Shown here: one piece after another, positions 1 to 64,000 of the stretch
How the letters are laid out: every line of letters begins with the position of its first letter
How positions within the stretch are numbered: position 1 is the first letter of the stretch
DNA from: Fabrea salina
Taxonomy: Eukaryota > Ciliophora > Heterotrichea > Heterotrichida > Fabreidae
Direction: 5' to 3'
DNA length: 64,000 bases
Assembly: GCA_022984795.1 (NCBI GenBank)
Contig: JALIHJ010000038.1
Location: 124,001-188,000 of the forward strand
Made by a program: the position numbers and the translations under genes
The notes under the pieces: generated by a model
Seen by the model: the letters and a program-made list of their open reading frames with translations, nothing else
The model's database searches: none
What the model was told of the DNA's origin: nothing

Positions 1-1
1 T

Positions 2-796
2 AGTTTAGGCGGAGTGCCTCAACCTAAACAAAGTGCAGGTGGGTACTGGAACAGGCATTCCGAAAACTACTTTTTAGAAGGAAACAACACTGACTCTGTT
101 GAAAAGATACTAAAACTAAAGCGCTCCTTTCCAGCAGTGGACGATGTTATCATTAAAGAAATTTTTTTTAGCTTCGGAGACAGCTACGAAGAAACCCTAG
201 CTCAGTTGCTTGAGATGTTTCCCGAAAACTATAGGGAACTTCCTCAGAGCGAAGGCCCATTAAGAATACCCCACCCAAAACCTGAACAACCTATTCACCA
301 GCCAAGAAAACCCTTTGATTTTGACTTAAGACCCAAGATGCAAGACGAAGAGTTCGAAACTAGGTGGAACGAAATGCAGCACAGCCGACAAATCCATGAT
401 GGTATGTGCCAGGCTGCTAGTAGTGCAGCTGCAGCTAGGAACTTTGAAGAAGCCAAACGCCTTAGTTCGGAAGCTAAAAATTACCTTGCAAAGTCAGAAA
501 GGATCTACGAAGAAGTTTATCCAGAAGTATTTGCAAGGAACAACAGGGACTTTGGAAACCTAGAAAAAGTAGACTTGCACGGACTAAGAACTAAAGAAGC
601 TCTGGAGATACTATCTAGAGTCTTGGAAACTGCTAAACAATCAGGAGTTTTGAAGATTGAAGTAGTGACTGGAAAAGGTCTGCACTCTCACCGTGGCATT
701 GCAAAACTTAAGCCTGCAGTGGAAAACTTCTTAAATTCAGAAGGCTACAAAAAAAGCAACTTGGAAGGAGGCTTCAAGGTGCATCTCAATAAGTAA
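2..796 (+). CDS. Smr-domain protein with DUF1771-like helices (5' partial)
   Basis: The frame is open to the window edge, so the true start lies upstream; the first in-frame GTG at 14 is not a convincing start. The N-terminal part resembles a CUE-like helical region. A helix rich in Ala and Glu follows (about residues 115-165), typical of DUF1771. The end is an Smr domain with the VDLHGLRTKEA motif (DxH) and the VTGKGLHSH loop (GxG). Smr domains act as nucleases or RNA-binding modules, and the DUF1771-Smr pairing is typical of eukaryotic ribosome-rescue or RNA-decay factors of the Cue2/N4BP2 type. That role is an inference from the family. The stop is TAA, and the next gene starts 27 bp downstream on the same strand. 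Confidence 0.85.
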   Translation, partial: SLGGVPQPKQSAGGYWNRHSENYFLEGNNTDSVEKILKLKRSFPAVDDVIIKEIFFSFGDSYEETLAQLLEMFPENYRELPQSEGPLRIPHPKPEQPIHQPRKPFDFDLRPKMQDEEFETRWNEMQHSRQIHDGMCQAASSAAAARNFEEAKRLSSEAKNYLAKSERIYEEVYPEVFARNNRDFGNLEKVDLHGLRTKEALEILSRVLETAKQSGVLKIEVVTGKGLHSHRGIAKLKPAVENFLNSEGYKKSNLEGGFKVHLNK

Positions 797-823
797 TTAA
801 GAGTACCGCGAAATTTTAAGAAT

Positions 824-2043
824 ATGGCAGACATCGTATCGGAGTTGATTGAAACCAAAATGAAACTGGCTGAGAGTGAAGACCGCCTTATGCAAAAGGT
901 TAAGTATCTTAAAGAAACTTCTGACAAGGTTACTGCTTTAGAGTCCAAACTGAATTACCTGGAAAGTGAAAACTCATCGCTTTTAGATTCAATATCCCAG
1001 TTAATAGAAGAAAAAAACACACTTAGAATGCAGCTAGAAGAAGCCTCGGGGCTAAAACCTTCCATGGTTCCTGAACAAGAAATGGAAGAGGACGAGTTTA
1101 GGTCCCCAGACCAGTACTTACCCATCACAATTACTGAAGATCATAACAGTGTGTGGACCGAAGTGCTTGACAACTGGGACCGTTTGGGCAACTCCAAAAA
1201 ACTCAAAGCCCTCAGTAGGAAAGGAATACCTTCTAACTTGCGAGGCGAAGTCTGGAACAAAGTAGTGGGGAATCCATTGCATGTGACTCCTCAGTTGTTC
1301 AACGTACTTCTGGCAAGGGCTAAGGAGTCCAATCCTGACGCCAGGGAACAAAACGGAAGCTCACTGATTCCAATGGACTTGAAAAGAACACTTGGGAGTC
1401 TGCAAGTGTTTCAAAAAGAACAACCCCTGCACCAAGCACTGAATGACTTACTTGAAGTGTTTGCTTCATACAGACCTGACATTGGGTACGTGCAGGGCAT
1501 GGCTTACTTAGGAGCAATTCTAATTCTGCACTTAGGAACTTATAAAGCCTTTGAAACCTTTGCTAACATGATCTGTAAGTCTGAAATGCTAAGGACCTTT
1601 TACTCGTTTGACTTAACTGCAATTAAGGCTTACTACAGAGTGTTTGAGTACTTTATGAGGAAAAAAGTACCTAAAATACTGAACAGGTTTTACGAACTAG
1701 GAATAACTCCAGACGTGTACCTCCTTGAATGGGTGTACACTTTGTTTTCACGCTGCTTCAGTTTAGATGTAGTAAGGTAAGAATTCTATAGGAGAGACGT
1801 GTGTGGGATGTGTACATGTTCGAAGGAGATGCCTACATCTTTAAAATTGGGTTAGCTATTTTGATGAACTTAGACACAAAGTTCCAAGGAGAAGACATTG
1901 ACGGCATAGTAACCATCATTAACGACATGTCTGAGTACTTCTTAACTCCTGAGAAGCTTTTCAAAACTGCTGACAAAATCAACATCACTTTGGGGAAAAT
2001 TAACAGCCTAAAAGCTTCTTTGAAGCCCCGCTACTCTCAGTAA
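824..2043 (+). CDS. TBC-domain Rab GTPase-activating protein, two exons
   Basis: The best model is join(824..1776,1797..2043), about 399 residues. Residues 1-70 are predicted coiled coil. The TBC domain follows, with GIPSNLRGEVW, the arginine-finger motif IPMDLKR (IxxDxxR) and the glutamine finger IGYVQGM, so it should be an active RabGAP. Exon 1 runs into a stop just after the splice site, and exon 2 continues with RVWDVYMFEG, a standard TBC block. The usual 15-nt intron (1777-1791) would put exon 2 out of frame. A 20-nt removal (1777-1796, or 1772-1791) restores it, so either the intron is atypical or the assembly has an indel here. The domain call is firm; the exact junction is not. Confidence 0.85.
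1777..1796 (+). other. Atypical intron in the TBC gene
   Basis: A candidate 15-mer starting GTAAG and ending TATAG (1777-1791) has C rather than A at position 10 and leaves the frame wrong. Extending to the AG at 1796 (20 nt) restores the frame and yields the expected RRVWD block. A 20-nt alternative at 1772-1791 gives one different residue. Confidence 0.5.
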
Positions 2044-2081
2044 CTAAGTTATGTGATATACTTAAACTGCAGGTGTGTTAA

Positions 2082-3170
2082 TTAAAACAGTTTTTGGATC
2101 CTTTTTTGGGGTTGGTTGTACCTGAGGAGTTCAAGCAGTTCTAAAGGGACTTCAGTGCCTTTGAGGGCACTCCTTGCCAGTCCCATTTTAACAAGTACGT
2201 CCATGTCTCCGAAAAGTTTGATTTCCTTTGAAAACTTAAGCACCACGTCGGTATGAGCTTTGTTGAACTCAATGTTTACTTTGTTTTCTGAGTTTTCTTC
2301 TGTGGCCACCACAATGAAAGGCATCCCTATGACTTCGTCCGTAGGGTGTCTTTTGTTGCGTTTGAACATTTCTCTCACACTAAAATACTGGTCTGCTAAA
2401 AGTTTGAGTTGTTCTCTTTTGTCGTTGATGGTTTTCTTTTTTTCTTGTATAGATTCTTTAACTTGTTTTTTGTCGGAGTAAGAAGTTCCTTTCCAGTAGT
2501 ACCTTTTGTTTTGCTTGACTACTACTCCACTGGCTATAAGTACGTTCAACGCGTCGTAAACTCTTCTGAGGACGTTTTTTTCTTCTTTGGTTCTTTCTTC
2601 GTCTTCGCCGAGTTCCATGGTCTTCACTAGCTGTTCAGCTACTTCTTTGTAGGATGAAAACCCTTGGGAACAAATGATTTCTTTTACTTTTAAGCTCAGG
2701 GTTCTGAGTCCACGGTTGTTTCGCGAGGCTTCTGGGATTCTTTGAGGAGTTGCTGAAAGTGGAGGTTCAGGAACTTGGAACTCCCTTGGTCTTTGAGGCT
2801 CTTCCAAGCCTATACTTAGTGCTTCAGAGAGTTCTTGTATTCCATTCTGATAGAATGTTCTCAAAAACTCTTGCTTCACGCTGTTGGAGTAGGAAGGTGG
2901 GTTGCTTAAGTTAGGCAAATTGCTAAAGTCAGCACTGAGCGGGTCTTTGTACTCGTTTTCAATTGAAGTTACAGCTTCTTGGACAGAAGGCACACGCGAA
3001 AAGTTCCCAGTTTCAGGCGAGTAGCCCAAAGAAAGGAATATAAAGTACAAAGTAGAGTCTCCAGACAAGCATGGAATGTAGGAGTTTAGTACACCCAAAA
3101 TGTCCGGGCTGCTTTTCAAGTCCGACAAAAGGTGCCTGATATGCAAAGGGTAATGATTGACTTCTTCCAT
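2082..3170 (-). CDS. Transcription factor DP (E2F dimerisation partner)
   Basis: The protein has 362 residues. Its N-terminal 150 residues are not recognised. Residues about 155-235 form the winged-helix DNA-binding domain of DP proteins: GLRTLSLKVKEII, then SYKEVAEQLV, then the diagnostic RRVYDALNVL block and a YYWKG strand. A coiled coil for pairing with E2F and the DP-type C-terminal dimer domain follow. The RRVYDALNVL wording, rather than the RRIYDITNVL of E2F proteins, marks it as DP. DP/E2F dimers control cell-cycle genes; Stentor is known for E2F-linked regeneration programmes, so the gene may take part there (inference). It converges on the TBC gene with a 38 bp gap. Confidence 0.9.
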   Translation of the reverse strand: MEEVNHYPLHIRHLLSDLKSSPDILGVLNSYIPCLSGDSTLYFIFLSLGYSPETGNFSRVPSVQEAVTSIENEYKDPLSADFSNLPNLSNPPSYSNSVKQEFLRTFYQNGIQELSEALSIGLEEPQRPREFQVPEPPLSATPQRIPEASRNNRGLRTLSLKVKEIICSQGFSSYKEVAEQLVKTMELGEDEERTKEEKNVLRRVYDALNVLIASGVVVKQNKRYYWKGTSYSDKKQVKESIQEKKKTINDKREQLKLLADQYFSVREMFKRNKRHPTDEVIGMPFIVVATEENSENKVNIEFNKAHTDVVLKFSKEIKLFGDMDVLVKMGLARSALKGTEVPLELLELLRYNQPQKRIQKLF

Positions 3171-3224
3171 TACTCTTTTTAACTCGTTAGAGTACCTTTT
3201 TAATATTATTGCAACTAGTTAAGT

Positions 3225-6200
3225 TTACTTTTTAGTTGTTTCTTTTTTGCCTTTGAGGGCTTCAAGTATCTTTTTCCTGTGCTCAATTGGTATAAGTCTT
3301 CCAATGCTCCAAACGTTAGTGATTTGCCTTTGCACGTTGTTTAAGATCGGCACGTATAGTATAAAGTACATGACTATAACCAAAGCTGCATAAACTATAG
3401 TGGCTATCATCACGTACTGGGTGTCTTTTGAGAGCAAGTCTTCAATGTCCTGGTTAAGGTTGTTTTTAAGTTCCACTAACAAATCCATGAGTTCTTCTTT
3501 CAGCAGTCTTAAATTAGAGATGTCTGCTTCTTTGCCTTGGCTAATGAGTGACTGAAAGTGTTCGCACTCGTTTATGAACAAGCTCACTGCTGAATGCACG
3601 CCTTTGGACAAAAACTTGCACTCGTTACTTAAACAACCGTTTTCTAGTAAATAGTCTTCGTACTGGGAGTTTTGGCCAATCCTAGAAACGTCTCCAAAAA
3701 GTAGTAATTGTTCACTGTACTTAAGTTCTTCTAGGTGCTTAGTTAGGGCTAAACCTGGAGTAGTTTCAAGTTGGTAGTAAGGCACAGTTGAGTAGTAACC
3801 GTAACTGGCGTTTAGGTACTTAGACTCCTGGACCCAAAAGTAAGCTAAGTTAGTGCTGAGAATTCTTTGTCCTGCCCAATTAACTACTTGGGGCTTGTAC
3901 AAAAGAATGCTGCCAAACTCTTTGTAGCCAATGTTGAAAAACAACCCAAAAAATATTGCTGACAAAATGTAGTAAAAGGAAAGCCGAATGATGATGTAAG
4001 GCCACTTTTTAGAACAACTGATTTTGCTTCTAGACTCTATTGACTTAAACATTTCTTTTTCACTGAACTCCTCAATAACTTCAACTCCATGGAGAGTTTC
4101 AAGTCTGTCTTCACACTTACTCCTCATTTCCTGGACTAAGTCAAGAGGCAGTCTGTAGAAGATTTTCCATACTGTTTGGTTTGACTTTTCCACAGACATG
4201 ATTGTAGGCAGTATGATCACCACAAAGCACATAACCATAAGAGCTATTGCACAACCTGCCAGCACCAGTATGATTTGCAGGATTTTGGCCAAGTTTTGCT
4301 CTTCAGAAGTTATGAAAGTATTCAAGGAGTCGTTCATGGCCTCTACACTTTCGGAGGGAGCATTTCTGTATAGGTAAAAGAAGTCTTTGTTTTGGTAGGT
4401 GATTTCTTGCAGAGGAGTTTCGTACAAAAACTGGCCTGCTAGCAAGAACTTCTTCATTACGTCTACTAGGTTCTCTTTTGTGGAAACTAGTTGTTGTTCT
4501 TGCAGTTCCCATGTAACCACTTCAGACTCAACGTAAGTATCTCTATGCTCTCCTTCAGTCCAGTCTTCTAGTTTAGTCTGAATCAAGTTTAGTGTTTCTC
4601 TATACTTCTGAAGGTTTTCTTTGAGTCTTTGTTTGTAAAACCCAGAGTCTTCCAGGACTCCTAAAGCAGCTAAATGAATGTTGCGGGCGTCAAGTCCCAA
4701 GTAACTGGTTACAATTCTTCTGTCAGAGAGTTCTTTTACAACTACGTTTTCGGTGTAGTGACTTGAAATCACAGTTAAGTAAATCATCATAGCGAAGTTA
4801 GCTGAAATCACTATTAAAGTTGTGAAGAAAAAAGAAGACTTGAACCTAATCATAGAAGCTTTGACTCTGGTTAAAAGAATCTGAGCGTCAGGACTTGAAG
4901 TAAATGAGGCGTTGGAACTTTGAGCAGAGCTAGCAACACTAGCTGGGGACTTCTTCTTTTCGTCTTCGCCTTCTTGGTTAGAAGCGCCTTCACTTCCGCT
5001 GCTTGATATCCTGCCTGAGGCTCCAATACTTTCCAGTTGCAAATCTTTTAAGTCCACAATAGCTCCTGATTCTAAGATTTCTTGTACACTCAGTTCTTCT
5101 TCTTCAGGAGTTTCTGGAACTGAAAGTTCGGAACCGTTTCCTGAAGGGGCATCCTTGGCATTGTCACCTACGTGTTTGCCAGGCTTAAAGTCGGTTTCTC
5201 CAATTTCGTATATGATTGGTTCTATGTTGAACTTGATATTGCCTCTGTTGGACTTGGCTCTTTCAGCTTTAAGAATGCCTTTGAGTCCCCCTGCACTACT
5301 GCTGGAGTCAACGTTTTGAGTTAGAGGTTCTGGATCTAGCAAGTCATCGCAATGGGAATTTATAGTAGCAGTAATTGCTCTCCAAGTTCTTCTTTCTTCT
5401 ATGTCTCCAGTTAAGTATATAACTCTGAAAAAGTAACTTTTAAAGCTTCCTTTGCAAAACATAATACTCAGGGTGTTAACAGTACCAGGAATGACATAGT
5501 TCTGCACTTTGCTTTCTTTCTTGTCTCTGACGAGTTTTTCGAAGTTGTTAATTACTGTGCTGGCTAAAAGTCCATCCAGTCTTGTTTCGGATTCTGAAAA
5601 CCCTAGCAGAACTGGAAACTTCCTAGTGTTCTTACTGATGACTCCGTTAGAGTCCACAATAGCTATTTCTCTGTTTTTGGTGTTCTTTCTAATAGCAGCA
5701 ACGAAAAAAGGGTGTGAGTCTAAAGCCAAACACTTGATTTGCAAGTTAACATCTACTAAAAACCCATTGTAGTCCACTATCAAGTTGTTGAAAGGAATAT
5801 TGACTTCTGTGGATTTGGACTTAAGTATGAAGTCACTCATAGCTAAGTTGTGCAAGTTACTGTCGTTCATAGGCGGAGGAAGGAAGCTGGAGATGTTCAT
5901 TCCTTTAGCAAAGCTTGGAATTATGCCTAGTAAAGAGCTTGCGTTGGCGTTTATATCTAGAATCGTTCCTATGTCTTTTAAGTTGCCTGAAGTAGTGATG
6001 GTGCCTATTTCTAGGTCGAACAAGTTAAACTGGTCTTTGTTTAGTTTCATAGACTGCTGTTTTCTTTCATTTTCAGCTCGACTTTCAAGTTCGATTCCTT
6101 TCATAGTGTCGTTGTAAACGTCTTTTAGGAAAGAAGCATACAGATTAAGTGACAAAAAGTTGCTAGGGTAGGCTTTCATAAAGTCCTTAGAAGCCTTTTT

Positions 6201-7745
6201 GGACTTTTTGATCATGCTGAACAGTTCAAAGCCTATTCTTTCGATTTTGTCAGTTTGGGGATTCTCCAAAGACAACTCGTTCCAAAACTGTAACTGGAGG
6301 TCGCAGGTTTCTTTGTCGATTCTCATGGTTTCTTCGTGCATTCTTCTGAACTTAAAAAAGTCCACTTCTTCTATGTATTGGTTCGGAAAGTCGTCCAGAA
6401 CCTTGGAGAACTTGTACTTGTGGTAAGTTCCTTCCAAGCCAAACTCTGCCCGCGCTGTTTGGGATAGCTTAAGTCTAGCTAGTCCTTCGTCTTTCAAAAC
6501 GTTAAACACGTATATGAACTCCCATATTCCAAAAAAGTTGTTAGTTCTGAACTTTTTGCCCATTATCTGGAAAAGCTCAGTGATTTTTTCTTTTATTTCA
6601 GCCTTTTTTTCTGGGTCTTCTTGTTCAAGTAACTTCCAAATTTCATATCGAATCACTAACTCGCAGTAGTAAATGTTTTCTAGGTACTCCATTTGCTTGG
6701 AGTACTCTTCTAGAATAATTCTGATTCTTCTGTTCAGAAGTTCATAGTGCAAGTAAACTAAGCAAGGAGTTACAAACACCATCAGGTGGAACAGCAAAGC
6801 CCCGTTGTCAAAAATCATCGCTAGCAACTGTCCCAGTGAAGTCCAACTGATGACTAAGTAACAGGAAGAATGGGTGAAGTTCACAAACTTGTTGTAGAAA
6901 GGCAAGTATGCCAAGTAGCCTACTGCCAAAAACGCTCCTCCCAGCAGCATTCCTGCTAAGTGAACTGCCTTGTTTGACTCGTGCAAGTAAAAATGACTCA
7001 CAGCCCAAGCCGTTAGTATCAAAAACTTGTAAGTTTCGATCTTGCTGTGCGCCCTTGCGTATATTACACTTTTTGCCCTAGTGAAAAACTGTTCGTACTG
7101 AAACATGGTTTCTAGAAGCACCAAAACCACAAGCAACCCTGCACAGAAGTTGCTTATAGGCCCCAGTGCAAAGACTCTGATATTGGAAATATCCATTTCG
7201 GGGTACTGAAAAGCAGACTCTGCACTGGAGGAGGAGTACTTGCCTGCTGCCAAAAAGATGCAAATTAAAGGAAGGAAACTCATGTTTTTAAGTATGCGCA
7301 TTGGTAGCCCCACTACGTACCTGTAGTTAGGAGGGTTGACTTCTAAGTGCTTGTAAACCTTTACGTAGAGTAGTACCCAGAACAACATTGGCAAAATCGT
7401 GACTCCTAAAGCTAGGGACAAGTAACCTATGCTCAAGCCCAGTCTCATGACCAAATAGTCAACTCTGCAGGCCCCAAAAATATCGGAAACCCAGCTGAAA
7501 GAGTCCCAGGAGGAAACTGTGACAGGGAAAGCCAAGGACTGGACTTGGAAGCAGTAGATAAGCATTCCGAATATATGGGTGTAAAAATAGTTGTTCTGGG
7601 TTTCAAACCGAGTAGAGGAATAGTAATCTTTATATATAATGTAAAAGACTTCAAAAAGGGCTTTCAATAAGTTGGACCCTAGTCTCCTGAGCTTGGTTCC
7701 TAAACTTTCATCTTCGAGAACTGAAATTAGATCTGAGTCTTCCAT
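3225..7745 (-). CDS. Large polytopic membrane protein with PAS domain (TmcB-like ciliate family)
   Basis: The protein has 1506 residues. The first 370 residues hold a cluster of hydrophobic segments. An acidic and aromatic helical region of the type called TmcB/TmcC TPR-like in ciliates follows (about 380-560). A PAS-like segment (about 570-700) reads NLKDIGTILDINANASSLLGI. A low-complexity Ser/Glu linker follows, then four more isolated hydrophobic helices, starting near residue 965 and ending near the C-terminus. Proteins of this architecture are abundant in ciliates and are presumed sensory or signalling components of the cell surface. No cyclase or kinase domain is visible, so the output is unknown. 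The start ATG at 7745 follows an AT-rich spacer with two TTTAAA motifs. Confidence 0.75.
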   Translation of the reverse strand: MEDSDLISVLEDESLGTKLRRLGSNLLKALFEVFYIIYKDYYSSTRFETQNNYFYTHIFGMLIYCFQVQSLAFPVTVSSWDSFSWVSDIFGACRVDYLVMRLGLSIGYLSLALGVTILPMLFWVLLYVKVYKHLEVNPPNYRYVVGLPMRILKNMSFLPLICIFLAAGKYSSSSAESAFQYPEMDISNIRVFALGPISNFCAGLLVVLVLLETMFQYEQFFTRAKSVIYARAHSKIETYKFLILTAWAVSHFYLHESNKAVHLAGMLLGGAFLAVGYLAYLPFYNKFVNFTHSSCYLVISWTSLGQLLAMIFDNGALLFHLMVFVTPCLVYLHYELLNRRIRIILEEYSKQMEYLENIYYCELVIRYEIWKLLEQEDPEKKAEIKEKITELFQIMGKKFRTNNFFGIWEFIYVFNVLKDEGLARLKLSQTARAEFGLEGTYHKYKFSKVLDDFPNQYIEEVDFFKFRRMHEETMRIDKETCDLQLQFWNELSLENPQTDKIERIGFELFSMIKKSKKASKDFMKAYPSNFLSLNLYASFLKDVYNDTMKGIELESRAENERKQQSMKLNKDQFNLFDLEIGTITTSGNLKDIGTILDINANASSLLGIIPSFAKGMNISSFLPPPMNDSNLHNLAMSDFILKSKSTEVNIPFNNLIVDYNGFLVDVNLQIKCLALDSHPFFVAAIRKNTKNREIAIVDSNGVISKNTRKFPVLLGFSESETRLDGLLASTVINNFEKLVRDKKESKVQNYVIPGTVNTLSIMFCKGSFKSYFFRVIYLTGDIEERRTWRAITATINSHCDDLLDPEPLTQNVDSSSSAGGLKGILKAERAKSNRGNIKFNIEPIIYEIGETDFKPGKHVGDNAKDAPSGNGSELSVPETPEEEELSVQEILESGAIVDLKDLQLESIGASGRISSSGSEGASNQEGEDEKKKSPASVASSAQSSNASFTSSPDAQILLTRVKASMIRFKSSFFFTTLIVISANFAMMIYLTVISSHYTENVVVKELSDRRIVTSYLGLDARNIHLAALGVLEDSGFYKQRLKENLQKYRETLNLIQTKLEDWTEGEHRDTYVESEVVTWELQEQQLVSTKENLVDVMKKFLLAGQFLYETPLQEITYQNKDFFYLYRNAPSESVEAMNDSLNTFITSEEQNLAKILQIILVLAGCAIALMVMCFVVIILPTIMSVEKSNQTVWKIFYRLPLDLVQEMRSKCEDRLETLHGVEVIEEFSEKEMFKSIESRSKISCSKKWPYIIIRLSFYYILSAIFFGLFFNIGYKEFGSILLYKPQVVNWAGQRILSTNLAYFWVQESKYLNASYGYYSTVPYYQLETTPGLALTKHLEELKYSEQLLLFGDVSRIGQNSQYEDYLLENGCLSNECKFLSKGVHSAVSLFINECEHFQSLISQGKEADISNLRLLKEELMDLLVELKNNLNQDIEDLLSKDTQYVMIATIVYAALVIVMYFILYVPILNNVQRQITNVWSIGRLIPIEHRKKILEALKGKKETTKK

Positions 7746-7823
7746 TATTATTAGTGTGCTGTTGAAGACTTAACTTTAAACCAATTAGATGAATCATATT
7801 TAAAATTAAATTCAGAACCTATG

Positions 7824-10367
7824 TTACCCAAGTAGGTCCCCAAAGAAACCCTTGAAAACGTGGTGGAAAGCGCCTTTGTTGGCGTTGGTGAGTCTTTCTA
7901 GTTTCTTTTGGCTCTTTTCAATTTGGTTAGAAGGCTGACTTTCGGGCACACTCAGGCCTTGGTTCCTTTTTTGGAAGTTGCCCAAGTCGCCTCCACCTCC
8001 TTTGATGGGTTTCATGACTTTTTTGCTGAAGAAAAGAGGTGCTTCTTGGTTCCTCCCTCGAGGAGAAAGCAAACGCTGTGTGTTTGCCTTTTGGTTGCTA
8101 GCTAACTGGCGTTCCAGTCGGTTGTTGCGTTGGAGTGCGTCGTGTAACTGTTCGTCTCGTTTGTCAAGGTCTTTTCTTAGTTTAACTATTTCTTCGTAGA
8201 GTCTTTGTCTTTCGTTGTAGACTGTTTTGAGTCTTTCTTCAACCTCAACTACTTTCTTTTTAGGAGTGTCGCACTTGATGATTTGTTCAATTTGTTCTCT
8301 TTCGATGTTAAGTAGAGTTTTGAGTTCTTGGATTTGTTCGTCTCGGTACTTGATTTCGATTCCCATGCTTTGGCGTTCTTCTTCGATGTTCTTGACTTTT
8401 TGTTCCAGTTGTCTTGAAAGTAGTTCGGAGTTTTCAAGGGCTTCTTCTAGTTTAATTTGTTTTTCTGCAGAGTCTTGTTTGAACTTAACTATTTTGAGTT
8501 CTAGGTCTTGCATGTAGGTTTGGTTCTTTTCTATTTCAGACTGGTAGTTGTTGGCTTGTTGAGTCAATGAAGCTATAGTAGACCTTTGTTCAGTTACAAG
8601 TTTTTTAAGATCTAAGTAAGCTTGTGCGTCAGCAGACTCAGCTAAGTTGTCTTCAGGGTTAGTAGCTCTTTCATCACACACAGTGCTGGTCTCTGAAGGG
8701 TTTTTAGTTTCAGAGGTCTCAATTGAGCACCCTTCGTTGAACCTTCCGTCAATCTCACTAAGCACAGTTAAAGCTTCCTGGACAGACTTAAGTAGAATCT
8801 CACTGGAGCCCTTTTTTAAGTAGTCGTCTTTCATAAACAAAAGGTCTGAGTTTAGTCGTTCACAGGTTTTGCGCAGTCGTTTGGCATCAAGGAATTTTTG
8901 TTGGTTTTCAAAAAGAGCTTTTTCAAGTTGAAGGTTAAGTGCTTCAGTTTCTTGGGACTGTGCTTGTTCTTGTTCTTGGAGTTGTTGTTGCAAGTCGTTA
9001 ACTTGGACTTCGTACTCAGCAATGTCTTTGTTTCGGGCACTGAGGTCGTCTTCAAGTTCTTTTTTTTCAAGTTTGATTTGCTGGAGTTCTTCATGCAGAC
9101 TCACTATTTCAATGTGTTGTTTAAGAAGTGTCATGGAGTGTTCGGAGTCGTGCTTGGCCAAAGCTGTTTGGGTGTGGGACTTCTTTACTTCAAAAGAGTT
9201 TTCAATGATTCCAGAAACTTCACTAACTAAGTTTTGGTTTTCACTGTAGTTAGAGTTGATGTGGGTTTGTATGTTGTTGATGATTTCAGCTTGTTTTTGG
9301 ATTTCTTTGTTGGCTTGGTCGAGTTTCTTCATAAGTTCTTTGGCACTTTTTTCTTGGTTGACTATAGGTTTGTTTTGGATTTTCTTGGCTCTTTGGCCAA
9401 ACCTCAGAGTGGAAAGGGTTTCTTTGTCATTGTAACTGTTCATTGAACAGGCTATTACTAAAGTAGTTTGAGAGTTGCCTCCCAAAGACTCTTGAAGCAT
9501 CCTGGTAAGTTTGCTGTCTCTATAAGGAATGAAACCTGCAGACTTGTCAGTAAGTGCGTTAATTACATTTCCTAAAGCCGACAGACTTTTGTTGATCATT
9601 TTGGCTTCTTCTAGCTGCTTTCCAGTTACATGGGTTTTAGATATTTTTTCACTTCCAGCTAAGTCTACGAAGTACAGTCTGCCGGACTTCCTGGAGTTAG
9701 TTACTGTGTCTTTTTGTTCTACAGACACACAAAAAATAGAGTGGGAACGCGAACTGCGTTGGTTCATTCTGGTGGCAGCCACTGACCTGTTAGAAGCTCC
9801 AGTGGTCATGACCTGCATCATTTCTTCGGGGGAGCTGACATAAATTTCAGTGGCTTCGGCTACGTAAATGCCTCTGGTTTTTTCTTCTTTGACTTGGAGG
9901 TTGTTTTTGGAAGGTTCAAGTAAGTCTTGGATTTTTTCTAGGTATATTTCTAAGAAACTGCACTTAAGTGTAAACTCAACTTGTTCTGAGGCATTGATGA
10001 GGCCGTTGAACAAAGCGTCCATCATTCTAGGGATTATTCCTTTGAACTGGTTGTCGTGGATGTTAGGTCCTTCCATCGTAAACGTTTTGCCACTTCCAGT
10101 TTGTCCGTAAGCAAAGATAGTTCCGTTGTAGCCTTCCAGAACTCCGTCCACTACAGGCCTTGCTGCTATTTCAAACACGTCGCCTTGACTTATTTCGGGT
10201 CCGCATATTCTATCAAAGGTGAACTCGTGGGAAGTGGTTTCGTCAGCTCTTTCTTGGACTGAAATCTTTATGGAGTAGTCAGAGTACTCAATACATTTCC
10301 CTGCTCCGCTTTCTTGTTCTATTTTGTTTTCAGGCCTCAGTCGGCAAATTACTCTTATTCCTGACAT
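7824..10367 (-). CDS. Kinesin-1 heavy chain-like motor
   Basis: The protein has 847 residues. The N-terminal motor (1 to about 330) has the P-loop GQTGSGKT at 88-95, switch I NQRSSRSHS and switch II VDLAGSEK. A neck follows with FGQRAKKIQNKP, which matches kinesin-1. A long coiled coil runs to about residue 760. Near the tail KVMKPIKGGGG resembles the IAKP-type autoinhibitory motif of kinesin-1, which folds back on the motor. Family knowledge: plus-end-directed dimeric cargo motor. The next gene begins only 3 bp from this start codon on the other strand, so the two must share a promoter. No light-chain gene is visible nearby. Confidence 0.92.
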   Translation of the reverse strand: MSGIRVICRLRPENKIEQESGAGKCIEYSDYSIKISVQERADETTSHEFTFDRICGPEISQGDVFEIAARPVVDGVLEGYNGTIFAYGQTGSGKTFTMEGPNIHDNQFKGIIPRMMDALFNGLINASEQVEFTLKCSFLEIYLEKIQDLLEPSKNNLQVKEEKTRGIYVAEATEIYVSSPEEMMQVMTTGASNRSVAATRMNQRSSRSHSIFCVSVEQKDTVTNSRKSGRLYFVDLAGSEKISKTHVTGKQLEEAKMINKSLSALGNVINALTDKSAGFIPYRDSKLTRMLQESLGGNSQTTLVIACSMNSYNDKETLSTLRFGQRAKKIQNKPIVNQEKSAKELMKKLDQANKEIQKQAEIINNIQTHINSNYSENQNLVSEVSGIIENSFEVKKSHTQTALAKHDSEHSMTLLKQHIEIVSLHEELQQIKLEKKELEDDLSARNKDIAEYEVQVNDLQQQLQEQEQAQSQETEALNLQLEKALFENQQKFLDAKRLRKTCERLNSDLLFMKDDYLKKGSSEILLKSVQEALTVLSEIDGRFNEGCSIETSETKNPSETSTVCDERATNPEDNLAESADAQAYLDLKKLVTEQRSTIASLTQQANNYQSEIEKNQTYMQDLELKIVKFKQDSAEKQIKLEEALENSELLSRQLEQKVKNIEEERQSMGIEIKYRDEQIQELKTLLNIEREQIEQIIKCDTPKKKVVEVEERLKTVYNERQRLYEEIVKLRKDLDKRDEQLHDALQRNNRLERQLASNQKANTQRLLSPRGRNQEAPLFFSKKVMKPIKGGGGDLGNFQKRNQGLSVPESQPSNQIEKSQKKLERLTNANKGAFHHVFKGFFGDLLG

Positions 10368-10370
10368 TTA
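10368..10370. promoter_or_regulatory. Three-base divergent promoter gap
   Basis: Only TTA separates the kinesin ATG (minus strand) from the first ATG of the exporter gene (plus strand). If the exporter starts at its second Met, the gap is 15 bp. Promoter elements must therefore lie within the genes or be very short. Confidence 0.5.
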
Positions 10371-11765
10371 ATGCTAAGTAATATGAAGAAACTAGTGCTT
10401 TTTCTAGTTGGAGTTGTGGTGTTGGGGTCCCAGGTAACTGAGAACTGCTCGGAGGACCAAGACTGCAATAGCTTAAGTTACTGTGAAGAGGGTGAGTGCA
10501 AGCATAAAGACCTTTTTCCTTTGAAAACTATTGAAATCATAGGAAGTGTGCTTATTCTTGTTTTAAGTGCCTTAGCAAACTCAGCTGGAATAGGAGGAGG
10601 TCCTTTAATGGTTCCTATTTTGATACTGCTTCTGGGGTTTAACACCCACTTTGCTATTCCTTTGGCCCAGACTATTATTTTCGGAGGAAGCTTAATTGCT
10701 ATTATTCTAAAGCTTAAAATGCGGCACCCGCAGAAAAACAAGCCACTTATCTACTATGAAATCATTATGCACGTGCAAAGTCCTGTGTTGTTAGGAACTT
10801 CCTTTGGAGTTATCCTCAACAGAGCTTTTCCAAGCTGGCTCATTCTGGTGTTGCTTAGTGCTTTGTTGATTTACACTGGCTACAAAACACTTAAGAAAGG
10901 ACTTAAGTTGTTTAAGAGTGAAAGTCAGTGCAAAGCCGAAGCCTGGGAAGGCATATGTGACGAACCCTTTTCTGAAACATCAGAACACTCCAGAGACTAC
11001 CTTGCAAGTCAACCAGAAAGAAACCCAACAAAAGAAAGCTTACAAAAAATATACCAAAAAGAAAGCAGGCTAGTAGAGTGGAGGTGGCTAGCAGTTATAC
11101 TAGGAATCTTCGGAATAGTTGTGCTGGGGTCCTTTATGAAAGGCGACAAAGGAGTAGAGTCAATTATAGGAATAGAAAACTGCTCTGCAAACTACTGGCT
11201 TTTTTTGATAGTTTTTAGTTTAGTTTTGGTTGGAATAGACGTGGCAACTGGGTGGTTGCTGATTCGCGAAAACAAAAAGAAAGAAACCTTAGGCTATGAA
11301 TTTGACTCAGGTGACTTGCACTGGGACTTGAGAAAAGTAAGCATAGTGGGAGGCATAGGGCTGTTTGCAGGCTTGGGAGCAGGAATGCTTGGAATAGGTG
11401 GAGGGCTAGTTATGAACCCAGTTATGCTTTCTTTAGGAGTAAGGCCTGAAGTAGCGGCTGCTTCAAGTTCTTTTATGATTTTGTTTACTTCTTCAGTAGC
11501 AGTGATTCAGTTTGGCACTGCTGGCCTACTTAAATTTGGGTATGGGATATGGCTGTTAGTTACTGCTTTTTTAGGGTCGGCTTTGGGGATTTTTTCTTTG
11601 CACAGAATCATGCAGAAGCACCAAAGGTCCTCTGTGCTAGTTGTTTTGCTAGCCTTTATGTTGTTTCTGGCAGCTGTTGTAATTGTTGTTTACGGAGTTA
11701 TTGACTTAATTCAGCAAGAAAGCGAAGGGAGTGTAGATTATGGGTTTTCAGACTTTTGTAAATAA
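10371..11765 (+). CDS. TauE/SafE family sulfite/anion exporter
   Basis: The longest frame has 464 residues from ATG 10371. The second ATG at 10383 (MKKLVLFLVG) is a better start because it begins a clean signal peptide. After a short Cys-rich lumenal segment come two repeats typical of TauE/SafE: NSAGIGGGPLMVPIL in the first half and GMLGIGGGLVMNPVML plus GVRPEVAAAS in the second, separated by a hydrophilic loop. About nine hydrophobic segments are visible. The family moves sulfite, sulfonates or related anions across membranes; the ciliate substrate is unknown. The spacing to the kinesin start is 3 or 15 bp depending on the start. The next gene begins 2 bp after the stop. Confidence 0.9.
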   Translation: MLSNMKKLVLFLVGVVVLGSQVTENCSEDQDCNSLSYCEEGECKHKDLFPLKTIEIIGSVLILVLSALANSAGIGGGPLMVPILILLLGFNTHFAIPLAQTIIFGGSLIAIILKLKMRHPQKNKPLIYYEIIMHVQSPVLLGTSFGVILNRAFPSWLILVLLSALLIYTGYKTLKKGLKLFKSESQCKAEAWEGICDEPFSETSEHSRDYLASQPERNPTKESLQKIYQKESRLVEWRWLAVILGIFGIVVLGSFMKGDKGVESIIGIENCSANYWLFLIVFSLVLVGIDVATGWLLIRENKKKETLGYEFDSGDLHWDLRKVSIVGGIGLFAGLGAGMLGIGGGLVMNPVMLSLGVRPEVAAASSSFMILFTSSVAVIQFGTAGLLKFGYGIWLLVTAFLGSALGIFSLHRIMQKHQRSSVLVVLLAFMLFLAAVVIVVYGVIDLIQQESEGSVDYGFSDFCK

Positions 11766-11767
11766 AT

Positions 11768-12145
11768 ATGCTAGTGTTATTGGGGCTTTTAACTGTTGTC
11801 TTTGCTAAAGAAACTAGTTTTTTGTTGCTAGACACGGATGCTTCTTATGACTACTTGTCAGCTCCTTCTAAGGACAACACCCATAAACTAGAGTTGGCAT
11901 CTGAAGAAGCACAGGAACTAACTTACTACTTAGACGAAATAAGTGAAGAACTAGATGAAATAATCACCCTTTTAGACAACTCAGACTTGGACGACGAAAT
12001 AAGTAAACTTGGAGACGCAGTCCTTGATGAAATAGACTCTATTGAAGACGAACTCTTTGAACTGCAAGCTGAGTACACTGAAAACTGGGAAGAGGTTGAA
12101 ATAGAGTTTGAGGAGTTTGAGGAGTCTGAGGAAGAATTTAATTAG
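11768..12145 (+). CDS. Small secreted, highly acidic protein
   Basis: The protein has 125 residues. It opens with a hydrophobic signal peptide (MLVLLGLLTVVFA). The rest is strongly acidic, with Glu/Asp-rich helices and a C-terminus dominated by EEFEE-type repeats. No family is recognised. Such acidic lumenal proteins can bind calcium in stores or granules, which is only a guess here. The ATG lies 2 bp after the stop of the exporter gene on the same strand. The stop is TAG. Confidence 0.7.
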   Translation: MLVLLGLLTVVFAKETSFLLLDTDASYDYLSAPSKDNTHKLELASEEAQELTYYLDEISEELDEIITLLDNSDLDDEISKLGDAVLDEIDSIEDELFELQAEYTENWEEVEIEFEEFEESEEEFN

Positions 12146-12175
12146 TTAGTGTAAGTACTTATAAACCACCTAAAA

Positions 12176-12877
12176 ATGTTTAGGCTAATTAGAAGGTTCT
12201 CAAAAGTTCCCGCAAAAAGCAAAAACATCGAAGAAATACCTGAGTTGTGGAGACCCTCCAAACTCAGAAAAAGACCCAAAGAACTCAATGCCCACAAACC
12301 ATCGAAGATTTTGGAGTTTGACCAAAACAAAGTTATGTTGGTTTTTTCTTACAAGAACACTCTGTTCAAAACCCTCAGAAGACTAAGTGGAGCTCTTACT
12401 TTTACAGCAGCTTCTATTGCAGGTTTGGTTAAAACCCCAGCTTTCCTTAGTTCAGAGCCACTTTCTAAACCTGCTTTCTTGTTCGGAGCTATTTACGGAG
12501 TCTGCAAAACAGTTGCTTCGTTTGCTAAAAACACCCTAACGCTTTCTGAGCTCCGATTGAAACAAGACGGAATGCACGTAGAAATTGCTTTGCACAGCTA
12601 CTTAGGGTTCTCTTCAGAAAAGAGCACTTTCACTTTAGACATAAAACAGTTAACTCCTCCTCCTATGTACTCAGACTCACGTCCTTTGTTGGGGGACTTC
12701 TTTCCTTACTTTGTTGAGGAGTTTGAAATCGAAAGTGAAGACCCTAAAGAACCATGGATTAAGTACTACGACGTGATAAGGAGGTACATGTACATTCACA
12801 AGGATTTTGACTTCATGGACAAGGAACTTATGGTAGCCATAATGAACGGGAAGTACATAGACACCACTAACATTTAA
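12176..12877 (+). CDS. Hypothetical membrane protein, probably mitochondrial
   Basis: The protein has 233 residues. The N-terminus is basic and free of acidic residues for 18 positions (MFRLIRRFSKVPAKSK), which fits a mitochondrial presequence. Two hydrophobic segments (about 70-90 and 98-115) could form a hairpin in a membrane, with the C-terminal half soluble. The layout is reminiscent of small TMEM-type mitochondrial proteins but no family can be named with confidence. Its TAA stop overlaps the stop of the convergent ALG9 gene within a shared TTAA. Confidence 0.7.
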   Translation: MFRLIRRFSKVPAKSKNIEEIPELWRPSKLRKRPKELNAHKPSKILEFDQNKVMLVFSYKNTLFKTLRRLSGALTFTAASIAGLVKTPAFLSSEPLSKPAFLFGAIYGVCKTVASFAKNTLTLSELRLKQDGMHVEIALHSYLGFSSEKSTFTLDIKQLTPPPMYSDSRPLLGDFFPYFVEEFEIESEDPKEPWIKYYDVIRRYMYIHKDFDFMDKELMVAIMNGKYIDTTNI

Positions 12878-14409
12878 TTTTTACGAGGGTTCTTCAGCAG
12901 TAAGTACCTGCCCATGGTTTCTTTTTTAACAACTGGAATATAAAACGACCTAAAGGGTTGAGCAGTGGAGTCTTTGTCCAAGAAAGGAGCAGACTTAATG
13001 TCTTGCCACTGCTTGAGTTCTTGCCGCATAGGTGAGGACTTCAGCTCCACGTCTATAGCGTAGTCGCAGGAGTTCAAGTCCACGTACCTGTCTGGTTCTT
13101 CTAAGTTTAGGTTGTTCATGTGCTTTGGCACAGTGTCTGTTGTAGTAAAGGTCGTTGGAAGTATGCCTTTGAACCCGTCTTCGTAGTAATGCAAGTCAAC
13201 TTGGTCTAAAAAGTAAGAAGAAGGGTACCTGTGCCACTCACGCCCTACACACACCTTTGAGTTTCCAAAGTTGTAGTCCCAAACCTGCAGTGGCGCTGAG
13301 TAAGCCCTGACCTGCTGGACGTTCCTGCTTAGAGAAAGAACTGCTACACTCAGTATCAGCAAGTAAGAAAGTTTGGGGTAGGAACTATACAGCTTCTCCA
13401 GCACAACAGAAGACAAAACCAAAATGAAGGGGTATATTGGGTACATGAACCTTTCTTCTTTGTGGGGCTGCGAAGACATAAACACCAACCACACAAAACT
13501 AGCTAAGGCCAAACTTAAGTAAACCCTGAAGTTTTTGATGTACTTTTTAGAGGTAACTGAAAAGGCCAGAAACACTGGAGACACCAAAAACAAAACCAAA
13601 AGCTAAGTAGAACTTACAAAGTTGAAGTTGAGAAACAAGTTAAGCAGGTACATGTGCCAAGGGTCTGTTCCAAACAGCACTGAAGACCCTACAAGGTTGC
13701 TTCCTAAACTAGTGTTGTACTTGATTAAGTTCAAAACAGCAAAAGTAACTTTCCCGTAAAAAAAGGAATCAGCCACCACAGAAGGCACAATTGTAAACAC
13801 CAAAGCTAAAATTCCATAAGTCCACAAGTCTTTATTCAGCATAAAACTAGGGTGTTTGTACAAGTAAGGCAGTACAAATATTCCAGGAATTATAGCTACA
13901 AAGGGCCAGCCCACTACCATTGCCACTCCACAGTGCAATAAAGCCAAAAACAAGTCTTTTTTGCTTTGTTTTTTGTAGTAGTCTAAAAAACTGCACAAAG
14001 CCAAACACATAAAGTTCATAGCAAACGTTGAAGGCAAAAAGGTCTGAGAAGCCATAAACAGTCCAGAGTTTACTGAAAACAAAAAGTAAGTAAACTCAGA
14101 AGCCTCTATAGCATCCAGGAGTTTGTGCTGTGCAAAGGTTGAAAAGAGTCCAAAACTCAGTCTTGTAAGTTTAAAGTTGTAAACACTCGGCACTCCTAAA
14201 AGCTTAAGTAAGTAAGTAGGAAAAGCGTGCAGCAACAAGTAAAAGTAGGACCTCAGTCCGTACTCAGGGCTGTACTCCCAAGTCTCTTGTCCGTTCCCAA
14301 ACACTAAATAATGCAAAGGCTCCCAGTAGTTAAACACTTCGTCGCAGTCTGGAATAGGTGCAAGCCAACTACTCATGATGTGAGAAAACACCAAAAGGCC
14401 TAGTTTCAT
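12874..14409 (-). CDS. ALG9: ALG9-type alpha-1,2-mannosyltransferase, two exons
   Basis: The model is complement(join(12874..13602,13618..14409)), 506 residues. The first lumenal loop carries PDCDEVFNYWEPLHYL, the signature of the GT22 ALG9 branch, followed by WEYSPEYGLRSY. Many hydrophobic segments follow. ALG9 adds alpha-1,2-mannoses to the dolichol-linked glycan in the ER for N-glycosylation. Exon 1 ends in NFNF and exon 2 resumes with LLVLFLVSPVFL after a 15-nt intron whose last codon reads TAG in phase. Head-to-head spacing to PP1 is not involved; PP1 lies upstream on the same strand, ending 11 bp before this ATG. Confidence 0.92.
13603..13617 (-). other. 15-nt intron in ALG9
   Basis: Read on the minus strand it is GTAAGTTCTACTTAG, phase 0, with A at position 10. 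Removal joins NFNF to LLVLF in a continuous membrane segment. Confidence 0.95.
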
Positions 14410-14420
14410 TTATATATTAC

Positions 14421-15416
14421 TTAAGAAAATGATTTTTTAGGGGTTTTGGTTCGAGGAGGAGTTACTGGACGCCCAACATTCAGTCCGCCGTAGTTGTTCT
14501 TGTTTTTCTTTTCACTGGGTTTAAGGATTTGGAAGCTGCACATTAAAGTTTCGTCTACACTCATCATTGCCCCTGCGTTGTCGAACTCGCCACAGTAGTT
14601 AGGTGCCGAAAAAAGAGTCACTAGTTGTCTTTTGGCAAAGAACTCGTAACCATCCTCCACTACTTGGTGGGCCCTGCAAATTAAGTCCAAGTCGTGCCTT
14701 CTCAGGAAGTTAGCAACTATGTCAGAGCCAAATGTAAAGGACACACCCCGGTCGTTCTCGCCCCACCCCTGGACTTCTCTGTCGGGGTCGGACCACAAAA
14801 GGTCACAAAGCAACCCAGTGTCAGGCACGTCAGTCGGTCTCATTAAACGTCTGATTTGCTCCATGTTAGACAGTTCAGGACTCAGTCCCCCGTGCATGCA
14901 AAAGATCTTGTCGTCTATGATGGCTGCTACTGGCAAGCAATTAAAGCAGTCAGTAAAGGTCTTCCACAACTTAATATTGTACCTTCTTTTGCACTCGTCG
15001 TAGAACCCATAAATCCGGTTGATAGAAGCACACTCGTGGTTGCCTCTAAGCAGAAAGAAGTTTTCGGGGTACTTAATTTTGTAAGCAAGCAGCAAACAAA
15101 TAGACTCAAGGCTCTGCTTGCCCCTGTCTACATAGTCACCCATAAATAAGTAGTTGGCTTCGGGCGGGAACCCTCCGTACTCAAAAAGCCGCAGTAAGTC
15201 GTAGTACTGTCCGTGGACATCCCCGCAAATTTTTAAAGGAGCTTCTAGTTCCAAAAGGATAGGCTGGCTCATAAAGATTTCCCGAGACCGAATACAGAGG
15301 GCTTTGACTTCTTGTTCTGTGAGGTTCACCTGCCTTCCAGGTCGTGAGCCCCTTACTTCAAGGAGCTTCTCGAGGATTCCATCTATATCGAGATCAGGAG
15401 GATTGTTTGTTACCAT
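14421..15416 (-). CDS. Serine/threonine protein phosphatase PP1 catalytic subunit
   Basis: The protein has 331 residues, the usual PP1 length. Metal and catalytic motifs are intact: GDVHGQ (65-70), GDYVDRG (93-99) and RGNHE (124-128), followed by [20 protein letters not shown] and [14 protein letters not shown]. The C-terminal tail holds RPVTPPR (316-322), matching the cyclin-dependent kinase site that inhibits animal PP1, so the same regulation is plausible. PP1 acts with many targeting subunits in division, glycogen and ciliary signalling. The start ATG lies 66 bp from the divergent small gene at 15483. Confidence 0.97.
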
Positions 15417-15482
15417 AATTATAATATAACTTCCGAAAAAAACTAAATCTTTTCGGCACTTAGTGAGTATTTAAATTAAAAT

Positions 15483-15668
15483 ATGAAACCTGCTTTCAAC
15501 AAAATCGTCAAGCCGCCAAGCGTAGCCCAGACTTACAGGGAAGAAAGAAACGACTACGTTTTTAACTCCAAAGGCTTTTACTCCGACCTCCAAGAACAGC
15601 TTGACGAGCAGTACACCCAGGTCTCCCAAATCTACTCAAGACTCCAAAGAAAGCTTTCTGATAACTAA
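15483..15668 (+). CDS. Small 61-residue hypothetical protein
   Basis: The ATG follows an AT-rich spacer containing TTTAAA 7 bp upstream. The product is polar, rich in Tyr, Gln, Arg and Glu, with a probable single amphipathic helix near the C-terminus (DLQEQLDEQYTQVSQIYSRL). No signal peptide or membrane segment is seen and no family is recognised. Codon use resembles that of its neighbours, and the stop TAA lies 15 bp from the end of the convergent MLF gene, so it fills the gap as a gene would. Short length keeps confidence moderate. Confidence 0.6.
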   Translation: MKPAFNKIVKPPSVAQTYREERNDYVFNSKGFYSDLQEQLDEQYTQVSQIYSRLQRKLSDN

Positions 15669-15683
15669 CAAAGCATATGTAAA

Positions 15684-16385
15684 TTAACTCAGAATGCCAG
15701 GACGTGCAGGCCTTCTAGAACCTCTTTGGCGGTTGTTGCGTCTGGGCTGTTCCCTTAAGTCGAACTCTCCCCTCCAGTCAGAGGGTCTTTGAGGTTGTCT
15801 TTCGTAACCCAGCATGTTCCTGCCTGAGCCAAACTCCCTTAGCCTTTGGTCAAAGCCCCTGTCGAACTCCAGAGCGTCTCTTTCATCCATGTTCCTGAAC
15901 AGTTCTGACCTGTTTTGGTTGTCTCCGATTCTTTCCCACACAGTTTTTTTAGCCCTGTTGCCCAGTACTCTTTCGTGTCCATATTTTTCCAGGCCAGTTC
16001 CACTGTGTGAGTAAGCTTGCTTGCGTTCTGCAAACCGGTTCTCTCCCCTTCCGCTTCCGTAAGCGTCGTTGCGGTATCTTTCAACTACAGGCCTTCCACT
16101 TTGATCGTACTTAGTAGTTTGAACTTGACTTGAAGAGTAGAAATAGTTTTGCCCCGTGAACTCAGGCATTCTGAAGTCAGACCCCATGCCTCGTTCCATT
16201 TCCCCAAACATGTTGTTGGCCATTCTGTGCATTCCATCCATCATTCTTCTCATCTCTGAAAAAGGGTCTCCCGAAAACATAGCTGGTGCTCCGAAATCTT
16301 CGAAGGGGTTTTCGTTCCGATGGTTGCGCTGTGCAACAGCAGCGTTGCTTCTTGATCTTTTTGCAGAATCTTGGAAATTTAGCAT
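15684..16385 (-). CDS. Myeloid leukemia factor (MLF) family protein
   Basis: The protein has 233 residues. Near residues 30-70 is the MLF core with a Met-rich helix (FSEMRRMMDGMHRM), a YFYSSSQVQ strand resembling the SSS tract of MLF proteins, a GRPVVERYRNDAYG segment and GLEKYGHERVLGNRAK, comparable to the family motif ending in IGHHIGDRAH. The C-terminus is Arg/Gly-rich (PRRNNRQRGSRR). MLF proteins are cofactors in protein quality control and cell-cycle control, often with Hsp70 partners. The assignment rests on motif order and is fairly firm. Confidence 0.82.
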   Translation of the reverse strand: MLNFQDSAKRSRSNAAVAQRNHRNENPFEDFGAPAMFSGDPFSEMRRMMDGMHRMANNMFGEMERGMGSDFRMPEFTGQNYFYSSSQVQTTKYDQSGRPVVERYRNDAYGSGRGENRFAERKQAYSHSGTGLEKYGHERVLGNRAKKTVWERIGDNQNRSELFRNMDERDALEFDRGFDQRLREFGSGRNMLGYERQPQRPSDWRGEFDLREQPRRNNRQRGSRRPARPGILS

Positions 16386-16423
16386 TATTAGAAATATGAA
16401 ATACTAGTTTCTAGAAATATTAC

Positions 16424-17176
16424 CTAAAACACCAAACAACTAGAGTCACTTCTAGAAGTGCACCCGCACCACCCGAAAACTCCCTCTCCTGACTCTTCGT
16501 CAGACTCTTCTTTTATGGAGTCTTGGTTGCTGTCCATGACTTTCATAGCCAAGTCCAAAAAGGTTTCTTCAACTCCTGAGTTTTGGAGTGCACTTACTTT
16601 CCTGAACAGAAGTTTGTGTTTTTTGCTGAACTGGTCTACTTGCTGTTGGGGAACTGCGTTTTCGCTTTTTAAGTCAGCTTTCGTTCCCACTAAGACCTTT
16701 ACGGTTCCTGCAGTCTTTTTCCTGCCTTGTTCTTTTTCTTCTCGGGCGTCAATGTACTCAACTACGTTTTTAAGGTCCTCAAAAGAGTTTTTGTCCGTTA
16801 AGTCGAATAAAAACATGTAAGCGTGGACTGGGTGTTCTTTGTAAAGGAACTTTTCGTTTCCTTTTTTTTTAGAGGTTTTGTTTTCGAGTACAGAGTCGAA
16901 GTACCTGGACATTTCCTTAGCTTCTTGGCTTTGCTCTGGGTCAGCTAAGTAGGGGTGGTTGGTGGGGAATAAGTCTTCTACGAGTAGTTGGCAGTAGTAC
17001 TTGTTGTCTTCGTCGCCTGTAATGTTGGTTAGTTTTCTGTAGGGTCTAGCTTCTTCGGTGGGCTCGTACAGCCACTCAAAGTTGGAGTTCACGAACCTAG
17101 AGCACAAACAGGTTTTGCCTGAGTACTTAGGTCCCAACAAGCATACCCTGATTATTTGTTCTTTCCTTTTGCTCAT
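16424..17176 (-). CDS. Ras-superfamily GTPase with a C-terminal CaaX box
   Basis: The protein has 250 residues. It opens with a P-loop GPKYSGKTC (about 15-22). NKxD is present as GTKADL and the SAL motif as KVSALQNSG. Between switch I and the VHAYMFLFDLTD strand is a long insertion with no recognisable DxxG, so catalysis may be unusual. The tail WCGCTSRSDSSCLVF ends in a CaaX box with F at the last position, which favours geranylgeranylation, and has extra cysteines that could be palmitoylated. The gene is head to head with Miro, 12 bp apart. The stop is TAG. Confidence 0.85.
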   Translation of the reverse strand: MSKRKEQIIRVCLLGPKYSGKTCLCSRFVNSNFEWLYEPTEEARPYRKLTNITGDEDNKYYCQLLVEDLFPTNHPYLADPEQSQEAKEMSRYFDSVLENKTSKKKGNEKFLYKEHPVHAYMFLFDLTDKNSFEDLKNVVEYIDAREEKEQGRKKTAGTVKVLVGTKADLKSENAVPQQQVDQFSKKHKLLFRKVSALQNSGVEETFLDLAMKVMDSNQDSIKEESDEESGEGVFGWCGCTSRSDSSCLVF

Positions 17177-17188
17177 TAGAATACAAAG

Positions 17189-18976
17189 ATGTCTCGTATC
17201 AGAGTACTAGTACTTGGAGACGAACAAGTAGGCAAAACTTCTATAATCCGGACTTTTATTTCGCAGTCGTTTCCTCAAGAAGTCCCTAAGTTCAACCCTC
17301 CAGTAGTGATTCCGCCTGAACTCTCTAGGACCTGTTCTACTTTCACTGTAATTGACCTTTACTGTAAACCTTACTTAGGCAACAAAGACCAACTCACACA
17401 TGTGCAAACTGAAGTTTCCAAAGCAGACGTATTTATTTTGGTGTACGACATAACCCGCACTGAAAGTTTAGAAAGTGTGTTTTCTTTTTGGGTTCCTTTG
17501 ATAAAAGAACACTCAGCAGCTCCCTGCATCCTAGTAGGCAACAAAAACGACTTGCCTAAAATGACCAAACCAGTTACTGAAGTTTCAAAGAGTTTACTGG
17601 ACACTTTTGAGCAGTGCCAGATTGCCATAGAGTCTTCTGCTAAGTCTTTCATAAACATTGCAAAACTCTTCCAGTACGCAGAACAAGCAGTTTTGTACCC
17701 TACAGGCCAGTTAATCCACACTTCAACAAAACAACTAACTCAGAACTTTATCATGGCTCTTAAAACTATTTTTAGAATTGCAGATAAAGACAACAACTTG
17801 CTGTTGTCTGACTTAGAAATGGATGCTTTGAACCAGCAAGTGTTTGGAATCAAGCTTACAAGCAGAGACTTAGAAAAACTCAAGAAACTAGTTACTCAAG
17901 AAGAGGAACAAGCAGTTTTCCAGAACGAGTTTACTTTCAAAGGGTTTTTGAAGTTGCAAGAACTGTTTATTAGGGAACTAAGGTCTAGCAACTGCTGGAA
18001 GTTACTTGAGCACTTTGGGTTTACGAGGAACCTTGAGTTGCCAGTTAGAGTGTCTTTAGCTGAAGACAACGTTGAGTTTTCGGTTTCTGCTGTTCAGTTT
18101 CTAGAAGTTCTTTTCAACCAGCACTCAGAGTCCAACTTGCTAAGTTTTGAAGGAATCAAAGAAATATTTTCTACAGTAAGCAAACCTCTTTGGAGTTCTT
18201 CTTGGGAAGAATACTCCAACTGCATATACACTAACCAAGAAAAAAGCATCTCACTCCAGAACTGGATGTCTCTTTGGCACCTAATGCTTAAAACCCAGCC
18301 TGAAAACACCCTAAAGTACTTAGTTTGGCTGGGTTACCCTCAAGAAGTAACAAGTGCTTACTTAGAATCAGAGAAGCGCAACGTTGAAAAACCTGCTCAG
18401 AAAAAGGTATTTGTAATAGGTTTGGTAGGCGAGCAAGGAGTAGGCAGGGAGTCTTTGATGCGGAGTTTTCTTTACAAGCCCATTAGTTCCCCAATAAGCA
18501 ACCAAGTGTGCTCAATGGTTGAAGAAAAAGAAAACATCTGGGACTCTAAGTTCCTGGTCCTCACTAAAGTTTTTGACCACAAAGCAGACTTAGCTTGTTT
18601 GATTTACGACGGGTCGAGCTCTTCCATGAATTACCTCAGAGAAGAAGTAGTGCCTAACTTAGCCCAAGACATGCCAAGACTCTTAGTGCTCAACAGGCAC
18701 AACCAACAAGCAGAGAGTGAAAGTGCTTACTCGTTTTCTTTAGAGTTAGGTTTGCGAGAACACGCTCAAATAGACCTTTCCAAACAACGCCCGGACTCTT
18801 TGTTTCTGCAACTTAAAGACATTGCCCAGCACCCTTACAAAGGAATACTTAGGCTTGAAAAAAAAGGAGACTTGCACCCTAAAGAAAGCCAAAGTTATTT
18901 GTGGGGCTTGGCAGCTTTAGGGGCAGCAGCTGTAGGTGCTTTGCTTCTTAAGAACGTTAAGTTTAATTCTAGTTAG
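17189..18976 (+). CDS. Miro, mitochondrial Rho-type GTPase
   Basis: The protein has 595 residues with the full Miro layout. The N-terminal GTPase has GDEQVGKTSI and GNKNDL. EF-hand regions follow, the first with the loop ADKDNNLLLSDLE (about 198-210) and the second more degenerate. A C-terminal GTPase follows, then a tail anchor (GLAALGAAAVGALLL) for the mitochondrial outer membrane. The second GTPase reads GEQGVGRES, so the P-loop lysine is arginine, and its NKxD reads NRHN; it is probably not a true GTPase. The N-terminal DxxG reads DLYC. Miro links mitochondria to microtubule motors and calcium. A kinesin-1 gene lies nearby but is not adjacent. Confidence 0.93.
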   Translation: MSRIRVLVLGDEQVGKTSIIRTFISQSFPQEVPKFNPPVVIPPELSRTCSTFTVIDLYCKPYLGNKDQLTHVQTEVSKADVFILVYDITRTESLESVFSFWVPLIKEHSAAPCILVGNKNDLPKMTKPVTEVSKSLLDTFEQCQIAIESSAKSFINIAKLFQYAEQAVLYPTGQLIHTSTKQLTQNFIMALKTIFRIADKDNNLLLSDLEMDALNQQVFGIKLTSRDLEKLKKLVTQEEEQAVFQNEFTFKGFLKLQELFIRELRSSNCWKLLEHFGFTRNLELPVRVSLAEDNVEFSVSAVQFLEVLFNQHSESNLLSFEGIKEIFSTVSKPLWSSSWEEYSNCIYTNQEKSISLQNWMSLWHLMLKTQPENTLKYLVWLGYPQEVTSAYLESEKRNVEKPAQKKVFVIGLVGEQGVGRESLMRSFLYKPISSPISNQVCSMVEEKENIWDSKFLVLTKVFDHKADLACLIYDGSSSSMNYLREEVVPNLAQDMPRLLVLNRHNQQAESESAYSFSLELGLREHAQIDLSKQRPDSLFLQLKDIAQHPYKGILRLEKKGDLHPKESQSYLWGLAALGAAAVGALLLKNVKFNSS

Positions 18977-18986
18977 TTTTCCTATA

Positions 18987-20609
18987 ATGAAAAGAAACAA
19001 CAGAGTGCTGTTTTTGCCTCCAGCTGTTGTAAAAAACAAAGAAGCACCTCCTAAGTTAGAGGACTTCACTTTTAACTCTTCTATTGGCAAAGGAGGCTTT
19101 GCTAGGGTCTTCCAAGTCACACACAAAGTTTCAGGCAACAAGTTTGCATTGAAAAGAATTGAAAAAGCAAGTGTACTTGAACTGGGCCAACAAGTCATTA
19201 AAGAAATCAGGATCATGTACAGCTTGGACCACCCTAATATTGTTAAGCTGTTTTCGCATTTTGAAGACAAAGACTACATTTACTTGGTGCTTGAATTAGG
19301 AGAAAAGGGCGAACTTTACCAAAAGATTAAGAAACTAGGACACCTTTCAGAAAGTTCAGCTGCTCAGTTCCTAAGGGAGGTTGCAGTAGCTGTCCAGTAC
19401 CTGCATTCAAAAGTGCCTCCTATAATTCACAGAGACATTAAACCCGAAAACATTATTTTAGACGCCCAAGGAAGGGCTAAACTAGGTGACTTTGGGTGGT
19501 CTAACTTCTTCAACACTGAAAGAAGCACTTTTTGCGGAACACTTGACTACTTAGCACCTGAAATGATACAGCAAACAGGCCACGGAACTCAACTAGACAC
19601 TTGGAACTTAGGAGTTTTGCTGTTTGAAATGCTGGCAGGCAAAGCTCCTTTCCAGGCACTAACTCAAAAAGAGTTATTTGAAAAAATCACCCAAGTAAAA
19701 ATAGGTTTCCCTAAAAGCTTTCCTTTTTTAGCCAAAGACTTAGTTAAAAAGCTACTTAAAAAAGACCCCAACAGCAGACTTACAATTAAAGAAATTCTAG
19801 AACACCCTTGGCTTGTAGCCAACCCTGCTAGTAGGCCTACTGCTGACTTAGTTAGCCAGCCTGTACCTTTGCCTGAATGCTCTACTGCCCAGCCACAGTT
19901 TAAAGGTGAAAAAAGCTATGCTATTTCAAAACCACTTGAAAGAGAAAAACTAATTTTCCAAAAACTAAAACAAAAGGACCAAACATTAAGTAAACTACTT
20001 GACAAACAAAACGAGTATGTTTCTTTGCTGGGCCAGAGACAGAATTCTTTAAAAGAACACTCTGTTAAAATCCAAAAAAACATCGAAAAACTAAGACTCA
20101 AGTTTTCCAAAACCCAAAGAGTCGAAAAAACTTTTACTAAAAAAAGAATCCATTTAGTAAGAATTTATGAAAACGAAAAAACCAAGTCTGAAACTCTTAA
20201 CCAGCAAATAAAACAAGCACAGAAACAAGTTAGACACAATAAAAGGAAACTCAGAAAGCTAAAAGAAACAACTGTGCACAGTTCCATCAGTGTTTCTTAC
20301 TTAAGTCACTTTCTGGAACTTTATAAGAATCTAAACTCTTTTAAAAACACCAGAGACCAACTAGAGTTCCTGCAAAAACTAGTCCAAGCAATCAAGAAGT
20401 CAGAGTCCAACACACAACTAAGGAATCTCATTCAAGAAAAACTTGAACTTCTGAACTCCAAACTCAAAAAACCCACCCAGATCCACACTAAAATAGCCAA
20501 GTTAAAAGGAAGGTGGGAACTCCAAATCGTTAACTACAAAGCAATGCAAAGAGAACTCTTCCAACTTAAAGAAGTTTCTAAACTGCGCAAAGACATCTTA
20601 GGTTTGTAA
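18987..20609 (+). CDS. Aurora-like protein kinase with long C-terminal coiled coil
   Basis: The ATG at 18987 (MKRNNRVLF) is preferred because the longer frame overlaps the end of Miro. The product has 540 residues. The kinase domain (about 28-285) has GKGGFARV, FALKRI, HRDIKPEN, DFGWSN and STFCGTLDYLAPEM, the last two typical of Aurora kinases. After the domain come about 250 residues of Lys/Glu/Gln-rich helix predicted to be coiled coil, which ordinary Auroras lack. Aurora kinases act in spindle, centrosome and basal body control. The coiled coil may target it to a structure such as basal bodies (inference). Confidence 0.9.
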   Translation: MKRNNRVLFLPPAVVKNKEAPPKLEDFTFNSSIGKGGFARVFQVTHKVSGNKFALKRIEKASVLELGQQVIKEIRIMYSLDHPNIVKLFSHFEDKDYIYLVLELGEKGELYQKIKKLGHLSESSAAQFLREVAVAVQYLHSKVPPIIHRDIKPENIILDAQGRAKLGDFGWSNFFNTERSTFCGTLDYLAPEMIQQTGHGTQLDTWNLGVLLFEMLAGKAPFQALTQKELFEKITQVKIGFPKSFPFLAKDLVKKLLKKDPNSRLTIKEILEHPWLVANPASRPTADLVSQPVPLPECSTAQPQFKGEKSYAISKPLEREKLIFQKLKQKDQTLSKLLDKQNEYVSLLGQRQNSLKEHSVKIQKNIEKLRLKFSKTQRVEKTFTKKRIHLVRIYENEKTKSETLNQQIKQAQKQVRHNKRKLRKLKETTVHSSISVSYLSHFLELYKNLNSFKNTRDQLEFLQKLVQAIKKSESNTQLRNLIQEKLELLNSKLKKPTQIHTKIAKLKGRWELQIVNYKAMQRELFQLKEVSKLRKDILGL

Positions 20610-20615
20610 ACTAGT

Positions 20616-22448
20616 TTAAGAATTATACTTTTCATAGAGTTTTTTCTGTTTGTCCCACTCTTTTTGGAGTTTCTTCCTCAAAGACTTTGAAACAGGTTCG
20701 CCTTTTGCGTCGTGCGTGGGTATTCCACTTTCGTCCCAGTTGGAGTAAGTATCAGTCATGTGCAGGAACATTTGTGTAGGGTGCACTGAAGCTTTTTCTC
20801 TTTGTTGTTGTTCTCTTTCGCGCTTGAGTTGGGCAAGTTGCTCTTTTTTCCTTTTGGACTCTTCTTCTTGTTCCTTTTTGCTTTGGATTTCCCGCATAAT
20901 GTCTAGTGGGTCTCCTCGCTTCCAAACTGCTCCTTGATTAGACCTGTCTTCGAGCTTAATTCCTAATTCTGGAAGAACTGAGTCCCTCATTTCGTCGCAC
21001 AACTGAAGAACTTCTGTGTTTTTGGTAGTTTTGGCTGAGTTGCGCACTTTGTCTCTGAACTCTGTTAGTGAGTCCATTACTCTGTCGAAGTTGTCTGAAG
21101 ACCCTGTTTCAGTTTGCTCATAGTTGAGTCCAATGCACCTAAGTACCCATGTTGTATAGTTCCTAATACTTTCCAGCACAGTGAATTTGGGTCGGCACTG
21201 CAAGTACTTATTAGTTTTGTTAACCAGTTTTGCCAGTTCTTCAATCACACGTTCAGTTGAAAAGTTGTCACACATGTACTCGTGGACTTTGTCCTTGGTT
21301 GTGTCTAGTGCTTGGAACAGTTCTCTGTCTGGTTCTTGGAGTTTTTGGCTAGTTTCAAGTTTGAGTTCTCTCATAACAGCTTGCAAGTTCATAAAGAACT
21401 CATTGAACTGTTTTTCTTTTTGCTTAGCTTCTTCTAAAGAGTTTTCACTGTAGTTCATCAAGCAGTCCCATCGCTGCAGTAAAAAGGCCATTCTAATCTG
21501 TCTAGCATTGAACTTCTCCTGCAGCTCTTTGATTGTTTTAAAGTTTTTCAAACTCTTACTCATTTTAAGTCCGTCTATGTGCAAGTGTCCTGTGTGTAAA
21601 AAGTAGTTAACCCACTGCCAGTTGTCTCTGTCGTAAAAAGCTTCTGATTGAGCTATTTCGTTGTCGTGGTGCGGAAACCGCAAGTCCACTCCTCCAGAGT
21701 GAATGTCAATCACTTCTGGAAGCGAGTGACTAGCCATCACACTGCACTCAATGTGCCACCCAGGCCTTCCAGGTCCCCAAGGGGAGTCCCAAGAGGGTTC
21801 TCCAGGTTTGGACTTTTTCCAAAGAGCAAAGTCCCCCATTCTCTTCTTTTCAGGGTCGTCAACTTGAGTAAGGGCACCTTCTCCTTCTTGGATCAACTCT
21901 ATGTTGTTCACAGCACTTGGTTCTAGTTTTCCGTAGCAGTGCTTTTGGCAGAAACTAGTTGTGTCAAAGTACACTGACCCTTTTGACTCGTAAGCAAACC
22001 CGTTGTCTATCACCTTAGAAATGTACTCAATGATTTCTGGAACGAACTCCGAAACCCTTGTGAGTATGTCAGGAGGTCTTACGTTGAGGTTTTCCATGTC
22101 TTCAAAAAAGTCGTTTTCCCACTTTCTGGCAAAGGACTCCCAATCCATGTCTTGGTTTTTAGAGTTAAGTATTATTTTGTCGTCTATGTCTGTGATGTTC
22201 ATGCACAGAGTGACGTGGTACCCAAAGTAGTCTGACAGAATCCTCCTTATAGTGTCGAAACAAATGTAAGTTCTGGCGTGTCCCATGTGGGCGTTGCTGT
22301 AAACTGTAGGACCGCACATGTACCAGTACACGTTTCTTTCACCTGAAGCCGGGAAAAACTCTTCTTTTGTCCTGGTGAGCGAGTTCAGCACTTTCAGTCC
22401 TGTTTTGAAACTCAGTGGTTCCTTTGGCCTGATCCAAGCCTGTCTCAT
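20616..22448 (-). CDS. Cysteinyl-tRNA synthetase
   Basis: The protein has 610 residues. The class I signatures are the HIGH-type HMGHARTY (54-61) and KMSKS (295-299). The zinc site expected in CysRS is visible: CGPTVYSNAHMGH, HIECSVMASH and the GGVDLRFPHHDNE block. A Lys/Glu/Gln-rich C-terminal extension (about 490-610) is typical of cytosolic eukaryotic CysRS and contains SNWDESGIPTHD. There is no obvious mitochondrial presequence, so the product is probably cytosolic. It converges on the Aurora-like kinase with 6 bp between stop codons. Confidence 0.96.
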   Translation of the reverse strand: MRQAWIRPKEPLSFKTGLKVLNSLTRTKEEFFPASGERNVYWYMCGPTVYSNAHMGHARTYICFDTIRRILSDYFGYHVTLCMNITDIDDKIILNSKNQDMDWESFARKWENDFFEDMENLNVRPPDILTRVSEFVPEIIEYISKVIDNGFAYESKGSVYFDTTSFCQKHCYGKLEPSAVNNIELIQEGEGALTQVDDPEKKRMGDFALWKKSKPGEPSWDSPWGPGRPGWHIECSVMASHSLPEVIDIHSGGVDLRFPHHDNEIAQSEAFYDRDNWQWVNYFLHTGHLHIDGLKMSKSLKNFKTIKELQEKFNARQIRMAFLLQRWDCLMNYSENSLEEAKQKEKQFNEFFMNLQAVMRELKLETSQKLQEPDRELFQALDTTKDKVHEYMCDNFSTERVIEELAKLVNKTNKYLQCRPKFTVLESIRNYTTWVLRCIGLNYEQTETGSSDNFDRVMDSLTEFRDKVRNSAKTTKNTEVLQLCDEMRDSVLPELGIKLEDRSNQGAVWKRGDPLDIMREIQSKKEQEEESKRKKEQLAQLKREREQQQREKASVHPTQMFLHMTDTYSNWDESGIPTHDAKGEPVSKSLRKKLQKEWDKQKKLYEKYNS

Positions 22449-22469
22449 TTTTATGGGAATTACTTAACT

Positions 22470-23228
22470 TTAGCCAAAAGCTAACTTTTTTCTGCCTCTT
22501 TGTCTTACTTGGCTGAGTTTGGTCAGAATGGAGTTGGCTTTGGTGCAGTTTTGTTTGTAAGCTTCCAAGATTTCACTGATCTACTTAAAACTTACCAGTT
22601 CTTCACACTGAGGGTGGAGACTTATGATAGCTCTTTCCAGAACGTACAAGTCCACTGCAAAGTCTTCAGGCAAGTTCGTGACAAAACTAAGTCCAAAGTC
22701 AATCATGTACACTACTCCTGCATTTGCTTGTTCTAGGAAAACGTTGCTTTTGACTTCTTCTACAGTAAAGTCCAACTCTAACTTCTGGAAAGGCTTCATA
22801 ACCATGTTTGAAGTAGTGAGGTCTCCGTGCACACAGCCGCAGTTGTGGATCAAAGCTATGTTTCTGCCTATTTTGTCTGCCAAGTCTTTCCTAAGGCTTT
22901 CGGGAGGTTCAGGGTAACTCAGCAAGAACTCCTTCACAGTAAATCCTGGAAACACTTGCTCCATGTAAATGCTGCAAGAAACATTGTCCACATAGTACAG
23001 TGCAGGGACAGGGACTCCTGCTTTCCTAACTTTAAGCATGTTGCGTGACTCCTGCAGTAAGCACTTTTCCCTTATCCTTTTGTCTAAAGTAGGGTGTCTG
23101 TACTTGCGAGCAAGTCTTTTCTTAACTACTACCTGCTGGCCTAACAACACTGCTTTGATTACTTTCTAAGTGTGCTTTACTGCTTCGGCTCCTTGAGAAA
23201 CTAGTTCTTCTTTTTCTTTCAAGTCCAT
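22470..23228 (-). CDS. BUD32: Bud32/PRPK atypical kinase of the KEOPS complex, three exons
   Basis: The model is complement(join(22470..22580,22596..23165,23181..23228)), 242 residues. Exon 1 gives MDLKEKEELVSQGAEA. Exon 2 continues with KVIKAVLL and VVVKKRLARKYRHPTLD, the Bud32 signature, then HGDLTTSN as catalytic loop and MIDFGLS as DFG. Exon 3 gives the basic C-terminal tail ending RQRGRKKLAFG. Both introns are 15 nt. Bud32 regulates the tRNA t6A-modifying Kae1 in KEOPS. The start codon lies 2 bp from the stop of the P-type ATPase on the same strand. Confidence 0.95.
22581..22595 (-). other. 15-nt intron 2 of BUD32
   Basis: On the minus strand it is GTAAGTTTTAAGTAG, phase 0, A at position 10. 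It joins CEEL to ISEILEAYK. Confidence 0.95.
23166..23180 (-). other. 15-nt intron 1 of BUD32
   Basis: On the minus strand it is GTAAAGCACACTTAG, phase 0, A at position 10. It joins SQGAEA to KVIKAV. Confidence 0.95.
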
Positions 23229-23230
23229 TT

Positions 23231-26116
23231 TTAAGTGCTTAATAAAGGCTTTTCTTCTTTAGTAGGGGTTTCTTTGGCAAACAAAGACAACACTGACTTG
23301 GAAGCTACTTCTGTAAGATTTGAACCCAGTCCAAGACACAAACACACTCCGTACTCCTCCACTCCTAGCTTTTCAGTTTGGATGACGCTTCCTGCAAACT
23401 CAATGATTCCTACTAAAAACACCAAGCACCCCAGCCACATCCATATGAAAACTTTGTTCTGGAGGACGTTTTTAAGGATGTTGATTTCTTTGATGTATAT
23501 TTTTCTGCAGTTAATCATGTTAAATATACTCATAAAACCTAAAGCACAAAAGATAATAGTGTAGTGCAAAGTAGGGTCTTTACTGAACTTAGTTCTGTCC
23601 CACCCTGGAGAAACGTCTGTGACACTTGGAAGCCCCCAAAGCAAAAACAAAAGCACTCCTACTTGGTAAGCGCACTGCAAAGCCCCTACTGTCCAAGTTT
23701 CAACTGGGAGGAGTTTGGACTCGTACTTTAAAGGCTCAGTTACCTCTGTTACTTGTGGCTCAAACACATACACTATAGCAGCTACTGAGTCAAGAATTAT
23801 CGTGATCACAAGCAGTTGGATGGCTGTAAGAGGCATGTCCCAGGTTGAAACAGTTCCTACAGAAGCAACTAGCAAGCAAGTGCCTGTCATAATCAGTTGG
23901 AACTTCATGAACCTGCGAATTGTTTCTATAAGACTCCTTCCGTACTTTATGGAGTTTTCAATAGTAAACAAGTTTTCTTCCAAAATAATGATGTCTGAAG
24001 ACTCTTTTGTAAGCAGCATTCCTGAGTTCAAGGTGAACCCTAAGTCTGAAAACTTAAGGTTAATGCAGTCACTGCTTTTAACTCCTGTAGTAGCTACTAC
24101 GTTTCCTAAGTGCTGAAGTCCCTTAATTATAAGTAACTTGTCTTCAGGAGTGGCTTCGAAAATCACTTTCAAGTTAGCTTCTACTTGCTTAAAAGCTTCT
24201 GGGTTTGCCAGTGCAACTTGGTGTACGCTAGTTAAGTCGTTTAAGCTGTTTAAGTTGCCCAAGTCAAGTCCTTGGGTTTGGGACTTCAGGTCATCAGAAC
24301 TCAGAATGCAGTTTTGGAACAAAAAAGAAGAGTCAATGACCTGTGTTTCAATAGCAGTGTTAATGGCGTTTTCTTTAGTTTCTCCACTCACTAAGATGAT
24401 CCCAATTCCTTGTCTTTGGATTCTCTGCACAGCAAGTGCAATATTCTCGTGCAGGGGGTCCTCAAGCCCCAGAAACCCTTCTAGCACCATGTCTTTGTGA
24501 AGTCCTTCGTACTCTTTGCCCCAGTGGAACTCTGCATTGCTTGCTTCAAAGTCAACTTCCTTGTAAGAAAAAGCCAATATTCTTAACTTTTCGTCAGAGT
24601 ACTTTCTAAGAGGCCCACTTAGCAAGTTTTGCTTTTCCTGAGTTGTGAGGCTCTGGATTTCCCCAAAAGCATTCCTGACATAGCTGCACCGACTCAGTAT
24701 CAAAGAAGGTGCTCCTTTCATATAAATCTTCATTTTAGAGTCTTCTTCGTAAATAACCATTGTTTTGTTTTGCTCCACACTAAGTGGAACCCGGGCCCTT
24801 TCCTTTTTACTGTCTCTGAAGTTGTGGAAGTCGTACCCCCAGTTGGCCACTTGTCTAAGCAAAGCACAGTCTGTTTGGTTGCCTCTTAACTCCCCGTCAA
24901 AAATAGCAGTGGTGTTTCTGGAAACGCTCTCTGAAAACTTTCCTTTGTCTTCGAACAAGTGACTCCTAGCAACTTTCATCCTGTTTTTGGTGAGGAACCC
25001 TGTTTTGTCCAGACACAAGTAGGAAAAAGACCCAAGGGTCTCACAAGCACTCACAGACCTTACAAAACAGTTCTGGGCTTTGAGAAGCATAATGGTGTGT
25101 GAAATGCTAAGAGTGCTTGCTATAGGCAGTCCTTCAGGCACAGATATGCACAGAAGCGTGATGCTTAAAATCAAGTGGTCTAGTATTCTGCTAGTTAAGT
25201 CATCTGGTCCTGAAGCAACTACGTCCACCACTAAGTAAACAGAAAGCACCAAAAACAACACAGTAGCAAAGCAAATGCCTACTTTGGTCATGTTCATAAC
25301 TGCCAGTTTTAGTTTCTGTGCAAGTGGAGTTTCTTGCTCCAGGTCTTTTGGAAGGGACAACTTGATTTTCCCAATGTTAGAGTTCTTTCCCACACAGCAA
25401 ACCAAAACCAACCCACTTCCGTCTAGGACGTAACTGCCTGCAAGAATAAAGTTGTTTTCAGTGCCTTTTTTGACAGGCACCTTGATTCCACTTAGTTCTT
25501 TTTCGTCCACAGTCATTCCAAATCCTTCGACGTAGAGAGCGTCTACTTCTATTCTTTCGCCGCTGTACAAGTACATCATGTCCCCCACCACCAAGTCTTT
25601 CAAACTCACTTCAACTTCTTTGGAGTCCCTTATCACTATCACTTGTGAGTTGTGTGCCTCAGAGGCTTGCTCAGCAAACTGCTTGTCTTTGAAGTAATTA
25701 GTTAGGCTTGCCATAAGCACTACACAAGTCACTATCACACACAACACCACTCCTTCTACCCAGCCAGAAGTTGGGTCGTGAATGATTCCTGTTGCCAGTG
25801 AAATTCCTGCAGCTGCTATGAGTATCTGGAGCACCTTATTGGTTAGTTCATGTTTTACATGTCTAAAAAATGAAATCTCTAAGCCTTCGTCTACTATGTT
25901 TTGGCCAAATCTAAGTGACTCTTACAAACTTTTCCTTTCTTCAAGCAGTTCCTCTTTAGAGTTGATTCCTGTCGCTGTGTTGGTGCTTAGTTTTGTGCAG
26001 AGGCTTTCTAGCCCCCCTATTTCAGCTAGCTTTTCAGAACTAGCACCACTGACAACATTGTCTACTGCAAAGAGTTCTTTCAGTTCCTTCAAAGTGACTT
26101 GAAAAGGACTACTCAT
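23231..26116 (-). CDS. Degenerate PMCA-type P-type Ca-ATPase, two exons
   Basis: The model is complement(join(23231..25910,25926..26116)), 956 residues. The order is a cytosolic N-terminus, two membrane helices, an actuator domain, the PEGLP helix, a phosphorylation and nucleotide domain with KGAPS, then C-terminal membrane helices. The phosphorylated Asp (about 365) lies in LDKTGFLTKN, where the invariant DKTGT has become DKTGF. The actuator TGES is replaced by LSGIK (about 200). The hinge TGDGxND is TTGVKSSD (about 668-680), so the first Asp is lost. Full-length and otherwise undamaged, it is probably a non-pumping or very slow paralogue with a regulatory role (inference). Confidence 0.88.
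25911..25925 (-). other. 15-nt intron in the P-type ATPase
   Basis: On the minus strand it is GTAAGAGTCACTTAG, phase 2, A at position 10. Removal joins ERKS(L) to FGQNIVDEGL. Confidence 0.95.
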
Positions 26117-26130
26117 ATTTATAACGAATA

Positions 26131-26385
26131 CTATTGAGGAGTGATGTCTTTGATCCCTGGGGAAGGCTGGGGTTCGTCCTTGTCAAGCAACTCAGGCACT
26201 AGCGTTCCAGGAGTTTCCTTGTAGTTGAGAGCAGACTCGTCCTTGACGTCATAAAGTCCAAGTCCTAGCTCCATAACTATTTGCTGGCCTTCTGGGGTTT
26301 CTTCTAAAGGCACAGGGGCGGGGTCATTTTTCTTGACGTCTTCAAGGAACTTCCTAGCTTTATCCAAAACAGAACTTTGTTCCAT
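26131..26385 (-). CDS. Small NOPCHAP1-like (C12orf45/DUF4598) protein
   Basis: The frame is open from an ATG at 26400, but the ATG at 26385 (MEQSSVLDKARKFLEDV) is a better start. The product has 84 residues. The SSVLDKARKFLEDVKKND helix and the later IVMELGLGLYDV strand resemble, from memory, the two conserved blocks of NOPCHAP1, a chaperone adaptor that links NOP58 to R2TP during box C/D snoRNP assembly. The C-terminus is acidic and Pro-rich. No alignment could be run, so the family name is tentative. The stop is TAG and lies 14 bp from the ATPase start. Confidence 0.6.
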   Translation of the reverse strand: MEQSSVLDKARKFLEDVKKNDPAPVPLEETPEGQQIVMELGLGLYDVKDESALNYKETPGTLVPELLDKDEPQPSPGIKDITPQ

Positions 26386-26411
26386 ATAATTATAAATCAC
26401 TTAAGGTTTCA

Positions 26412-26858
26412 ATGAACCAAACTAAGTACCCCAGAACAAGGTTCTTCACTCCCTTTACAAGAAACCCTAAAAAACTAGTGAGTTACTACGACTCCTCAGT
26501 CAGAAGCATATACCTGAACTGGAAAAAGAAAAATTCTTTTTGCACAGACAGAAAAACAGACTCTAACGAAGCCAAAAAACTCATTAGAATAGACCTGCCT
26601 AAACCTAAGTTTAACTCTGAAACTGTCCAAACTTACGACCGCAAAAACACCCCTTTAAAGCACTTCCCCACTGAAACTTCTTCAAAAAGAAGCGCCAGAA
26701 GCGAACCTAAAAGCAAAAGAACTAATTCTTACAACTTAAATCCGTATAAAGAACCTTTAATTAAGATTCCAAAGCCTAAAAGGAACTACTCGATTACTTC
26801 AAGTCGTCTTATTCAGTATAGAAGCCTCAAGATCGACAAGCCTTTACATAAAGCATAA
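26412..26858 (+). CDS. Basic hypothetical protein
   Basis: The protein has 148 residues and is very basic, with Lys, Arg, Ser, Asn and Tyr dominating. It has no signal peptide, membrane helix or clear domain. Several short PKPK/IPKPKR motifs recur in the second half. It may be a cytoskeletal or basal-body-associated protein, of which ciliates have many, but nothing in the sequence proves this. The TAA stop lies 1 bp from the stop of the convergent YJU2 gene. Confidence 0.65.
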   Translation: MNQTKYPRTRFFTPFTRNPKKLVSYYDSSVRSIYLNWKKKNSFCTDRKTDSNEAKKLIRIDLPKPKFNSETVQTYDRKNTPLKHFPTETSSKRSARSEPKSKRTNSYNLNPYKEPLIKIPKPKRNYSITSSRLIQYRSLKIDKPLHKA

Positions 26859-26859
26859 C

Positions 26860-27597
26860 TTACTCACTTACTTGCTTTTTGACAATGAACTTAGGTTTCA
26901 GTCTGGAACCTGAGTCCCTCACTCTCTTTGTAAGTCCTTTGGCTTCTAGTCTTTTTTCTTCTAAGTGTTTGTTGAACTCAGTTTCGTCGATTCTTTTAAC
27001 TCTAGCTAGCTTAATGTCTTCTTCGCTGATTTGGGACTTTTGGAAGTCTACTTGTTCTTGTCTTTTTTGTTTAAGGTCACTTAGTAACTTGTCAGTGTCT
27101 GGTTTGGCTTGCAGTTTGTTGAGTTCAATTATTTCTGACAGGGCGTTCATAATGTCCATTTCTCTCCTGGACTCGTAAGTCCGGGCTTCTAGGAACTTCA
27201 TGGGGTCTTGTTCTTCTTCTTTTTTCATCTTCTCCAAAGCTTCTTCAGCTGCTTCTAAGTCCCTTCTTTCGTCGTACTGGCGAGTTGCGTTTGATTCACA
27301 CACGTAGTCGTGGTTTCTGGGGTCTGTTTTCATAGTGATCTCTGTGGTGCACCGAGTGCACTTGAAGTAAAACCTGATGACTTCAATTCCTAAGTAAGAC
27401 TCGTCGGGCAGAGTTTCTTTGCGCATGTTAAACTTAGTTCCGATGTGCAAGTAAGTTCCGCAGATGTTGCACTTGCACGTGAAAGGAAGCATCATTCTAG
27501 TTTTGACTTGTTTGTCTGCAGGCATTTTGGGCTTCCTGAGCTTTAAGGGGTCGAAGTCAGGTGGGTAGTACTTGTTTACAACTTTCCTTTCTCCCAT
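26860..27597 (-). CDS. YJU2: YJU2/CCDC94 family pre-mRNA splicing factor
   Basis: The protein has 245 residues. It starts with the invariant family opening MGERKVVNKYYPPDFDP. Four cysteines in CNIC and CTRC pairs (about 43-46 and 80-83) form the zinc site. The region between carries LHIGTKFNMRKE and RFYFKC, as in Cwc16 proteins. The rest is a charged helix. YJU2 promotes the first catalytic step of splicing by stabilising the branch helix. This is notable here because introns are only 15 nt and leave little room for factor contact. The gene is head to head with spastin, 6 bp apart. Confidence 0.95.
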   Translation of the reverse strand: MGERKVVNKYYPPDFDPLKLRKPKMPADKQVKTRMMLPFTCKCNICGTYLHIGTKFNMRKETLPDESYLGIEVIRFYFKCTRCTTEITMKTDPRNHDYVCESNATRQYDERRDLEAAEEALEKMKKEEEQDPMKFLEARTYESRREMDIMNALSEIIELNKLQAKPDTDKLLSDLKQKRQEQVDFQKSQISEEDIKLARVKRIDETEFNKHLEEKRLEAKGLTKRVRDSGSRLKPKFIVKKQVSE

Positions 27598-27603
27598 TTA
27601 TAA

Positions 27604-28782
27604 ATGCAAACTGACCCCTATCAACTAGTACAGTTGGCTAACCAAAAAAAGAAGATTTTTGAGTACAGACAAGCCTATGACTTGTTCAAACAAGCCATTT
27701 CAGTGCTTTTCGAGAGTCTTAAGCAAGAACAAGACTCCCAAGCTAAGTCTTTGCTCAAACAAACTATTGACGAACTACTTACTCAAGCTGAGTGGTGTGC
27801 TGAGAAACTTAAGCCCCCCAACCCCCCTCTTCCCCAAACGAGTTCTCCAAGTAAGTTCCAAACCATGCGCAAAACTAAACCTCAACCCCAAACTAAACCC
27901 CAAACTAGTGATCCTTTACGCAAAATGATTGAAGACGAAATCCTAGACTCCTCTCCTTCAGTTACTTGGGATGACATTGCTGGACTTGACTCTGCAAAAA
28001 GCACCCTTAGAGAAGCCATAATCATGCCTTCCCAGTTTCCTCACTTGTTCACTGGAATCCGAACACCGCCCAAAGGCATTTTACTGTTTGGTCCTCCAGG
28101 CACAGGCAAAACCTTACTAGCTAAAGCAGTAGCCCACGAAAGCAGAGCTTGTTTTTTAAGCATTTCTGCAGCAAGCCTTACTTCTAAGTTTTTTGGCGAA
28201 GCTGAAAAACTAGTAAGGGCAATGTTTGCAGTGGCTAGAGAAAGACAGCCCTCTATAGTGTTTATAGACGAAATCGACTCAATCTTAAGTTCCCGAAGCG
28301 AAGGCCAGCACGATGCTTCCAGGAGACTGCAAACAGAGTTTTTAGTTCAAATGGACGGAGTTAAAGAAAGTGACCAAGACAGAGTAGTGATTGTAGGAGC
28401 CACCAACCGGCCCCAAGAACTGGATGAAGCAGTTAGGCGCAGGTTCACCAAAAGAGTACTTATTGACCTCCCTAATGGAGAAGCAAGACGCAGACTTATT
28501 CTGCATGCCTTGGGCAAAGTCGACTTCAGAATTTCCAATAAGGAATTTGAAGACCTGGTTAAATTGACCCAAGGCTACTCAGGAAGTGACTTGGCAGCCT
28601 TGTGCAAAGAAGCTGCTATGGTGCCTTTGAGGAACGCTTCTGAAGAGCAAATGAAGTCTGGAAACATATCCCCTGTTACTTTAGAAAGCTTCGTAAGCTC
28701 AACTTCGATTATAAGGCCTTCAGTGTCTAAAAGGTCCTTGCAGTTTTACCAGAACTGGAACAAGGAGTTTGGTTCTTTGTAA
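27604..28782 (+). CDS. Spastin-like AAA ATPase (microtubule severing), MIT + AAA
   Basis: The protein has 392 residues. Residues about 5-75 form an MIT-like three-helix bundle. The AAA domain has WDDIAGLDSAK, the P-loop GPPGTGKT (163-170), a pore region LTSKFFGEAEKLVR, Walker B IVFIDEIDS and the arginine-finger RRRFTKR. The C-terminal helix ends YQNWNKEFGSL, as in spastin rather than Vps4. The usual pore SKWVG is SKFFG here, with Trp replaced by Phe. Meiotic-clade AAA proteins of this type sever microtubules; fidgetin-like is the alternative. The protein lacks the membrane hairpin of long animal spastin. Confidence 0.9.
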   Translation: MQTDPYQLVQLANQKKKIFEYRQAYDLFKQAISVLFESLKQEQDSQAKSLLKQTIDELLTQAEWCAEKLKPPNPPLPQTSSPSKFQTMRKTKPQPQTKPQTSDPLRKMIEDEILDSSPSVTWDDIAGLDSAKSTLREAIIMPSQFPHLFTGIRTPPKGILLFGPPGTGKTLLAKAVAHESRACFLSISAASLTSKFFGEAEKLVRAMFAVARERQPSIVFIDEIDSILSSRSEGQHDASRRLQTEFLVQMDGVKESDQDRVVIVGATNRPQELDEAVRRRFTKRVLIDLPNGEARRRLILHALGKVDFRISNKEFEDLVKLTQGYSGSDLAALCKEAAMVPLRNASEEQMKSGNISPVTLESFVSSTSIIRPSVSKRSLQFYQNWNKEFGSL

Positions 28783-28817
28783 TAACTAATTTGTCTGTTT
28801 ATTTTCAAGTGAAATAA

Positions 28818-30113
28818 ATGGCAAGTACTGAACCTCTTCTCTCGGAAAAGCACATCGAACAGTTGGAAAGTCTCCCTGTGAAGAAGTCCTGGGCTCAAAG
28901 AACCTTCTCCCCAATAGGCGCAGGATCAGTTAGAGGTTCCATGTTTTCTCTGTGCAGTTTGATCATAGGCTCTGGAGTGATGGGGCTTCCTTTAGCAGTG
29001 TACAATTGTGGAATCGTGCTGGGTGGCTTGATGATTATCATAGGAGGGCTGACCTGTGGAGTTTTTAACTACATTCTAGTCCTTGCCTCAGACTACACTT
29101 GTGAGTACACTTACGTTGGAGTAACAGAAAGGCTTTATGGACTAGGTCTTAAAAGAGTTCTAGAAGTGTCTTCTTTTTTGTACGCGTTTGGAATCATATG
29201 TGCTTACCAGGCCATAGTTGCTGAGTTCCTCAATTCTTTTTTGCATTCGATCGGAATCATCCACGACCCTGAATTTGAGCATTCACGCGTTCTAGTCATA
29301 GTTGTACTTAACATGATCCTGATAATGCCTCTTTCACTCTTCAACGAGCTCAAGTCCCTTAGGTACGCGTCGACAATTTCAGTGATTGCTTGCTTGTACA
29401 TCACTTTTGTTGTATTGACCCAGACACCTGCTTACATCGCCAGCAACGCAAGCATCTCCGAAGAAATCACTTACTTCAACTTCAGTATTTACACTGTGGA
29501 CGCACTGAGCATCACTATTTTTGCTTACGAAGCTTCTAGAGGCATCCCGATTATCTATAGGGAACTCCGGAACAGGAGTCAAGAAAGAATGAAAAAAGTC
29601 ATTTACAGGGCAAACGGGCTCTCAATACTAATGTACACATCTATAGGAGTGCTGGGTTACTTGTCTTACATCAACAACATGCCAGACCTAGTGGTGTTTC
29701 GCGAGCCTTTAAACGGGGGGTCACCTAGTTACGACTGGGTAATGGTAGTGGGTCGTTTAGGAGTAGCCCTTACCTTGACTATGGGCGTGCCTTTAAACCT
29801 TAATCCTGCTAGACTGGGCTTGACGCAGCTTATTTCTGGAACTAACTACGAAGAAAACATGTTCAGGCATATTGTTTTGACTTTGCTGTTGTTAGTGGGT
29901 TCAATCATGGTTGCCATAGTAGTTCCTAAAGGAATAGTTTACTTTAAGATTCTGGGAGGCATTTTTTCGGTACTGACGGGGTGCGTAATTCCTTGTCTTG
30001 TGTACCTTCAGATTTCAAAGTCCTTAAAGAAGAAAGTTCTACTTAGCACTTGGACGTTCATCATTGTATTGATTGGCTTAGGCTCTGTAGGACTTACTGT
30101 AACTAACTTATAA
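28818..30113 (+). CDS. Amino-acid/auxin permease family (SLC38-like) transporter, copy 1
   Basis: The protein has 431 residues with about eleven hydrophobic segments. The first helix holds IIGSGVMGLPLAVYNCG, the hallmark of AAAP transporters. Later blocks include AYQAIVAEFLNSFLHSIG, LPLSLFNELKSLRYAS and AYEASRGIPIIYREL. Family knowledge: proton- or sodium-coupled amino-acid transport. It is the first of a tandem pair with the next gene, 1 bp apart. Its sequence is richer in C and in CG dinucleotides than copy 2, so the pair is not a very recent duplication. Confidence 0.92.
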   Translation: MASTEPLLSEKHIEQLESLPVKKSWAQRTFSPIGAGSVRGSMFSLCSLIIGSGVMGLPLAVYNCGIVLGGLMIIIGGLTCGVFNYILVLASDYTCEYTYVGVTERLYGLGLKRVLEVSSFLYAFGIICAYQAIVAEFLNSFLHSIGIIHDPEFEHSRVLVIVVLNMILIMPLSLFNELKSLRYASTISVIACLYITFVVLTQTPAYIASNASISEEITYFNFSIYTVDALSITIFAYEASRGIPIIYRELRNRSQERMKKVIYRANGLSILMYTSIGVLGYLSYINNMPDLVVFREPLNGGSPSYDWVMVVGRLGVALTLTMGVPLNLNPARLGLTQLISGTNYEENMFRHIVLTLLLLVGSIMVAIVVPKGIVYFKILGGIFSVLTGCVIPCLVYLQISKSLKKKVLLSTWTFIIVLIGLGSVGLTVTNL

Positions 30114-30114
30114 T

Positions 30115-31345
30115 ATGAAACAAAAAAGCTTAGTTTCTTGGCTGGGACCTATAAAGGCCGGCTCAGTGCAGTCTTCAATCTACACTTTGTGTTCTTGTGT
30201 GATAGGCTCAGGAGTTATGGGACTGCCGTTGGCTGTATACAGGTGTGGGTTTTTGTTAGGCACAAGTATGTTGGTGCTGGGAGGAGTAACTTGTTCAATT
30301 TACTACAAAGTGATGGTGAAGGCAGCAGACTTAACTAAGCAGTACAACTATGTGGGTATTGTGGACAGCTTGTACGGAACTGCCTGGAAGCAGTTTTCTC
30401 AGTTTACTTTGATACTGTACTCTTTAGGGATGCTTTGTTCCTACCAAGCAATGATAGCCCAGTTCCTAAACAGTGTGCTGCATTCGTTAGGAGTGTTTGT
30501 GACGCCCACAGGAGAAGCTTACAGGATCCTGATTATTCTATTCATGAACTCTTGCGTGTTGTTTCCTCTGTCTTTATTCAGGCAACTCAGCTCACTTAGG
30601 TATGCTTCTGTGATTAGTGTGGTGTCTTGTCTTTACATTTCTTTAGTTATCTTTCTGCAGACTCCTGCTTACCTCATGGAAAAGCCTGAGATCTGGGCTC
30701 ACTTTAGACTTTTCAAGTTCGAAATTTCAATAATAGACGCACTCTGCATAACTTTGTTTGCGTTTGAAGCCACACGAGCAATACCTATAGTGTATTCTGA
30801 ACTCAAAAAAAGAAACGCAGCTAGAATGGGCAAAGTTATAGACACAAGCAACCAGTTAGTTTTAACACTCTACTTATTCATAGGCATATTTGGTTACTTG
30901 TCCCACATAGACAACATGCCTAGCTTGATAGTTTTCAGGCCTCCTTTAGTAAGTGTGTCTGGAACTGACTGGCCCATGGTCATAGCTAGGCTTTGGATAG
31001 CCTTGACTCTAAGCATGGGAGTGCCCATAAACATCCACGTGACTCGAGTAAACATTTCTCACTACTTCCCTTCTAAGTACAAAGAAAACCTGTGTGTGCA
31101 CGTTTTAGTGACTGTGTTGGTGCTAGTGTGCACAATGGTTATGGCTATTTTAGTTCCTGACGCTTTGATTTACTTCAAACTAATAGGGGGGTTTTTCAGT
31201 AATAGTGGGCAAAGTCATTCCTACCATGGTTTACTACAAACTAGAAAAAGACAGAACCAAGTTTGCAGCTTTGCTTTTGTGGACCTTAGTTTTGACTGGA
31301 CTGGGATTTAGTTCTGCTTTTCTAACTTTAATCAACCTATTATAA
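30115..31345 (+). CDS. SLC38-like transporter, copy 2, frame broken near the C-terminus
   Basis: The open frame runs 30115..31311 and aligns with copy 1 as far as LIGGFFS (about residue 362). There it leaves the family reading and continues as polar sequence. In another frame the next bases read IVGKVIPTMVYYKLEK, then FAALLLWTLVLTGLGF and stop TAA at 31343-31345, which match the last helices of copy 1. The simplest explanation is a 2-nt loss near 31200. No 15- or 16-nt intron fits. It may be a real mutation, an allelic difference or an assembly error. The next ATG follows the restored stop directly. Confidence 0.75.
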
Positions 31346-32539
31346 ATGGAATACGCAGAATCTGTCAGTAGCGACGACACAATACCTGTGAACTCACCTA
31401 TAATCACAGAAGAGACCCCTCCTAAGAGAAAAAGAACCCTAGACAAAAGGTACAAAACCATCCAAGCAATGCTGCACTCAGTCGGACTTGGTCGGTATGT
31501 CCTCAATTTCGAAACAAAAGGAGTAACTCCAGAGGAGTTCTTGGACTTGGATGACAACCAACTGAAAAAACTAAGCATTCCTAAACCAGCGAGGAACAAA
31601 ATCCTAAGAACTAAGGAAACTGGAGACTGGGTGCCCAGTTTGAACAACAGTCTTGTTTTGCCTTATGAAGAAGAAAACCTTAACAAGTCCCAAAAACTAG
31701 GCGAAGAACGCCACCACGTGCCTTCTGACTTCAGAGTTGAGCAGCACACAAGAGTTCCTAAAGAAATCAGTGTTATGCTAGCTGACAAATGGGAAGACTC
31801 CCTAGACCCTTCAGGTTGGTGGGTCAGTGAGAAGCTTGATGGAGTGCGTGCTTACTGGAACGGAAAACAACTTCTTTCAAGAAACAAAATAGCTTTTGCT
31901 GCACCTAAGTACTTCACTGAAAAACTCCCGAAAACCGTAAGTTTAGACGGCGAGTTGTGGATGGGACGCAACATGTTCCAGAACTGCATTAGTGTAGTCA
32001 AAAGATACAAAAACAGCAACGAAAACGACTGGCAAAAAATAGTTTACGTGCTGTTTGACGCTCCTTCTATTCAGGGAACCTTTGAAAAAAGACTAGAGTA
32101 CATCACAAACTTAGCTGAAACTATTAAAAGCCCAATGGTAAGAGCACACGAACACTACGTGTGCACAGGAAAGCAACACCTAGAAAGAGAACTCAAAAAG
32201 GTTGAAGAACTCGGAGGAGAAGGGCTTATGCTTAGAAAACCTGAAAGTGAGTATGAACAAAGAAGGTCCAAAAACTTACTGAAAGTAAAGTCTTTCAAAG
32301 ACGCTGAAGCAACTGTTATAGGACACAAAGAAGGCACAGGGAGACTCCAAGGGCTCATGGGAGCTATTATTGTTAGGAACGAGCAAGGAGTTGAGTTCAA
32401 GATCGGAAGTGGGTTCAACGACAACCAAAGAAGAAACCCTCCCAAAAAGGGCCAGAAAGTCACATACAAGTACATGGAACTTACAAACAAAGGGGTGCCT
32501 AGGTTCCCCACTTTTATGAGACTCCACCCTGGAGTTTAA
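31346..32539 (+). CDS. LigE-type ATP-dependent DNA ligase with N-terminal SAM domain
   Basis: The protein has 397 residues. Residues about 33-80 form a SAM domain (GLGRYVLNFETKGVTPEEF, LKKLSI). The ligase half begins near residue 145. Motif I is SEKLDGVRAYW with the catalytic Lys at 163, followed by LDGELWMGR, FDAPS, EGLMLRKP (motif IV) and LLKVKSFKDAEA (motif V). A minimal OB part ends with IGSGFNDNQRRNPP and GVPRFPTF. This matches small bacterial ATP-dependent ligases of the Lig E group rather than eukaryotic ligase I, III or IV, which suggests lateral transfer. SAM plus Lig E is unusual. No organelle signal is obvious. Confidence 0.9.
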   Translation: MEYAESVSSDDTIPVNSPIITEETPPKRKRTLDKRYKTIQAMLHSVGLGRYVLNFETKGVTPEEFLDLDDNQLKKLSIPKPARNKILRTKETGDWVPSLNNSLVLPYEEENLNKSQKLGEERHHVPSDFRVEQHTRVPKEISVMLADKWEDSLDPSGWWVSEKLDGVRAYWNGKQLLSRNKIAFAAPKYFTEKLPKTVSLDGELWMGRNMFQNCISVVKRYKNSNENDWQKIVYVLFDAPSIQGTFEKRLEYITNLAETIKSPMVRAHEHYVCTGKQHLERELKKVEELGGEGLMLRKPESEYEQRRSKNLLKVKSFKDAEATVIGHKEGTGRLQGLMGAIIVRNEQGVEFKIGSGFNDNQRRNPPKKGQKVTYKYMELTNKGVPRFPTFMRLHPGV

Positions 32540-32549
32540 TTGATACAAA

Positions 32550-33641
32550 TTACTTAAAATGGTTTGTTAAGGAGTGCTGGAAGGCACTTGCTATTCCTTT
32601 AATCCCTTTTTCCACAGTTGAAGCCCAAAAAGGCATTTCAGAGGCCATGCACTCGATTAACTCTGAAAAGACTCTTAAGTAACTAAGCAGTATTTCTGAG
32701 TAGGTGCTTTTAGAGGTAGTTTTGGACTCTAAACTGATTTTAAGTGGGTAGGAAAGCTTTCTGAACTTATAGTTGATTTCTTCCAGAGTCTTTGAAAACA
32801 GGGGCTCATGCACCTTCTCCGAAAAAGAAACTTCAGTAGGTAGTGTGTCAGCCTCTTCAATGAAGCTGATTTCTTTGGGTTCAAAAGACTCACAGTTCTG
32901 GAAGTTAGGAGTCACAGGCACTTGAGGGCCATCCTGAATGTCTGTGCAAATCTCTAAGCTTGGTTTGGCTAGGTTGCTAGACTCAATGTGTTTGTAAGGC
33001 AGCACTACCGTGAAGTTTTGGTTGCAAGAAAGAGTTTGCCCGCATATAGAAAACTCTTGGGCACTCTTAAAAGGAGAAACTACTTTGCTGGAGTCAGGAC
33101 GCTTGCGAAGGAGTCTTGGGTGTGGTTTTTTAACAGTGAAGTGGAGAGCTAAGCCTTGAGTTAACTCTTGCGGACAGCAGTGTTCTCCTATGTAGTAAAG
33201 TCCGCATTTTTCACAGCTGCTTATTGACTCGTTTGAGAGGTCAAGTAGTTTTTCCACTTTGGGTTCTTGTTTCTGTTTGCAGGTGCACTTACAAGTAGGG
33301 CACTCGCCTTGGAAATCGAGGCTGTTTCTTGAGTTGCTGAAAGAAGTAGCTTTTTGGTGTTCAACTCTGCTGCTGTTTCTAGAAGATTGGTTGAACAAGT
33401 CTAAGTTCCTAAGTTGTCTCTGGACTTTAACGACTTGGTCATCGAATTCATAGGTGTTTTCCTTCTGCGAAGAGTGGCGCACTTTAGATCTGGTTTGGCG
33501 ATTTCTAATCCTTTTGACAGCTTGAGGTATTCTAACACGGTGCTTAGAAGTGTAGCTCCCACTAACGTTGTGTTCAGAGTCACTTGGAGGGTAAGGTCTA
33601 GCTGATTTCAAAATTCTTTTTTCTTCAAGACAATTAAACAT
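32550..33641 (-). CDS. Hypothetical protein with cysteine pairs
   Basis: The protein has 363 residues and is not recognised. The N-terminal 110 residues are basic and Ser-rich. A Cys-rich stretch follows (CPTCKCTCKQ near 116 and CEKCGLYY...CC near 140), which might bind zinc. The C-terminal half is polar with one helical end. No signal peptide or membrane helix is present. Its stop lies 10 bp from the end of the DNA ligase gene (convergent), and it starts 17 bp beyond the end of the macrodomain gene on the same strand. Confidence 0.65.
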   Translation of the reverse strand: MFNCLEEKRILKSARPYPPSDSEHNVSGSYTSKHRVRIPQAVKRIRNRQTRSKVRHSSQKENTYEFDDQVVKVQRQLRNLDLFNQSSRNSSRVEHQKATSFSNSRNSLDFQGECPTCKCTCKQKQEPKVEKLLDLSNESISSCEKCGLYYIGEHCCPQELTQGLALHFTVKKPHPRLLRKRPDSSKVVSPFKSAQEFSICGQTLSCNQNFTVVLPYKHIESSNLAKPSLEICTDIQDGPQVPVTPNFQNCESFEPKEISFIEEADTLPTEVSFSEKVHEPLFSKTLEEINYKFRKLSYPLKISLESKTTSKSTYSEILLSYLRVFSELIECMASEMPFWASTVEKGIKGIASAFQHSLTNHFK

Positions 33642-33658
33642 GTTTTTGAAATTTATAG

Positions 33659-34357
33659 TTAAAGATTAAACTCGTTCTTATAGCCCACATCGTCTTTTTC
33701 CTTGAGTTCGAACTCAGGTCTTCCTGACTTTTTGGCCTTTTTAAAGAGTCCTTTTCCTGAGTCAGGTGCAGGGCCCCATCTTTGCTCAAACTCAGACAAA
33801 AACTCAAGGGCTTTTTCTTTGTCATTCACAACTACCCTGATTTCTTCGCACCGTGTCATAGCGTGCTCTGAAATATAACTAATGATGCACTCAATTTGTA
33901 AAGCGGCTGAATTTTCTCGGGGAAAATCGAACTCTTCTGGAGTAAATACAGCAAAAGAAACTGTTTTGGCGTAGAGTTCGTCACACTTTGAAAAGGCGTT
34001 AACTACAGTAGTTCTGAACAGGTCCTCGAAACCATGGGAGTACCTAGAAAACTTAGGGCATATGGCGTGGACTACATTGAGCGAATAAAGGCTTCCTCCT
34101 GATGTAACTGCTACCTTTCCGTAAGGGACTCTTCCGTTCTTGAGTACCCAGCCTCTAGACTGGTTGACCAATTGTTCTCCTCCTGATGACATCACGACGC
34201 TGCTGACCCCGTTCTCTCCAGTTAAGTCTCTGTTGTTGCCTATGATTATGGCTTCAGACCGTTCGTTGCAGATATTGCCTTTCACCAACTTCAAAGAAGT
34301 TTCCCTGACCTGGACTTCGTGGATAACTTTGGTTTTGGAAGAAAACAATTTCCTCAT
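33659..34357 (-). CDS. Macrodomain protein (ADP-ribose binding)
   Basis: The protein has 232 residues. The macrodomain spans about 20-165: LVKGNICNERSEAIIIGNN gives the GxI and adenosine-site strand, GVSSVVMSSGGEQLV the Gly-rich loop, VPYGKVAVTSGGSLYSLNVVHAICP the next strands. Residues after 170 are Lys/Glu-rich and probably disordered. Macrodomains bind or remove ADP-ribose from proteins or nucleic acids. Catalytic class cannot be decided; a two-Asn NAxN motif reads IIGNN, so hydrolase activity is uncertain. No ADP-ribosyltransferase gene is visible nearby. Confidence 0.85.
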   Translation of the reverse strand: MRKLFSSKTKVIHEVQVRETSLKLVKGNICNERSEAIIIGNNRDLTGENGVSSVVMSSGGEQLVNQSRGWVLKNGRVPYGKVAVTSGGSLYSLNVVHAICPKFSRYSHGFEDLFRTTVVNAFSKCDELYAKTVSFAVFTPEEFDFPRENSAALQIECIISYISEHAMTRCEEIRVVVNDKEKALEFLSEFEQRWGPAPDSGKGLFKKAKKSGRPEFELKEKDDVGYKNEFNL

Positions 34358-34387
34358 AACTATTATGGAATTGTTGGGTGATATTAA

Positions 34388-35119
34388 TTACTTAACACTA
34401 GAGAACCTGTAGGACTGCAAGTCAGAAGCAATTTGTCTGAGGTTGGAAATGACTTTGTCTTTCGAATTTTTGAATTCAGAGAATTTAAGGGCTTCTTTGA
34501 TTTCCTGAGGAGTTCCTTTGGTTTTGAGGCTTCCTACACTGGTCTGGGCAAGCACTCTATTTAGTATTTCGGGGTTTACGATTTCTTTGGGGTTGTTGCG
34601 GAGTATTTCGTTTACGTCGTTGTTTAAGTTTTTAGGCCGCATGTAACCTTGTTTAGGGGTTTTCTTTCTTGAGAACCTGCGGGTGGTTACAGGGGGTTTA
34701 TAGGGTTTGGAAATCTTTTCTAGGACTGGGTTGCTTTGAGGCTTAACTAAAGGTTTTTTCTTAGAAAAAGAAGGTTTGACCCAGCTGAGCGGTTTAAAGT
34801 AAATCCCAGGACTTGGAACGAAGCTTTTGTCTCCTCTTTTGAGGAGTTTTTTCTGAGGCTTGACTTTGGGGGGCAAGAACTGGAGGGAGGGCGTACTGGT
34901 AAACTTCCTTTGCAAAGGTTTTGTTTGGTGAGTCAGGAGTTTCCCCATGGAGTCTCTTTCGTTTAAGTAAGGCACAAACTCGCGTTTGGAGTCTTGGTAG
35001 TCCTTTCTAATCTCCTCGTGAAAACGATGAGTGAGTCCTGACTTGGCAGACTGGGAACGAGTAAGTATTTGGTCTACTTGCTTTTTCACGCTTGTAGCTA
35101 TTTCTAGGTTAATGGACAT
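34388..35119 (-). CDS. Basic hypothetical protein
   Basis: The protein has 243 residues with high Lys/Pro/Ser content. A helix near the start (EIATSVKKQVDQILTR) is followed by long disordered stretches with KPQKKLLKRG and FSRKKTPKQG motifs and a C-terminal helix. No domain is recognised. Ciliate cortical and cytoskeletal proteins often look like this, but that is no proof. The ATG lies 14 bp from the stop of VPS26 on the same strand. Confidence 0.65.
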   Translation of the reverse strand: MSINLEIATSVKKQVDQILTRSQSAKSGLTHRFHEEIRKDYQDSKREFVPYLNERDSMGKLLTHQTKPLQRKFTSTPSLQFLPPKVKPQKKLLKRGDKSFVPSPGIYFKPLSWVKPSFSKKKPLVKPQSNPVLEKISKPYKPPVTTRRFSRKKTPKQGYMRPKNLNNDVNEILRNNPKEIVNPEILNRVLAQTSVGSLKTKGTPQEIKEALKFSEFKNSKDKVISNLRQIASDLQSYRFSSVK

Positions 35120-35133
35120 ATATGGATAATATT

Positions 35134-36030
35134 TTAAACTTTATTCCTCCATAGAACGATTTCTTGTTGCTTGAAGTACCTTCTGTCTTCTTCGTCCACT
35201 AAAACCAAGTTCAGGAAGTACCTGACTGAAAAGTTGTTGTTCACGTTCAGGTATGTAGGAGTTAAGTCAAAGGTGTCTAAAAACACCCTGATCGGAATGT
35301 TTTCTCCCCTAACAGGAGCTCCGTCCATGACTTCGAACTTGCCTATGGTTTCGTTCTCGTTGGTAGCTTGTGACCCTGCCCCAATAGTTTCTCTCCTAAT
35401 TATAGCAATCTCCATGTACTTAATGCGGATCCTCACTAAAAGGAAGTAAACTTTCCCCACAATGGAGTCTTGCAGATGGTACTTGTGCCTGTTGTACTGA
35501 AACTCTATGTGCAAGCAGTCCTCAATTCCTACTTCCATTTTAATGGATGTGTCGTCTTCAGGTTCGTTCGTGGGGTTCATCACGCAGAACTCCTTTTCCC
35601 TAACTATGTTGCTAGAAAGGCCCCTTGTAATTGTGACCTTAACTAAGTAGCGGAGTCGTGCATAGCGTCCTAAGTAAGTTTCATAAGGCTTTTCCACCTT
35701 GTTAAAAGAAAAAGGTATGGCAACTGAGTCAGTGATGGTTCCAGGGGGCTCGAGTCCTCTGTTGAGGGAAAGGAAGTCAATAGACTGGTTGCGTTCGTAG
35801 GTAACGTCTATGCGGCCCAGAAGTTCCACTTTAATTCCTTGGTGTTCTAGTTTTTTGCCCCTTTTGACGTTAATGTTGATCTTGCCAGTGAGGTCCTCGT
35901 CGCCACAGTAGACAGGGAGTGTGTGGTATTTGCCAGAGTGGTCTTTGAGGGTTGAGGTTTTGCGTGTGTCAACTCCGTCGAGTTCAAGGCTTACTTCTGC
36001 TTTGGAACCAAACTACTTAGTACTTACCAT
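35134..36030 (-). CDS. VPS26: VPS26 retromer subunit; intron directly after ATG
   Basis: The model is complement(join(35134..36012,36028..36030)), 293 residues. Exon 1 contributes only the ATG. Exon 2 continues [18 protein letters not shown], then [34 protein letters not shown] and [20 protein letters not shown], all in the order known for VPS26. The C-terminal arrestin-like half has [30 protein letters not shown] and [28 protein letters not shown]26 is the arrestin-fold subunit of retromer, which recycles receptors from endosomes. The intron fits the A10 rule. Start identity is strong because MFGSK is the usual VPS26 opening. Confidence 0.96.
36013..36027 (-). other. 15-nt intron in VPS26, directly after the initiator ATG
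   Basis: On the minus strand it is GTAAGTACTAAGTAG, A at position 10, placed between ATG and TTT GGT TCC. The protein begins M|FGSK. Confidence 0.93.
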
Positions 36031-36083
36031 TTCTTATTATTTGTTCAACATCGCTTAAGAATTCTAATAGTATCTTTAAATAA

Positions 36084-36854
36084 ATGAGAAGATATAGACA
36101 AAACAGTTCACAAAGCTACAAACTAGAAGAGATGAAACAAGTACTCCTCAGGTTCGAAGAACTTGAAGACAAGCTTAAAAACAAACAAAACGAAAGAAAC
36201 CAGCTCTTCCAAAAGCTCAGCCAAGTCGAAACAAGCATTCAAAATGAAGTATTCGAAGAACAAGAAAGACTCTCGTCTTACATCCACCAAGACCAAGAAA
36301 AACTAAAAGCCCTCCAACAAGAAAAGCTTGACTTGGAAAAAGAACTTCAAACTAGAAAACTCCTAAACCAAGAAACACAAACCATCCAACAAAAAAACCA
36401 AGAATTGCGGGAAAACATCGAAAACCAAGAAAAAGAAATACACTCCTACGAACAACAAGGCCTTCGCAAAGAAGACTACGACTCCTTGCAAGCCCAAATA
36501 GAAGAACTCGAGTACACCCAGAACTCTTTGCTAGAGCAAAACTTGCACTTAAAACAAGAACTTATTTCTCACCAAAACGCAAATGCTCCCCTTAGAAAAA
36601 GCTCCTCAGCTTATTTCGAGTCTGTGGAGGAAATGTCCGGTGTGCTCTGTGAACTAAACCAACTCAAGTACATTCTGGACTCTTACCAAAACAACCAAGA
36701 AGTCAACGTAACCAGACTACTCAACTTCAAAAAGCAACCAGTGCACTCCTTAGACGAAGTTTTGCTTAATGTAAAGGAAATAACACAAGACTTAAGGGTC
36801 CAGGTCACTGACATCTACGCTGAGCACTGCGGAAATACTTGTGTGAGTCAGTAG
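36084..36854 (+). CDS. Coiled-coil protein
   Basis: The protein has 256 residues. Residues about 15-170 are nearly continuous coiled coil rich in Glu, Gln, Lys and Leu. A second short helical part follows (190-250). No domain, signal peptide or membrane helix is seen. Proteins of this type often belong to the cytoskeleton or basal body, which is not shown here. A TTTAAA element lies 3 bp before the ATG. It diverges from VPS26 with a 53 bp gap. The stop is TAG. Confidence 0.75.
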   Translation: MRRYRQNSSQSYKLEEMKQVLLRFEELEDKLKNKQNERNQLFQKLSQVETSIQNEVFEEQERLSSYIHQDQEKLKALQQEKLDLEKELQTRKLLNQETQTIQQKNQELRENIENQEKEIHSYEQQGLRKEDYDSLQAQIEELEYTQNSLLEQNLHLKQELISHQNANAPLRKSSSAYFESVEEMSGVLCELNQLKYILDSYQNNQEVNVTRLLNFKKQPVHSLDEVLLNVKEITQDLRVQVTDIYAEHCGNTCVSQ

Positions 36855-36872
36855 TGTTTAAAGTAATTATAT

Positions 36873-37877
36873 TTAAAGGTCCCAACCTTCTTTTTTGTAC
36901 CTCCAGTAGTCCAGCCCTTCCAGCATTGCACTTGCTAAAGGAATTACTAAAGCATACCTTGCTAAAGTAGCAAGTGAGTTGCAAAAGTACCCTCTGTAAA
37001 GTCCACCTACAAGCCCTTCTTCGTGGTAGATCTTAGACAAAGCATATTGCACTCCTTTGTAGCGTCTAGGGAGCATTGTGTGGTCGCTGCTTTGAGCTTC
37101 AAGTCTTCTCTGAACTGTGTTTAGTGGATAGCAAACAGAGTACCCTAATAAGGCACACACTAACTGGTTCTCAACTGAAGCCCCAGAACTAGCTAGGATT
37201 GCTGAGATGCTTAGTCCGAAGTTCATAGGCATTACTAAACTCCAGCCTTGGAAAGCTTCTCTAAAAGACATTTTGTTAACAAAGGTAAAAATGCTTCTGT
37301 AAGTGTTGAACTCGTGTATTCTGTTTTGCAGAATAAGTCTAGTTTGGAAGTTGTGCAGGGGCTGGCAAGCAACATCTGCCAAAGTAGCTATTCCAAGTCC
37401 CAACAACCACTTTGAAAACCCTAAGTCTAGACTGTCTGTGCTAAGTAGCTTTACTAAGCCTAACTTCATAGTTAAACTTGAAAGGTAGTGCATGAAGTCA
37501 GCTCCGTTTCCTTTGAAAAACCCTTTGTAGCCTTGACCTGCCAGACCCAAAAAGACTTCTCTGTAGTTGTTGTAAATTGGGGCTCTGAAAGGTTTGTTTT
37601 CGCCAATCATTCCACTTGCCAGTTGCAAAGCGTTAAACTGTCTTTCTTGCACAGCAAGTTCGTAACTTTTGGCCAGTTCTAGTCTAGCAATGGCTTTGGT
37701 TTCTTCACCGTAAAAACCTTTGTTTGCCCTTACTGAGAGTTGAAGAGTCACTCCTAAGACCCTGAAAGGAGCAGTTAGTGTTGAGGCAACGAAGTAAGAT
37801 ACTCCTTGGGAGTTTATGGCTTCCGAGGTTTTTTCTTTCCTGGCTTTTTTATGAATTTCTTTGTACTTGCGTTCCAT
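36873..37877 (-). CDS. Mitochondrial carrier family protein, ADP/ATP carrier-like
   Basis: The protein has 334 residues and three repeats of the carrier fold. The signature prolines remain but the motifs are altered: PFRVLG, PLHNFQTRL and PLNTVQRRLEAQ. In true carriers they read PxDxxxxR or KxR. The third repeat ends KIYHEEGLVGGLYRGYFCN, a standard carrier block. The RRL pattern resembles the ADP/ATP carrier RRRMMM box but lacks its identity. It is probably a divergent AAC-like or orphan carrier of the inner mitochondrial membrane. The N-terminus is basic. Confidence 0.85.
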   Translation of the reverse strand: MERKYKEIHKKARKEKTSEAINSQGVSYFVASTLTAPFRVLGVTLQLSVRANKGFYGEETKAIARLELAKSYELAVQERQFNALQLASGMIGENKPFRAPIYNNYREVFLGLAGQGYKGFFKGNGADFMHYLSSLTMKLGLVKLLSTDSLDLGFSKWLLGLGIATLADVACQPLHNFQTRLILQNRIHEFNTYRSIFTFVNKMSFREAFQGWSLVMPMNFGLSISAILASSGASVENQLVCALLGYSVCYPLNTVQRRLEAQSSDHTMLPRRYKGVQYALSKIYHEEGLVGGLYRGYFCNSLATLARYALVIPLASAMLEGLDYWRYKKEGWDL

Positions 37878-37919
37878 TTATTAGCAATGCAGTTAAGTAA
37901 ACTTTTAAAGGCTAACTAA

Positions 37920-39329
37920 ATGTAATCTCTAAACAGGAGAGACACACAAACTGTAGGCAACTACAACATTTCCAAGAATATAGGAGAAGGCACTTTTGGA
38001 AAGGTCAAACTAGGCACTCACAACTTAACAGGCGAAAAAGTTGCTGTGAAGGTACTTGAAAAAGCCAGAATACTTGACGCCAACGACGTTGATCGAGTAG
38101 CCCGCGAAATCCACATCTTAAAACTCTTGAGACACCCCAACATTATCCAACTCTACGAAATAATAGAAACTCCTAAACAGCTTTATTTGATTATGGAATA
38201 CGCTAGCGGGGGAGAACTTTTTGACTACATAGTTGCCCAAAGTCGCGTTAAGGAGCAAGAAGCTTGCAAGTTCTTCCAGCAAATAATTTCAGGTATTGAG
38301 TACATCCACGAACTTAACGTTGTACACAGAGACTTGAAACCTGAGAACCTTTTGCTCGACTCAAACAAAAACATCAAAATTGTTGATTTTGGACTCAGCA
38401 ACACCTACAAACCAGGGCAAATGCTAAAAACCGCCTGTGGAAGCCCTTGTTACGCAGCCCCCGAAATGATTGCAGGCAAGTACTACCATGGGTCTAGAGT
38501 AGACATATGGAGCTCAGGAGTGATTTTGTTTGCGCTGATTTGTGGGTTTTTGCCTTTTGAAGACCCAGTTACTTCTGTGCTTTACAAGAAGATTACAAAC
38601 GGCGAGTTCAAAATACCTAGTTTCGTTTCCCAGTCTGCTTCAGACTTAATCAGAAGTATCCTCAATACAAGCCCCGAAACCAGGTACACTGTTGACCAAA
38701 TCAAAAACCACGTTTGGTTTAAGTCCCAAACACAAACCCTCCACAAAGGAATCAAAGTCGGAATAGAAAGCATTCCTATAGACTATGAAACCTTACGAAA
38801 ACTAGAAGGCTACGGATTCAGCACTGAACAAGTCCAAAAAAACCTTCAAAACAACAAACACAACCATCTTACCACCACTTACTACTTGCTTCTTAAAAAA
38901 GCCAGAAAAGACCCCAATGCAATTACCCAACCAGAAGCCCCCGAACCACCTACAAGGGCCCTTCCAGTTCCCAAGTTGCCTCTGGGAAACAGACCCGTCA
39001 CTCCTCCAAGACCCACTACTGACCGAAGGTCTGACAGAACGTCCCCTAGAAACCCCATCCAAGCAGCCAAGCCTCCCTACAACACTTCTTGCTTTTCTTG
39101 CAAGCCCTCTTCAAGCATATTCAAGCAAATTCTTTTTGCACTGTCTAAACTCAGAATTAACTACAAAATCCATAACCATTATGGAATAACTACTCCGCAG
39201 TTCAAGGCTGAAATAAAACTTGTAGAAGGAACCCAAGCTATCTACTACTTAGAAGTGACTCCTCTTTGTAGGGACAAAAAGCAATTCCAGGCAGTTGCTG
39301 CACAATTTATTTCTTTAATAGATTTGTAA
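37920..39329 (+). CDS. SNF1/AMPK-type catalytic kinase; intron splits the start codon
   Basis: The model is join(37920..37921,37937..39329), 464 residues. The spliced start is AT|G, then RDTQTVGNYNISKNIGEG. The kinase has GEGTFGKV, HRDLKPEN and DFGLSN, with an activating Thr in MLKTACGSPCYAAPE. A UBA-like autoinhibitory segment (YETLRKLEGYGFSTEQ) and a C-terminal AMPK-C domain ending FQAVAAQFISLIDL follow, which is the full AMPK alpha layout. AMPK senses energy state with beta and gamma subunits, none of which is in this window. The acceptor ends CAG, the only one of the seven clear introns not ending TAG. No other usable ATG is upstream. Confidence 0.95.
37922..37936 (+). other. 15-nt intron splitting the SNF1 initiator codon
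   Basis: GTAATCTCTAAACAG, A at position 10, lies between AT (37920-37921) and G (37937). It restores ATG followed by the conserved N-terminus. Confidence 0.88.
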
Positions 39330-39330
39330 G

Positions 39331-39966
39331 TTAATGATTAGTTTTGACCCACTGCACAAATTCATCAAACAACACAGGCCAAGGACCATCTGGGTCAAAG
39401 TTCTCGAACCCTTCAGGGAAGTTCTTAGTAAACTCCAGTAAGCTCTCCCACTGGTCTAGGTTCAAGGCCCTCACGCCTTTTTCTCTTATGAACTTAATGA
39501 AATCATCCATCCACCACACCTTTCCCGAAAGCAAAACGTTTATGAGGGAAACAGCGTCTTCTACATCTAGCACTCTTGACCCGGGCTCCTTGCTCAGCAT
39601 AAACACAAACTTAAAGAAGTTCTTAAAGTCTTGTGAGTGAAAGTCCCTTGCAACTTGCCTTAGTTCTGGGAGTTTCTGCTTGAGTCCGTCAAGTGTTTCT
39701 ATGCTTAGAGACTGGCACCCCCTGAGGAACTCTTCTTTAGTAATGACTCCTGGAGTTTCTGTCCCGCATTTCCAGAGAAGAACCAGCATTGCTACGTCAG
39801 TCATAGGGTCTATTGCTAACTCTTGACTCATTTTACCTATGCCTTCTCCGTCTATCTGCTCACCACTTGCATAGTTACTGAATAACTTAAGAACTGACTG
39901 GGCGTTAACTCCAGGCCCACTTGCTCTGGCAGGGGCTTTGCCTCTAGCTACTCTCCTTCCCCTCAT
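39331..39966 (-). CDS. DCN1-like (potentiating neddylation) protein
   Basis: The protein has 211 residues. A basic, Arg/Ala-rich start is followed by the PONY/DCN1 domain: LFSNYASGEQIDGEGI, LLWKCGTETPGVITKEEF, WWMDDFIKFIREKG, LNLDQWESLLEFTKNFPEGFENFDPDGPWPVLFDEFVQW. The tail motifs are near-canonical, including GPWPVLFDEFV. DCN1 helps attach Nedd8 to cullins. The start overlaps the TGA of the upstream CID gene in the same direction (ATGA). Its stop lies 1 bp from the SNF1 stop (convergent). Confidence 0.93.
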   Translation of the reverse strand: MRGRRVARGKAPARASGPGVNAQSVLKLFSNYASGEQIDGEGIGKMSQELAIDPMTDVAMLVLLWKCGTETPGVITKEEFLRGCQSLSIETLDGLKQKLPELRQVARDFHSQDFKNFFKFVFMLSKEPGSRVLDVEDAVSLINVLLSGKVWWMDDFIKFIREKGVRALNLDQWESLLEFTKNFPEGFENFDPDGPWPVLFDEFVQWVKTNH

Positions 39967-40667
39967 ATTTTATTTAAAGCTTCATACTGTTCTTGCAGGT
40001 CATCGGCTAGTTCTAGCAAAAGCTTGCTTCTCTGCACTAGTTCTTCTTCGCACTTTTTTTTGTAGTCTAAGAGTCGGTTCTTGACTTCCTCGACTTTCCA
40101 ACTTGAGTTGCCTTTTAAGAAGTTTTCGTAAATCTCTTCAACGTGCTTGCCTGTTTCCATGTTGTCTTCGTGGCTTTTTTCAAGCAGGGCAAGTCTTTTG
40201 GTGATTTCGAAGTCCTGGATAATGTTCATTCCTGTGTTTTCGTCTCTGATTTGCTGGATGGCTTCTTGGATATCGTGTTTAAGTTGCATTGTGTAGCTTT
40301 GGACAAATATTGCGTTGGCGGGTTGCTCCCATACACTCACTATTTTGCGAAGCTCTTCCAGTAAGTTTTCGCTTTTGGAGTCTTTGAGGTAGTGAATGAT
40401 GTCGTGCATGATTGCTGAGAACCCTTGCAAGTACTGGTCTCCTGCACCGTTGACGCTTTTGATCAGTACATCGTTCATGACGAACAGCATTGCTAGTTGT
40501 TTTTGGTAGCTTGTGAAGTTCTTGAATTCTTCTAACCAAGTCTGCACAAGTTCTTTGGCAGCTGTTGTTTGGTTGACAAGCATTACTTCTGAGATTTCAA
40601 ATATTTTGTCTTTGGCTGTGGAAATGTTATACAGTGATTCTCTGAATCGCTTTTTGGAAGTTTCCAT
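39963..40667 (-). CDS. CID-domain protein (RPRD1/Rtt103-like)
   Basis: The protein has 234 residues. Residues about 1-130 form a CTD-interacting domain with eight helices. It includes SEVMLVNQTTAAKELVQTW, QLAMLFVMNDVLIKS and LRKIVSVWEQ. A coiled coil follows (about 150-234), as in RPRD proteins. CID proteins bind the phosphorylated RNA polymerase II tail and act in 3' processing and termination. That is of interest in a genome where genes end within a few bases of the next. The stop is TGA, the only one in the window. It overlaps the ATG of the next gene. Confidence 0.88.
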   Translation of the reverse strand: METSKKRFRESLYNISTAKDKIFEISEVMLVNQTTAAKELVQTWLEEFKNFTSYQKQLAMLFVMNDVLIKSVNGAGDQYLQGFSAIMHDIIHYLKDSKSENLLEELRKIVSVWEQPANAIFVQSYTMQLKHDIQEAIQQIRDENTGMNIIQDFEITKRLALLEKSHEDNMETGKHVEEIYENFLKGNSSWKVEEVKNRLLDYKKKCEEELVQRSKLLLELADDLQEQYEALNKI

Positions 40668-40683
40668 TATAAAGTGGTTTTAA

Positions 40684-42175
40684 ATGCTTAGTACCTGTGC
40701 CAAGCGGAACTGTCAAGGAGTAGAGCACGTGTGTATGGATAAAAGCCACCCCAAAACTTACATTTGCGACTGCAAAGAAGTCAGAAAAAGTCATGCTGGA
40801 CACGCTCTTACTATGATTCCTTTTGAAAAGATTTGTGAAAGCATTTCTAAGTTTGAAAAAGACTTCATCAGCGAAAAGCAAAAATTAGTTAAGAAAACTA
40901 ATGAGCTTATCGAAGAAATACTCAGGGACCAGAAAGAGCGTGCTGAAGAACTACAAAAAACCATCAAAAGGTGCTCCCGTCTCAAAGAATGGTTTATGGA
41001 AACCCAAACTAGGTTCTACTTGGTTGATGAATACATCGAAGTAAGTGAGTTCGAAAACATCGAAGAAAAAGTTAAAACACTCATAGATTTAGACATCAAA
41101 CAAGTACACAAACCTGTTGAAAACCAGAGTCCTAAACCCCAAACTAGAATTCAGTCAGAATAACTGTTGAGTTTTTTAGAAGACCCTGGGTCTTTTAAGT
41201 CCCTTAACTTGGAAAACATCAAACTAGGAGAAATGCAGCTACTATCTGATGCTCTTCCTGATTCACAAGTGACCAGCCTTGGCTTCTCTAATACTAAAAT
41301 AACTGATGAAAAAGCAGAAGTACTAGGAAATGCTTTTTCCAGCTCCTTAGTCACTTGCTTGAGACTAGAAAAAGGAACAATAACTACGAGTGGGTTTGAA
41401 AAGTTATCAAATGGGTTTTTGGAGTCAAGAATTAACTACTTAAGTCTTAGAGATAACAACCTCCAGGAAAAAACATTGAAATGCTTGCAAACACACTTGC
41501 TTGGGCACAATTTGTTTGTATTGACTTGGCTTACAACACCTTAACTCTGAAAGCAATGAAAGCACTTACAAGTACTCTCTGCAATTCTAAAGTTACTACT
41601 ATGAACCTTGAGGGCACTCAACTAAGCCTGAAGGAGATCTCAGTCCTAGCAGAGTGCTTGCCTAAGTCAGAAATTAGTGTTTTAAATCTAAAGACCAATA
41701 AAATCAACAAAAAAGCACTTAAAGTTTTGGCAAACGCTATTCCCAATTCCGAACTGACTGAGCTGGACCTAGGGTCTAATGGCTTAACCAGTACAAAGCT
41801 GCAGTGCTCTCAAACATTCTTCCTGAATCTAACCTTGCTAAGTTAGGCCTAAGTATGAACAAAATAAATTCTCAGGGAGCCAAGTCATTGGCAAAGGCCC
41901 TTCCTGAATCTGAACTTGCTAGTTTGGATTTAACCTGGAATGAAATAGGCCTCAAAGGAGCTGAATCAATAGCAAAGGCTCTTCCTAAGTGCAAGCTAAC
42001 TAACTTGTATCTGCTTGAAAACGAAATAGGGAATGGTAAAAAGGCACTTAAGGAAGCTGTTGCCAAGTCCCGAATCACTTTCATCGATTTAGTAGAAGTC
42101 AAAAAACCACCTGAACTCCCTAGAGTCGGCAAGAAAAGACCAAGGGGATCCAAGGCGATTACTAGATCTAAGTAA
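40684..42175 (+). pseudogene. B-box/coiled-coil/LRR gene, broken in three places
   Basis: The first part (40684-41163) encodes a Cys/His-rich B-box-like zinc site (first 40 residues) and a coiled coil. It ends at TAA 41161-41163. The same frame continues directly with LEDPGSFKSLNLENIKL, the start of leucine-rich repeats of the ribonuclease-inhibitor type. The repeats then change frame near 41478 and again near 41808, with each next repeat resuming in register (for example LPESNLAKLGLSMNKI). No 15-nt intron explains the shifts. The three lesions in an otherwise continuous gene indicate a decayed or badly assembled gene. Original length would be about 497 residues. Confidence 0.8.
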
Positions 42176-42653
42176 TTATTTTTGCTTATTTTTTAAAATC
42201 TTATCTATATGAGTTAGGGTCTTGATTGATTTGTCTCTTAGAGACCTTGAGGACCTTTTGAGCTTGATTTCATTCAAGCACTGGTCCTCTTGTCATATTC
42301 ATTTCAGATGGAGTTCACCTGAAAGATCACCTGTATTGGTAGGAACCACCTTCTACGAGTTAGAATGATTGCTGTCTTAGTCTTTCACAGTACTAACACC
42401 CTGCTAGGTTCCAGTCAGGACCAAAGACAACACCTAGCATAACCTGGCATTTTAAAATTATGAAATTAGGTATATTGAACTACTCACAGAAATTCTACGG
42501 AAACTACGCAGACTGACCTACAAAAGAGACGCCTAAAACGAAGCCAGAAGACCCATACCCTAAGTGAACTGCTCAATAGTTACCACAAACTCCAAGACGA
42601 CTTAACACAAAGACTCCATCTTTAGCGGTATTTTAAATTCGAACTAAAACAAA
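42176..42653 (+). other. Gene-poor gap with a 48-codon open run
   Basis: This is the only stretch over 300 bp without a gene. The first 300 bp show no coding frame. The second part (42479-42625) is open for 48 codons without an ATG and ends in TAG, reading LSELLNSYHKLQDDLTQRLHL at the end. Its Gln/Leu/Lys content resembles real coding sequence, so it may be a gene relic or a short exon. I see no tRNA, snRNA or transposon in it. A TTTAAA motif at 42632 lies 17 bp before the next ATG. Confidence 0.5.
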
Positions 42654-43235
42654 ATGATACTAGACTTCCCACACACAGAAAGGTGGCTTAACGGAGCAGA
42701 GTACGAGCACCTAATAAAAAACTTCAAAACCTACGAACTGACAAAAGGATATCAAGTACTAAAAGACCACCCCAACAGTATCTACACCTGTCCAACCCAC
42801 GGAATGCTTTACTTTTTGCAAGGATACACTCTCAAGAACCTAGGGTTTCCCAGAGTCAAGGGACTCCGCAAACGGTTCAAATGGAAGAAAATGAACTTCG
42901 TAACTCCACTTCCCAAACAAAAACCCAAAGTCCACTACTTAGTAGCAACAGGGAGACTAAACTCCTTTTGCTACAGAATGCACATAGTCTACTTAGACAA
43001 AAAGTCGCCTTTACTCTGCCACATGATGAAAATCCAAAACACATTTAGACCTGGCGAGTCCATACCTTCACGACAGCATTTCAAAGAAAATGCCCCTCCT
43101 GTCAAAGAACCTCCCAAAGTGGAGACTAAGCCCATCGAGCTGCCCCAAAAGCTCCCAAGGTCTTTCCATCCTTTGGAGCAGCAAGCTCTTTGGTACAAGT
43201 TTTCCTTATTCAAGCGATTTTTTGCAGAAGCTTAA
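42654..43235 (+). CDS. Hypothetical protein
   Basis: The protein has 193 residues and no recognised family. It is basic with many aromatics, has four Cys in the middle and a Pro/Lys-rich C-terminal third (PPVKEPPKVETKPIELPQK). Neither signal peptide nor membrane helix is visible. The gap to the next gene (ODR4) is 6 bp, on the same strand. Confidence 0.65.
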   Translation: MILDFPHTERWLNGAEYEHLIKNFKTYELTKGYQVLKDHPNSIYTCPTHGMLYFLQGYTLKNLGFPRVKGLRKRFKWKKMNFVTPLPKQKPKVHYLVATGRLNSFCYRMHIVYLDKKSPLLCHMMKIQNTFRPGESIPSRQHFKENAPPVKEPPKVETKPIELPQKLPRSFHPLEQQALWYKFSLFKRFFAEA

Positions 43236-43241
43236 GTAATA

Positions 43242-44447
43242 ATGTTAATAGGAGACACTAAAGAATTCTCTAATTTGATTGAAAAGTGCAGGCAGTCTAG
43301 GCACACGAAAACCGGACTTTTGGTAGGCAACTGGACAGAAAGCAAAGCTGTAGTTTACATAGTAGCTGATACGCCAGAACTCAACTTAGAGTACGACAAC
43401 TTAGAAGCACTCCTTTCAGCTCCTTTAGAAGTATCAGGGAGTCTTTACACCGACTGGGTGCTAGAGCACTCTAAACAGGTTTCAAGGTTGCTTCCTGGAG
43501 GACTTGACTTACTAGGGATTTGGGCAGTGTCGAATGAAGAACTAGACCTAGACTACTTGCAGTCTTTGCCGCTAGGAGTGTACTCCACACTCAAAGAAGT
43601 TAAGTTTGAAGTCCAAGGAGGAAACAACTACGTGTTTTTTTACTACTGCAGAGAAAAAAACAAGCACAAAGCTGTGCTAATTGACATCAAAAACAAACAC
43701 ATGCAGAACCTAGAACTTAAGTTGGTCAACCTTCTTAAACTAGAAGAAGTCAGGTGCAAACTCCACTTGAAAGGAGAAGTCCAGAGCCCCACACTTAAAG
43801 AAGCAGCCCAGTCCTTAGTCAGTGAGTGGAGCAAAATAGTTTTCCAAAGCAAAGTTTTTATAGAGAACGCTGATAAACCAGAAATGCCTATATCAGCTGT
43901 AAAGACCGTAATAGTAAAGTAGGACAAAGCTTACCACAGAGCTGTGGTGTATTCGAAAAACCCGGGGTTCTGCAAAGATGAAAAGTCACTCATAAGAATA
44001 TCTGGGTTTGTAGAAGGCTGTGCCCTGGTCCACCCCAAAACTCCTGTAAAAGAAGCCATTAAACTACTTAGAAAAGACCTTGTTTTAAGCATTAAGCATA
44101 GGCTTGAACTGTCAAGTGAGTCTTTTAGTTTAAACGAAAACCCTTTTTTGAAAGAACCAAGTAAAACCCACCTTTACTTACCCAAAAGACTCTTTTTCAC
44201 TATGCAGCACTGCGTGGTTGGGAACTATTGCTTAAGTAACAGCGAAGAAGAAACTGCAGAAAACCAAGTCAGAACTTTACTCTCATCTAAGCCTCTTTAC
44301 TCAGAAAGCAGTGAACTACTACACCAAAAACCATCCCAAAAACCCCCAGAAAAACCTACACACAACTCCAACCCCGTAACTTGCCTTGTGGCGTCAGTAG
44401 TTATCTTTGTTCTGTTGTTAACCTCTTTTTTCTTGAAGACTCTCTAA
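43242..44447 (+). CDS. ODR4 homologue, two exons, tail-anchored
   Basis: The model is join(43242..43907,43923..44447), 396 residues. Exon 1 has TGLLVGNWTESKAVVYIVADTP, then WVLEHSKQVSRLLPGGLDLLGIW, the ODR4 signature block. Exon 2 continues DKAYHRAVVYSKNP and IRISGFVEGCALVHP. The C-terminus is a single membrane helix (VTCLVASVVIFVLLLTSFF) facing the ER. ODR4 helps receptors leave the ER in worms and anchors UFSP2 in other organisms. No UFM1-pathway gene lies nearby. The intron is a typical 15-mer. Confidence 0.88.
43908..43922 (+). other. 15-nt intron in ODR4
   Basis: GTAATAGTAAAGTAG, phase 0, A at position 10. It joins AVKT to DKAYHR. Confidence 0.93.
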
Positions 44448-44471
44448 ATGTTATAATCATAACTAATATTT

Positions 44472-47400
44472 ATGGAAAACTCATACGTAGAATTCCTTAT
44501 TTCCAAGCTTGCAACCTTCCGGGACCCAATATCCATGTCAGAAATCAGCACAGAAATGCTTTGCTACCCAGTTTCTTTTTTGAACTCAGAACAATTAAAA
44601 TCCTTAGAGACCGAAATGAACCATGACCCTGAAGAAGACCAGTTAATGGGGACTTCACTTGCACATGACCTTCCTAAAGAAGAAAGCGCTAACTACCACC
44701 ACCCCAATATCACAGACGGAGCTGCTCACATCTTATTAAATAAAGTCCGGGAACCTTTAGTTACTTTGCTTGGAATGCCCAAAATAGGTAAGTCAAGCCT
44801 CCTCAGAAAGATTGCTTTGATGGCTGCCCAAGAAAGACTCAGTTGCCCCGAGAAGCCTGTGCCTGTACTAGTGGACCTTAAGAAAGCTCTTGCTCCTGAC
44901 ATTTCTAGCAAAATGGAGTTCGTTGAGGCTTGCTTAAGTCAATACGAGGAGTTCGAAGCTTTTTTGAGAGAAGAACTTTTCCAAGGAAGACTAATCTTAC
45001 TGCTGGACGGACTGGATTCTATTGGGTGTCTTAAGTACAGACTGGCAGAGTGGATTAAAGCTTTAAGGAACTTTGTGAGCTTGCCACTGTGTGTGTGTGC
45101 GGGTAGATTCAGCGGGTTCATAGAAATAGGTTCAGTAGCAAGGGTTGAGTTGTTTCCACTCAAACTACAAATTTCCATGGCACAGAATATGCTTTCTGAA
45201 CTGCAACTTGAAAGGTTTGTAGACTACATCACAGCAGAGGAGTCTAAGTTTTACGAGTGTGCTAGTACACCCTTTTTGTTTTCGGTGTTGGTTGAGCTCT
45301 TCAGGTGGGGAGTGATTGGAACAGGAGAAAACACCTGCAGAGCTAAGCTTTACATACTAGCAATAAGGCACTTGCTGGGGAAGCAAGGAACTCTAGACAC
45401 ACTTAAGTTGCTTGAACAACTAGCTAGCGACTTGTTTATGAGGGAGACCAAAGACTTTACAGTTCTCGACATCAAAAGAATGGGACTTGAAGAAAACTGG
45501 GTGTCCATCAGTGACTTGCCTGTGTTTATAAAGTTCAGTAACGAGCCTGGGAAAGTCAGTTTTGTGTGCAGTGACTCAGGAATTTGCAAAGAAAACGAAG
45601 AAGAAAACTTCAGAGAACCTTCAATTGCTGGGATCAGAGGTAAAAGCCAAGTAGACACTACTCCTCAGAGGTTCTCCAACTCAACTGAAAGTTTTTTGGC
45701 TTACCAGTTAGCAAGGAGCTTTATTGAAAAGGACACAGAGCAAACTCAGTTTTACCGGTTCGCACACTTAAGGTTCCAAGAAGTGCTGTGTGCACAGTAC
45801 TACTACTCCCAAATTGAAGACTCACTTTCACAGTTTGCTGGAACGTTTGTGATGGAAAGCACTGCTTTTCAGAAAGTGTTCAGTCAAGTGCTGCCAGTTA
45901 ACTTTTTTTACAGTAGGAAGTATAGAGAAGTACTGCTGCTCTTGGGAAGTATGTGCACTGAAAGTATTTTTGAAAACTTAGTTAAGTTCCTTTTGTCTTC
46001 ATATTGCTTGGAAAACTGCCACTTGGCAGAGAGACTAATTAAAGAAAGAGGAGACTTGAAGAACTACCGACCTTTGATTAACAAACTTAGACAAATGAAA
46101 CAAGAAATCTGCAAAAAGGAGTTTTCTAAGGGCTTCTGGCACCCTTCTAACATAGTTAGAAGGGTATGCTGGTCAGAAGCTCTGAGTAACGGAATCACAG
46201 AAAACGAACTCCAACTCATAATTCAAAAAAACCTTGAAAAGGTAATAAAGACTCACTGGTTCAACTTAAAACAACTCTCACTGATTTTTAGCGAGTCAGG
46301 CAACAAAGCTCTTAGACTTATTTTAAACAAGCTTCAAGAAGTGACTTCAGAAGCTTTGAACTTAGCTTCTCGAAACCAACCCTACAACAGTATGACTCAA
46401 AACGTATATTTAAGTTTACTAATTGGAATGTTTGAAAAGCCAGAGTTACCCCAAAGCACCAATAGCTCCTATGCTTCTCCTGCAAGTTCGCCACAAGTAG
46501 ACTTTACTCAGTGTGAAGAAGCCACTATAAAAATCAGCTTCGACCGGACTAGACTTAAGTCAAACTCAGTTTTGCCCCAGCAGTTAGTTAGCAACAAGCT
46601 TATAAACAACTTACTAGAAAGCCTTTACACCCTGAAAGGAGCAGATGTTTTTTTGATAGTGAAAGGGCTTATTTTGCTGGGATGCGGAATGAGTCAAATC
46701 CACTCAAACCTAGCTAAGGGGTTTCTGATGCTGGGCGACAAATGCGACAGAAAAGGAGTTTTAAGAGTGTTGAGGGACTTGGGGTTCGTAACCCAGCACA
46801 CTGTAGACATTCCTTTGCTGTGCTTAAGCGAGTCTCAGCCTATCAAAGACCAAGCTAAAGAAATACTTCGACTTCTAAACGTTGCCAAACTCAAAAAGTA
46901 CTCTATGAATGTTTTGCAAAAAGACGAAGTTAAACCAGCAAAAGCTGTACTGGCTCTAAGGGCACTTGGCTTTGCAGTGAGGTTTGAGTTGGACGAAGAA
47001 GTAGTTCACTTCCTAGTTCAGTTCATAGACCATCATGACTTAAGCTACCGCTTGGAAGCACTGCAGAGTCTCAACAAACTGCTTAAGTTTACTGCTTCAT
47101 CTAAACAGTCGCCACTAGTCCGAAGGGCTTTAGCTACTTCTCCACACTTGCTCAAAGACCGTCTTAGGCTTTCCCAGTACCAAAAGACTCTTAAAAACCT
47201 AACACTTAAGTGCTTAGTTAGTTTGTGGGTGGCTTTGGACAAGGGCGAAACAGAACTTTACTACAACGAGATGCAGCACATCCTTGTGGAAGAAGCTTTA
47301 GGGACTTCCTTTTTGGTAGGCACAGCTGAAGGAATGGTATCTTACATCAAGCCTTTTATTCTAAGTAGCGATCCAGGAGAAAAAACAACTGGTTGGAAGT

Positions 47401-48707
47401 GCCTGTTGCATATGAAGCCTCTTGAAGAAATAGAGTCTGAAACCTGGAACCAACTGCTGGACTGGATCAAAAAAGCCATTTTCGAAGACTGGACTGCCTA
47501 CAAAATCTACGCCTTAAAAGTAGTTGAAGCAAGCGATCCTCAACCCAGTCTGAAAAACGAACTCCTAGAGCCCCTACTTGAAATAGTTTACAATTCAACT
47601 AAAGAAGAAGTAGAGTGGATTGCTAAGATCCTTTACAAGTGGAAAGCAGTTAATTCGCTTAAACAAAAACTTCCTTCTATCAGTGAACCCTACTTGAATA
47701 TATCCACAATCTCGACTCTAGTGCAAACTATTGAAAAAAAGATAGAAATGGACTTTTGTTACGTAACTGAAATCTCAGACTCCCCTGATGAACAGGACCG
47801 ACTCCTTGACTTCAAGCAACTCTCCAATCAATACAAGTCTTTAGTGAATCACTTAGCAGAGTACCTGCACTGTCCTGCTAAGTCTTCTCATTTTTACAAG
47901 AACGAATTCCTAGACATCAGTGCAGACCCTTCTTTTTACAAGGAAGAGTCTGTCAACGAGTCTTTTCTGGACATTGAAGAGCACTACAGCAGTGCCATTG
48001 AGGACCCTGGGATTCACGAAATCTACGAGTTGCTCAAAGCAGGTGTTAGAAGCGACGCCCTAAGGTACTGGGTGATTCACTACATAAAAAAGTCAGATTT
48101 GCTCGAAGAACTTAAGCTCGCAGCTGAGTCCTGGAGCATCTTAAACCCCACTATGCCTTTTTGCTTTGCACAGATGGAAAGTTCCTTACTTAAGTACTCT
48201 CCCAAAGACACAGCTGAAATAGTGCAGCGTCTCAACATCAGCTCTGACAAGTTAAGTTTGTACTTTCTGAAGAGTCTGGCTTCGGGAGACTTAGAGCCTG
48301 AACTAGCTGGTCCTGTGTTAATGCAGTGCTTGGAACTCCAGTCCTCAGCTCCACTAGAAGAACTTTGTAAACTACTTAACTTTTGTGAAGACAGAGGAGT
48401 TCAGAAGTGCGCATCTAGAGTGCTTGAATGCCTTAGACTCAAAGAAGACACTCAACTTAACTCCTGCATACAAGCTTTGTCTTCAACCCACTGTGGAGTG
48501 TTTATACAGCCTATATGGGAGTACTGGATTACGAAATTAATAGAAAATCCCAGTTACATAATTCCCTTTAAGTCGCAGATAGTTTTAGAAAACACTCAGA
48601 ACTGGGACACAAGGTTTTTATTGCGGTGGGCTCGGATTTTAGGGATTTTAAAAGTGGAGTTTTGCGCTAACGAGTCAACTACAAGCTTGCCTACTCGAAA
48701 GATGTAA
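44472..48707 (+). CDS. NACHT-type NTPase with long helical-repeat C-terminus
   Basis: The protein has 1411 residues. The NACHT domain lies near residues 85-330. Its P-loop is GMPKIGKSSL (about 99-108). Walker B is LILLLDGLDS (about 173-182), followed by a sensor strand ending CAGRFSG. The next helices carry YHxxFQE-type FAHLRFQEVLCAQYY, as in NACHT winged-helix segments. The remaining 900 residues look like alpha-solenoid repeats (HEAT/ARM-type). There is no LRR, WD40 or death-fold domain. NACHT proteins are STAND switches in defence or development. The ligand and output are unknown. A short N-terminal region (1-80) has no named effector. Confidence 0.85.
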   Translation: MENSYVEFLISKLATFRDPISMSEISTEMLCYPVSFLNSEQLKSLETEMNHDPEEDQLMGTSLAHDLPKEESANYHHPNITDGAAHILLNKVREPLVTLLGMPKIGKSSLLRKIALMAAQERLSCPEKPVPVLVDLKKALAPDISSKMEFVEACLSQYEEFEAFLREELFQGRLILLLDGLDSIGCLKYRLAEWIKALRNFVSLPLCVCAGRFSGFIEIGSVARVELFPLKLQISMAQNMLSELQLERFVDYITAEESKFYECASTPFLFSVLVELFRWGVIGTGENTCRAKLYILAIRHLLGKQGTLDTLKLLEQLASDLFMRETKDFTVLDIKRMGLEENWVSISDLPVFIKFSNEPGKVSFVCSDSGICKENEEENFREPSIAGIRGKSQVDTTPQRFSNSTESFLAYQLARSFIEKDTEQTQFYRFAHLRFQEVLCAQYYYSQIEDSLSQFAGTFVMESTAFQKVFSQVLPVNFFYSRKYREVLLLLGSMCTESIFENLVKFLLSSYCLENCHLAERLIKERGDLKNYRPLINKLRQMKQEICKKEFSKGFWHPSNIVRRVCWSEALSNGITENELQLIIQKNLEKVIKTHWFNLKQLSLIFSESGNKALRLILNKLQEVTSEALNLASRNQPYNSMTQNVYLSLLIGMFEKPELPQSTNSSYASPASSPQVDFTQCEEATIKISFDRTRLKSNSVLPQQLVSNKLINNLLESLYTLKGADVFLIVKGLILLGCGMSQIHSNLAKGFLMLGDKCDRKGVLRVLRDLGFVTQHTVDIPLLCLSESQPIKDQAKEILRLLNVAKLKKYSMNVLQKDEVKPAKAVLALRALGFAVRFELDEEVVHFLVQFIDHHDLSYRLEALQSLNKLLKFTASSKQSPLVRRALATSPHLLKDRLRLSQYQKTLKNLTLKCLVSLWVALDKGETELYYNEMQHILVEEALGTSFLVGTAEGMVSYIKPFILSSDPGEKTTGWKCLLHMKPLEEIESETWNQLLDWIKKAIFEDWTAYKIYALKVVEASDPQPSLKNELLEPLLEIVYNSTKEEVEWIAKILYKWKAVNSLKQKLPSISEPYLNISTISTLVQTIEKKIEMDFCYVTEISDSPDEQDRLLDFKQLSNQYKSLVNHLAEYLHCPAKSSHFYKNEFLDISADPSFYKEESVNESFLDIEEHYSSAIEDPGIHEIYELLKAGVRSDALRYWVIHYIKKSDLLEELKLAAESWSILNPTMPFCFAQMESSLLKYSPKDTAEIVQRLNISSDKLSLYFLKSLASGDLEPELAGPVLMQCLELQSSAPLEELCKLLNFCEDRGVQKCASRVLECLRLKEDTQLNSCIQALSSTHCGVFIQPIWEYWITKLIENPSYIIPFKSQIVLENTQNWDTRFLLRWARILGILKVEFCANESTTSLPTRKM

Positions 48708-48722
48708 AATAAGATTTAACTA

Positions 48723-49391
48723 TTAAATCCGGACGTAGTAGTCCTCTACTTCTAAGTTTTGGGTTCCTGTTTTGATGCAAGGGTACACTAAAAACTTCGA
48801 TATGATCACAAAGAACAGCAGTCCTAGCACCATGAAGCTCAGTATTCCAAATGTGTTTTGGACTGGCTCCTCTCTGCAAAACTCACTAGTGCACATGGCT
48901 AAACAGTTCTCGCTTTTCTGTTCACAGAATTTAAAGCACCTTTGCTCACAAGAAGTTTGAGGCTCCTCTTCCTGGAACTCCAACTCGAAGCTTGGGATTT
49001 CTGTCACTTCAAAGGCTTGAATCAGGTCTTCTGAGGTGGTGGGAAGTGGCTGTTCCCATCCAAACTCAGGCAACTCAAGTAGTCCTTCGAAGTCAAACGA
49101 ATGGTGAGGACTACAGTCACATGAGTGAGCACAGGTTCCTAAAGAGTTTTCTTCTTGTAGGCAATTTTGGACACAGTTAGTGTCACAGGCTTTTTGGGCA
49201 GCTGGGGCAGGGACTTCCACTTCTCCGTTAGACAGGATTGTGTAAAGGGGCTCCATTGCTGCTTTGGTGGCATCGTAGTCACAGCACTTTCCGTAGCACT
49301 CGTAGCCTTCCCCTTGACTCAAACAACTCACTAAGCACTCGTCCTGGCAGTCCAAAGCTGTTGCTAGACTTGCTAGTAAAACCCAGTACAT
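48723..49391 (-). CDS. Cys-rich type I membrane protein
   Basis: The protein has 222 residues. It begins with a signal peptide (MYWVLLASLATALDC). Three Cys-rich modules follow in the lumenal part: CQDECLVSCLSQ, CDTNCVQNCLQEE and CEQRCFKFCEQ, each with a CxxxC pattern. A Glu-rich spacer lies between modules 2 and 3. A hydrophobic helix (about 176-203) anchors it, with a short cytosolic tail ending YYVRI. The three CxxxCxxxC modules are internally repeated. No family is recognised. It probably sits in the plasma membrane or a secretory compartment. Confidence 0.75.
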   Translation of the reverse strand: MYWVLLASLATALDCQDECLVSCLSQGEGYECYGKCCDYDATKAAMEPLYTILSNGEVEVPAPAAQKACDTNCVQNCLQEENSLGTCAHSCDCSPHHSFDFEGLLELPEFGWEQPLPTTSEDLIQAFEVTEIPSFELEFQEEEPQTSCEQRCFKFCEQKSENCLAMCTSEFCREEPVQNTFGILSFMVLGLLFFVIISKFLVYPCIKTGTQNLEVEDYYVRI

Positions 49392-49433
49392 TAAATTTAT
49401 TTCATTTGACTTTTGAAACTTATGTATATTAAA

Positions 49434-49622
49434 TTAAGCAGACTTCATTCTGCTAGAAAAAAGTGGATTTTTATAGGGATTGCTTAGTCTGGGGACTTTT
49501 TTGTACCCAGTGACCCTTGAAGTTTTGTGAGGTTGTGTAACTTCTTTAGTTTGGCTAAAAAAAACATTTTCGTTAGAAGCTTTTTGAGTAGGGTTATTGG
49601 GTCTTGAGAAACACTTTCCCAT
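49434..49622 (-). CDS. Small N-myristoylation-motif protein
   Basis: The protein has 62 residues. It opens MGKCFSRPNN: Gly2 and Ser6 fit the N-myristoylation consensus and Cys4 could be palmitoylated. The rest is basic and Ser/Pro/Asn-rich. Nothing else is known. It sits in a gap between two genes with codon use like theirs, but such a short ORF could be chance. If real, it is membrane-anchored and possibly part of a ciliary or cortical signalling set. Confidence 0.55.
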   Translation of the reverse strand: MGKCFSRPNNPTQKASNENVFFSQTKEVTQPHKTSRVTGYKKVPRLSNPYKNPLFSSRMKSA

Positions 49623-49699
49623 TTATTTTTATCTGATCAGTTTTCATTTTAGTGCTCTGTTGGAATAACTTACGTCATGGTGTTAGGGAGTTGAAATAA

Positions 49700-50749
49700 A
49701 TGGTAATTGCTTTGCTACTTGTTGGGTTGGCAGCAGGCAACTCTATGAACTGCACAAAGTTCATGTGTGGAGACGACAATAAATTTCCTAGCGAGTCTGT
49801 TTGCATGATTAAAGATACCAACAACAGTGTGGTTTATACTCGCGCTTGTAAGGCTGACAATTACTACTGTCGGGTTGGTATATTCTCTGACGAAGCTGAT
49901 TGCTACCGTGAAGTCCATCAAGTGCACACAAAACTTCCAGGAGAGTCTTGTTACTATGCTGAAGACTGTTGGCTAACTAACACCTGCTTCGAAGGAGTTT
50001 GCAAAGGCTATGGAAGAGGCGACTCCTGTACAAATGATAGGGACTGTGGATTAGGACTTTACTGTGGAGAAAGAGTTTGCAAAAACCAAATTGCTATAAA
50101 CTCAAAAGGCTGCCTCCGGGACTATGACTGCGTAAACAACGCTGGATGTCAGGTTGTGAGCAGTAGTGATCCTTCCCAGAACGTTTGCAAGCCTTACTTT
50201 TCTTTAGAGATTGGTAGTGAAGTATTAGGCTGTGACAGGAACGGAGAAGTTCAAGCACTTTGCTCTTCAGGGTTCTGCTTAGAGTCAGGCAACAAAAGCC
50301 AATGTGCTGAAGCACCTTCTTTGGTAGGAGGAGTTCCTACTCCCTGTGGCAGCAGCAATGACTGTAAGGCAAACAGCACTAACATCACTCATAGCTGTCG
50401 CTGTGGCTATAACTCCGATGGCCAGAGTTACTGCAGCCTTTTCCCAGGAGACAAACCTTACCAAAAGTACTTCACCTACCTCAAAGACTGGATCACTTGG
50501 CTCAGCAACAATGCCCAGAAATGCCATACAGTTGCTAGGTTCAGCACTAACTGTTTAGAAGAGAACTGGAAGCTTGACGACGCAGACGAACTTAGGTATT
50601 ACAGCTACCAAGCTGAACACTACCCTATGCTAGTCAACGCAAACAAATGTGCACTTAAAGCTTATGTCCCTGACTACTACGAGCTTGAGCACGAAGAAGA
50701 CAGTGCTTTTTACGTTGCACAGGCAGCACTACTTTTGCTCTTCGCTTAA
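49700..50749 (+). CDS. Secreted Cys-rich protein, likely GPI-anchored
   Basis: The protein has 349 residues. It begins with a hydrophobic signal peptide (MVIALLLVGLAAG). Many Cys follow in modules such as CYYAEDCWLTNTCFEGVC and CTNDRDCGLGLYCGERVC, which resemble Dickkopf-like or prokineticin-type Cys pairs and recur in ciliate surface proteins. The C-terminus ends in a short hydrophobic run (YVAQAALLLLFA) without a basic tail, as in GPI signals. The family is common in ciliates; its function is not known. No domain name is certain. Confidence 0.8.
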   Translation: MVIALLLVGLAAGNSMNCTKFMCGDDNKFPSESVCMIKDTNNSVVYTRACKADNYYCRVGIFSDEADCYREVHQVHTKLPGESCYYAEDCWLTNTCFEGVCKGYGRGDSCTNDRDCGLGLYCGERVCKNQIAINSKGCLRDYDCVNNAGCQVVSSSDPSQNVCKPYFSLEIGSEVLGCDRNGEVQALCSSGFCLESGNKSQCAEAPSLVGGVPTPCGSSNDCKANSTNITHSCRCGYNSDGQSYCSLFPGDKPYQKYFTYLKDWITWLSNNAQKCHTVARFSTNCLEENWKLDDADELRYYSYQAEHYPMLVNANKCALKAYVPDYYELEHEEDSAFYVAQAALLLLFA

Positions 50750-50763
50750 GTTATTGGTAAAAA

Positions 50764-51180
50764 ATGGACAACCCCTTAAAAGCTTTTGCAGCAAAATATC
50801 TTAAACGTCCAGACTGCTGGAAAGCCTTGGTAATCACAGCAGGAGTGATGCTTTTCGACAAGCTTTACCTCGACAGGTATGTCAACCACCAAATCTTTGG
50901 ACCCGATGGCAAAGGCGGCGAAGCGCTTCTGTGCAGAACTCGAGTTGACCACCACGAAGAAGAGTACAGAGAAGCAAGGAAGCAATTTTACTGGCACCAA
51001 CGCAAAGGCAAGTTCTACATGCCCCAGGACCACTCTTTCAACGACAAGCTTGACTACAAGACCCTTACTTACAACTACTCCCACTTCAACTCCTATCTCA
51101 ACCCTAAGGATTTGCCAAAACACCACGACCCTGACGCTTACTACTTCAACGAAATGGACCCCGAGGACTTTTATAAGTAG
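50764..51180 (+). CDS. Hypothetical protein with one membrane helix
   Basis: The protein has 138 residues. A single hydrophobic helix (about 19-32) follows a short basic start. The rest is polar, aromatic and rich in Tyr, His and Asp. No family is recognised. The pattern of a short leader, one helix and an aromatic soluble tail fits small mitochondrial inner membrane subunits, but nothing proves it. The gap to the previous gene is 14 bp. The stop is TAG. Confidence 0.65.
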   Translation: MDNPLKAFAAKYLKRPDCWKALVITAGVMLFDKLYLDRYVNHQIFGPDGKGGEALLCRTRVDHHEEEYREARKQFYWHQRKGKFYMPQDHSFNDKLDYKTLTYNYSHFNSYLNPKDLPKHHDPDAYYFNEMDPEDFYK

Positions 51181-51194
51181 CTTAACAGCCTTAG

Positions 51195-51812
51195 CTATAT
51201 TTTCATTTTCTGCTTATGTATTTTAGTGTTGAGGTGTGACTTCAAAGATTTTGCGCGGATGATTCTTTCGCAGGACAAACACTTTATGCGATTTTCGTCT
51301 TCGTCGTTGGGGTAAACAACCATCACTTCCCACTTGCTAGAGTCACTGACTGTAAATACCTCCCCTTCGTTTTTGGCAGGGTTGTCTTGTGGAAGTGGAG
51401 GTGAGGGTAAAGGGCCTTCTCTTTTAGGCGCTTTTTGTTCGCCTGGAATTTCTACCGAAGGAAGGGTTCCTGGAATCTCTACAGGGGGAAGTCTGTCGTT
51501 TTCTGGTTGTTCTGAGGAAAATTCAGGAGGCGTTAGTTTTTCTTGGGCAATTGTCTCTGGGACTTCTTTTTGTTGCTCTGTTTGGGGTTCTTCGTGGGTT
51601 TCTGGAGTGATTTTGGGGTATTCTTTTACTACTTCAATTTGCTGGATCTGAGCAGGAACTTCTGCTGTGTGGGTTATGTCGGCAGGGGGAGATTTGTGGT
51701 CTTCCTGTATAATTTCGAATTCTTCATTTTGCGGTTTAGAAATTTCCGGAGGAGCTGAAGACGATGAGTGTATAAAGACTTTAGGCGAGCGCCCTCCTTC
51801 TTGATCACTCAT
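51195..51812 (-). CDS. Disordered protein with a C-terminal C2H2 zinc finger
   Basis: The protein has 205 residues. Most of it is Pro/Glu/Ser/Thr-rich and probably disordered. The end is a zinc-finger-like motif: CLSC, about 11 residues, then H and a second H five residues on (KSHLNTKIHKQK). Single C2H2 fingers of this form occur in nucleic-acid-binding and ubiquitin-pathway proteins. The partner is unknown. The stop is TAG, convergent with the previous gene's TAG, 14 bp apart. Confidence 0.65.
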   Translation of the reverse strand: MSDQEGGRSPKVFIHSSSSAPPEISKPQNEEFEIIQEDHKSPPADITHTAEVPAQIQQIEVVKEYPKITPETHEEPQTEQQKEVPETIAQEKLTPPEFSSEQPENDRLPPVEIPGTLPSVEIPGEQKAPKREGPLPSPPLPQDNPAKNEGEVFTVSDSSKWEVMVVYPNDEDENRIKCLSCERIIRAKSLKSHLNTKIHKQKMKI

Positions 51813-51932
51813 AATTATTATTAAGTGTGGTTGGGCATAAAATGTCTAAAGGCTAAAAAGACTTAGAGTGCATTTAGTTGTGGTTTGGATTGATTACTAG
51901 TATTAATATGATTTTTTGTGAGTTGTTTTTAA

Positions 51933-52253
51933 TTACTGACGTTTGTTTCTAAACTTGACTTCTCGGTACTCCTGGCACACAGCACAGGGCGAGCAGAAAC
52001 AGTGAGTGCAGCAGTCAGTTATAAACTCTACTTTAAAGTTGTAGTAGTTTCTAATCTGGGACCTGTTATAAGCAGCTCCTATGCTGAACAGAAAAACATA
52101 CAAAGCAAAAGGAACAAGTATTGAGTCGTGAGTGACACCTTTAACTGCCAAAGCTTGGATAACAGGAGCTCCACAAGGAACTAAGCCAACTACAAGACAA
52201 CTTCCTAAGTCGTTCAGGCAGCCAAACAAAGGCTCTTCCCAGTCTTCGTTCAT
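51933..52253 (-). CDS. PLAC8-family Cys-rich protein
   Basis: The protein has 106 residues. An N-terminal hydrophobic Cys region (CLNDLGSCLVVGLVPCGAP) and the C-terminal motif CCTHCFCSPCAVCQEYREV identify the PLAC8 family. These proteins sit in membranes and in plants affect metal transport and cell size. In ciliates their role is unclear. The start is 8 bp from the stop of the larger membrane protein upstream on this strand. Confidence 0.9.
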   Translation of the reverse strand: MNEDWEEPLFGCLNDLGSCLVVGLVPCGAPVIQALAVKGVTHDSILVPFALYVFLFSIGAAYNRSQIRNYYNFKVEFITDCCTHCFCSPCAVCQEYREVKFRNKRQ

Positions 52254-52261
52254 TTTTATTA

Positions 52262-53608
52262 TTAAACTTGTCTGTCAGGCTGAGGAAAAATGTTAGTCAT
52301 TTCTTCCTCGGAAAAGAACCCTCTTGCTTCAGGTGTGTAAAACAAAGTCCAAATCTCAGGCAAAGCTGTAGAATTCCTATTAAAAATGGGCTGGTACACT
52401 AGCCTTGGCGAGTTGTAGGACAGCCCGTTCTGGGAATAACAAGGTTTCTCCCACTTCAAAACTGTCAGTCCCATCAAACCTATACTTCCAAAAGCCATAG
52501 TGGCAAACGCAGCGTTCATAAACGCGTAAAAGTTATTGAAACAAAACATCAAAAACCCACACACCAACACCAAAAGCCCCTTTGGAAAGTACAAAACTGA
52601 GTTTTTGGTTCGAACAAATATCAGTGAAAAGAACTCAAAAACAGAAAAAATAGTGTAAAACTTCTCATTCAAACCCTTTGGATAGATGTGTCCAAATATC
52701 ATGCTAGTCCACAGCACGTAAGCTGCTCCGTACAAAAAGTAAAACACCAAAAGAGTTATCAAAAAAGCCATCAAAAGCCTACCTATCCCTCTACCCGAGT
52801 TCCTAAGTGCGTACGCAGGCTGTCCTATCCAAGGAAAGGAGTAAAACAACACCAAAATAGTGTTTTCTCCTACATTGCAAGCCCTCAGCACTACTGAAAG
52901 TCCAACCATGAAAGCAGCTGAACCTGCTATTGCCACTCTGCACAGTAAGCCTGTCACCCAAGACAACAGTGCAAACACACCAAGTGCACTGAACAAGTTC
53001 AGCAGTTTCTCAAAGAACCCTAGTTCTAGTCTAGGTTCCCCTTCGCCCCATATCCAGATTTCTTCTGAGCCTTTGTTTCTAAGCATTCCTTTGTAGTCCC
53101 CAAACACAGCTAAGAACTGGTTCAGCACTACTGTGTCCACCTCGTCGTACAAAATGCAAAGAGGCCACAGCACTCCAGAAATCAGGTCTTCACGGGAAAT
53201 AGTGATGTTGTGGGTGGTAAAGCCTCTTCTGGAAGAAACCTTTTTGGGAAGAGTCACTGACTGGTGGTGCACTGAGAACTCATAAGCAAGTGGCCCTATG
53301 TTAAGGGAGTAAATGTCTTCAGGCAAGAGAAGTGAGTTATTGGAAGGGTAAGTGTCGCCTTTAATGGGGAGTTGCAACTTGAACTCAGAGGAGTTGTAAA
53401 AGGTGTAACCTTCTAGCACTTGCTCGGATATTACCTTTGCAAGTACTTCTCCGTTTTCTAAATACAAGCTGTCAAGTGACATAGTAACAATCAAAGACAC
53501 TGCACTCATACAAAAACTCCCTATTACGATAAGCTTGCAGACTGCTTCTAAGTTGGCCAACTGCATGAACCGGTCGTAAATCCTGAACAAAGCCCTTTCA
53601 AACTCCAT
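52262..53608 (-). CDS. Polytopic membrane protein
   Basis: The protein has 448 residues. A first hydrophobic helix (about 22-45) is followed by a lumenal domain of about 150 residues with three N-x-S/T sites. Then come about seven hydrophobic helices (210-400) and a polar C-terminal tail. No family is recognised. The large ectodomain before a helix bundle fits a sensor or transport-related protein, but no key motif can be named. The gene is head to head or nearly so with no partner; the next gene upstream ends 15 bp away. Confidence 0.7.
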   Translation of the reverse strand: MEFERALFRIYDRFMQLANLEAVCKLIVIGSFCMSAVSLIVTMSLDSLYLENGEVLAKVISEQVLEGYTFYNSSEFKLQLPIKGDTYPSNNSLLLPEDIYSLNIGPLAYEFSVHHQSVTLPKKVSSRRGFTTHNITISREDLISGVLWPLCILYDEVDTVVLNQFLAVFGDYKGMLRNKGSEEIWIWGEGEPRLELGFFEKLLNLFSALGVFALLSWVTGLLCRVAIAGSAAFMVGLSVVLRACNVGENTILVLFYSFPWIGQPAYALRNSGRGIGRLLMAFLITLLVFYFLYGAAYVLWTSMIFGHIYPKGLNEKFYTIFSVFEFFSLIFVRTKNSVLYFPKGLLVLVCGFLMFCFNNFYAFMNAAFATMAFGSIGLMGLTVLKWEKPCYSQNGLSYNSPRLVYQPIFNRNSTALPEIWTLFYTPEARGFFSEEEMTNIFPQPDRQV

Positions 53609-53623
53609 TTAATTTACAATGAA

Positions 53624-54079
53624 TTACCTTAAAAATCTGATATTTCCAGGAATAGGTCTGCCGTCTTTGGTGCGGAGTTTGGGGTGGCTTTGTCTTTCTT
53701 TTTCTAGATGCTCTTCGTACCTAGGCAAGAACTTAGTAGTAAACTCCTTTACCATTTCCCTCATCATTTGTCTCCTTTCAGACTTAACTAGTTTTTCTGG
53801 AACTGAGTCCTTTTCCTTGACTTCTTCACTCTTAACTAGTCTAAGTTCTTCTTGGCACTTGACTTCAGGCGTTATAAGTTGTGAAGAAAGCTTTAGTTTT
53901 TTGCTGGAGGGTTTGTTTAAACCCGCAACTTCTGCAGTCCTTTTGAACCCTGAATGCTTTTCTTGGATGCAATAGGATCTTTTCAGCCGCAGGTTTTCTT
54001 CTTTCAGTAGTTTTATCTGCAGCAAAGCTTCTTTCAGCTGTAGTTTGAGTTCTGCTACGCTTGAGTTGTCTTCTTTCAT
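53624..54079 (-). CDS. Short coiled-coil, basic protein
   Basis: The frame is open from 54103, where the longer start would overlap the stop of the next gene. The ATG at 54079 (MKEDNSSVAELKLQLKEA) is preferred, giving 151 residues. A leucine-heptad coiled coil covers the first 30 residues. A basic middle and a helical end (ERRQMMREMVKEF) follow. The C-terminus reads TKDGRPIPGNIRFLR. No family is recognised. It may be nuclear, since it has a KKLKL motif. Confidence 0.65.
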   Translation of the reverse strand: MKEDNSSVAELKLQLKEALLQIKLLKEENLRLKRSYCIQEKHSGFKRTAEVAGLNKPSSKKLKLSSQLITPEVKCQEELRLVKSEEVKEKDSVPEKLVKSERRQMMREMVKEFTTKFLPRYEEHLEKERQSHPKLRTKDGRPIPGNIRFLR

Positions 54080-54102
54080 TTTTAAATAAGAATTAAGGAT
54101 CA

Positions 54103-54849
54103 TTATCTGCAGTAGTCCTCTGTGCTTGAAATGGAATGCAAAGTAACCAATGCCCCTTTTTTAGCTATGAACTCACTCAGCCCTACGTAGTTGCTTCCAC
54201 CCCAATCGTAAGTGTAGCCTAGTGCTGTCCAAGGGTAGTTACTAAACACTTCTGACTTGTTGTAGCTGTTTAGCCAGTTGTTGCACATCCAAGTTAAGTG
54301 AGCTTCGTTAACTTTTACCCACTCAGCACTTTGTTGCTGAATAGCTTCGCCTTCTTTAGGACAGTACCAAGGAGTGTGCTTGTGGGAAGTAGTTCCTAGC
54401 AAAGGAATCTCCACTTGGCACTCCCTGTCTGATATTTCTGGGTCCGGACAAGGCCTGAAGATGTCCTGCATGCTTACATAAAGCTCAACTACTCCGTCTG
54501 AAGGGTTAGTAGGAGGCATTCCTAGAGCTTGAAGGGTTCTTAAAGTTTTGTTTTTAGGGTACTCCACACAACTTTTTTTCAGGTCTGGGAAAACTGTTAG
54601 CCAAAGAATGTCTTTGAGTGGAAAAGTGTCCCCTACTGAGTAGTTAAATGAAGAAAGCACTCCAAAGTGGGCCATTAGCACTCTTCCGTGGGAGTCAAAA
54701 GTTAAGTCTCGATTAAAGCTAGTGATCGGAGTTAAACTGCGACTGATTTTTGAGTAAGAAGGGTACTTTGCTTGGTCTAAAGCCTGAGAGTACTGCTTTT
54801 CTAGCGAGTCAGTAGCTAGAACTGCACTTATTATGGCAAATAAAAGCAT
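54103..54849 (-). CDS. Secreted protein of an uncharacterised widespread family
   Basis: The protein has 248 residues. It begins with a signal peptide (MLLFAIISAVLATDS). Conserved-looking blocks are WLTVFPDLKKSC, RPCPDPEISDREC and YPWTALGYTYDWG with YVGLSEFI. From memory similar blocks occur in uncharacterised secreted bacterial and protist proteins, which suggests an enzyme or a binding fold found across kingdoms. No catalytic residues can be assigned. It diverges from the pseudokinase gene with a 12 bp gap. The stop is TAA. Confidence 0.7.
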   Translation of the reverse strand: MLLFAIISAVLATDSLEKQYSQALDQAKYPSYSKISRSLTPITSFNRDLTFDSHGRVLMAHFGVLSSFNYSVGDTFPLKDILWLTVFPDLKKSCVEYPKNKTLRTLQALGMPPTNPSDGVVELYVSMQDIFRPCPDPEISDRECQVEIPLLGTTSHKHTPWYCPKEGEAIQQQSAEWVKVNEAHLTWMCNNWLNSYNKSEVFSNYPWTALGYTYDWGGSNYVGLSEFIAKKGALVTLHSISSTEDYCR

Positions 54850-54861
54850 AATATAAATACC

Positions 54862-57465
54862 ATGTCAAGCTTAGACAACATTTGGAACACTCTTTCTAGA
54901 AGAAGCATTGAACCTCTAAGTGAAGCTTTTCAACTTGTGAACCCTTTTACTTACTCAGTTTATACACTCACTCACTCTTTTAATTGTTCACCAAACGCTT
55001 TTCTGGGCCTAAATAATGACAATGCCCAGTGCCACATCAAAATACTGCAGTGTTCGGAGTTCAGCCACTTAAGTCAAGCTTACTTGCAGCTGCAGTACTT
55101 GCAAAGGTACCAAAAAGAACTTAGCTTAATAAAGGTTTTGGACGTGTTTGAGTTCTTAGAAGACGGGGCATGGGGCTTAGTCATAGTGACTGAAGCTCTC
55201 CAAGGCCTTACCCTTGAAGAACTATCCCAAGCAAAAACTCGGTGTGCAAACGTTAAAGACTTAGTTACTAAAACTGACTGCACTGGAATCATGTTGGCTC
55301 TTTTTAAAATCATGGAATCAGCACAAAGACTCCAAGTGGCTTCTTTTAAGATCTCGCCTAATTCAGTGTTTTTATATAAAAGTGACGACTCCTGTGCACC
55401 TATTAAAGGGAAACTTTACAACTACTCTGTTAAGTTGTACTCCTCCAGTAGAGTTATGCTTGGGTGTGCCAAGTCCCACCTGACACACCTCAAAGCTCCT
55501 AAAGGCATCAAAAATACGATGGAGGAGTGCCTTTGGGACACAGGAGTATCTATTTACTCGCTTTTTGGCAAGCACAGTTTAAAAGAAGTTCCTTACTTAA
55601 AAACCATTACTCACAAAGAAAGACTAACTCACTTAGAACTAAGGTTCCAAGACCCAGCTATCAGTCACATTCTCAAGCACGCATTTAACGACACTCCTAA
55701 AGTTGACTTGCTCGAACACCCCTTCATAAGGGTGCTGAGTGCCTTTTACAACAAAGACCTGCCAACAATAGAACTCTGCAGTTTAAGGGAGTTCAGAGCT
55801 ATTCACTCTGCCATGACTATGGAAGACAAAGAAATTCAGTTGTTAGCTTTTAAAAAAACTCTAACTGTAGCACTTGACGTGGAGAACCACACAGAACTTA
55901 TGATTTGGGAGTACCTCAAAGACAACGACTTAGTTAACACCTTGTTAGAGCTTTCTATGGCTTTTTCCTGGGAAGAGAACCCTGAACTCTTAGACTCCTT
56001 GTTCAACATTCTGATGTACCGACCTGTGACACAAAGGTTCAAGGAACAACTCCTGAGTTTGAACTTCTACAGCATGATTCCTAAAGCTGCCCAAACCAAC
56101 AGCATTTCTCTGTCGCTCTACAAGTTCTTTAACCGAATCAACGAAGAAGACAACACCCTTACTATTTGGCAGTTGTTTTGGGACTTTGGACTCACTAAGT
56201 ACGCTGGCAAAAGAGTTAGGAACAGTCGGGACTACGCTAAGTTCATCAAAGAAACTATGAGTTACTACGGCCCCCACTCGATATCTTTCATTACTGAGTT
56301 CGAGTTCCTCCAGAGCGAACTTTCTGAAATTAGAGTCTTGCAAGCTTTCCGAGAGTTGCCTTTGCAGTTCAAAATAGAAAACTCACCAGTCATCCTTGAA
56401 CACTTAGAAAAAAGGCTGTTTTCAGGACTCAAAAACATAAACAAGGACGAATACCCTATGCTTTTCAAAGAAGCAGTTCTGCTCTTAGGAGATATTTTGT
56501 GCTTGCCTAAGATGCTCCAGCACTCCCACCTAACAAACACTTGTCTGAGCCACAGTGCACGTGAACAAATGTCTTTTCTGGGCAAAAATCCTTTGCTGGT
56601 AGAGTGCCTTGACTGCGGTACTACTTTGTGTTTAATTTGCGCAAACGACTTGCACTTAGACCACAACTTAAGGCACCACCTCTACATGAGTGCCCATTCC
56701 AGATGCATGTGTAACGAAACTCACGAGCACTCTAAGATAGACCCTAACCAGTTCGGTCTGCCTACATACCCACCCAGACTGGGTTTTGTAGACTCCAACG
56801 GAGCAGAGTACGCAGAAACCCACGGCAACATATTTAGAAGCAAAGGGTACCTTGAAGTAAAAACACAAGAACCCATAGAGTCTGTGAAGTCCAACAGAAT
56901 GAAGGGCTACTTCGAAATCAAAGTGATAAAAGCAGGCACAAGAGAAGACATTGAAATCGAACTAGAAGGGTTTGGTCTAAGTTACTACGGCATGACTGGA
57001 CAAGTTTTCTTAAACAAACAAGAGTGCTTTGTTGCACCTAGATTTGGGTCTTACGATACTGTGGGCATAGGGTGCTCTAGCCAAGGCAAAGGCTTTGTAA
57101 CTTACAACGGACTTCTAGTTCCTAAGTTAGTAAACTGCAATTCTTCAGAAACGTTCAAACCAGTTTTAAGGATGAACGGCAGTGAGTGCGAAGTCAAAGT
57201 AAAGCTTAGGTCTTGGCTGTTCAAAAACACGATTAACCCTGAGTGTCTTTTTTACGAAGACCTACTGAAAAACGCGTCTACTTCTTTTGAAATCCTTTGC
57301 AACCAAATTCCAAAATCTTTTAAAAGGAAAAAAGGCGACGCCCGCGATGTAGACCTCATCGACAAGTTTGTAGAGCTAGTTTCCGCACTAGGCCTTGAAA
57401 ATTACCTTAAAAAAACCAGCAAAAAAATGCCTAAAGAGTACCCCATCCTTAGAAGATGCACCTAA
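54862..57465 (+). CDS. Pseudokinase - UBR-box - SPRY protein
   Basis: The protein has 867 residues. Residues 1 to about 300 look like a kinase fold, but the HRD loop reads FKISPNSV and the DFG region VKLYSSS, so it is a pseudokinase. A helical ARM-like region follows (310-555). Residues about 560-620 form a UBR-type zinc finger: CLSHS, CLDCGTTLCLICANDLHLDHN and HSRCMCNETHEH, with the Cys and His spacing of N-degron readers. A SPRY-like domain follows (about 655-790: MKGYFEIKVI, GFGLSYYG, GKGFVTYNG). No RING or HECT is present, so any ligase function would need a partner. Confidence 0.75.
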   Translation: MSSLDNIWNTLSRRSIEPLSEAFQLVNPFTYSVYTLTHSFNCSPNAFLGLNNDNAQCHIKILQCSEFSHLSQAYLQLQYLQRYQKELSLIKVLDVFEFLEDGAWGLVIVTEALQGLTLEELSQAKTRCANVKDLVTKTDCTGIMLALFKIMESAQRLQVASFKISPNSVFLYKSDDSCAPIKGKLYNYSVKLYSSSRVMLGCAKSHLTHLKAPKGIKNTMEECLWDTGVSIYSLFGKHSLKEVPYLKTITHKERLTHLELRFQDPAISHILKHAFNDTPKVDLLEHPFIRVLSAFYNKDLPTIELCSLREFRAIHSAMTMEDKEIQLLAFKKTLTVALDVENHTELMIWEYLKDNDLVNTLLELSMAFSWEENPELLDSLFNILMYRPVTQRFKEQLLSLNFYSMIPKAAQTNSISLSLYKFFNRINEEDNTLTIWQLFWDFGLTKYAGKRVRNSRDYAKFIKETMSYYGPHSISFITEFEFLQSELSEIRVLQAFRELPLQFKIENSPVILEHLEKRLFSGLKNINKDEYPMLFKEAVLLLGDILCLPKMLQHSHLTNTCLSHSAREQMSFLGKNPLLVECLDCGTTLCLICANDLHLDHNLRHHLYMSAHSRCMCNETHEHSKIDPNQFGLPTYPPRLGFVDSNGAEYAETHGNIFRSKGYLEVKTQEPIESVKSNRMKGYFEIKVIKAGTREDIEIELEGFGLSYYGMTGQVFLNKQECFVAPRFGSYDTVGIGCSSQGKGFVTYNGLLVPKLVNCNSSETFKPVLRMNGSECEVKVKLRSWLFKNTINPECLFYEDLLKNASTSFEILCNQIPKSFKRKKGDARDVDLIDKFVELVSALGLENYLKKTSKKMPKEYPILRRCT

Positions 57466-57513
57466 AATAACTAAACCTGAGTGCGGTTATAATAACTATA
57501 AATTCTGTAATAA

Positions 57514-60500
57514 ATGAATACCCATGTGTTAGTTTGGGCTTCTAATACAAAAAGCACAGATTTGCCTGAACCAAAGATCATAGACTTTTCTCAGGGCGTG
57601 AGAGCCTGCCACATCAACGAAAACTGGTTGCTAGCTGTACTAGAGAATGGATCCACATACTACCTAGAGCTAGCATCAAGCCTTCCGAAGCAAGTGGACT
57701 TGGGAATCTCCGTGAAGCAAGTAGCAGTTAACTCAACTGTAAGTTTGCTGATATCTGAGCAAGGAGAAGGGTGGATCTGGGGAGAGGATCCTTTTGAAGC
57801 AGGACTAGTAACAAGCAAAACTCCAAGTAAGTTAAAAGACCTCAAAGACCTTGTGCAGGGAAGTTTAGGCGACACCCACGCAGCTGTAATTGACTCCAAG
57901 GGCAACTTGTACACTTGGGGGTCTGGGAGTGTTGGGCAGCTCGGGACCCCTGCCTTCGAAGTGGAACGCCAAACTCCCCAACTTGTGGAAAGCGCAAGGA
58001 TTTTTACAGCTAAACAAGTTTTGTGCGGTAAGTTGTTTACGTGTGTTTGCACTAAAGGAGGGTACGTTTACTTTTACGGAAACATAGGTGCACAGCACTC
58101 TAGCATAGGGTCCAGGTTTTCGCCTATTATGCGAAAAAGGGTTCTTGCAGGGTCCCCAACTGCTAGCTCCGTTAGAAGGGACACCAACTACCCCTACTCA
58201 CACCCTGAACTAGAGCAGCAGTTCGTTACTTCTATAGTTGTGGGAGATAACTTTTTGGGCGCGCTTAATGAAGAAGGCCAGGTGTTTGTGTTTGATGAGT
58301 GCATGGACCTTGTGAAACTTCCTGTTTGCAATGATGCTAAAATTAGGGAAATTGGAGCAGCAAGCAGTGTAATCTACGGGCTTTCGCAGGACTCCAGAGT
58401 TGTCTATGAGTGGAAGGAACCCTGCCAAGACCACTTAAGTGTGAGTTACGACTTCAGTTGCCAGTTATCTAACTGGGAAGGAAAAATGTACGTCCTTGCT
58501 GAAGACTACCTTCCCTACAAACTAGTGACAAATGCTTCAAGCATGGGGTGCATGGTTTGCAGAGTCACTGCAGAAACTCCCCAGCCACTAGCTAAGCACA
58601 TTGCTACAGCAAATCCTTATTCGCGTTCTGAGTACGCTAGAAGGCTTTGCAACTCGCTTTATGACTCGATTGAAGTTCAGTTGAGTCCGCCGTCTCAGAA
58701 CTCTTCTCCTGTAAAAGAAGGTTTTGATGACCTTGAGCGTTTGTACTCCACAGGCAACAACGAAAAGACCATTGAAAAAATCATAAAGTGCAGAATTGAG
58801 TATGACCACAGAGAAAAGTTACTAAGGGCTTTTAGACCACTTACAAACTCACTGATTAGACTGTTCTTGAAAAAGCTTGAAAAGTGGTCGAATCTTTCTA
58901 AACTCCAAAACAAACAAACCCAAGCAGGGTTCAGGTTCTTCTTAGCAATTCAAAGGAACTTTGTAAAGGCTGGCTGGGTGGCTTTAAGCAACCACAACAG
59001 AAAACAACTAGCTAAAGAAGGGGCTGTTAAAAGGCTAGGTAGCTTATTAGTTCAGACCTTAAGGAAGTCCCTCAGCAAGAAGTTCGAAAGCTGGAAAAGA
59101 AGAATCTTAGAGTCCAACATCAAAAGCATGGAAAACAAGTACTTCAAAGCTGCCATTAAAATCATGAGTATAAGACTTAGTTGTGCTGTGAACAGAGTGC
59201 ACAAAAAGGCTTTTGTAAAGGTTAAAAGTGCTTCTTTTGCACACTTGGAAGAAATCAAACCTGCAACTAAGTACTTGGTTAAGGTGTTAGAAAGCATTGA
59301 AAAGAAGAAGTGGCTGAACGCTTTAAAGGCTAACAGCATCCAGCACTCTAAAGTGCTTAGTTCAGTAAGTGGTTTTTTAAGGACTTTCCAAAACTTCGAA
59401 CTAAAACTACTTAAACACAGCTTTGGTCAGCTAAAACAAACAGTTTTTAAAGAAGAATACCAAAAGTTACTGTTTTCCTCACTTAAAAACCAACTTTCAA
59501 AGCCCAAAAACACCCAGTTGAGGTACATGCAAGACACCACAATTCAAAAGTACCAAAAACTCTGCAACTTGTTTGAAATTTTGCACAAAAAAACTGAACT
59601 GCGTCTGCACTACTTTTTTAACTTACTTGAGTGCAATTTTTGGTGCCAGAAACTCTCAGTCCTAGTTAGAGTTTTAACACCCAGCCTCCAGAAAAGCTTT
59701 GACTCTTTAAAACTCAACTGCAAACTAGTCACTCCCCTCAACAATCTCTACAAAAGCAGACTTTCTTCATACTTCAAACTAATCGTTACCTCTAGCTTTG
59801 CAGCTAGTCTTGAAAAAGTCTGCAGAAGGGCAAACTTAAGCCTGTGCAAGCAAGTCTGGGAAGTGCTGGAGTGGACACTCAGCCCTATAGCTTCAGGTTT
59901 GTACACACAAGACGAAAGCTTAGTTATCATACAGTCGCCTGACTCGGGCAAAATAAGTCCTAGAAACTTCTTTCCAGACATTTGCAAGCACTTAACTGAA
60001 GAGGACTTGGTTAAACTGGAGTACATAACTCCTAGTCACTCAATGAGTTACTTACCTGACATCTTAGATGAAAAAAGAAGCACCCCTGCGGAACTAGACA
60101 ACACAATAAAACTAGATATATTCAACTCTGGGTCACTTGGAGTAAACCTAGTCAAAGCCAGACAGAACTCCGGAGTTCAAACTGTAGACACCACTCCTAA
60201 CTGCGAAAATCCCAGCTTAGAATACCGCAAAAAACTCATTAAAAAGTACTCTGAACACTCCTCAACTCCTTCTTTAATCATCAACAAAAAGCCCAAAAGA
60301 AAACTTAAAAAAAAATCCACCGAAAGACCTCCTTGGAAACCAAACAACAAGTGCATTTCTTCGTTCGACCCTAAAAAACAGTGCTTGTCAACTGCCCACT
60401 TAAGAGAAACATACGACTACAACCTTAAAGCCAGGAAAAAGTTAATCAACCTCAAGAAAAAAGGTTCTTTGGACAACCAAACTCCTGAGCTACTTAACAT

Positions 60501-60753
60501 AGTTCAAAAAGGTCCCAGGACCTCAGTGAGTTCTTCGTTCGAGTCAAGGTCTACTCCTGTGCAGAGAATCTTAGTTAAGAAAAAGCAACCTAAAATCCAT
60601 ACTCAACTTGCTTACACTAAACTCCAAACAGCTCTTAGAAAACTCAGACACAGCTGGCTTCTGTCAGGGTTCACTTCTTGGAAAGAAAACAGCCAGATTC
60701 CTTTTTCTTTTGCACTGCAAACTTTTAACTTGTTTAGTAATCATAAACGTTAA
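57514..60753 (+). CDS. RCC1-repeat protein with long helical-repeat tail
   Basis: The protein has 1079 residues. Residues 1-300 contain RCC1-type repeats such as NLYTWGSGSVGQLG and GWIWGED. Residues about 400-790 are helical with recurring short blocks that end in a Trp or Phe (RKSLSKKFESWKRR, KIMSIRLSCAVNRVHKKAF), similar in feel to Sfi1-type centrin-binding repeats. The last 250 residues are basic and Ser/Thr-rich, ending with another W-containing helix (HSWLLSGFTSWKEN). RCC1 domains can act as exchange factors or scaffolds. A centrin link is a guess and would fit the heterotrich contractile fibres. Confidence 0.75.
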   Translation: MNTHVLVWASNTKSTDLPEPKIIDFSQGVRACHINENWLLAVLENGSTYYLELASSLPKQVDLGISVKQVAVNSTVSLLISEQGEGWIWGEDPFEAGLVTSKTPSKLKDLKDLVQGSLGDTHAAVIDSKGNLYTWGSGSVGQLGTPAFEVERQTPQLVESARIFTAKQVLCGKLFTCVCTKGGYVYFYGNIGAQHSSIGSRFSPIMRKRVLAGSPTASSVRRDTNYPYSHPELEQQFVTSIVVGDNFLGALNEEGQVFVFDECMDLVKLPVCNDAKIREIGAASSVIYGLSQDSRVVYEWKEPCQDHLSVSYDFSCQLSNWEGKMYVLAEDYLPYKLVTNASSMGCMVCRVTAETPQPLAKHIATANPYSRSEYARRLCNSLYDSIEVQLSPPSQNSSPVKEGFDDLERLYSTGNNEKTIEKIIKCRIEYDHREKLLRAFRPLTNSLIRLFLKKLEKWSNLSKLQNKQTQAGFRFFLAIQRNFVKAGWVALSNHNRKQLAKEGAVKRLGSLLVQTLRKSLSKKFESWKRRILESNIKSMENKYFKAAIKIMSIRLSCAVNRVHKKAFVKVKSASFAHLEEIKPATKYLVKVLESIEKKKWLNALKANSIQHSKVLSSVSGFLRTFQNFELKLLKHSFGQLKQTVFKEEYQKLLFSSLKNQLSKPKNTQLRYMQDTTIQKYQKLCNLFEILHKKTELRLHYFFNLLECNFWCQKLSVLVRVLTPSLQKSFDSLKLNCKLVTPLNNLYKSRLSSYFKLIVTSSFAASLEKVCRRANLSLCKQVWEVLEWTLSPIASGLYTQDESLVIIQSPDSGKISPRNFFPDICKHLTEEDLVKLEYITPSHSMSYLPDILDEKRSTPAELDNTIKLDIFNSGSLGVNLVKARQNSGVQTVDTTPNCENPSLEYRKKLIKKYSEHSSTPSLIINKKPKRKLKKKSTERPPWKPNNKCISSFDPKKQCLSTAHLRETYDYNLKARKKLINLKKKGSLDNQTPELLNIVQKGPRTSVSSSFESRSTPVQRILVKKKQPKIHTQLAYTKLQTALRKLRHSWLLSGFTSWKENSQIPFSFALQTFNLFSNHKR

Positions 60754-60759
60754 ATTCGA

Positions 60760-63700
60760 ATGTTAGGTTTGTTTTTACTCATGCAGGTTTGCTTAGCCTT
60801 AGAAACCTTTTGTTGGCACTGGAGTGAAGCCGATCAACTTTTTCCAGGAAAAGACTTGTATGAACCTATGGGTTACTCTACAGAAGATAGTGTAGTTGTA
60901 ATCAACACATGTCCTCCAGGCAAAGTTTGTTCTGTTTACACACACACATTCAACTTCACTTCACAAGAGTCTAAGAAGCTAAAAAGTAGCTTTCCAGAAG
61001 GATTTGGGTTTTCTTGGACTTTTGAAAAGGAACTTTATGCTTACGGAGGAAAGACTCCTAGTGGAGTTGGGTTGGCTGATTTGTATAGGGTTGGAAAGGA
61101 CCACTCTGTAAAGTTAATTGAAGTTTTAGGGAAGAAAAGACCTCCTTCGAGGAGTTATGCTAGTTTGAGTTTGGTAGAAGGAGTTTTGGTGCTTTTTGGA
61201 GGCGAAAAGGAAGAACACCTTTTAGGAGACTTGTGGACTTTTAGCTTGGAAAGCAAAACTTGGAACCAAGTCCACTTGGAAGAACAAGTTCCTAGAAAAG
61301 CCCACTCCTCACTCAAAGTTAAGTTTGGAGCAACTACTTATATTGTGTACTTTGGCGGAAAAACTGCTTCTAGTTACTTAAACGAGGTTTTAGTGCTTAG
61401 AGTAACTAGCAAAGGAAGTAAGTTGGACTTGAAGTGGGTTGAAGACATTCAAGTTAAAGGAACAGTCCCTAGTCCACGCGAAGGACACTCTGTGTACCAG
61501 AAAAAAGGCACTATTTTGATTTCAGGTGGGTGTAACTACTCAGTTAAAAAGTGCTTCAGTGACGTTTACTCATTGAGCGTAAAAATTGAGGATAAAGTTA
61601 CCTTAGAGTTCCAACAACTAGAAATACAAAACAAAGGAGTGCCTAGAGAACAACACCTTAGTTTGGACACTCAACAAGGAGTATTGCTAGTTGGAGGCCA
61701 CAACAAGTTTCCTTCAAAGTCCCAGTTTTTAATGAAGGCCCCCTGCACTCCACTTTTAGCTATTGAATGCCCTTGCAAGAACAAGGGTGTGTGCCAAGAT
61801 GGAAAGTGCCTTTGCGAACCTGGGTACTTTGGAGAGCTTTGTGAGTACAAGCACTGTCAGTCTACATGTGGAAGCGAACTTCAAAGAGGAAGTTGCAATC
61901 ACAAGCAAGGAAAGTGCGAGTGTTACTTAGGCTTTGAAGGAGACAACTGTGAGTTTGTGTGTGAAAACTGCAAGAACTACAAACAACCCTGCAACGGAAA
62001 AGGAGTGCTTGTTGAAGAAGAGTGCCAGTGCCTTCCTGGGTTTTGTGGAAAGTTTTGTGAAAACACTTGCAATGACTGCAGCGGACACGGAGTCTTCAAT
62101 GGAGACTTTTGTAAGTGTGACAAGGGCTTTGAAGGAGCTAACTGTGAAAAAGCTTGCTTGAACAGGTGCTCCAAACATGGAGAGTGCTTTGAAGGCAGGT
62201 GTGTGTGTGACTCCGGCTGGGAGGGAGAAGACTGTTCAGTGGACTTGAACTGCCCAGAAAACTGCAATTCAAATGGAATATGCCAAAAGGGCCAGTGCAA
62301 GTGCTTCCAAGGTTACTCTGGAGAAGCTTGCCAAGTTGAAGTGTGTCCTAGTAACTGCACTGTAGTTGATGTGAGGTACGAAGTTTACTCTGGAGAAAAG
62401 CACTCTTTTAAAACCAAAGAAGACATACCACTGGAGTTACTAGGAGAGCCAGTGTACGAAGTGCTCAACTCAAGGGGCTTCTGCACTTCAGGAGGCTGTG
62501 AGTGTAAAGAAGGCTTTAGTGGGAAAGCCTGCCAAATCACAGAGGAATGCCCTAAAGATTGCAGTGGAAACGGTGAGTGCAAAGAAGGCATGTGCAGGTG
62601 CTCTGCAGGGTGGGGAGGCAGAGACTGCAGTTTGAAGGTGTGTCCTAACAACTGCAACCACAACGGACAGTGCATACATGGAATTTGCGAGTGCTACTCT
62701 GGGTACTTTGGAGAAGACTGTGCAGACTTTTGCCCCAACAATTGCTCTGGGAACGGAATCTGCAAGGACACACGCTGTAAGTGCTATGAGGGGTATGGAG
62801 GCTCAGATTGTAGTGTGAAAAAAGAGTGCAACTGCAACGGAAGAGGAGAGTGCAGAAGAGGAATGTGCTACTGCGAACCTGGGTACTTCGGGGAGAACTG
62901 TGAAGAAGTTGTTCCTTGCCCTCACAACTGTAACTCAAACGGAGAATGCATCAAAGGGAAATGCCAGTGCTTCGAAGACTGGAGTGGAGAGGCCTGTGAA
63001 GAACCAAAGGGTTTATCGGCAAAGTGCAAATTTGGAAAGTTCTTGCAAGGAGAGTGTAGGTGCAGTAGGGGATTCACAGGAAGAGACTGTTCAGTTCCAG
63101 TTTGCAAGGGTTCTTGTAAGGCTTGTTCTGGAAGAGGAGTGCTTTTTAAAGACAAGTGCTACTGTGAACCGAACTACACTGGAGTTAACTGCGAAATTCC
63201 TTTTGAGTGCAAAAATAGCTGTTCAGGGAACGGAGTTTGTGACATGGGCAAGTGCCACTGCAACTTAGGGTTTACCGGGGAAGACTGCTCCCAAGAAGTT
63301 AGTTGCTTGCAAACCTGTCCACCAGGATCTATTTGCAGTCATGGAACTTGTTTCTGCGCAAACTGCACTCAAACCTGTGAAAACTCTTGTTCGGGAAATG
63401 GCGTGTGCAAGGACAACAAGTGCATTTGCCAAAAAGGGTTCTTTGGAACAGACTGTTCTCTAACTAAAAGTAACTACTGTGGAAGAGGAGTTTTAAGAGG
63501 TGGAATGTGTGACTGTGAAGTAGGTTGGACAGGAGACAACTGCACAGAGCCCATCCCTTTAAACTGTCCTGGTTCAGGAATCTGCTCTGGAAAGGGCAAG
63601 TGCTTGTTTGGCAAGTGTCACTGCTACCCTGACTTTGAAGGCAAAGACTGCAGCAAGAAAAAACAGTGTCCTGACAACTGCAACGGAAAAGGAATTTGTA

Positions 63701-64000
63701 AGTACGGTAAGTGCTTTTGCGAACCTGGTTACGAAGGAAAGACTTGCCAAAAACAAGTTAGTCTTGGAGAGTGCCAAGACTGCAAAGGAGTTTGCTACCA
63801 AGGCAAGTGCAGCGAAGACCAGCTGTTTATTCAGCAAAGTTTAACAGATGAGCACTGTCCTCTAGGTTGCTCAGGAAAAGGTTTCTGTGTGAACAACAAG
63901 TGCTTGTGTGAAGAAGGCTGGACTGGAGAAGCTTGCGAGAAGCATGTGCTACAAGAAGGTTCCCTTTTTTGTGAGTATGAAGAACAAGAATGTGCAGGGA
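60760..64000 (+). CDS. Kelch and EGF-like repeat secreted protein (3' partial)
   Basis: The frame is open from ATG 60760 (MLGLFLLMQVCLALETF, signal peptide) to the window end, 1080 codons without a stop. Residues about 75-330 hold kelch-like repeats (VLVLFGGEKEEHLLGDLWTF and similar). From about 335 on, tandem EGF-like modules run to the edge, about 20 of them, with CxxNGxC...CxCxxGxxGxxC spacing as in tenascin, teneurin or attractin-type proteins. The kelch-then-EGF order recalls attractin. It may be an adhesion or matrix protein of the cell surface. The continuation beyond 64000 is unknown; no membrane helix has appeared yet. Confidence 0.88.
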   Translation, partial: MLGLFLLMQVCLALETFCWHWSEADQLFPGKDLYEPMGYSTEDSVVVINTCPPGKVCSVYTHTFNFTSQESKKLKSSFPEGFGFSWTFEKELYAYGGKTPSGVGLADLYRVGKDHSVKLIEVLGKKRPPSRSYASLSLVEGVLVLFGGEKEEHLLGDLWTFSLESKTWNQVHLEEQVPRKAHSSLKVKFGATTYIVYFGGKTASSYLNEVLVLRVTSKGSKLDLKWVEDIQVKGTVPSPREGHSVYQKKGTILISGGCNYSVKKCFSDVYSLSVKIEDKVTLEFQQLEIQNKGVPREQHLSLDTQQGVLLVGGHNKFPSKSQFLMKAPCTPLLAIECPCKNKGVCQDGKCLCEPGYFGELCEYKHCQSTCGSELQRGSCNHKQGKCECYLGFEGDNCEFVCENCKNYKQPCNGKGVLVEEECQCLPGFCGKFCENTCNDCSGHGVFNGDFCKCDKGFEGANCEKACLNRCSKHGECFEGRCVCDSGWEGEDCSVDLNCPENCNSNGICQKGQCKCFQGYSGEACQVEVCPSNCTVVDVRYEVYSGEKHSFKTKEDIPLELLGEPVYEVLNSRGFCTSGGCECKEGFSGKACQITEECPKDCSGNGECKEGMCRCSAGWGGRDCSLKVCPNNCNHNGQCIHGICECYSGYFGEDCADFCPNNCSGNGICKDTRCKCYEGYGGSDCSVKKECNCNGRGECRRGMCYCEPGYFGENCEEVVPCPHNCNSNGECIKGKCQCFEDWSGEACEEPKGLSAKCKFGKFLQGECRCSRGFTGRDCSVPVCKGSCKACSGRGVLFKDKCYCEPNYTGVNCEIPFECKNSCSGNGVCDMGKCHCNLGFTGEDCSQEVSCLQTCPPGSICSHGTCFCANCTQTCENSCSGNGVCKDNKCICQKGFFGTDCSLTKSNYCGRGVLRGGMCDCEVGWTGDNCTEPIPLNCPGSGICSGKGKCLFGKCHCYPDFEGKDCSKKKQCPDNCNGKGICKYGKCFCEPGYEGKTCQKQVSLGECQDCKGVCYQGKCSEDQLFIQQSLTDEHCPLGCSGKGFCVNNKCLCEEGWTGEACEKHVLQEGSLFCEYEEQECAG

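Follow-up and report, generated by a model that had tools for sequence, protein, structure and literature searches.

In the heterotrich ciliate Fabrea salina, a predicted 15-nt intron lies inside the initiator codon of an SNF1/AMPK-alpha gene, and the observation is real and, on the evidence of the sequence, well supported. It is very probably a minimal, constitutive spliceosomal intron in phase 2 of codon 1 that was inherited by four SNF1/AMPK-alpha-like genes. The window analysed here is one stretch of 64,000 nucleotides (G000:C35:124001-188000; GC content about 42%) in a genome of 18,328,466 bases and 103 contigs. Features are listed in Table 1, and a slash marks an intron boundary throughout.

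Table 1 Features at and near the divided start codon (window positions).
Feature	Position	Strand	Remarks
Intron candidate directly after ATG (36030-36028), ATG/GTAAGTACTAAGTAG/TTT	36013..36027	-	A at position 10; neighbouring gene named VPS26 in the original prediction
Gap of 42 nt from the AT/G start to the opening Met (at 37877) in the frame of the divergent neighbour	37878..37919	.	bounds the 5' leader unless both overlap
Upstream ATG with a 10-codon frame ending in TAA directly before AT/G	37887..37919	+	read from the sequence
AT of the initiator codon, end of the 5' exon	37920..37921	+	read from the sequence; layout common to three paralogs
Predicted 15-nt spliceosomal intron GTAATCTCTAAACAG, GT-AG, A at position 10	37922..37936	+	letters 2-4 are the in-frame TAA of the unspliced RNA
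Second exon, with the last letter of ATG and the remaining SNF1/AMPK-alpha kinase frame	37937..39329	+	464 aa when spliced

Structure of the divided start codon

Read directly from position 37920, the sequence runs AT GTAATCTCTAAACAG GAGAGACACACAAACTGTAGGC. The parts named in the original prediction (AT, the 15-mer and the G at 37937) are all present, and removal of the 15-mer joins AT to G in the kinase frame. The resulting order of codons is ATG AGA GAC ACA CAA ACT GTA GGC, and the 464-residue product begins MRDTQTVGNYNISKNIGEGTFGKV, with the N-terminus MRDTQTVGNY. The kinase frame of the window is open under the standard code. When the 15-mer is left in place, TAA directly follows ATG, and the sequence thus agrees with the earlier description of the unspliced RNA as AUG UAA, a start followed at once by a stop.

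The stretch 37922-37936 has the length (15), the GT...AG ends and the A at position 10 of its intron class; the letter is present at that position, and its use as branch point is predicted. By the GT-AG rule the intron interrupts the start codon, with a boundary that may slide by one base while the product stays unchanged. Drawn by the product alone, the intron could equally be ATG/TAA...AGG/, and it is the GT-AG rule that sets it at AT/G. Because the first G of the intron is the same letter as the G of the second exon, a contiguous ATG is found at 37920-37922 in the unspliced RNA as well. The in-frame stop after this AUG comes automatically with a phase-2 intron whose first letters are GTAA. 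Splicing swaps the third base of ATG for an identical one and changes the next codon from TAA to AGA. The original prediction that splicing creates the initiator therefore needs to be reworded, since the same AUG already stands in the unspliced RNA and splicing supplies the link to the frame by removing UAA. Its further claim, that translation of the kinase is strictly splice-dependent, holds in that UAA does close the unspliced frame, but there is nothing special in this, because any intron with an in-frame stop has such an effect.

The spliced window protein matches Pfam Pkinase at 5.3e-80. Among PDB sequences its top 15 matches are all chains of AMPK alpha-1 or alpha-2, the strongest at 3.1e-96, and MARK3 comes next at 2.5e-90. 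The phmmer match to AMPK alpha-1 extends to residue 421 of 467, and no Pfam model of the C-terminal alpha domain, the part that binds beta and gamma, matches. The gene is assigned to SNF1/AMPK alpha by its kinase domain, which is closest to that of AMPK alpha.

Other possible starts of translation

Six GT...AG stretches of 14-25 nt lie within 37878-38030, and 37922-37936 is the only one that is 15-16 nt long; alternative introns of 18 and 20 nt from 37922 give no ATG. When these stretches and the in-frame ATGs around the start were checked, no other ATG able to serve the kinase N-terminus was found, as had been claimed. The first ATG, GTG or TTG codon of the unspliced frame is GTG at 38046, and an in-frame ATG does not occur again until 38193, at residue 87 (MEYASGGELF) inside the kinase domain. 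The ATG at 37887 was considered as the kinase start and rejected, as no GT-AG stretch of 14-25 nt was found to connect its frame to the kinase frame.

Translation might nevertheless start elsewhere (in an exon further upstream, at a codon other than AUG, or at Met 87 within the kinase), with the AT/G layout a coincidence. An upstream ATG does exist, and some relatives are annotated or called from an internal Met such as MEYASGG; a hidden start, however, would itself cause such calls. A start at Met 87 would also drop the glycine loop and the VAVK catalytic-lysine region, the divergent neighbour lies no more than 42 nt away, with the AT/G one as the sole GT-AG stretch of 15-16 nt found there, and the layout recurs in all four of the closest paralogs. 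A start elsewhere is thus very improbable.

Four SNF1-like genes with the same layout

Kinase loci of the genome (468 candidates, of which 91 were scored) were searched for the AT/G layout in its GTAA form with A at position 10, within 1500 nt and on the same strand. The four best matches, L001 (the window gene) to L004, have identities of 100, 67, 59 and 65%, and the next ones reach at most 51%. The pattern AT/GTAA-N5-A-N3-AG/G was found in all four of these closest SNF1-like genes, 6-66 nt upstream of the match start, and in this form and range in 0 of the 87 other scored matches (Fisher 3.7e-7, with matches taken as independent). The idea that AT/G is a general habit of kinase genes was rejected on the same count.

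From -200 to +60 nt of the match start, the sole 15-mer of the form GTA-N6-A-N3-AG in L001-L004 is the AT/G one, and its TAA is the in-frame stop. No such 15-mer is found in the same span of L005-L010, where all six have an intact in-frame ATG. The four introns are GTAATCTCTAAACAG, GTAAGTGCTAAGTAG, GTAAGGGCCAGTTAG and GTAAAATTCAATTAG; their interiors differ, while GTAA, AG and the A at position 10 are common to 4/4.

In L003 there is another Met at residue 7 (M7) as well as an in-frame ATG 24 nt upstream of AT/G, and L004 has a further Met candidate, M22. Since these two genes have other Met candidates, L001 and L002 are the only ones with a strict need for the AT/G start. The upstream ATG of L003 (G000:C29; MIENFKKK) could lengthen the protein if the leader includes it. 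P0017, a protein identical to L002, has an unspliced form (MLSRSEAS...), which fits genomic DNA and gives no proof of splicing.

Introns at start codons across the genome

The loose pattern ATGTAA-N9-AGG occurs 144 times in the genome and 87 times in a reversed control, and the stricter AT+GTAA-N5-A-N3-AG+G occurs 72 times compared with 20. A chance origin of the AT/G in the window was rejected on this excess over control, on the position of the window copy, in frame and immediately ahead of a kinase domain, and on the four paralogs. Each of the 72 sites was then sorted by the length of its ORF and by codon score. At least six read as the start of a gene that encodes a recognised protein or has a long open frame: the four SNF1-like genes, a UFM1-like gene and L055 (328 residues). 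L046 is a possible further gene start, and the other sites read as internal Met codons or as no gene. Six is a lower bound, because a start soon followed by a second intron would look short. In the UFM1-like gene (L071, G000:C49:166370-166387) the same layout reads GTAATCCACACTTAG, and the first 45 of its 86 residues match Pfam Ufm1 at 6.4e-17. The search for further AT/G cases proposed at the outset was thus run within this genome, and it returned at least the three SNF1-like paralogs, the UFM1-like gene and L055 as gene starts.

Introns directly after the start codon were counted in the same way. The pattern ATG/GTAA-N5-A-N3-AG occurs 90 times genome-wide and 33 times in the control. About 10 of 40 classified places look like gene starts (about every second of the 90 was taken, with one duplicate collapsed and one locus holding two sites). 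Among these starts we recognised what we take to be proteasome alpha, histone H2A, ribosomal protein L38 and roadblock/LC7. For A/TG, 130 sites were counted genome-wide and 18 in the control, and no clear gene start was seen among the 20 of 130 examined. By these counts, introns directly after ATG seem commoner than AT/G ones.

One of the 90 ATG/GTAA sites belongs to the minus-strand neighbour listed in Table 1. Its ATG and intron candidate were found 1.9 kb from the kinase start, in line with the distance of about 1.9 kb first given for the ATG intron of the gene named VPS26. Within the window, an ab initio intron search by coding score was too strict, leaving only 2 stop-bearing introns, and a consensus intron scan gave few sites above control.

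Comparison with known introns

Start-codon-disrupting introns form a class that PMC1626468 calls relatively rare; the paper also reports that introns directly after ATG are overabundant. The Fabrea case is like that class in that an intron interrupts the initiator codon; it differs from the vertebrates, arthropods, fungi and flowering plants plotted there in being 15 nt long and common to four paralogs. In Yarrowia lipolytica, 47 genes are reported in part of PMC2911113 to have only the A of ATG as first coding exon, and parts of PMC13309789 list 42 introns whose 5' splice site follows one of the three start-codon letters, A, T or G. As predicted for Fabrea, the start codon is assembled by splicing, and most retained Yarrowia introns bring an early stop, according to the same portions of these papers. 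The form reported there is A/TG with a median intron of 196 nt, whereas in Fabrea it is AT/G with 15 nt.

In size and ends, the Fabrea 15-mer looks like an ordinary heterotrich intron. Introns of 15-16 nt are given for Stentor, with the branch A at position 10 in 90.9% (sections of PMC9505925), and for Blepharisma (sections of PMC9942806); the Fabrea 15-mer is alike in its length and GT-AG ends and has its A at position 10 as in Stentor. The term 'start codon' occurs 0 times in the main text of either paper, and this position is untreated there under that name. Fifteen nucleotides is the smallest reported intron size, as stated in part of PMC12862383. Tiny Nyctotherus introns tend to hold in-frame stops or to have a length that is not 3n, so that retained introns end translation early (from sections of PMC2633312). 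No ciliate case of an intron-split start codon was found in the literature searched by titles and abstract openings, which is no proof of absence.

Proposed origin and role of the intron

We propose that the 15-mer is an ordinary minimal heterotrich spliceosomal intron in phase 2 of codon 1 that is constitutively removed. The common ancestor of this lineage's SNF1-like genes probably already had it, and the four closest members would have kept it at the same point through duplication. Splicing would turn AUG-UAA into AUG-AGA and so open the frame; RNA that retains the intron would give only a start-stop at that AUG and would presumably be decayed or left untranslated. The sequence, its frame, the splice signals, the excess over control and the pattern among the kinase genes are observed, whereas we infer that the cell removes the 15-mer, how old the intron is and what becomes of unspliced RNA.

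In Arabidopsis NIP5;1, an AUGUAA in the leader stalls ribosomes and triggers mRNA decay (PMC11915504). Splicing of the Fabrea start-codon intron might be modulated, with AMPK output tuned by the retained AUG-UAA, which would trap ribosomes or mark the RNA for decay. The retention of the intron position in four paralogs would suit such a switch. However, AUG-UAA arises automatically from any GTAA intron at AT/G, as in the UFM1-like gene and L055, and the AMPK-beta gene, of which the genome has one match, seems from its sequence to have an intact start codon. We consider a regulated switch of this kind very unlikely, and scarcely more credit is due to the reading in which the intron is an ancient, selectively kept control point of heterotrich SNF1/AMPK, with splicing that follows cell state and a retained AUG-UAA trap that lowers kinase output. 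Independent insertion at AT/G in four genes, at a site that favours introns, is as poor a prospect as the switch. In its favour, introns do recur at or next to start codons (the 90 ATG/GTAA sites against 33 in the control, with roughly a quarter of those classified being gene starts). Against it, AT/G seems uncommon as a start: of the 72 sites at least 6 read as gene starts, including 4 from the SNF1-like family, with more perhaps hidden by short frames, and none was seen at the 87 other scored kinase matches.

Inheritance of one constitutive intron would make this what looks like an old feature of a known rare kind, not a new mechanism. The class of start-codon introns is already known; the additions are the 15-nt size, the AT/G point and the retention in four sister kinases, which is the part of most interest. 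If confirmed by cDNA, it would mean that an initiator codon can house an intron of the smallest reported size and that four kinase genes, long separated, have retained it at that point. These four genes also offer a simple test set for the decay of unspliced AUG-UAA RNA.

Relatives and age of the intron

A tree of 68 kinases was built with a quick method, SH-aLRT values only and a midpoint root; 18 of its 65 inner branches have values below 80. The window gene groups with AMPK-alpha-like ORFs and the Blepharisma proteins P0009 and P0191 (14 rows, SH-aLRT 90), and L003 groups with Blepharisma P0074 and P0092 (SH-aLRT 97), with a program warning that the long L003 branch is unsure. L002 and L004 are placed elsewhere with weak support. 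If this grouping is right, L001 and L003 separated before the split of Fabrea and Blepharisma, and the intron is then probably old and inherited through duplication. The spliced N-terminus of L003, MSRSSSMPRR, has the same initiator Met, the AT/G Met, as annotated Blepharisma P0074 (MSRSSSVPRR) and P0092 (MSRSSSISRH).

Plain ORF callers cannot see AT/G starts. In public calls and annotations, 10 of the 13 relatives in the tree group of the window gene, including Blepharisma P0191, begin at or inside the kinase domain. Such starts would be expected from a hidden start, though an intron deeper in the gene would also produce them. Together, hidden starts and these 10 of 13 relatives suggest that the N-termini of heterotrich kinases may be widely misannotated. 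P0002, a 98% identical relative, begins at the residue of the GTG at 38046, where the unspliced window frame has its earliest bacterial start codon; this would suit a lack of an intact ATG in P0002 as well. Internal-Met starts such as MEYASGG are found in P0139, P0157, P0191, P0169 and P0170. Several relatives, for example P0045 and P0073, which look like genomic ORFs, seem to start with an intact codon, so the start-codon intron is not universal. P0061 begins LIFR/ALASD..., which would fit an unspliced AT/G intron in another ciliate (split codon AGG = R), although this is weak evidence. No protein with the spliced N-terminus was present among the 120 best rows of each of three protein searches. 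Scans for heterotrich DNA of other species gave no relative in 20 stretches of viral_contigs, and in genome_contigs the titles shown for the best 80 kinase loci were all prokaryote records.

Three annotated SNF1-like proteins of Blepharisma stoltei (P0139, P0157 and P0191) start MEYA or MEFA inside the kinase domain, and their true start is perhaps hidden by introns. Separately, a stop-less, in-frame 15-nt intron candidate lies within the kinase domain of L004 (G000:C9; YE/VIPKQ/IIETP), and its retention would leave the frame open. Five extra residues at the same place are seen in ORF calls that look genomic (VILIQ in P0045, VILKQ in P0073, VISTQ in P0069, VIPIQ in P0122 and VKFIQ in P0061), and Stentor SteCoe_6823 (P0060) is annotated without them.
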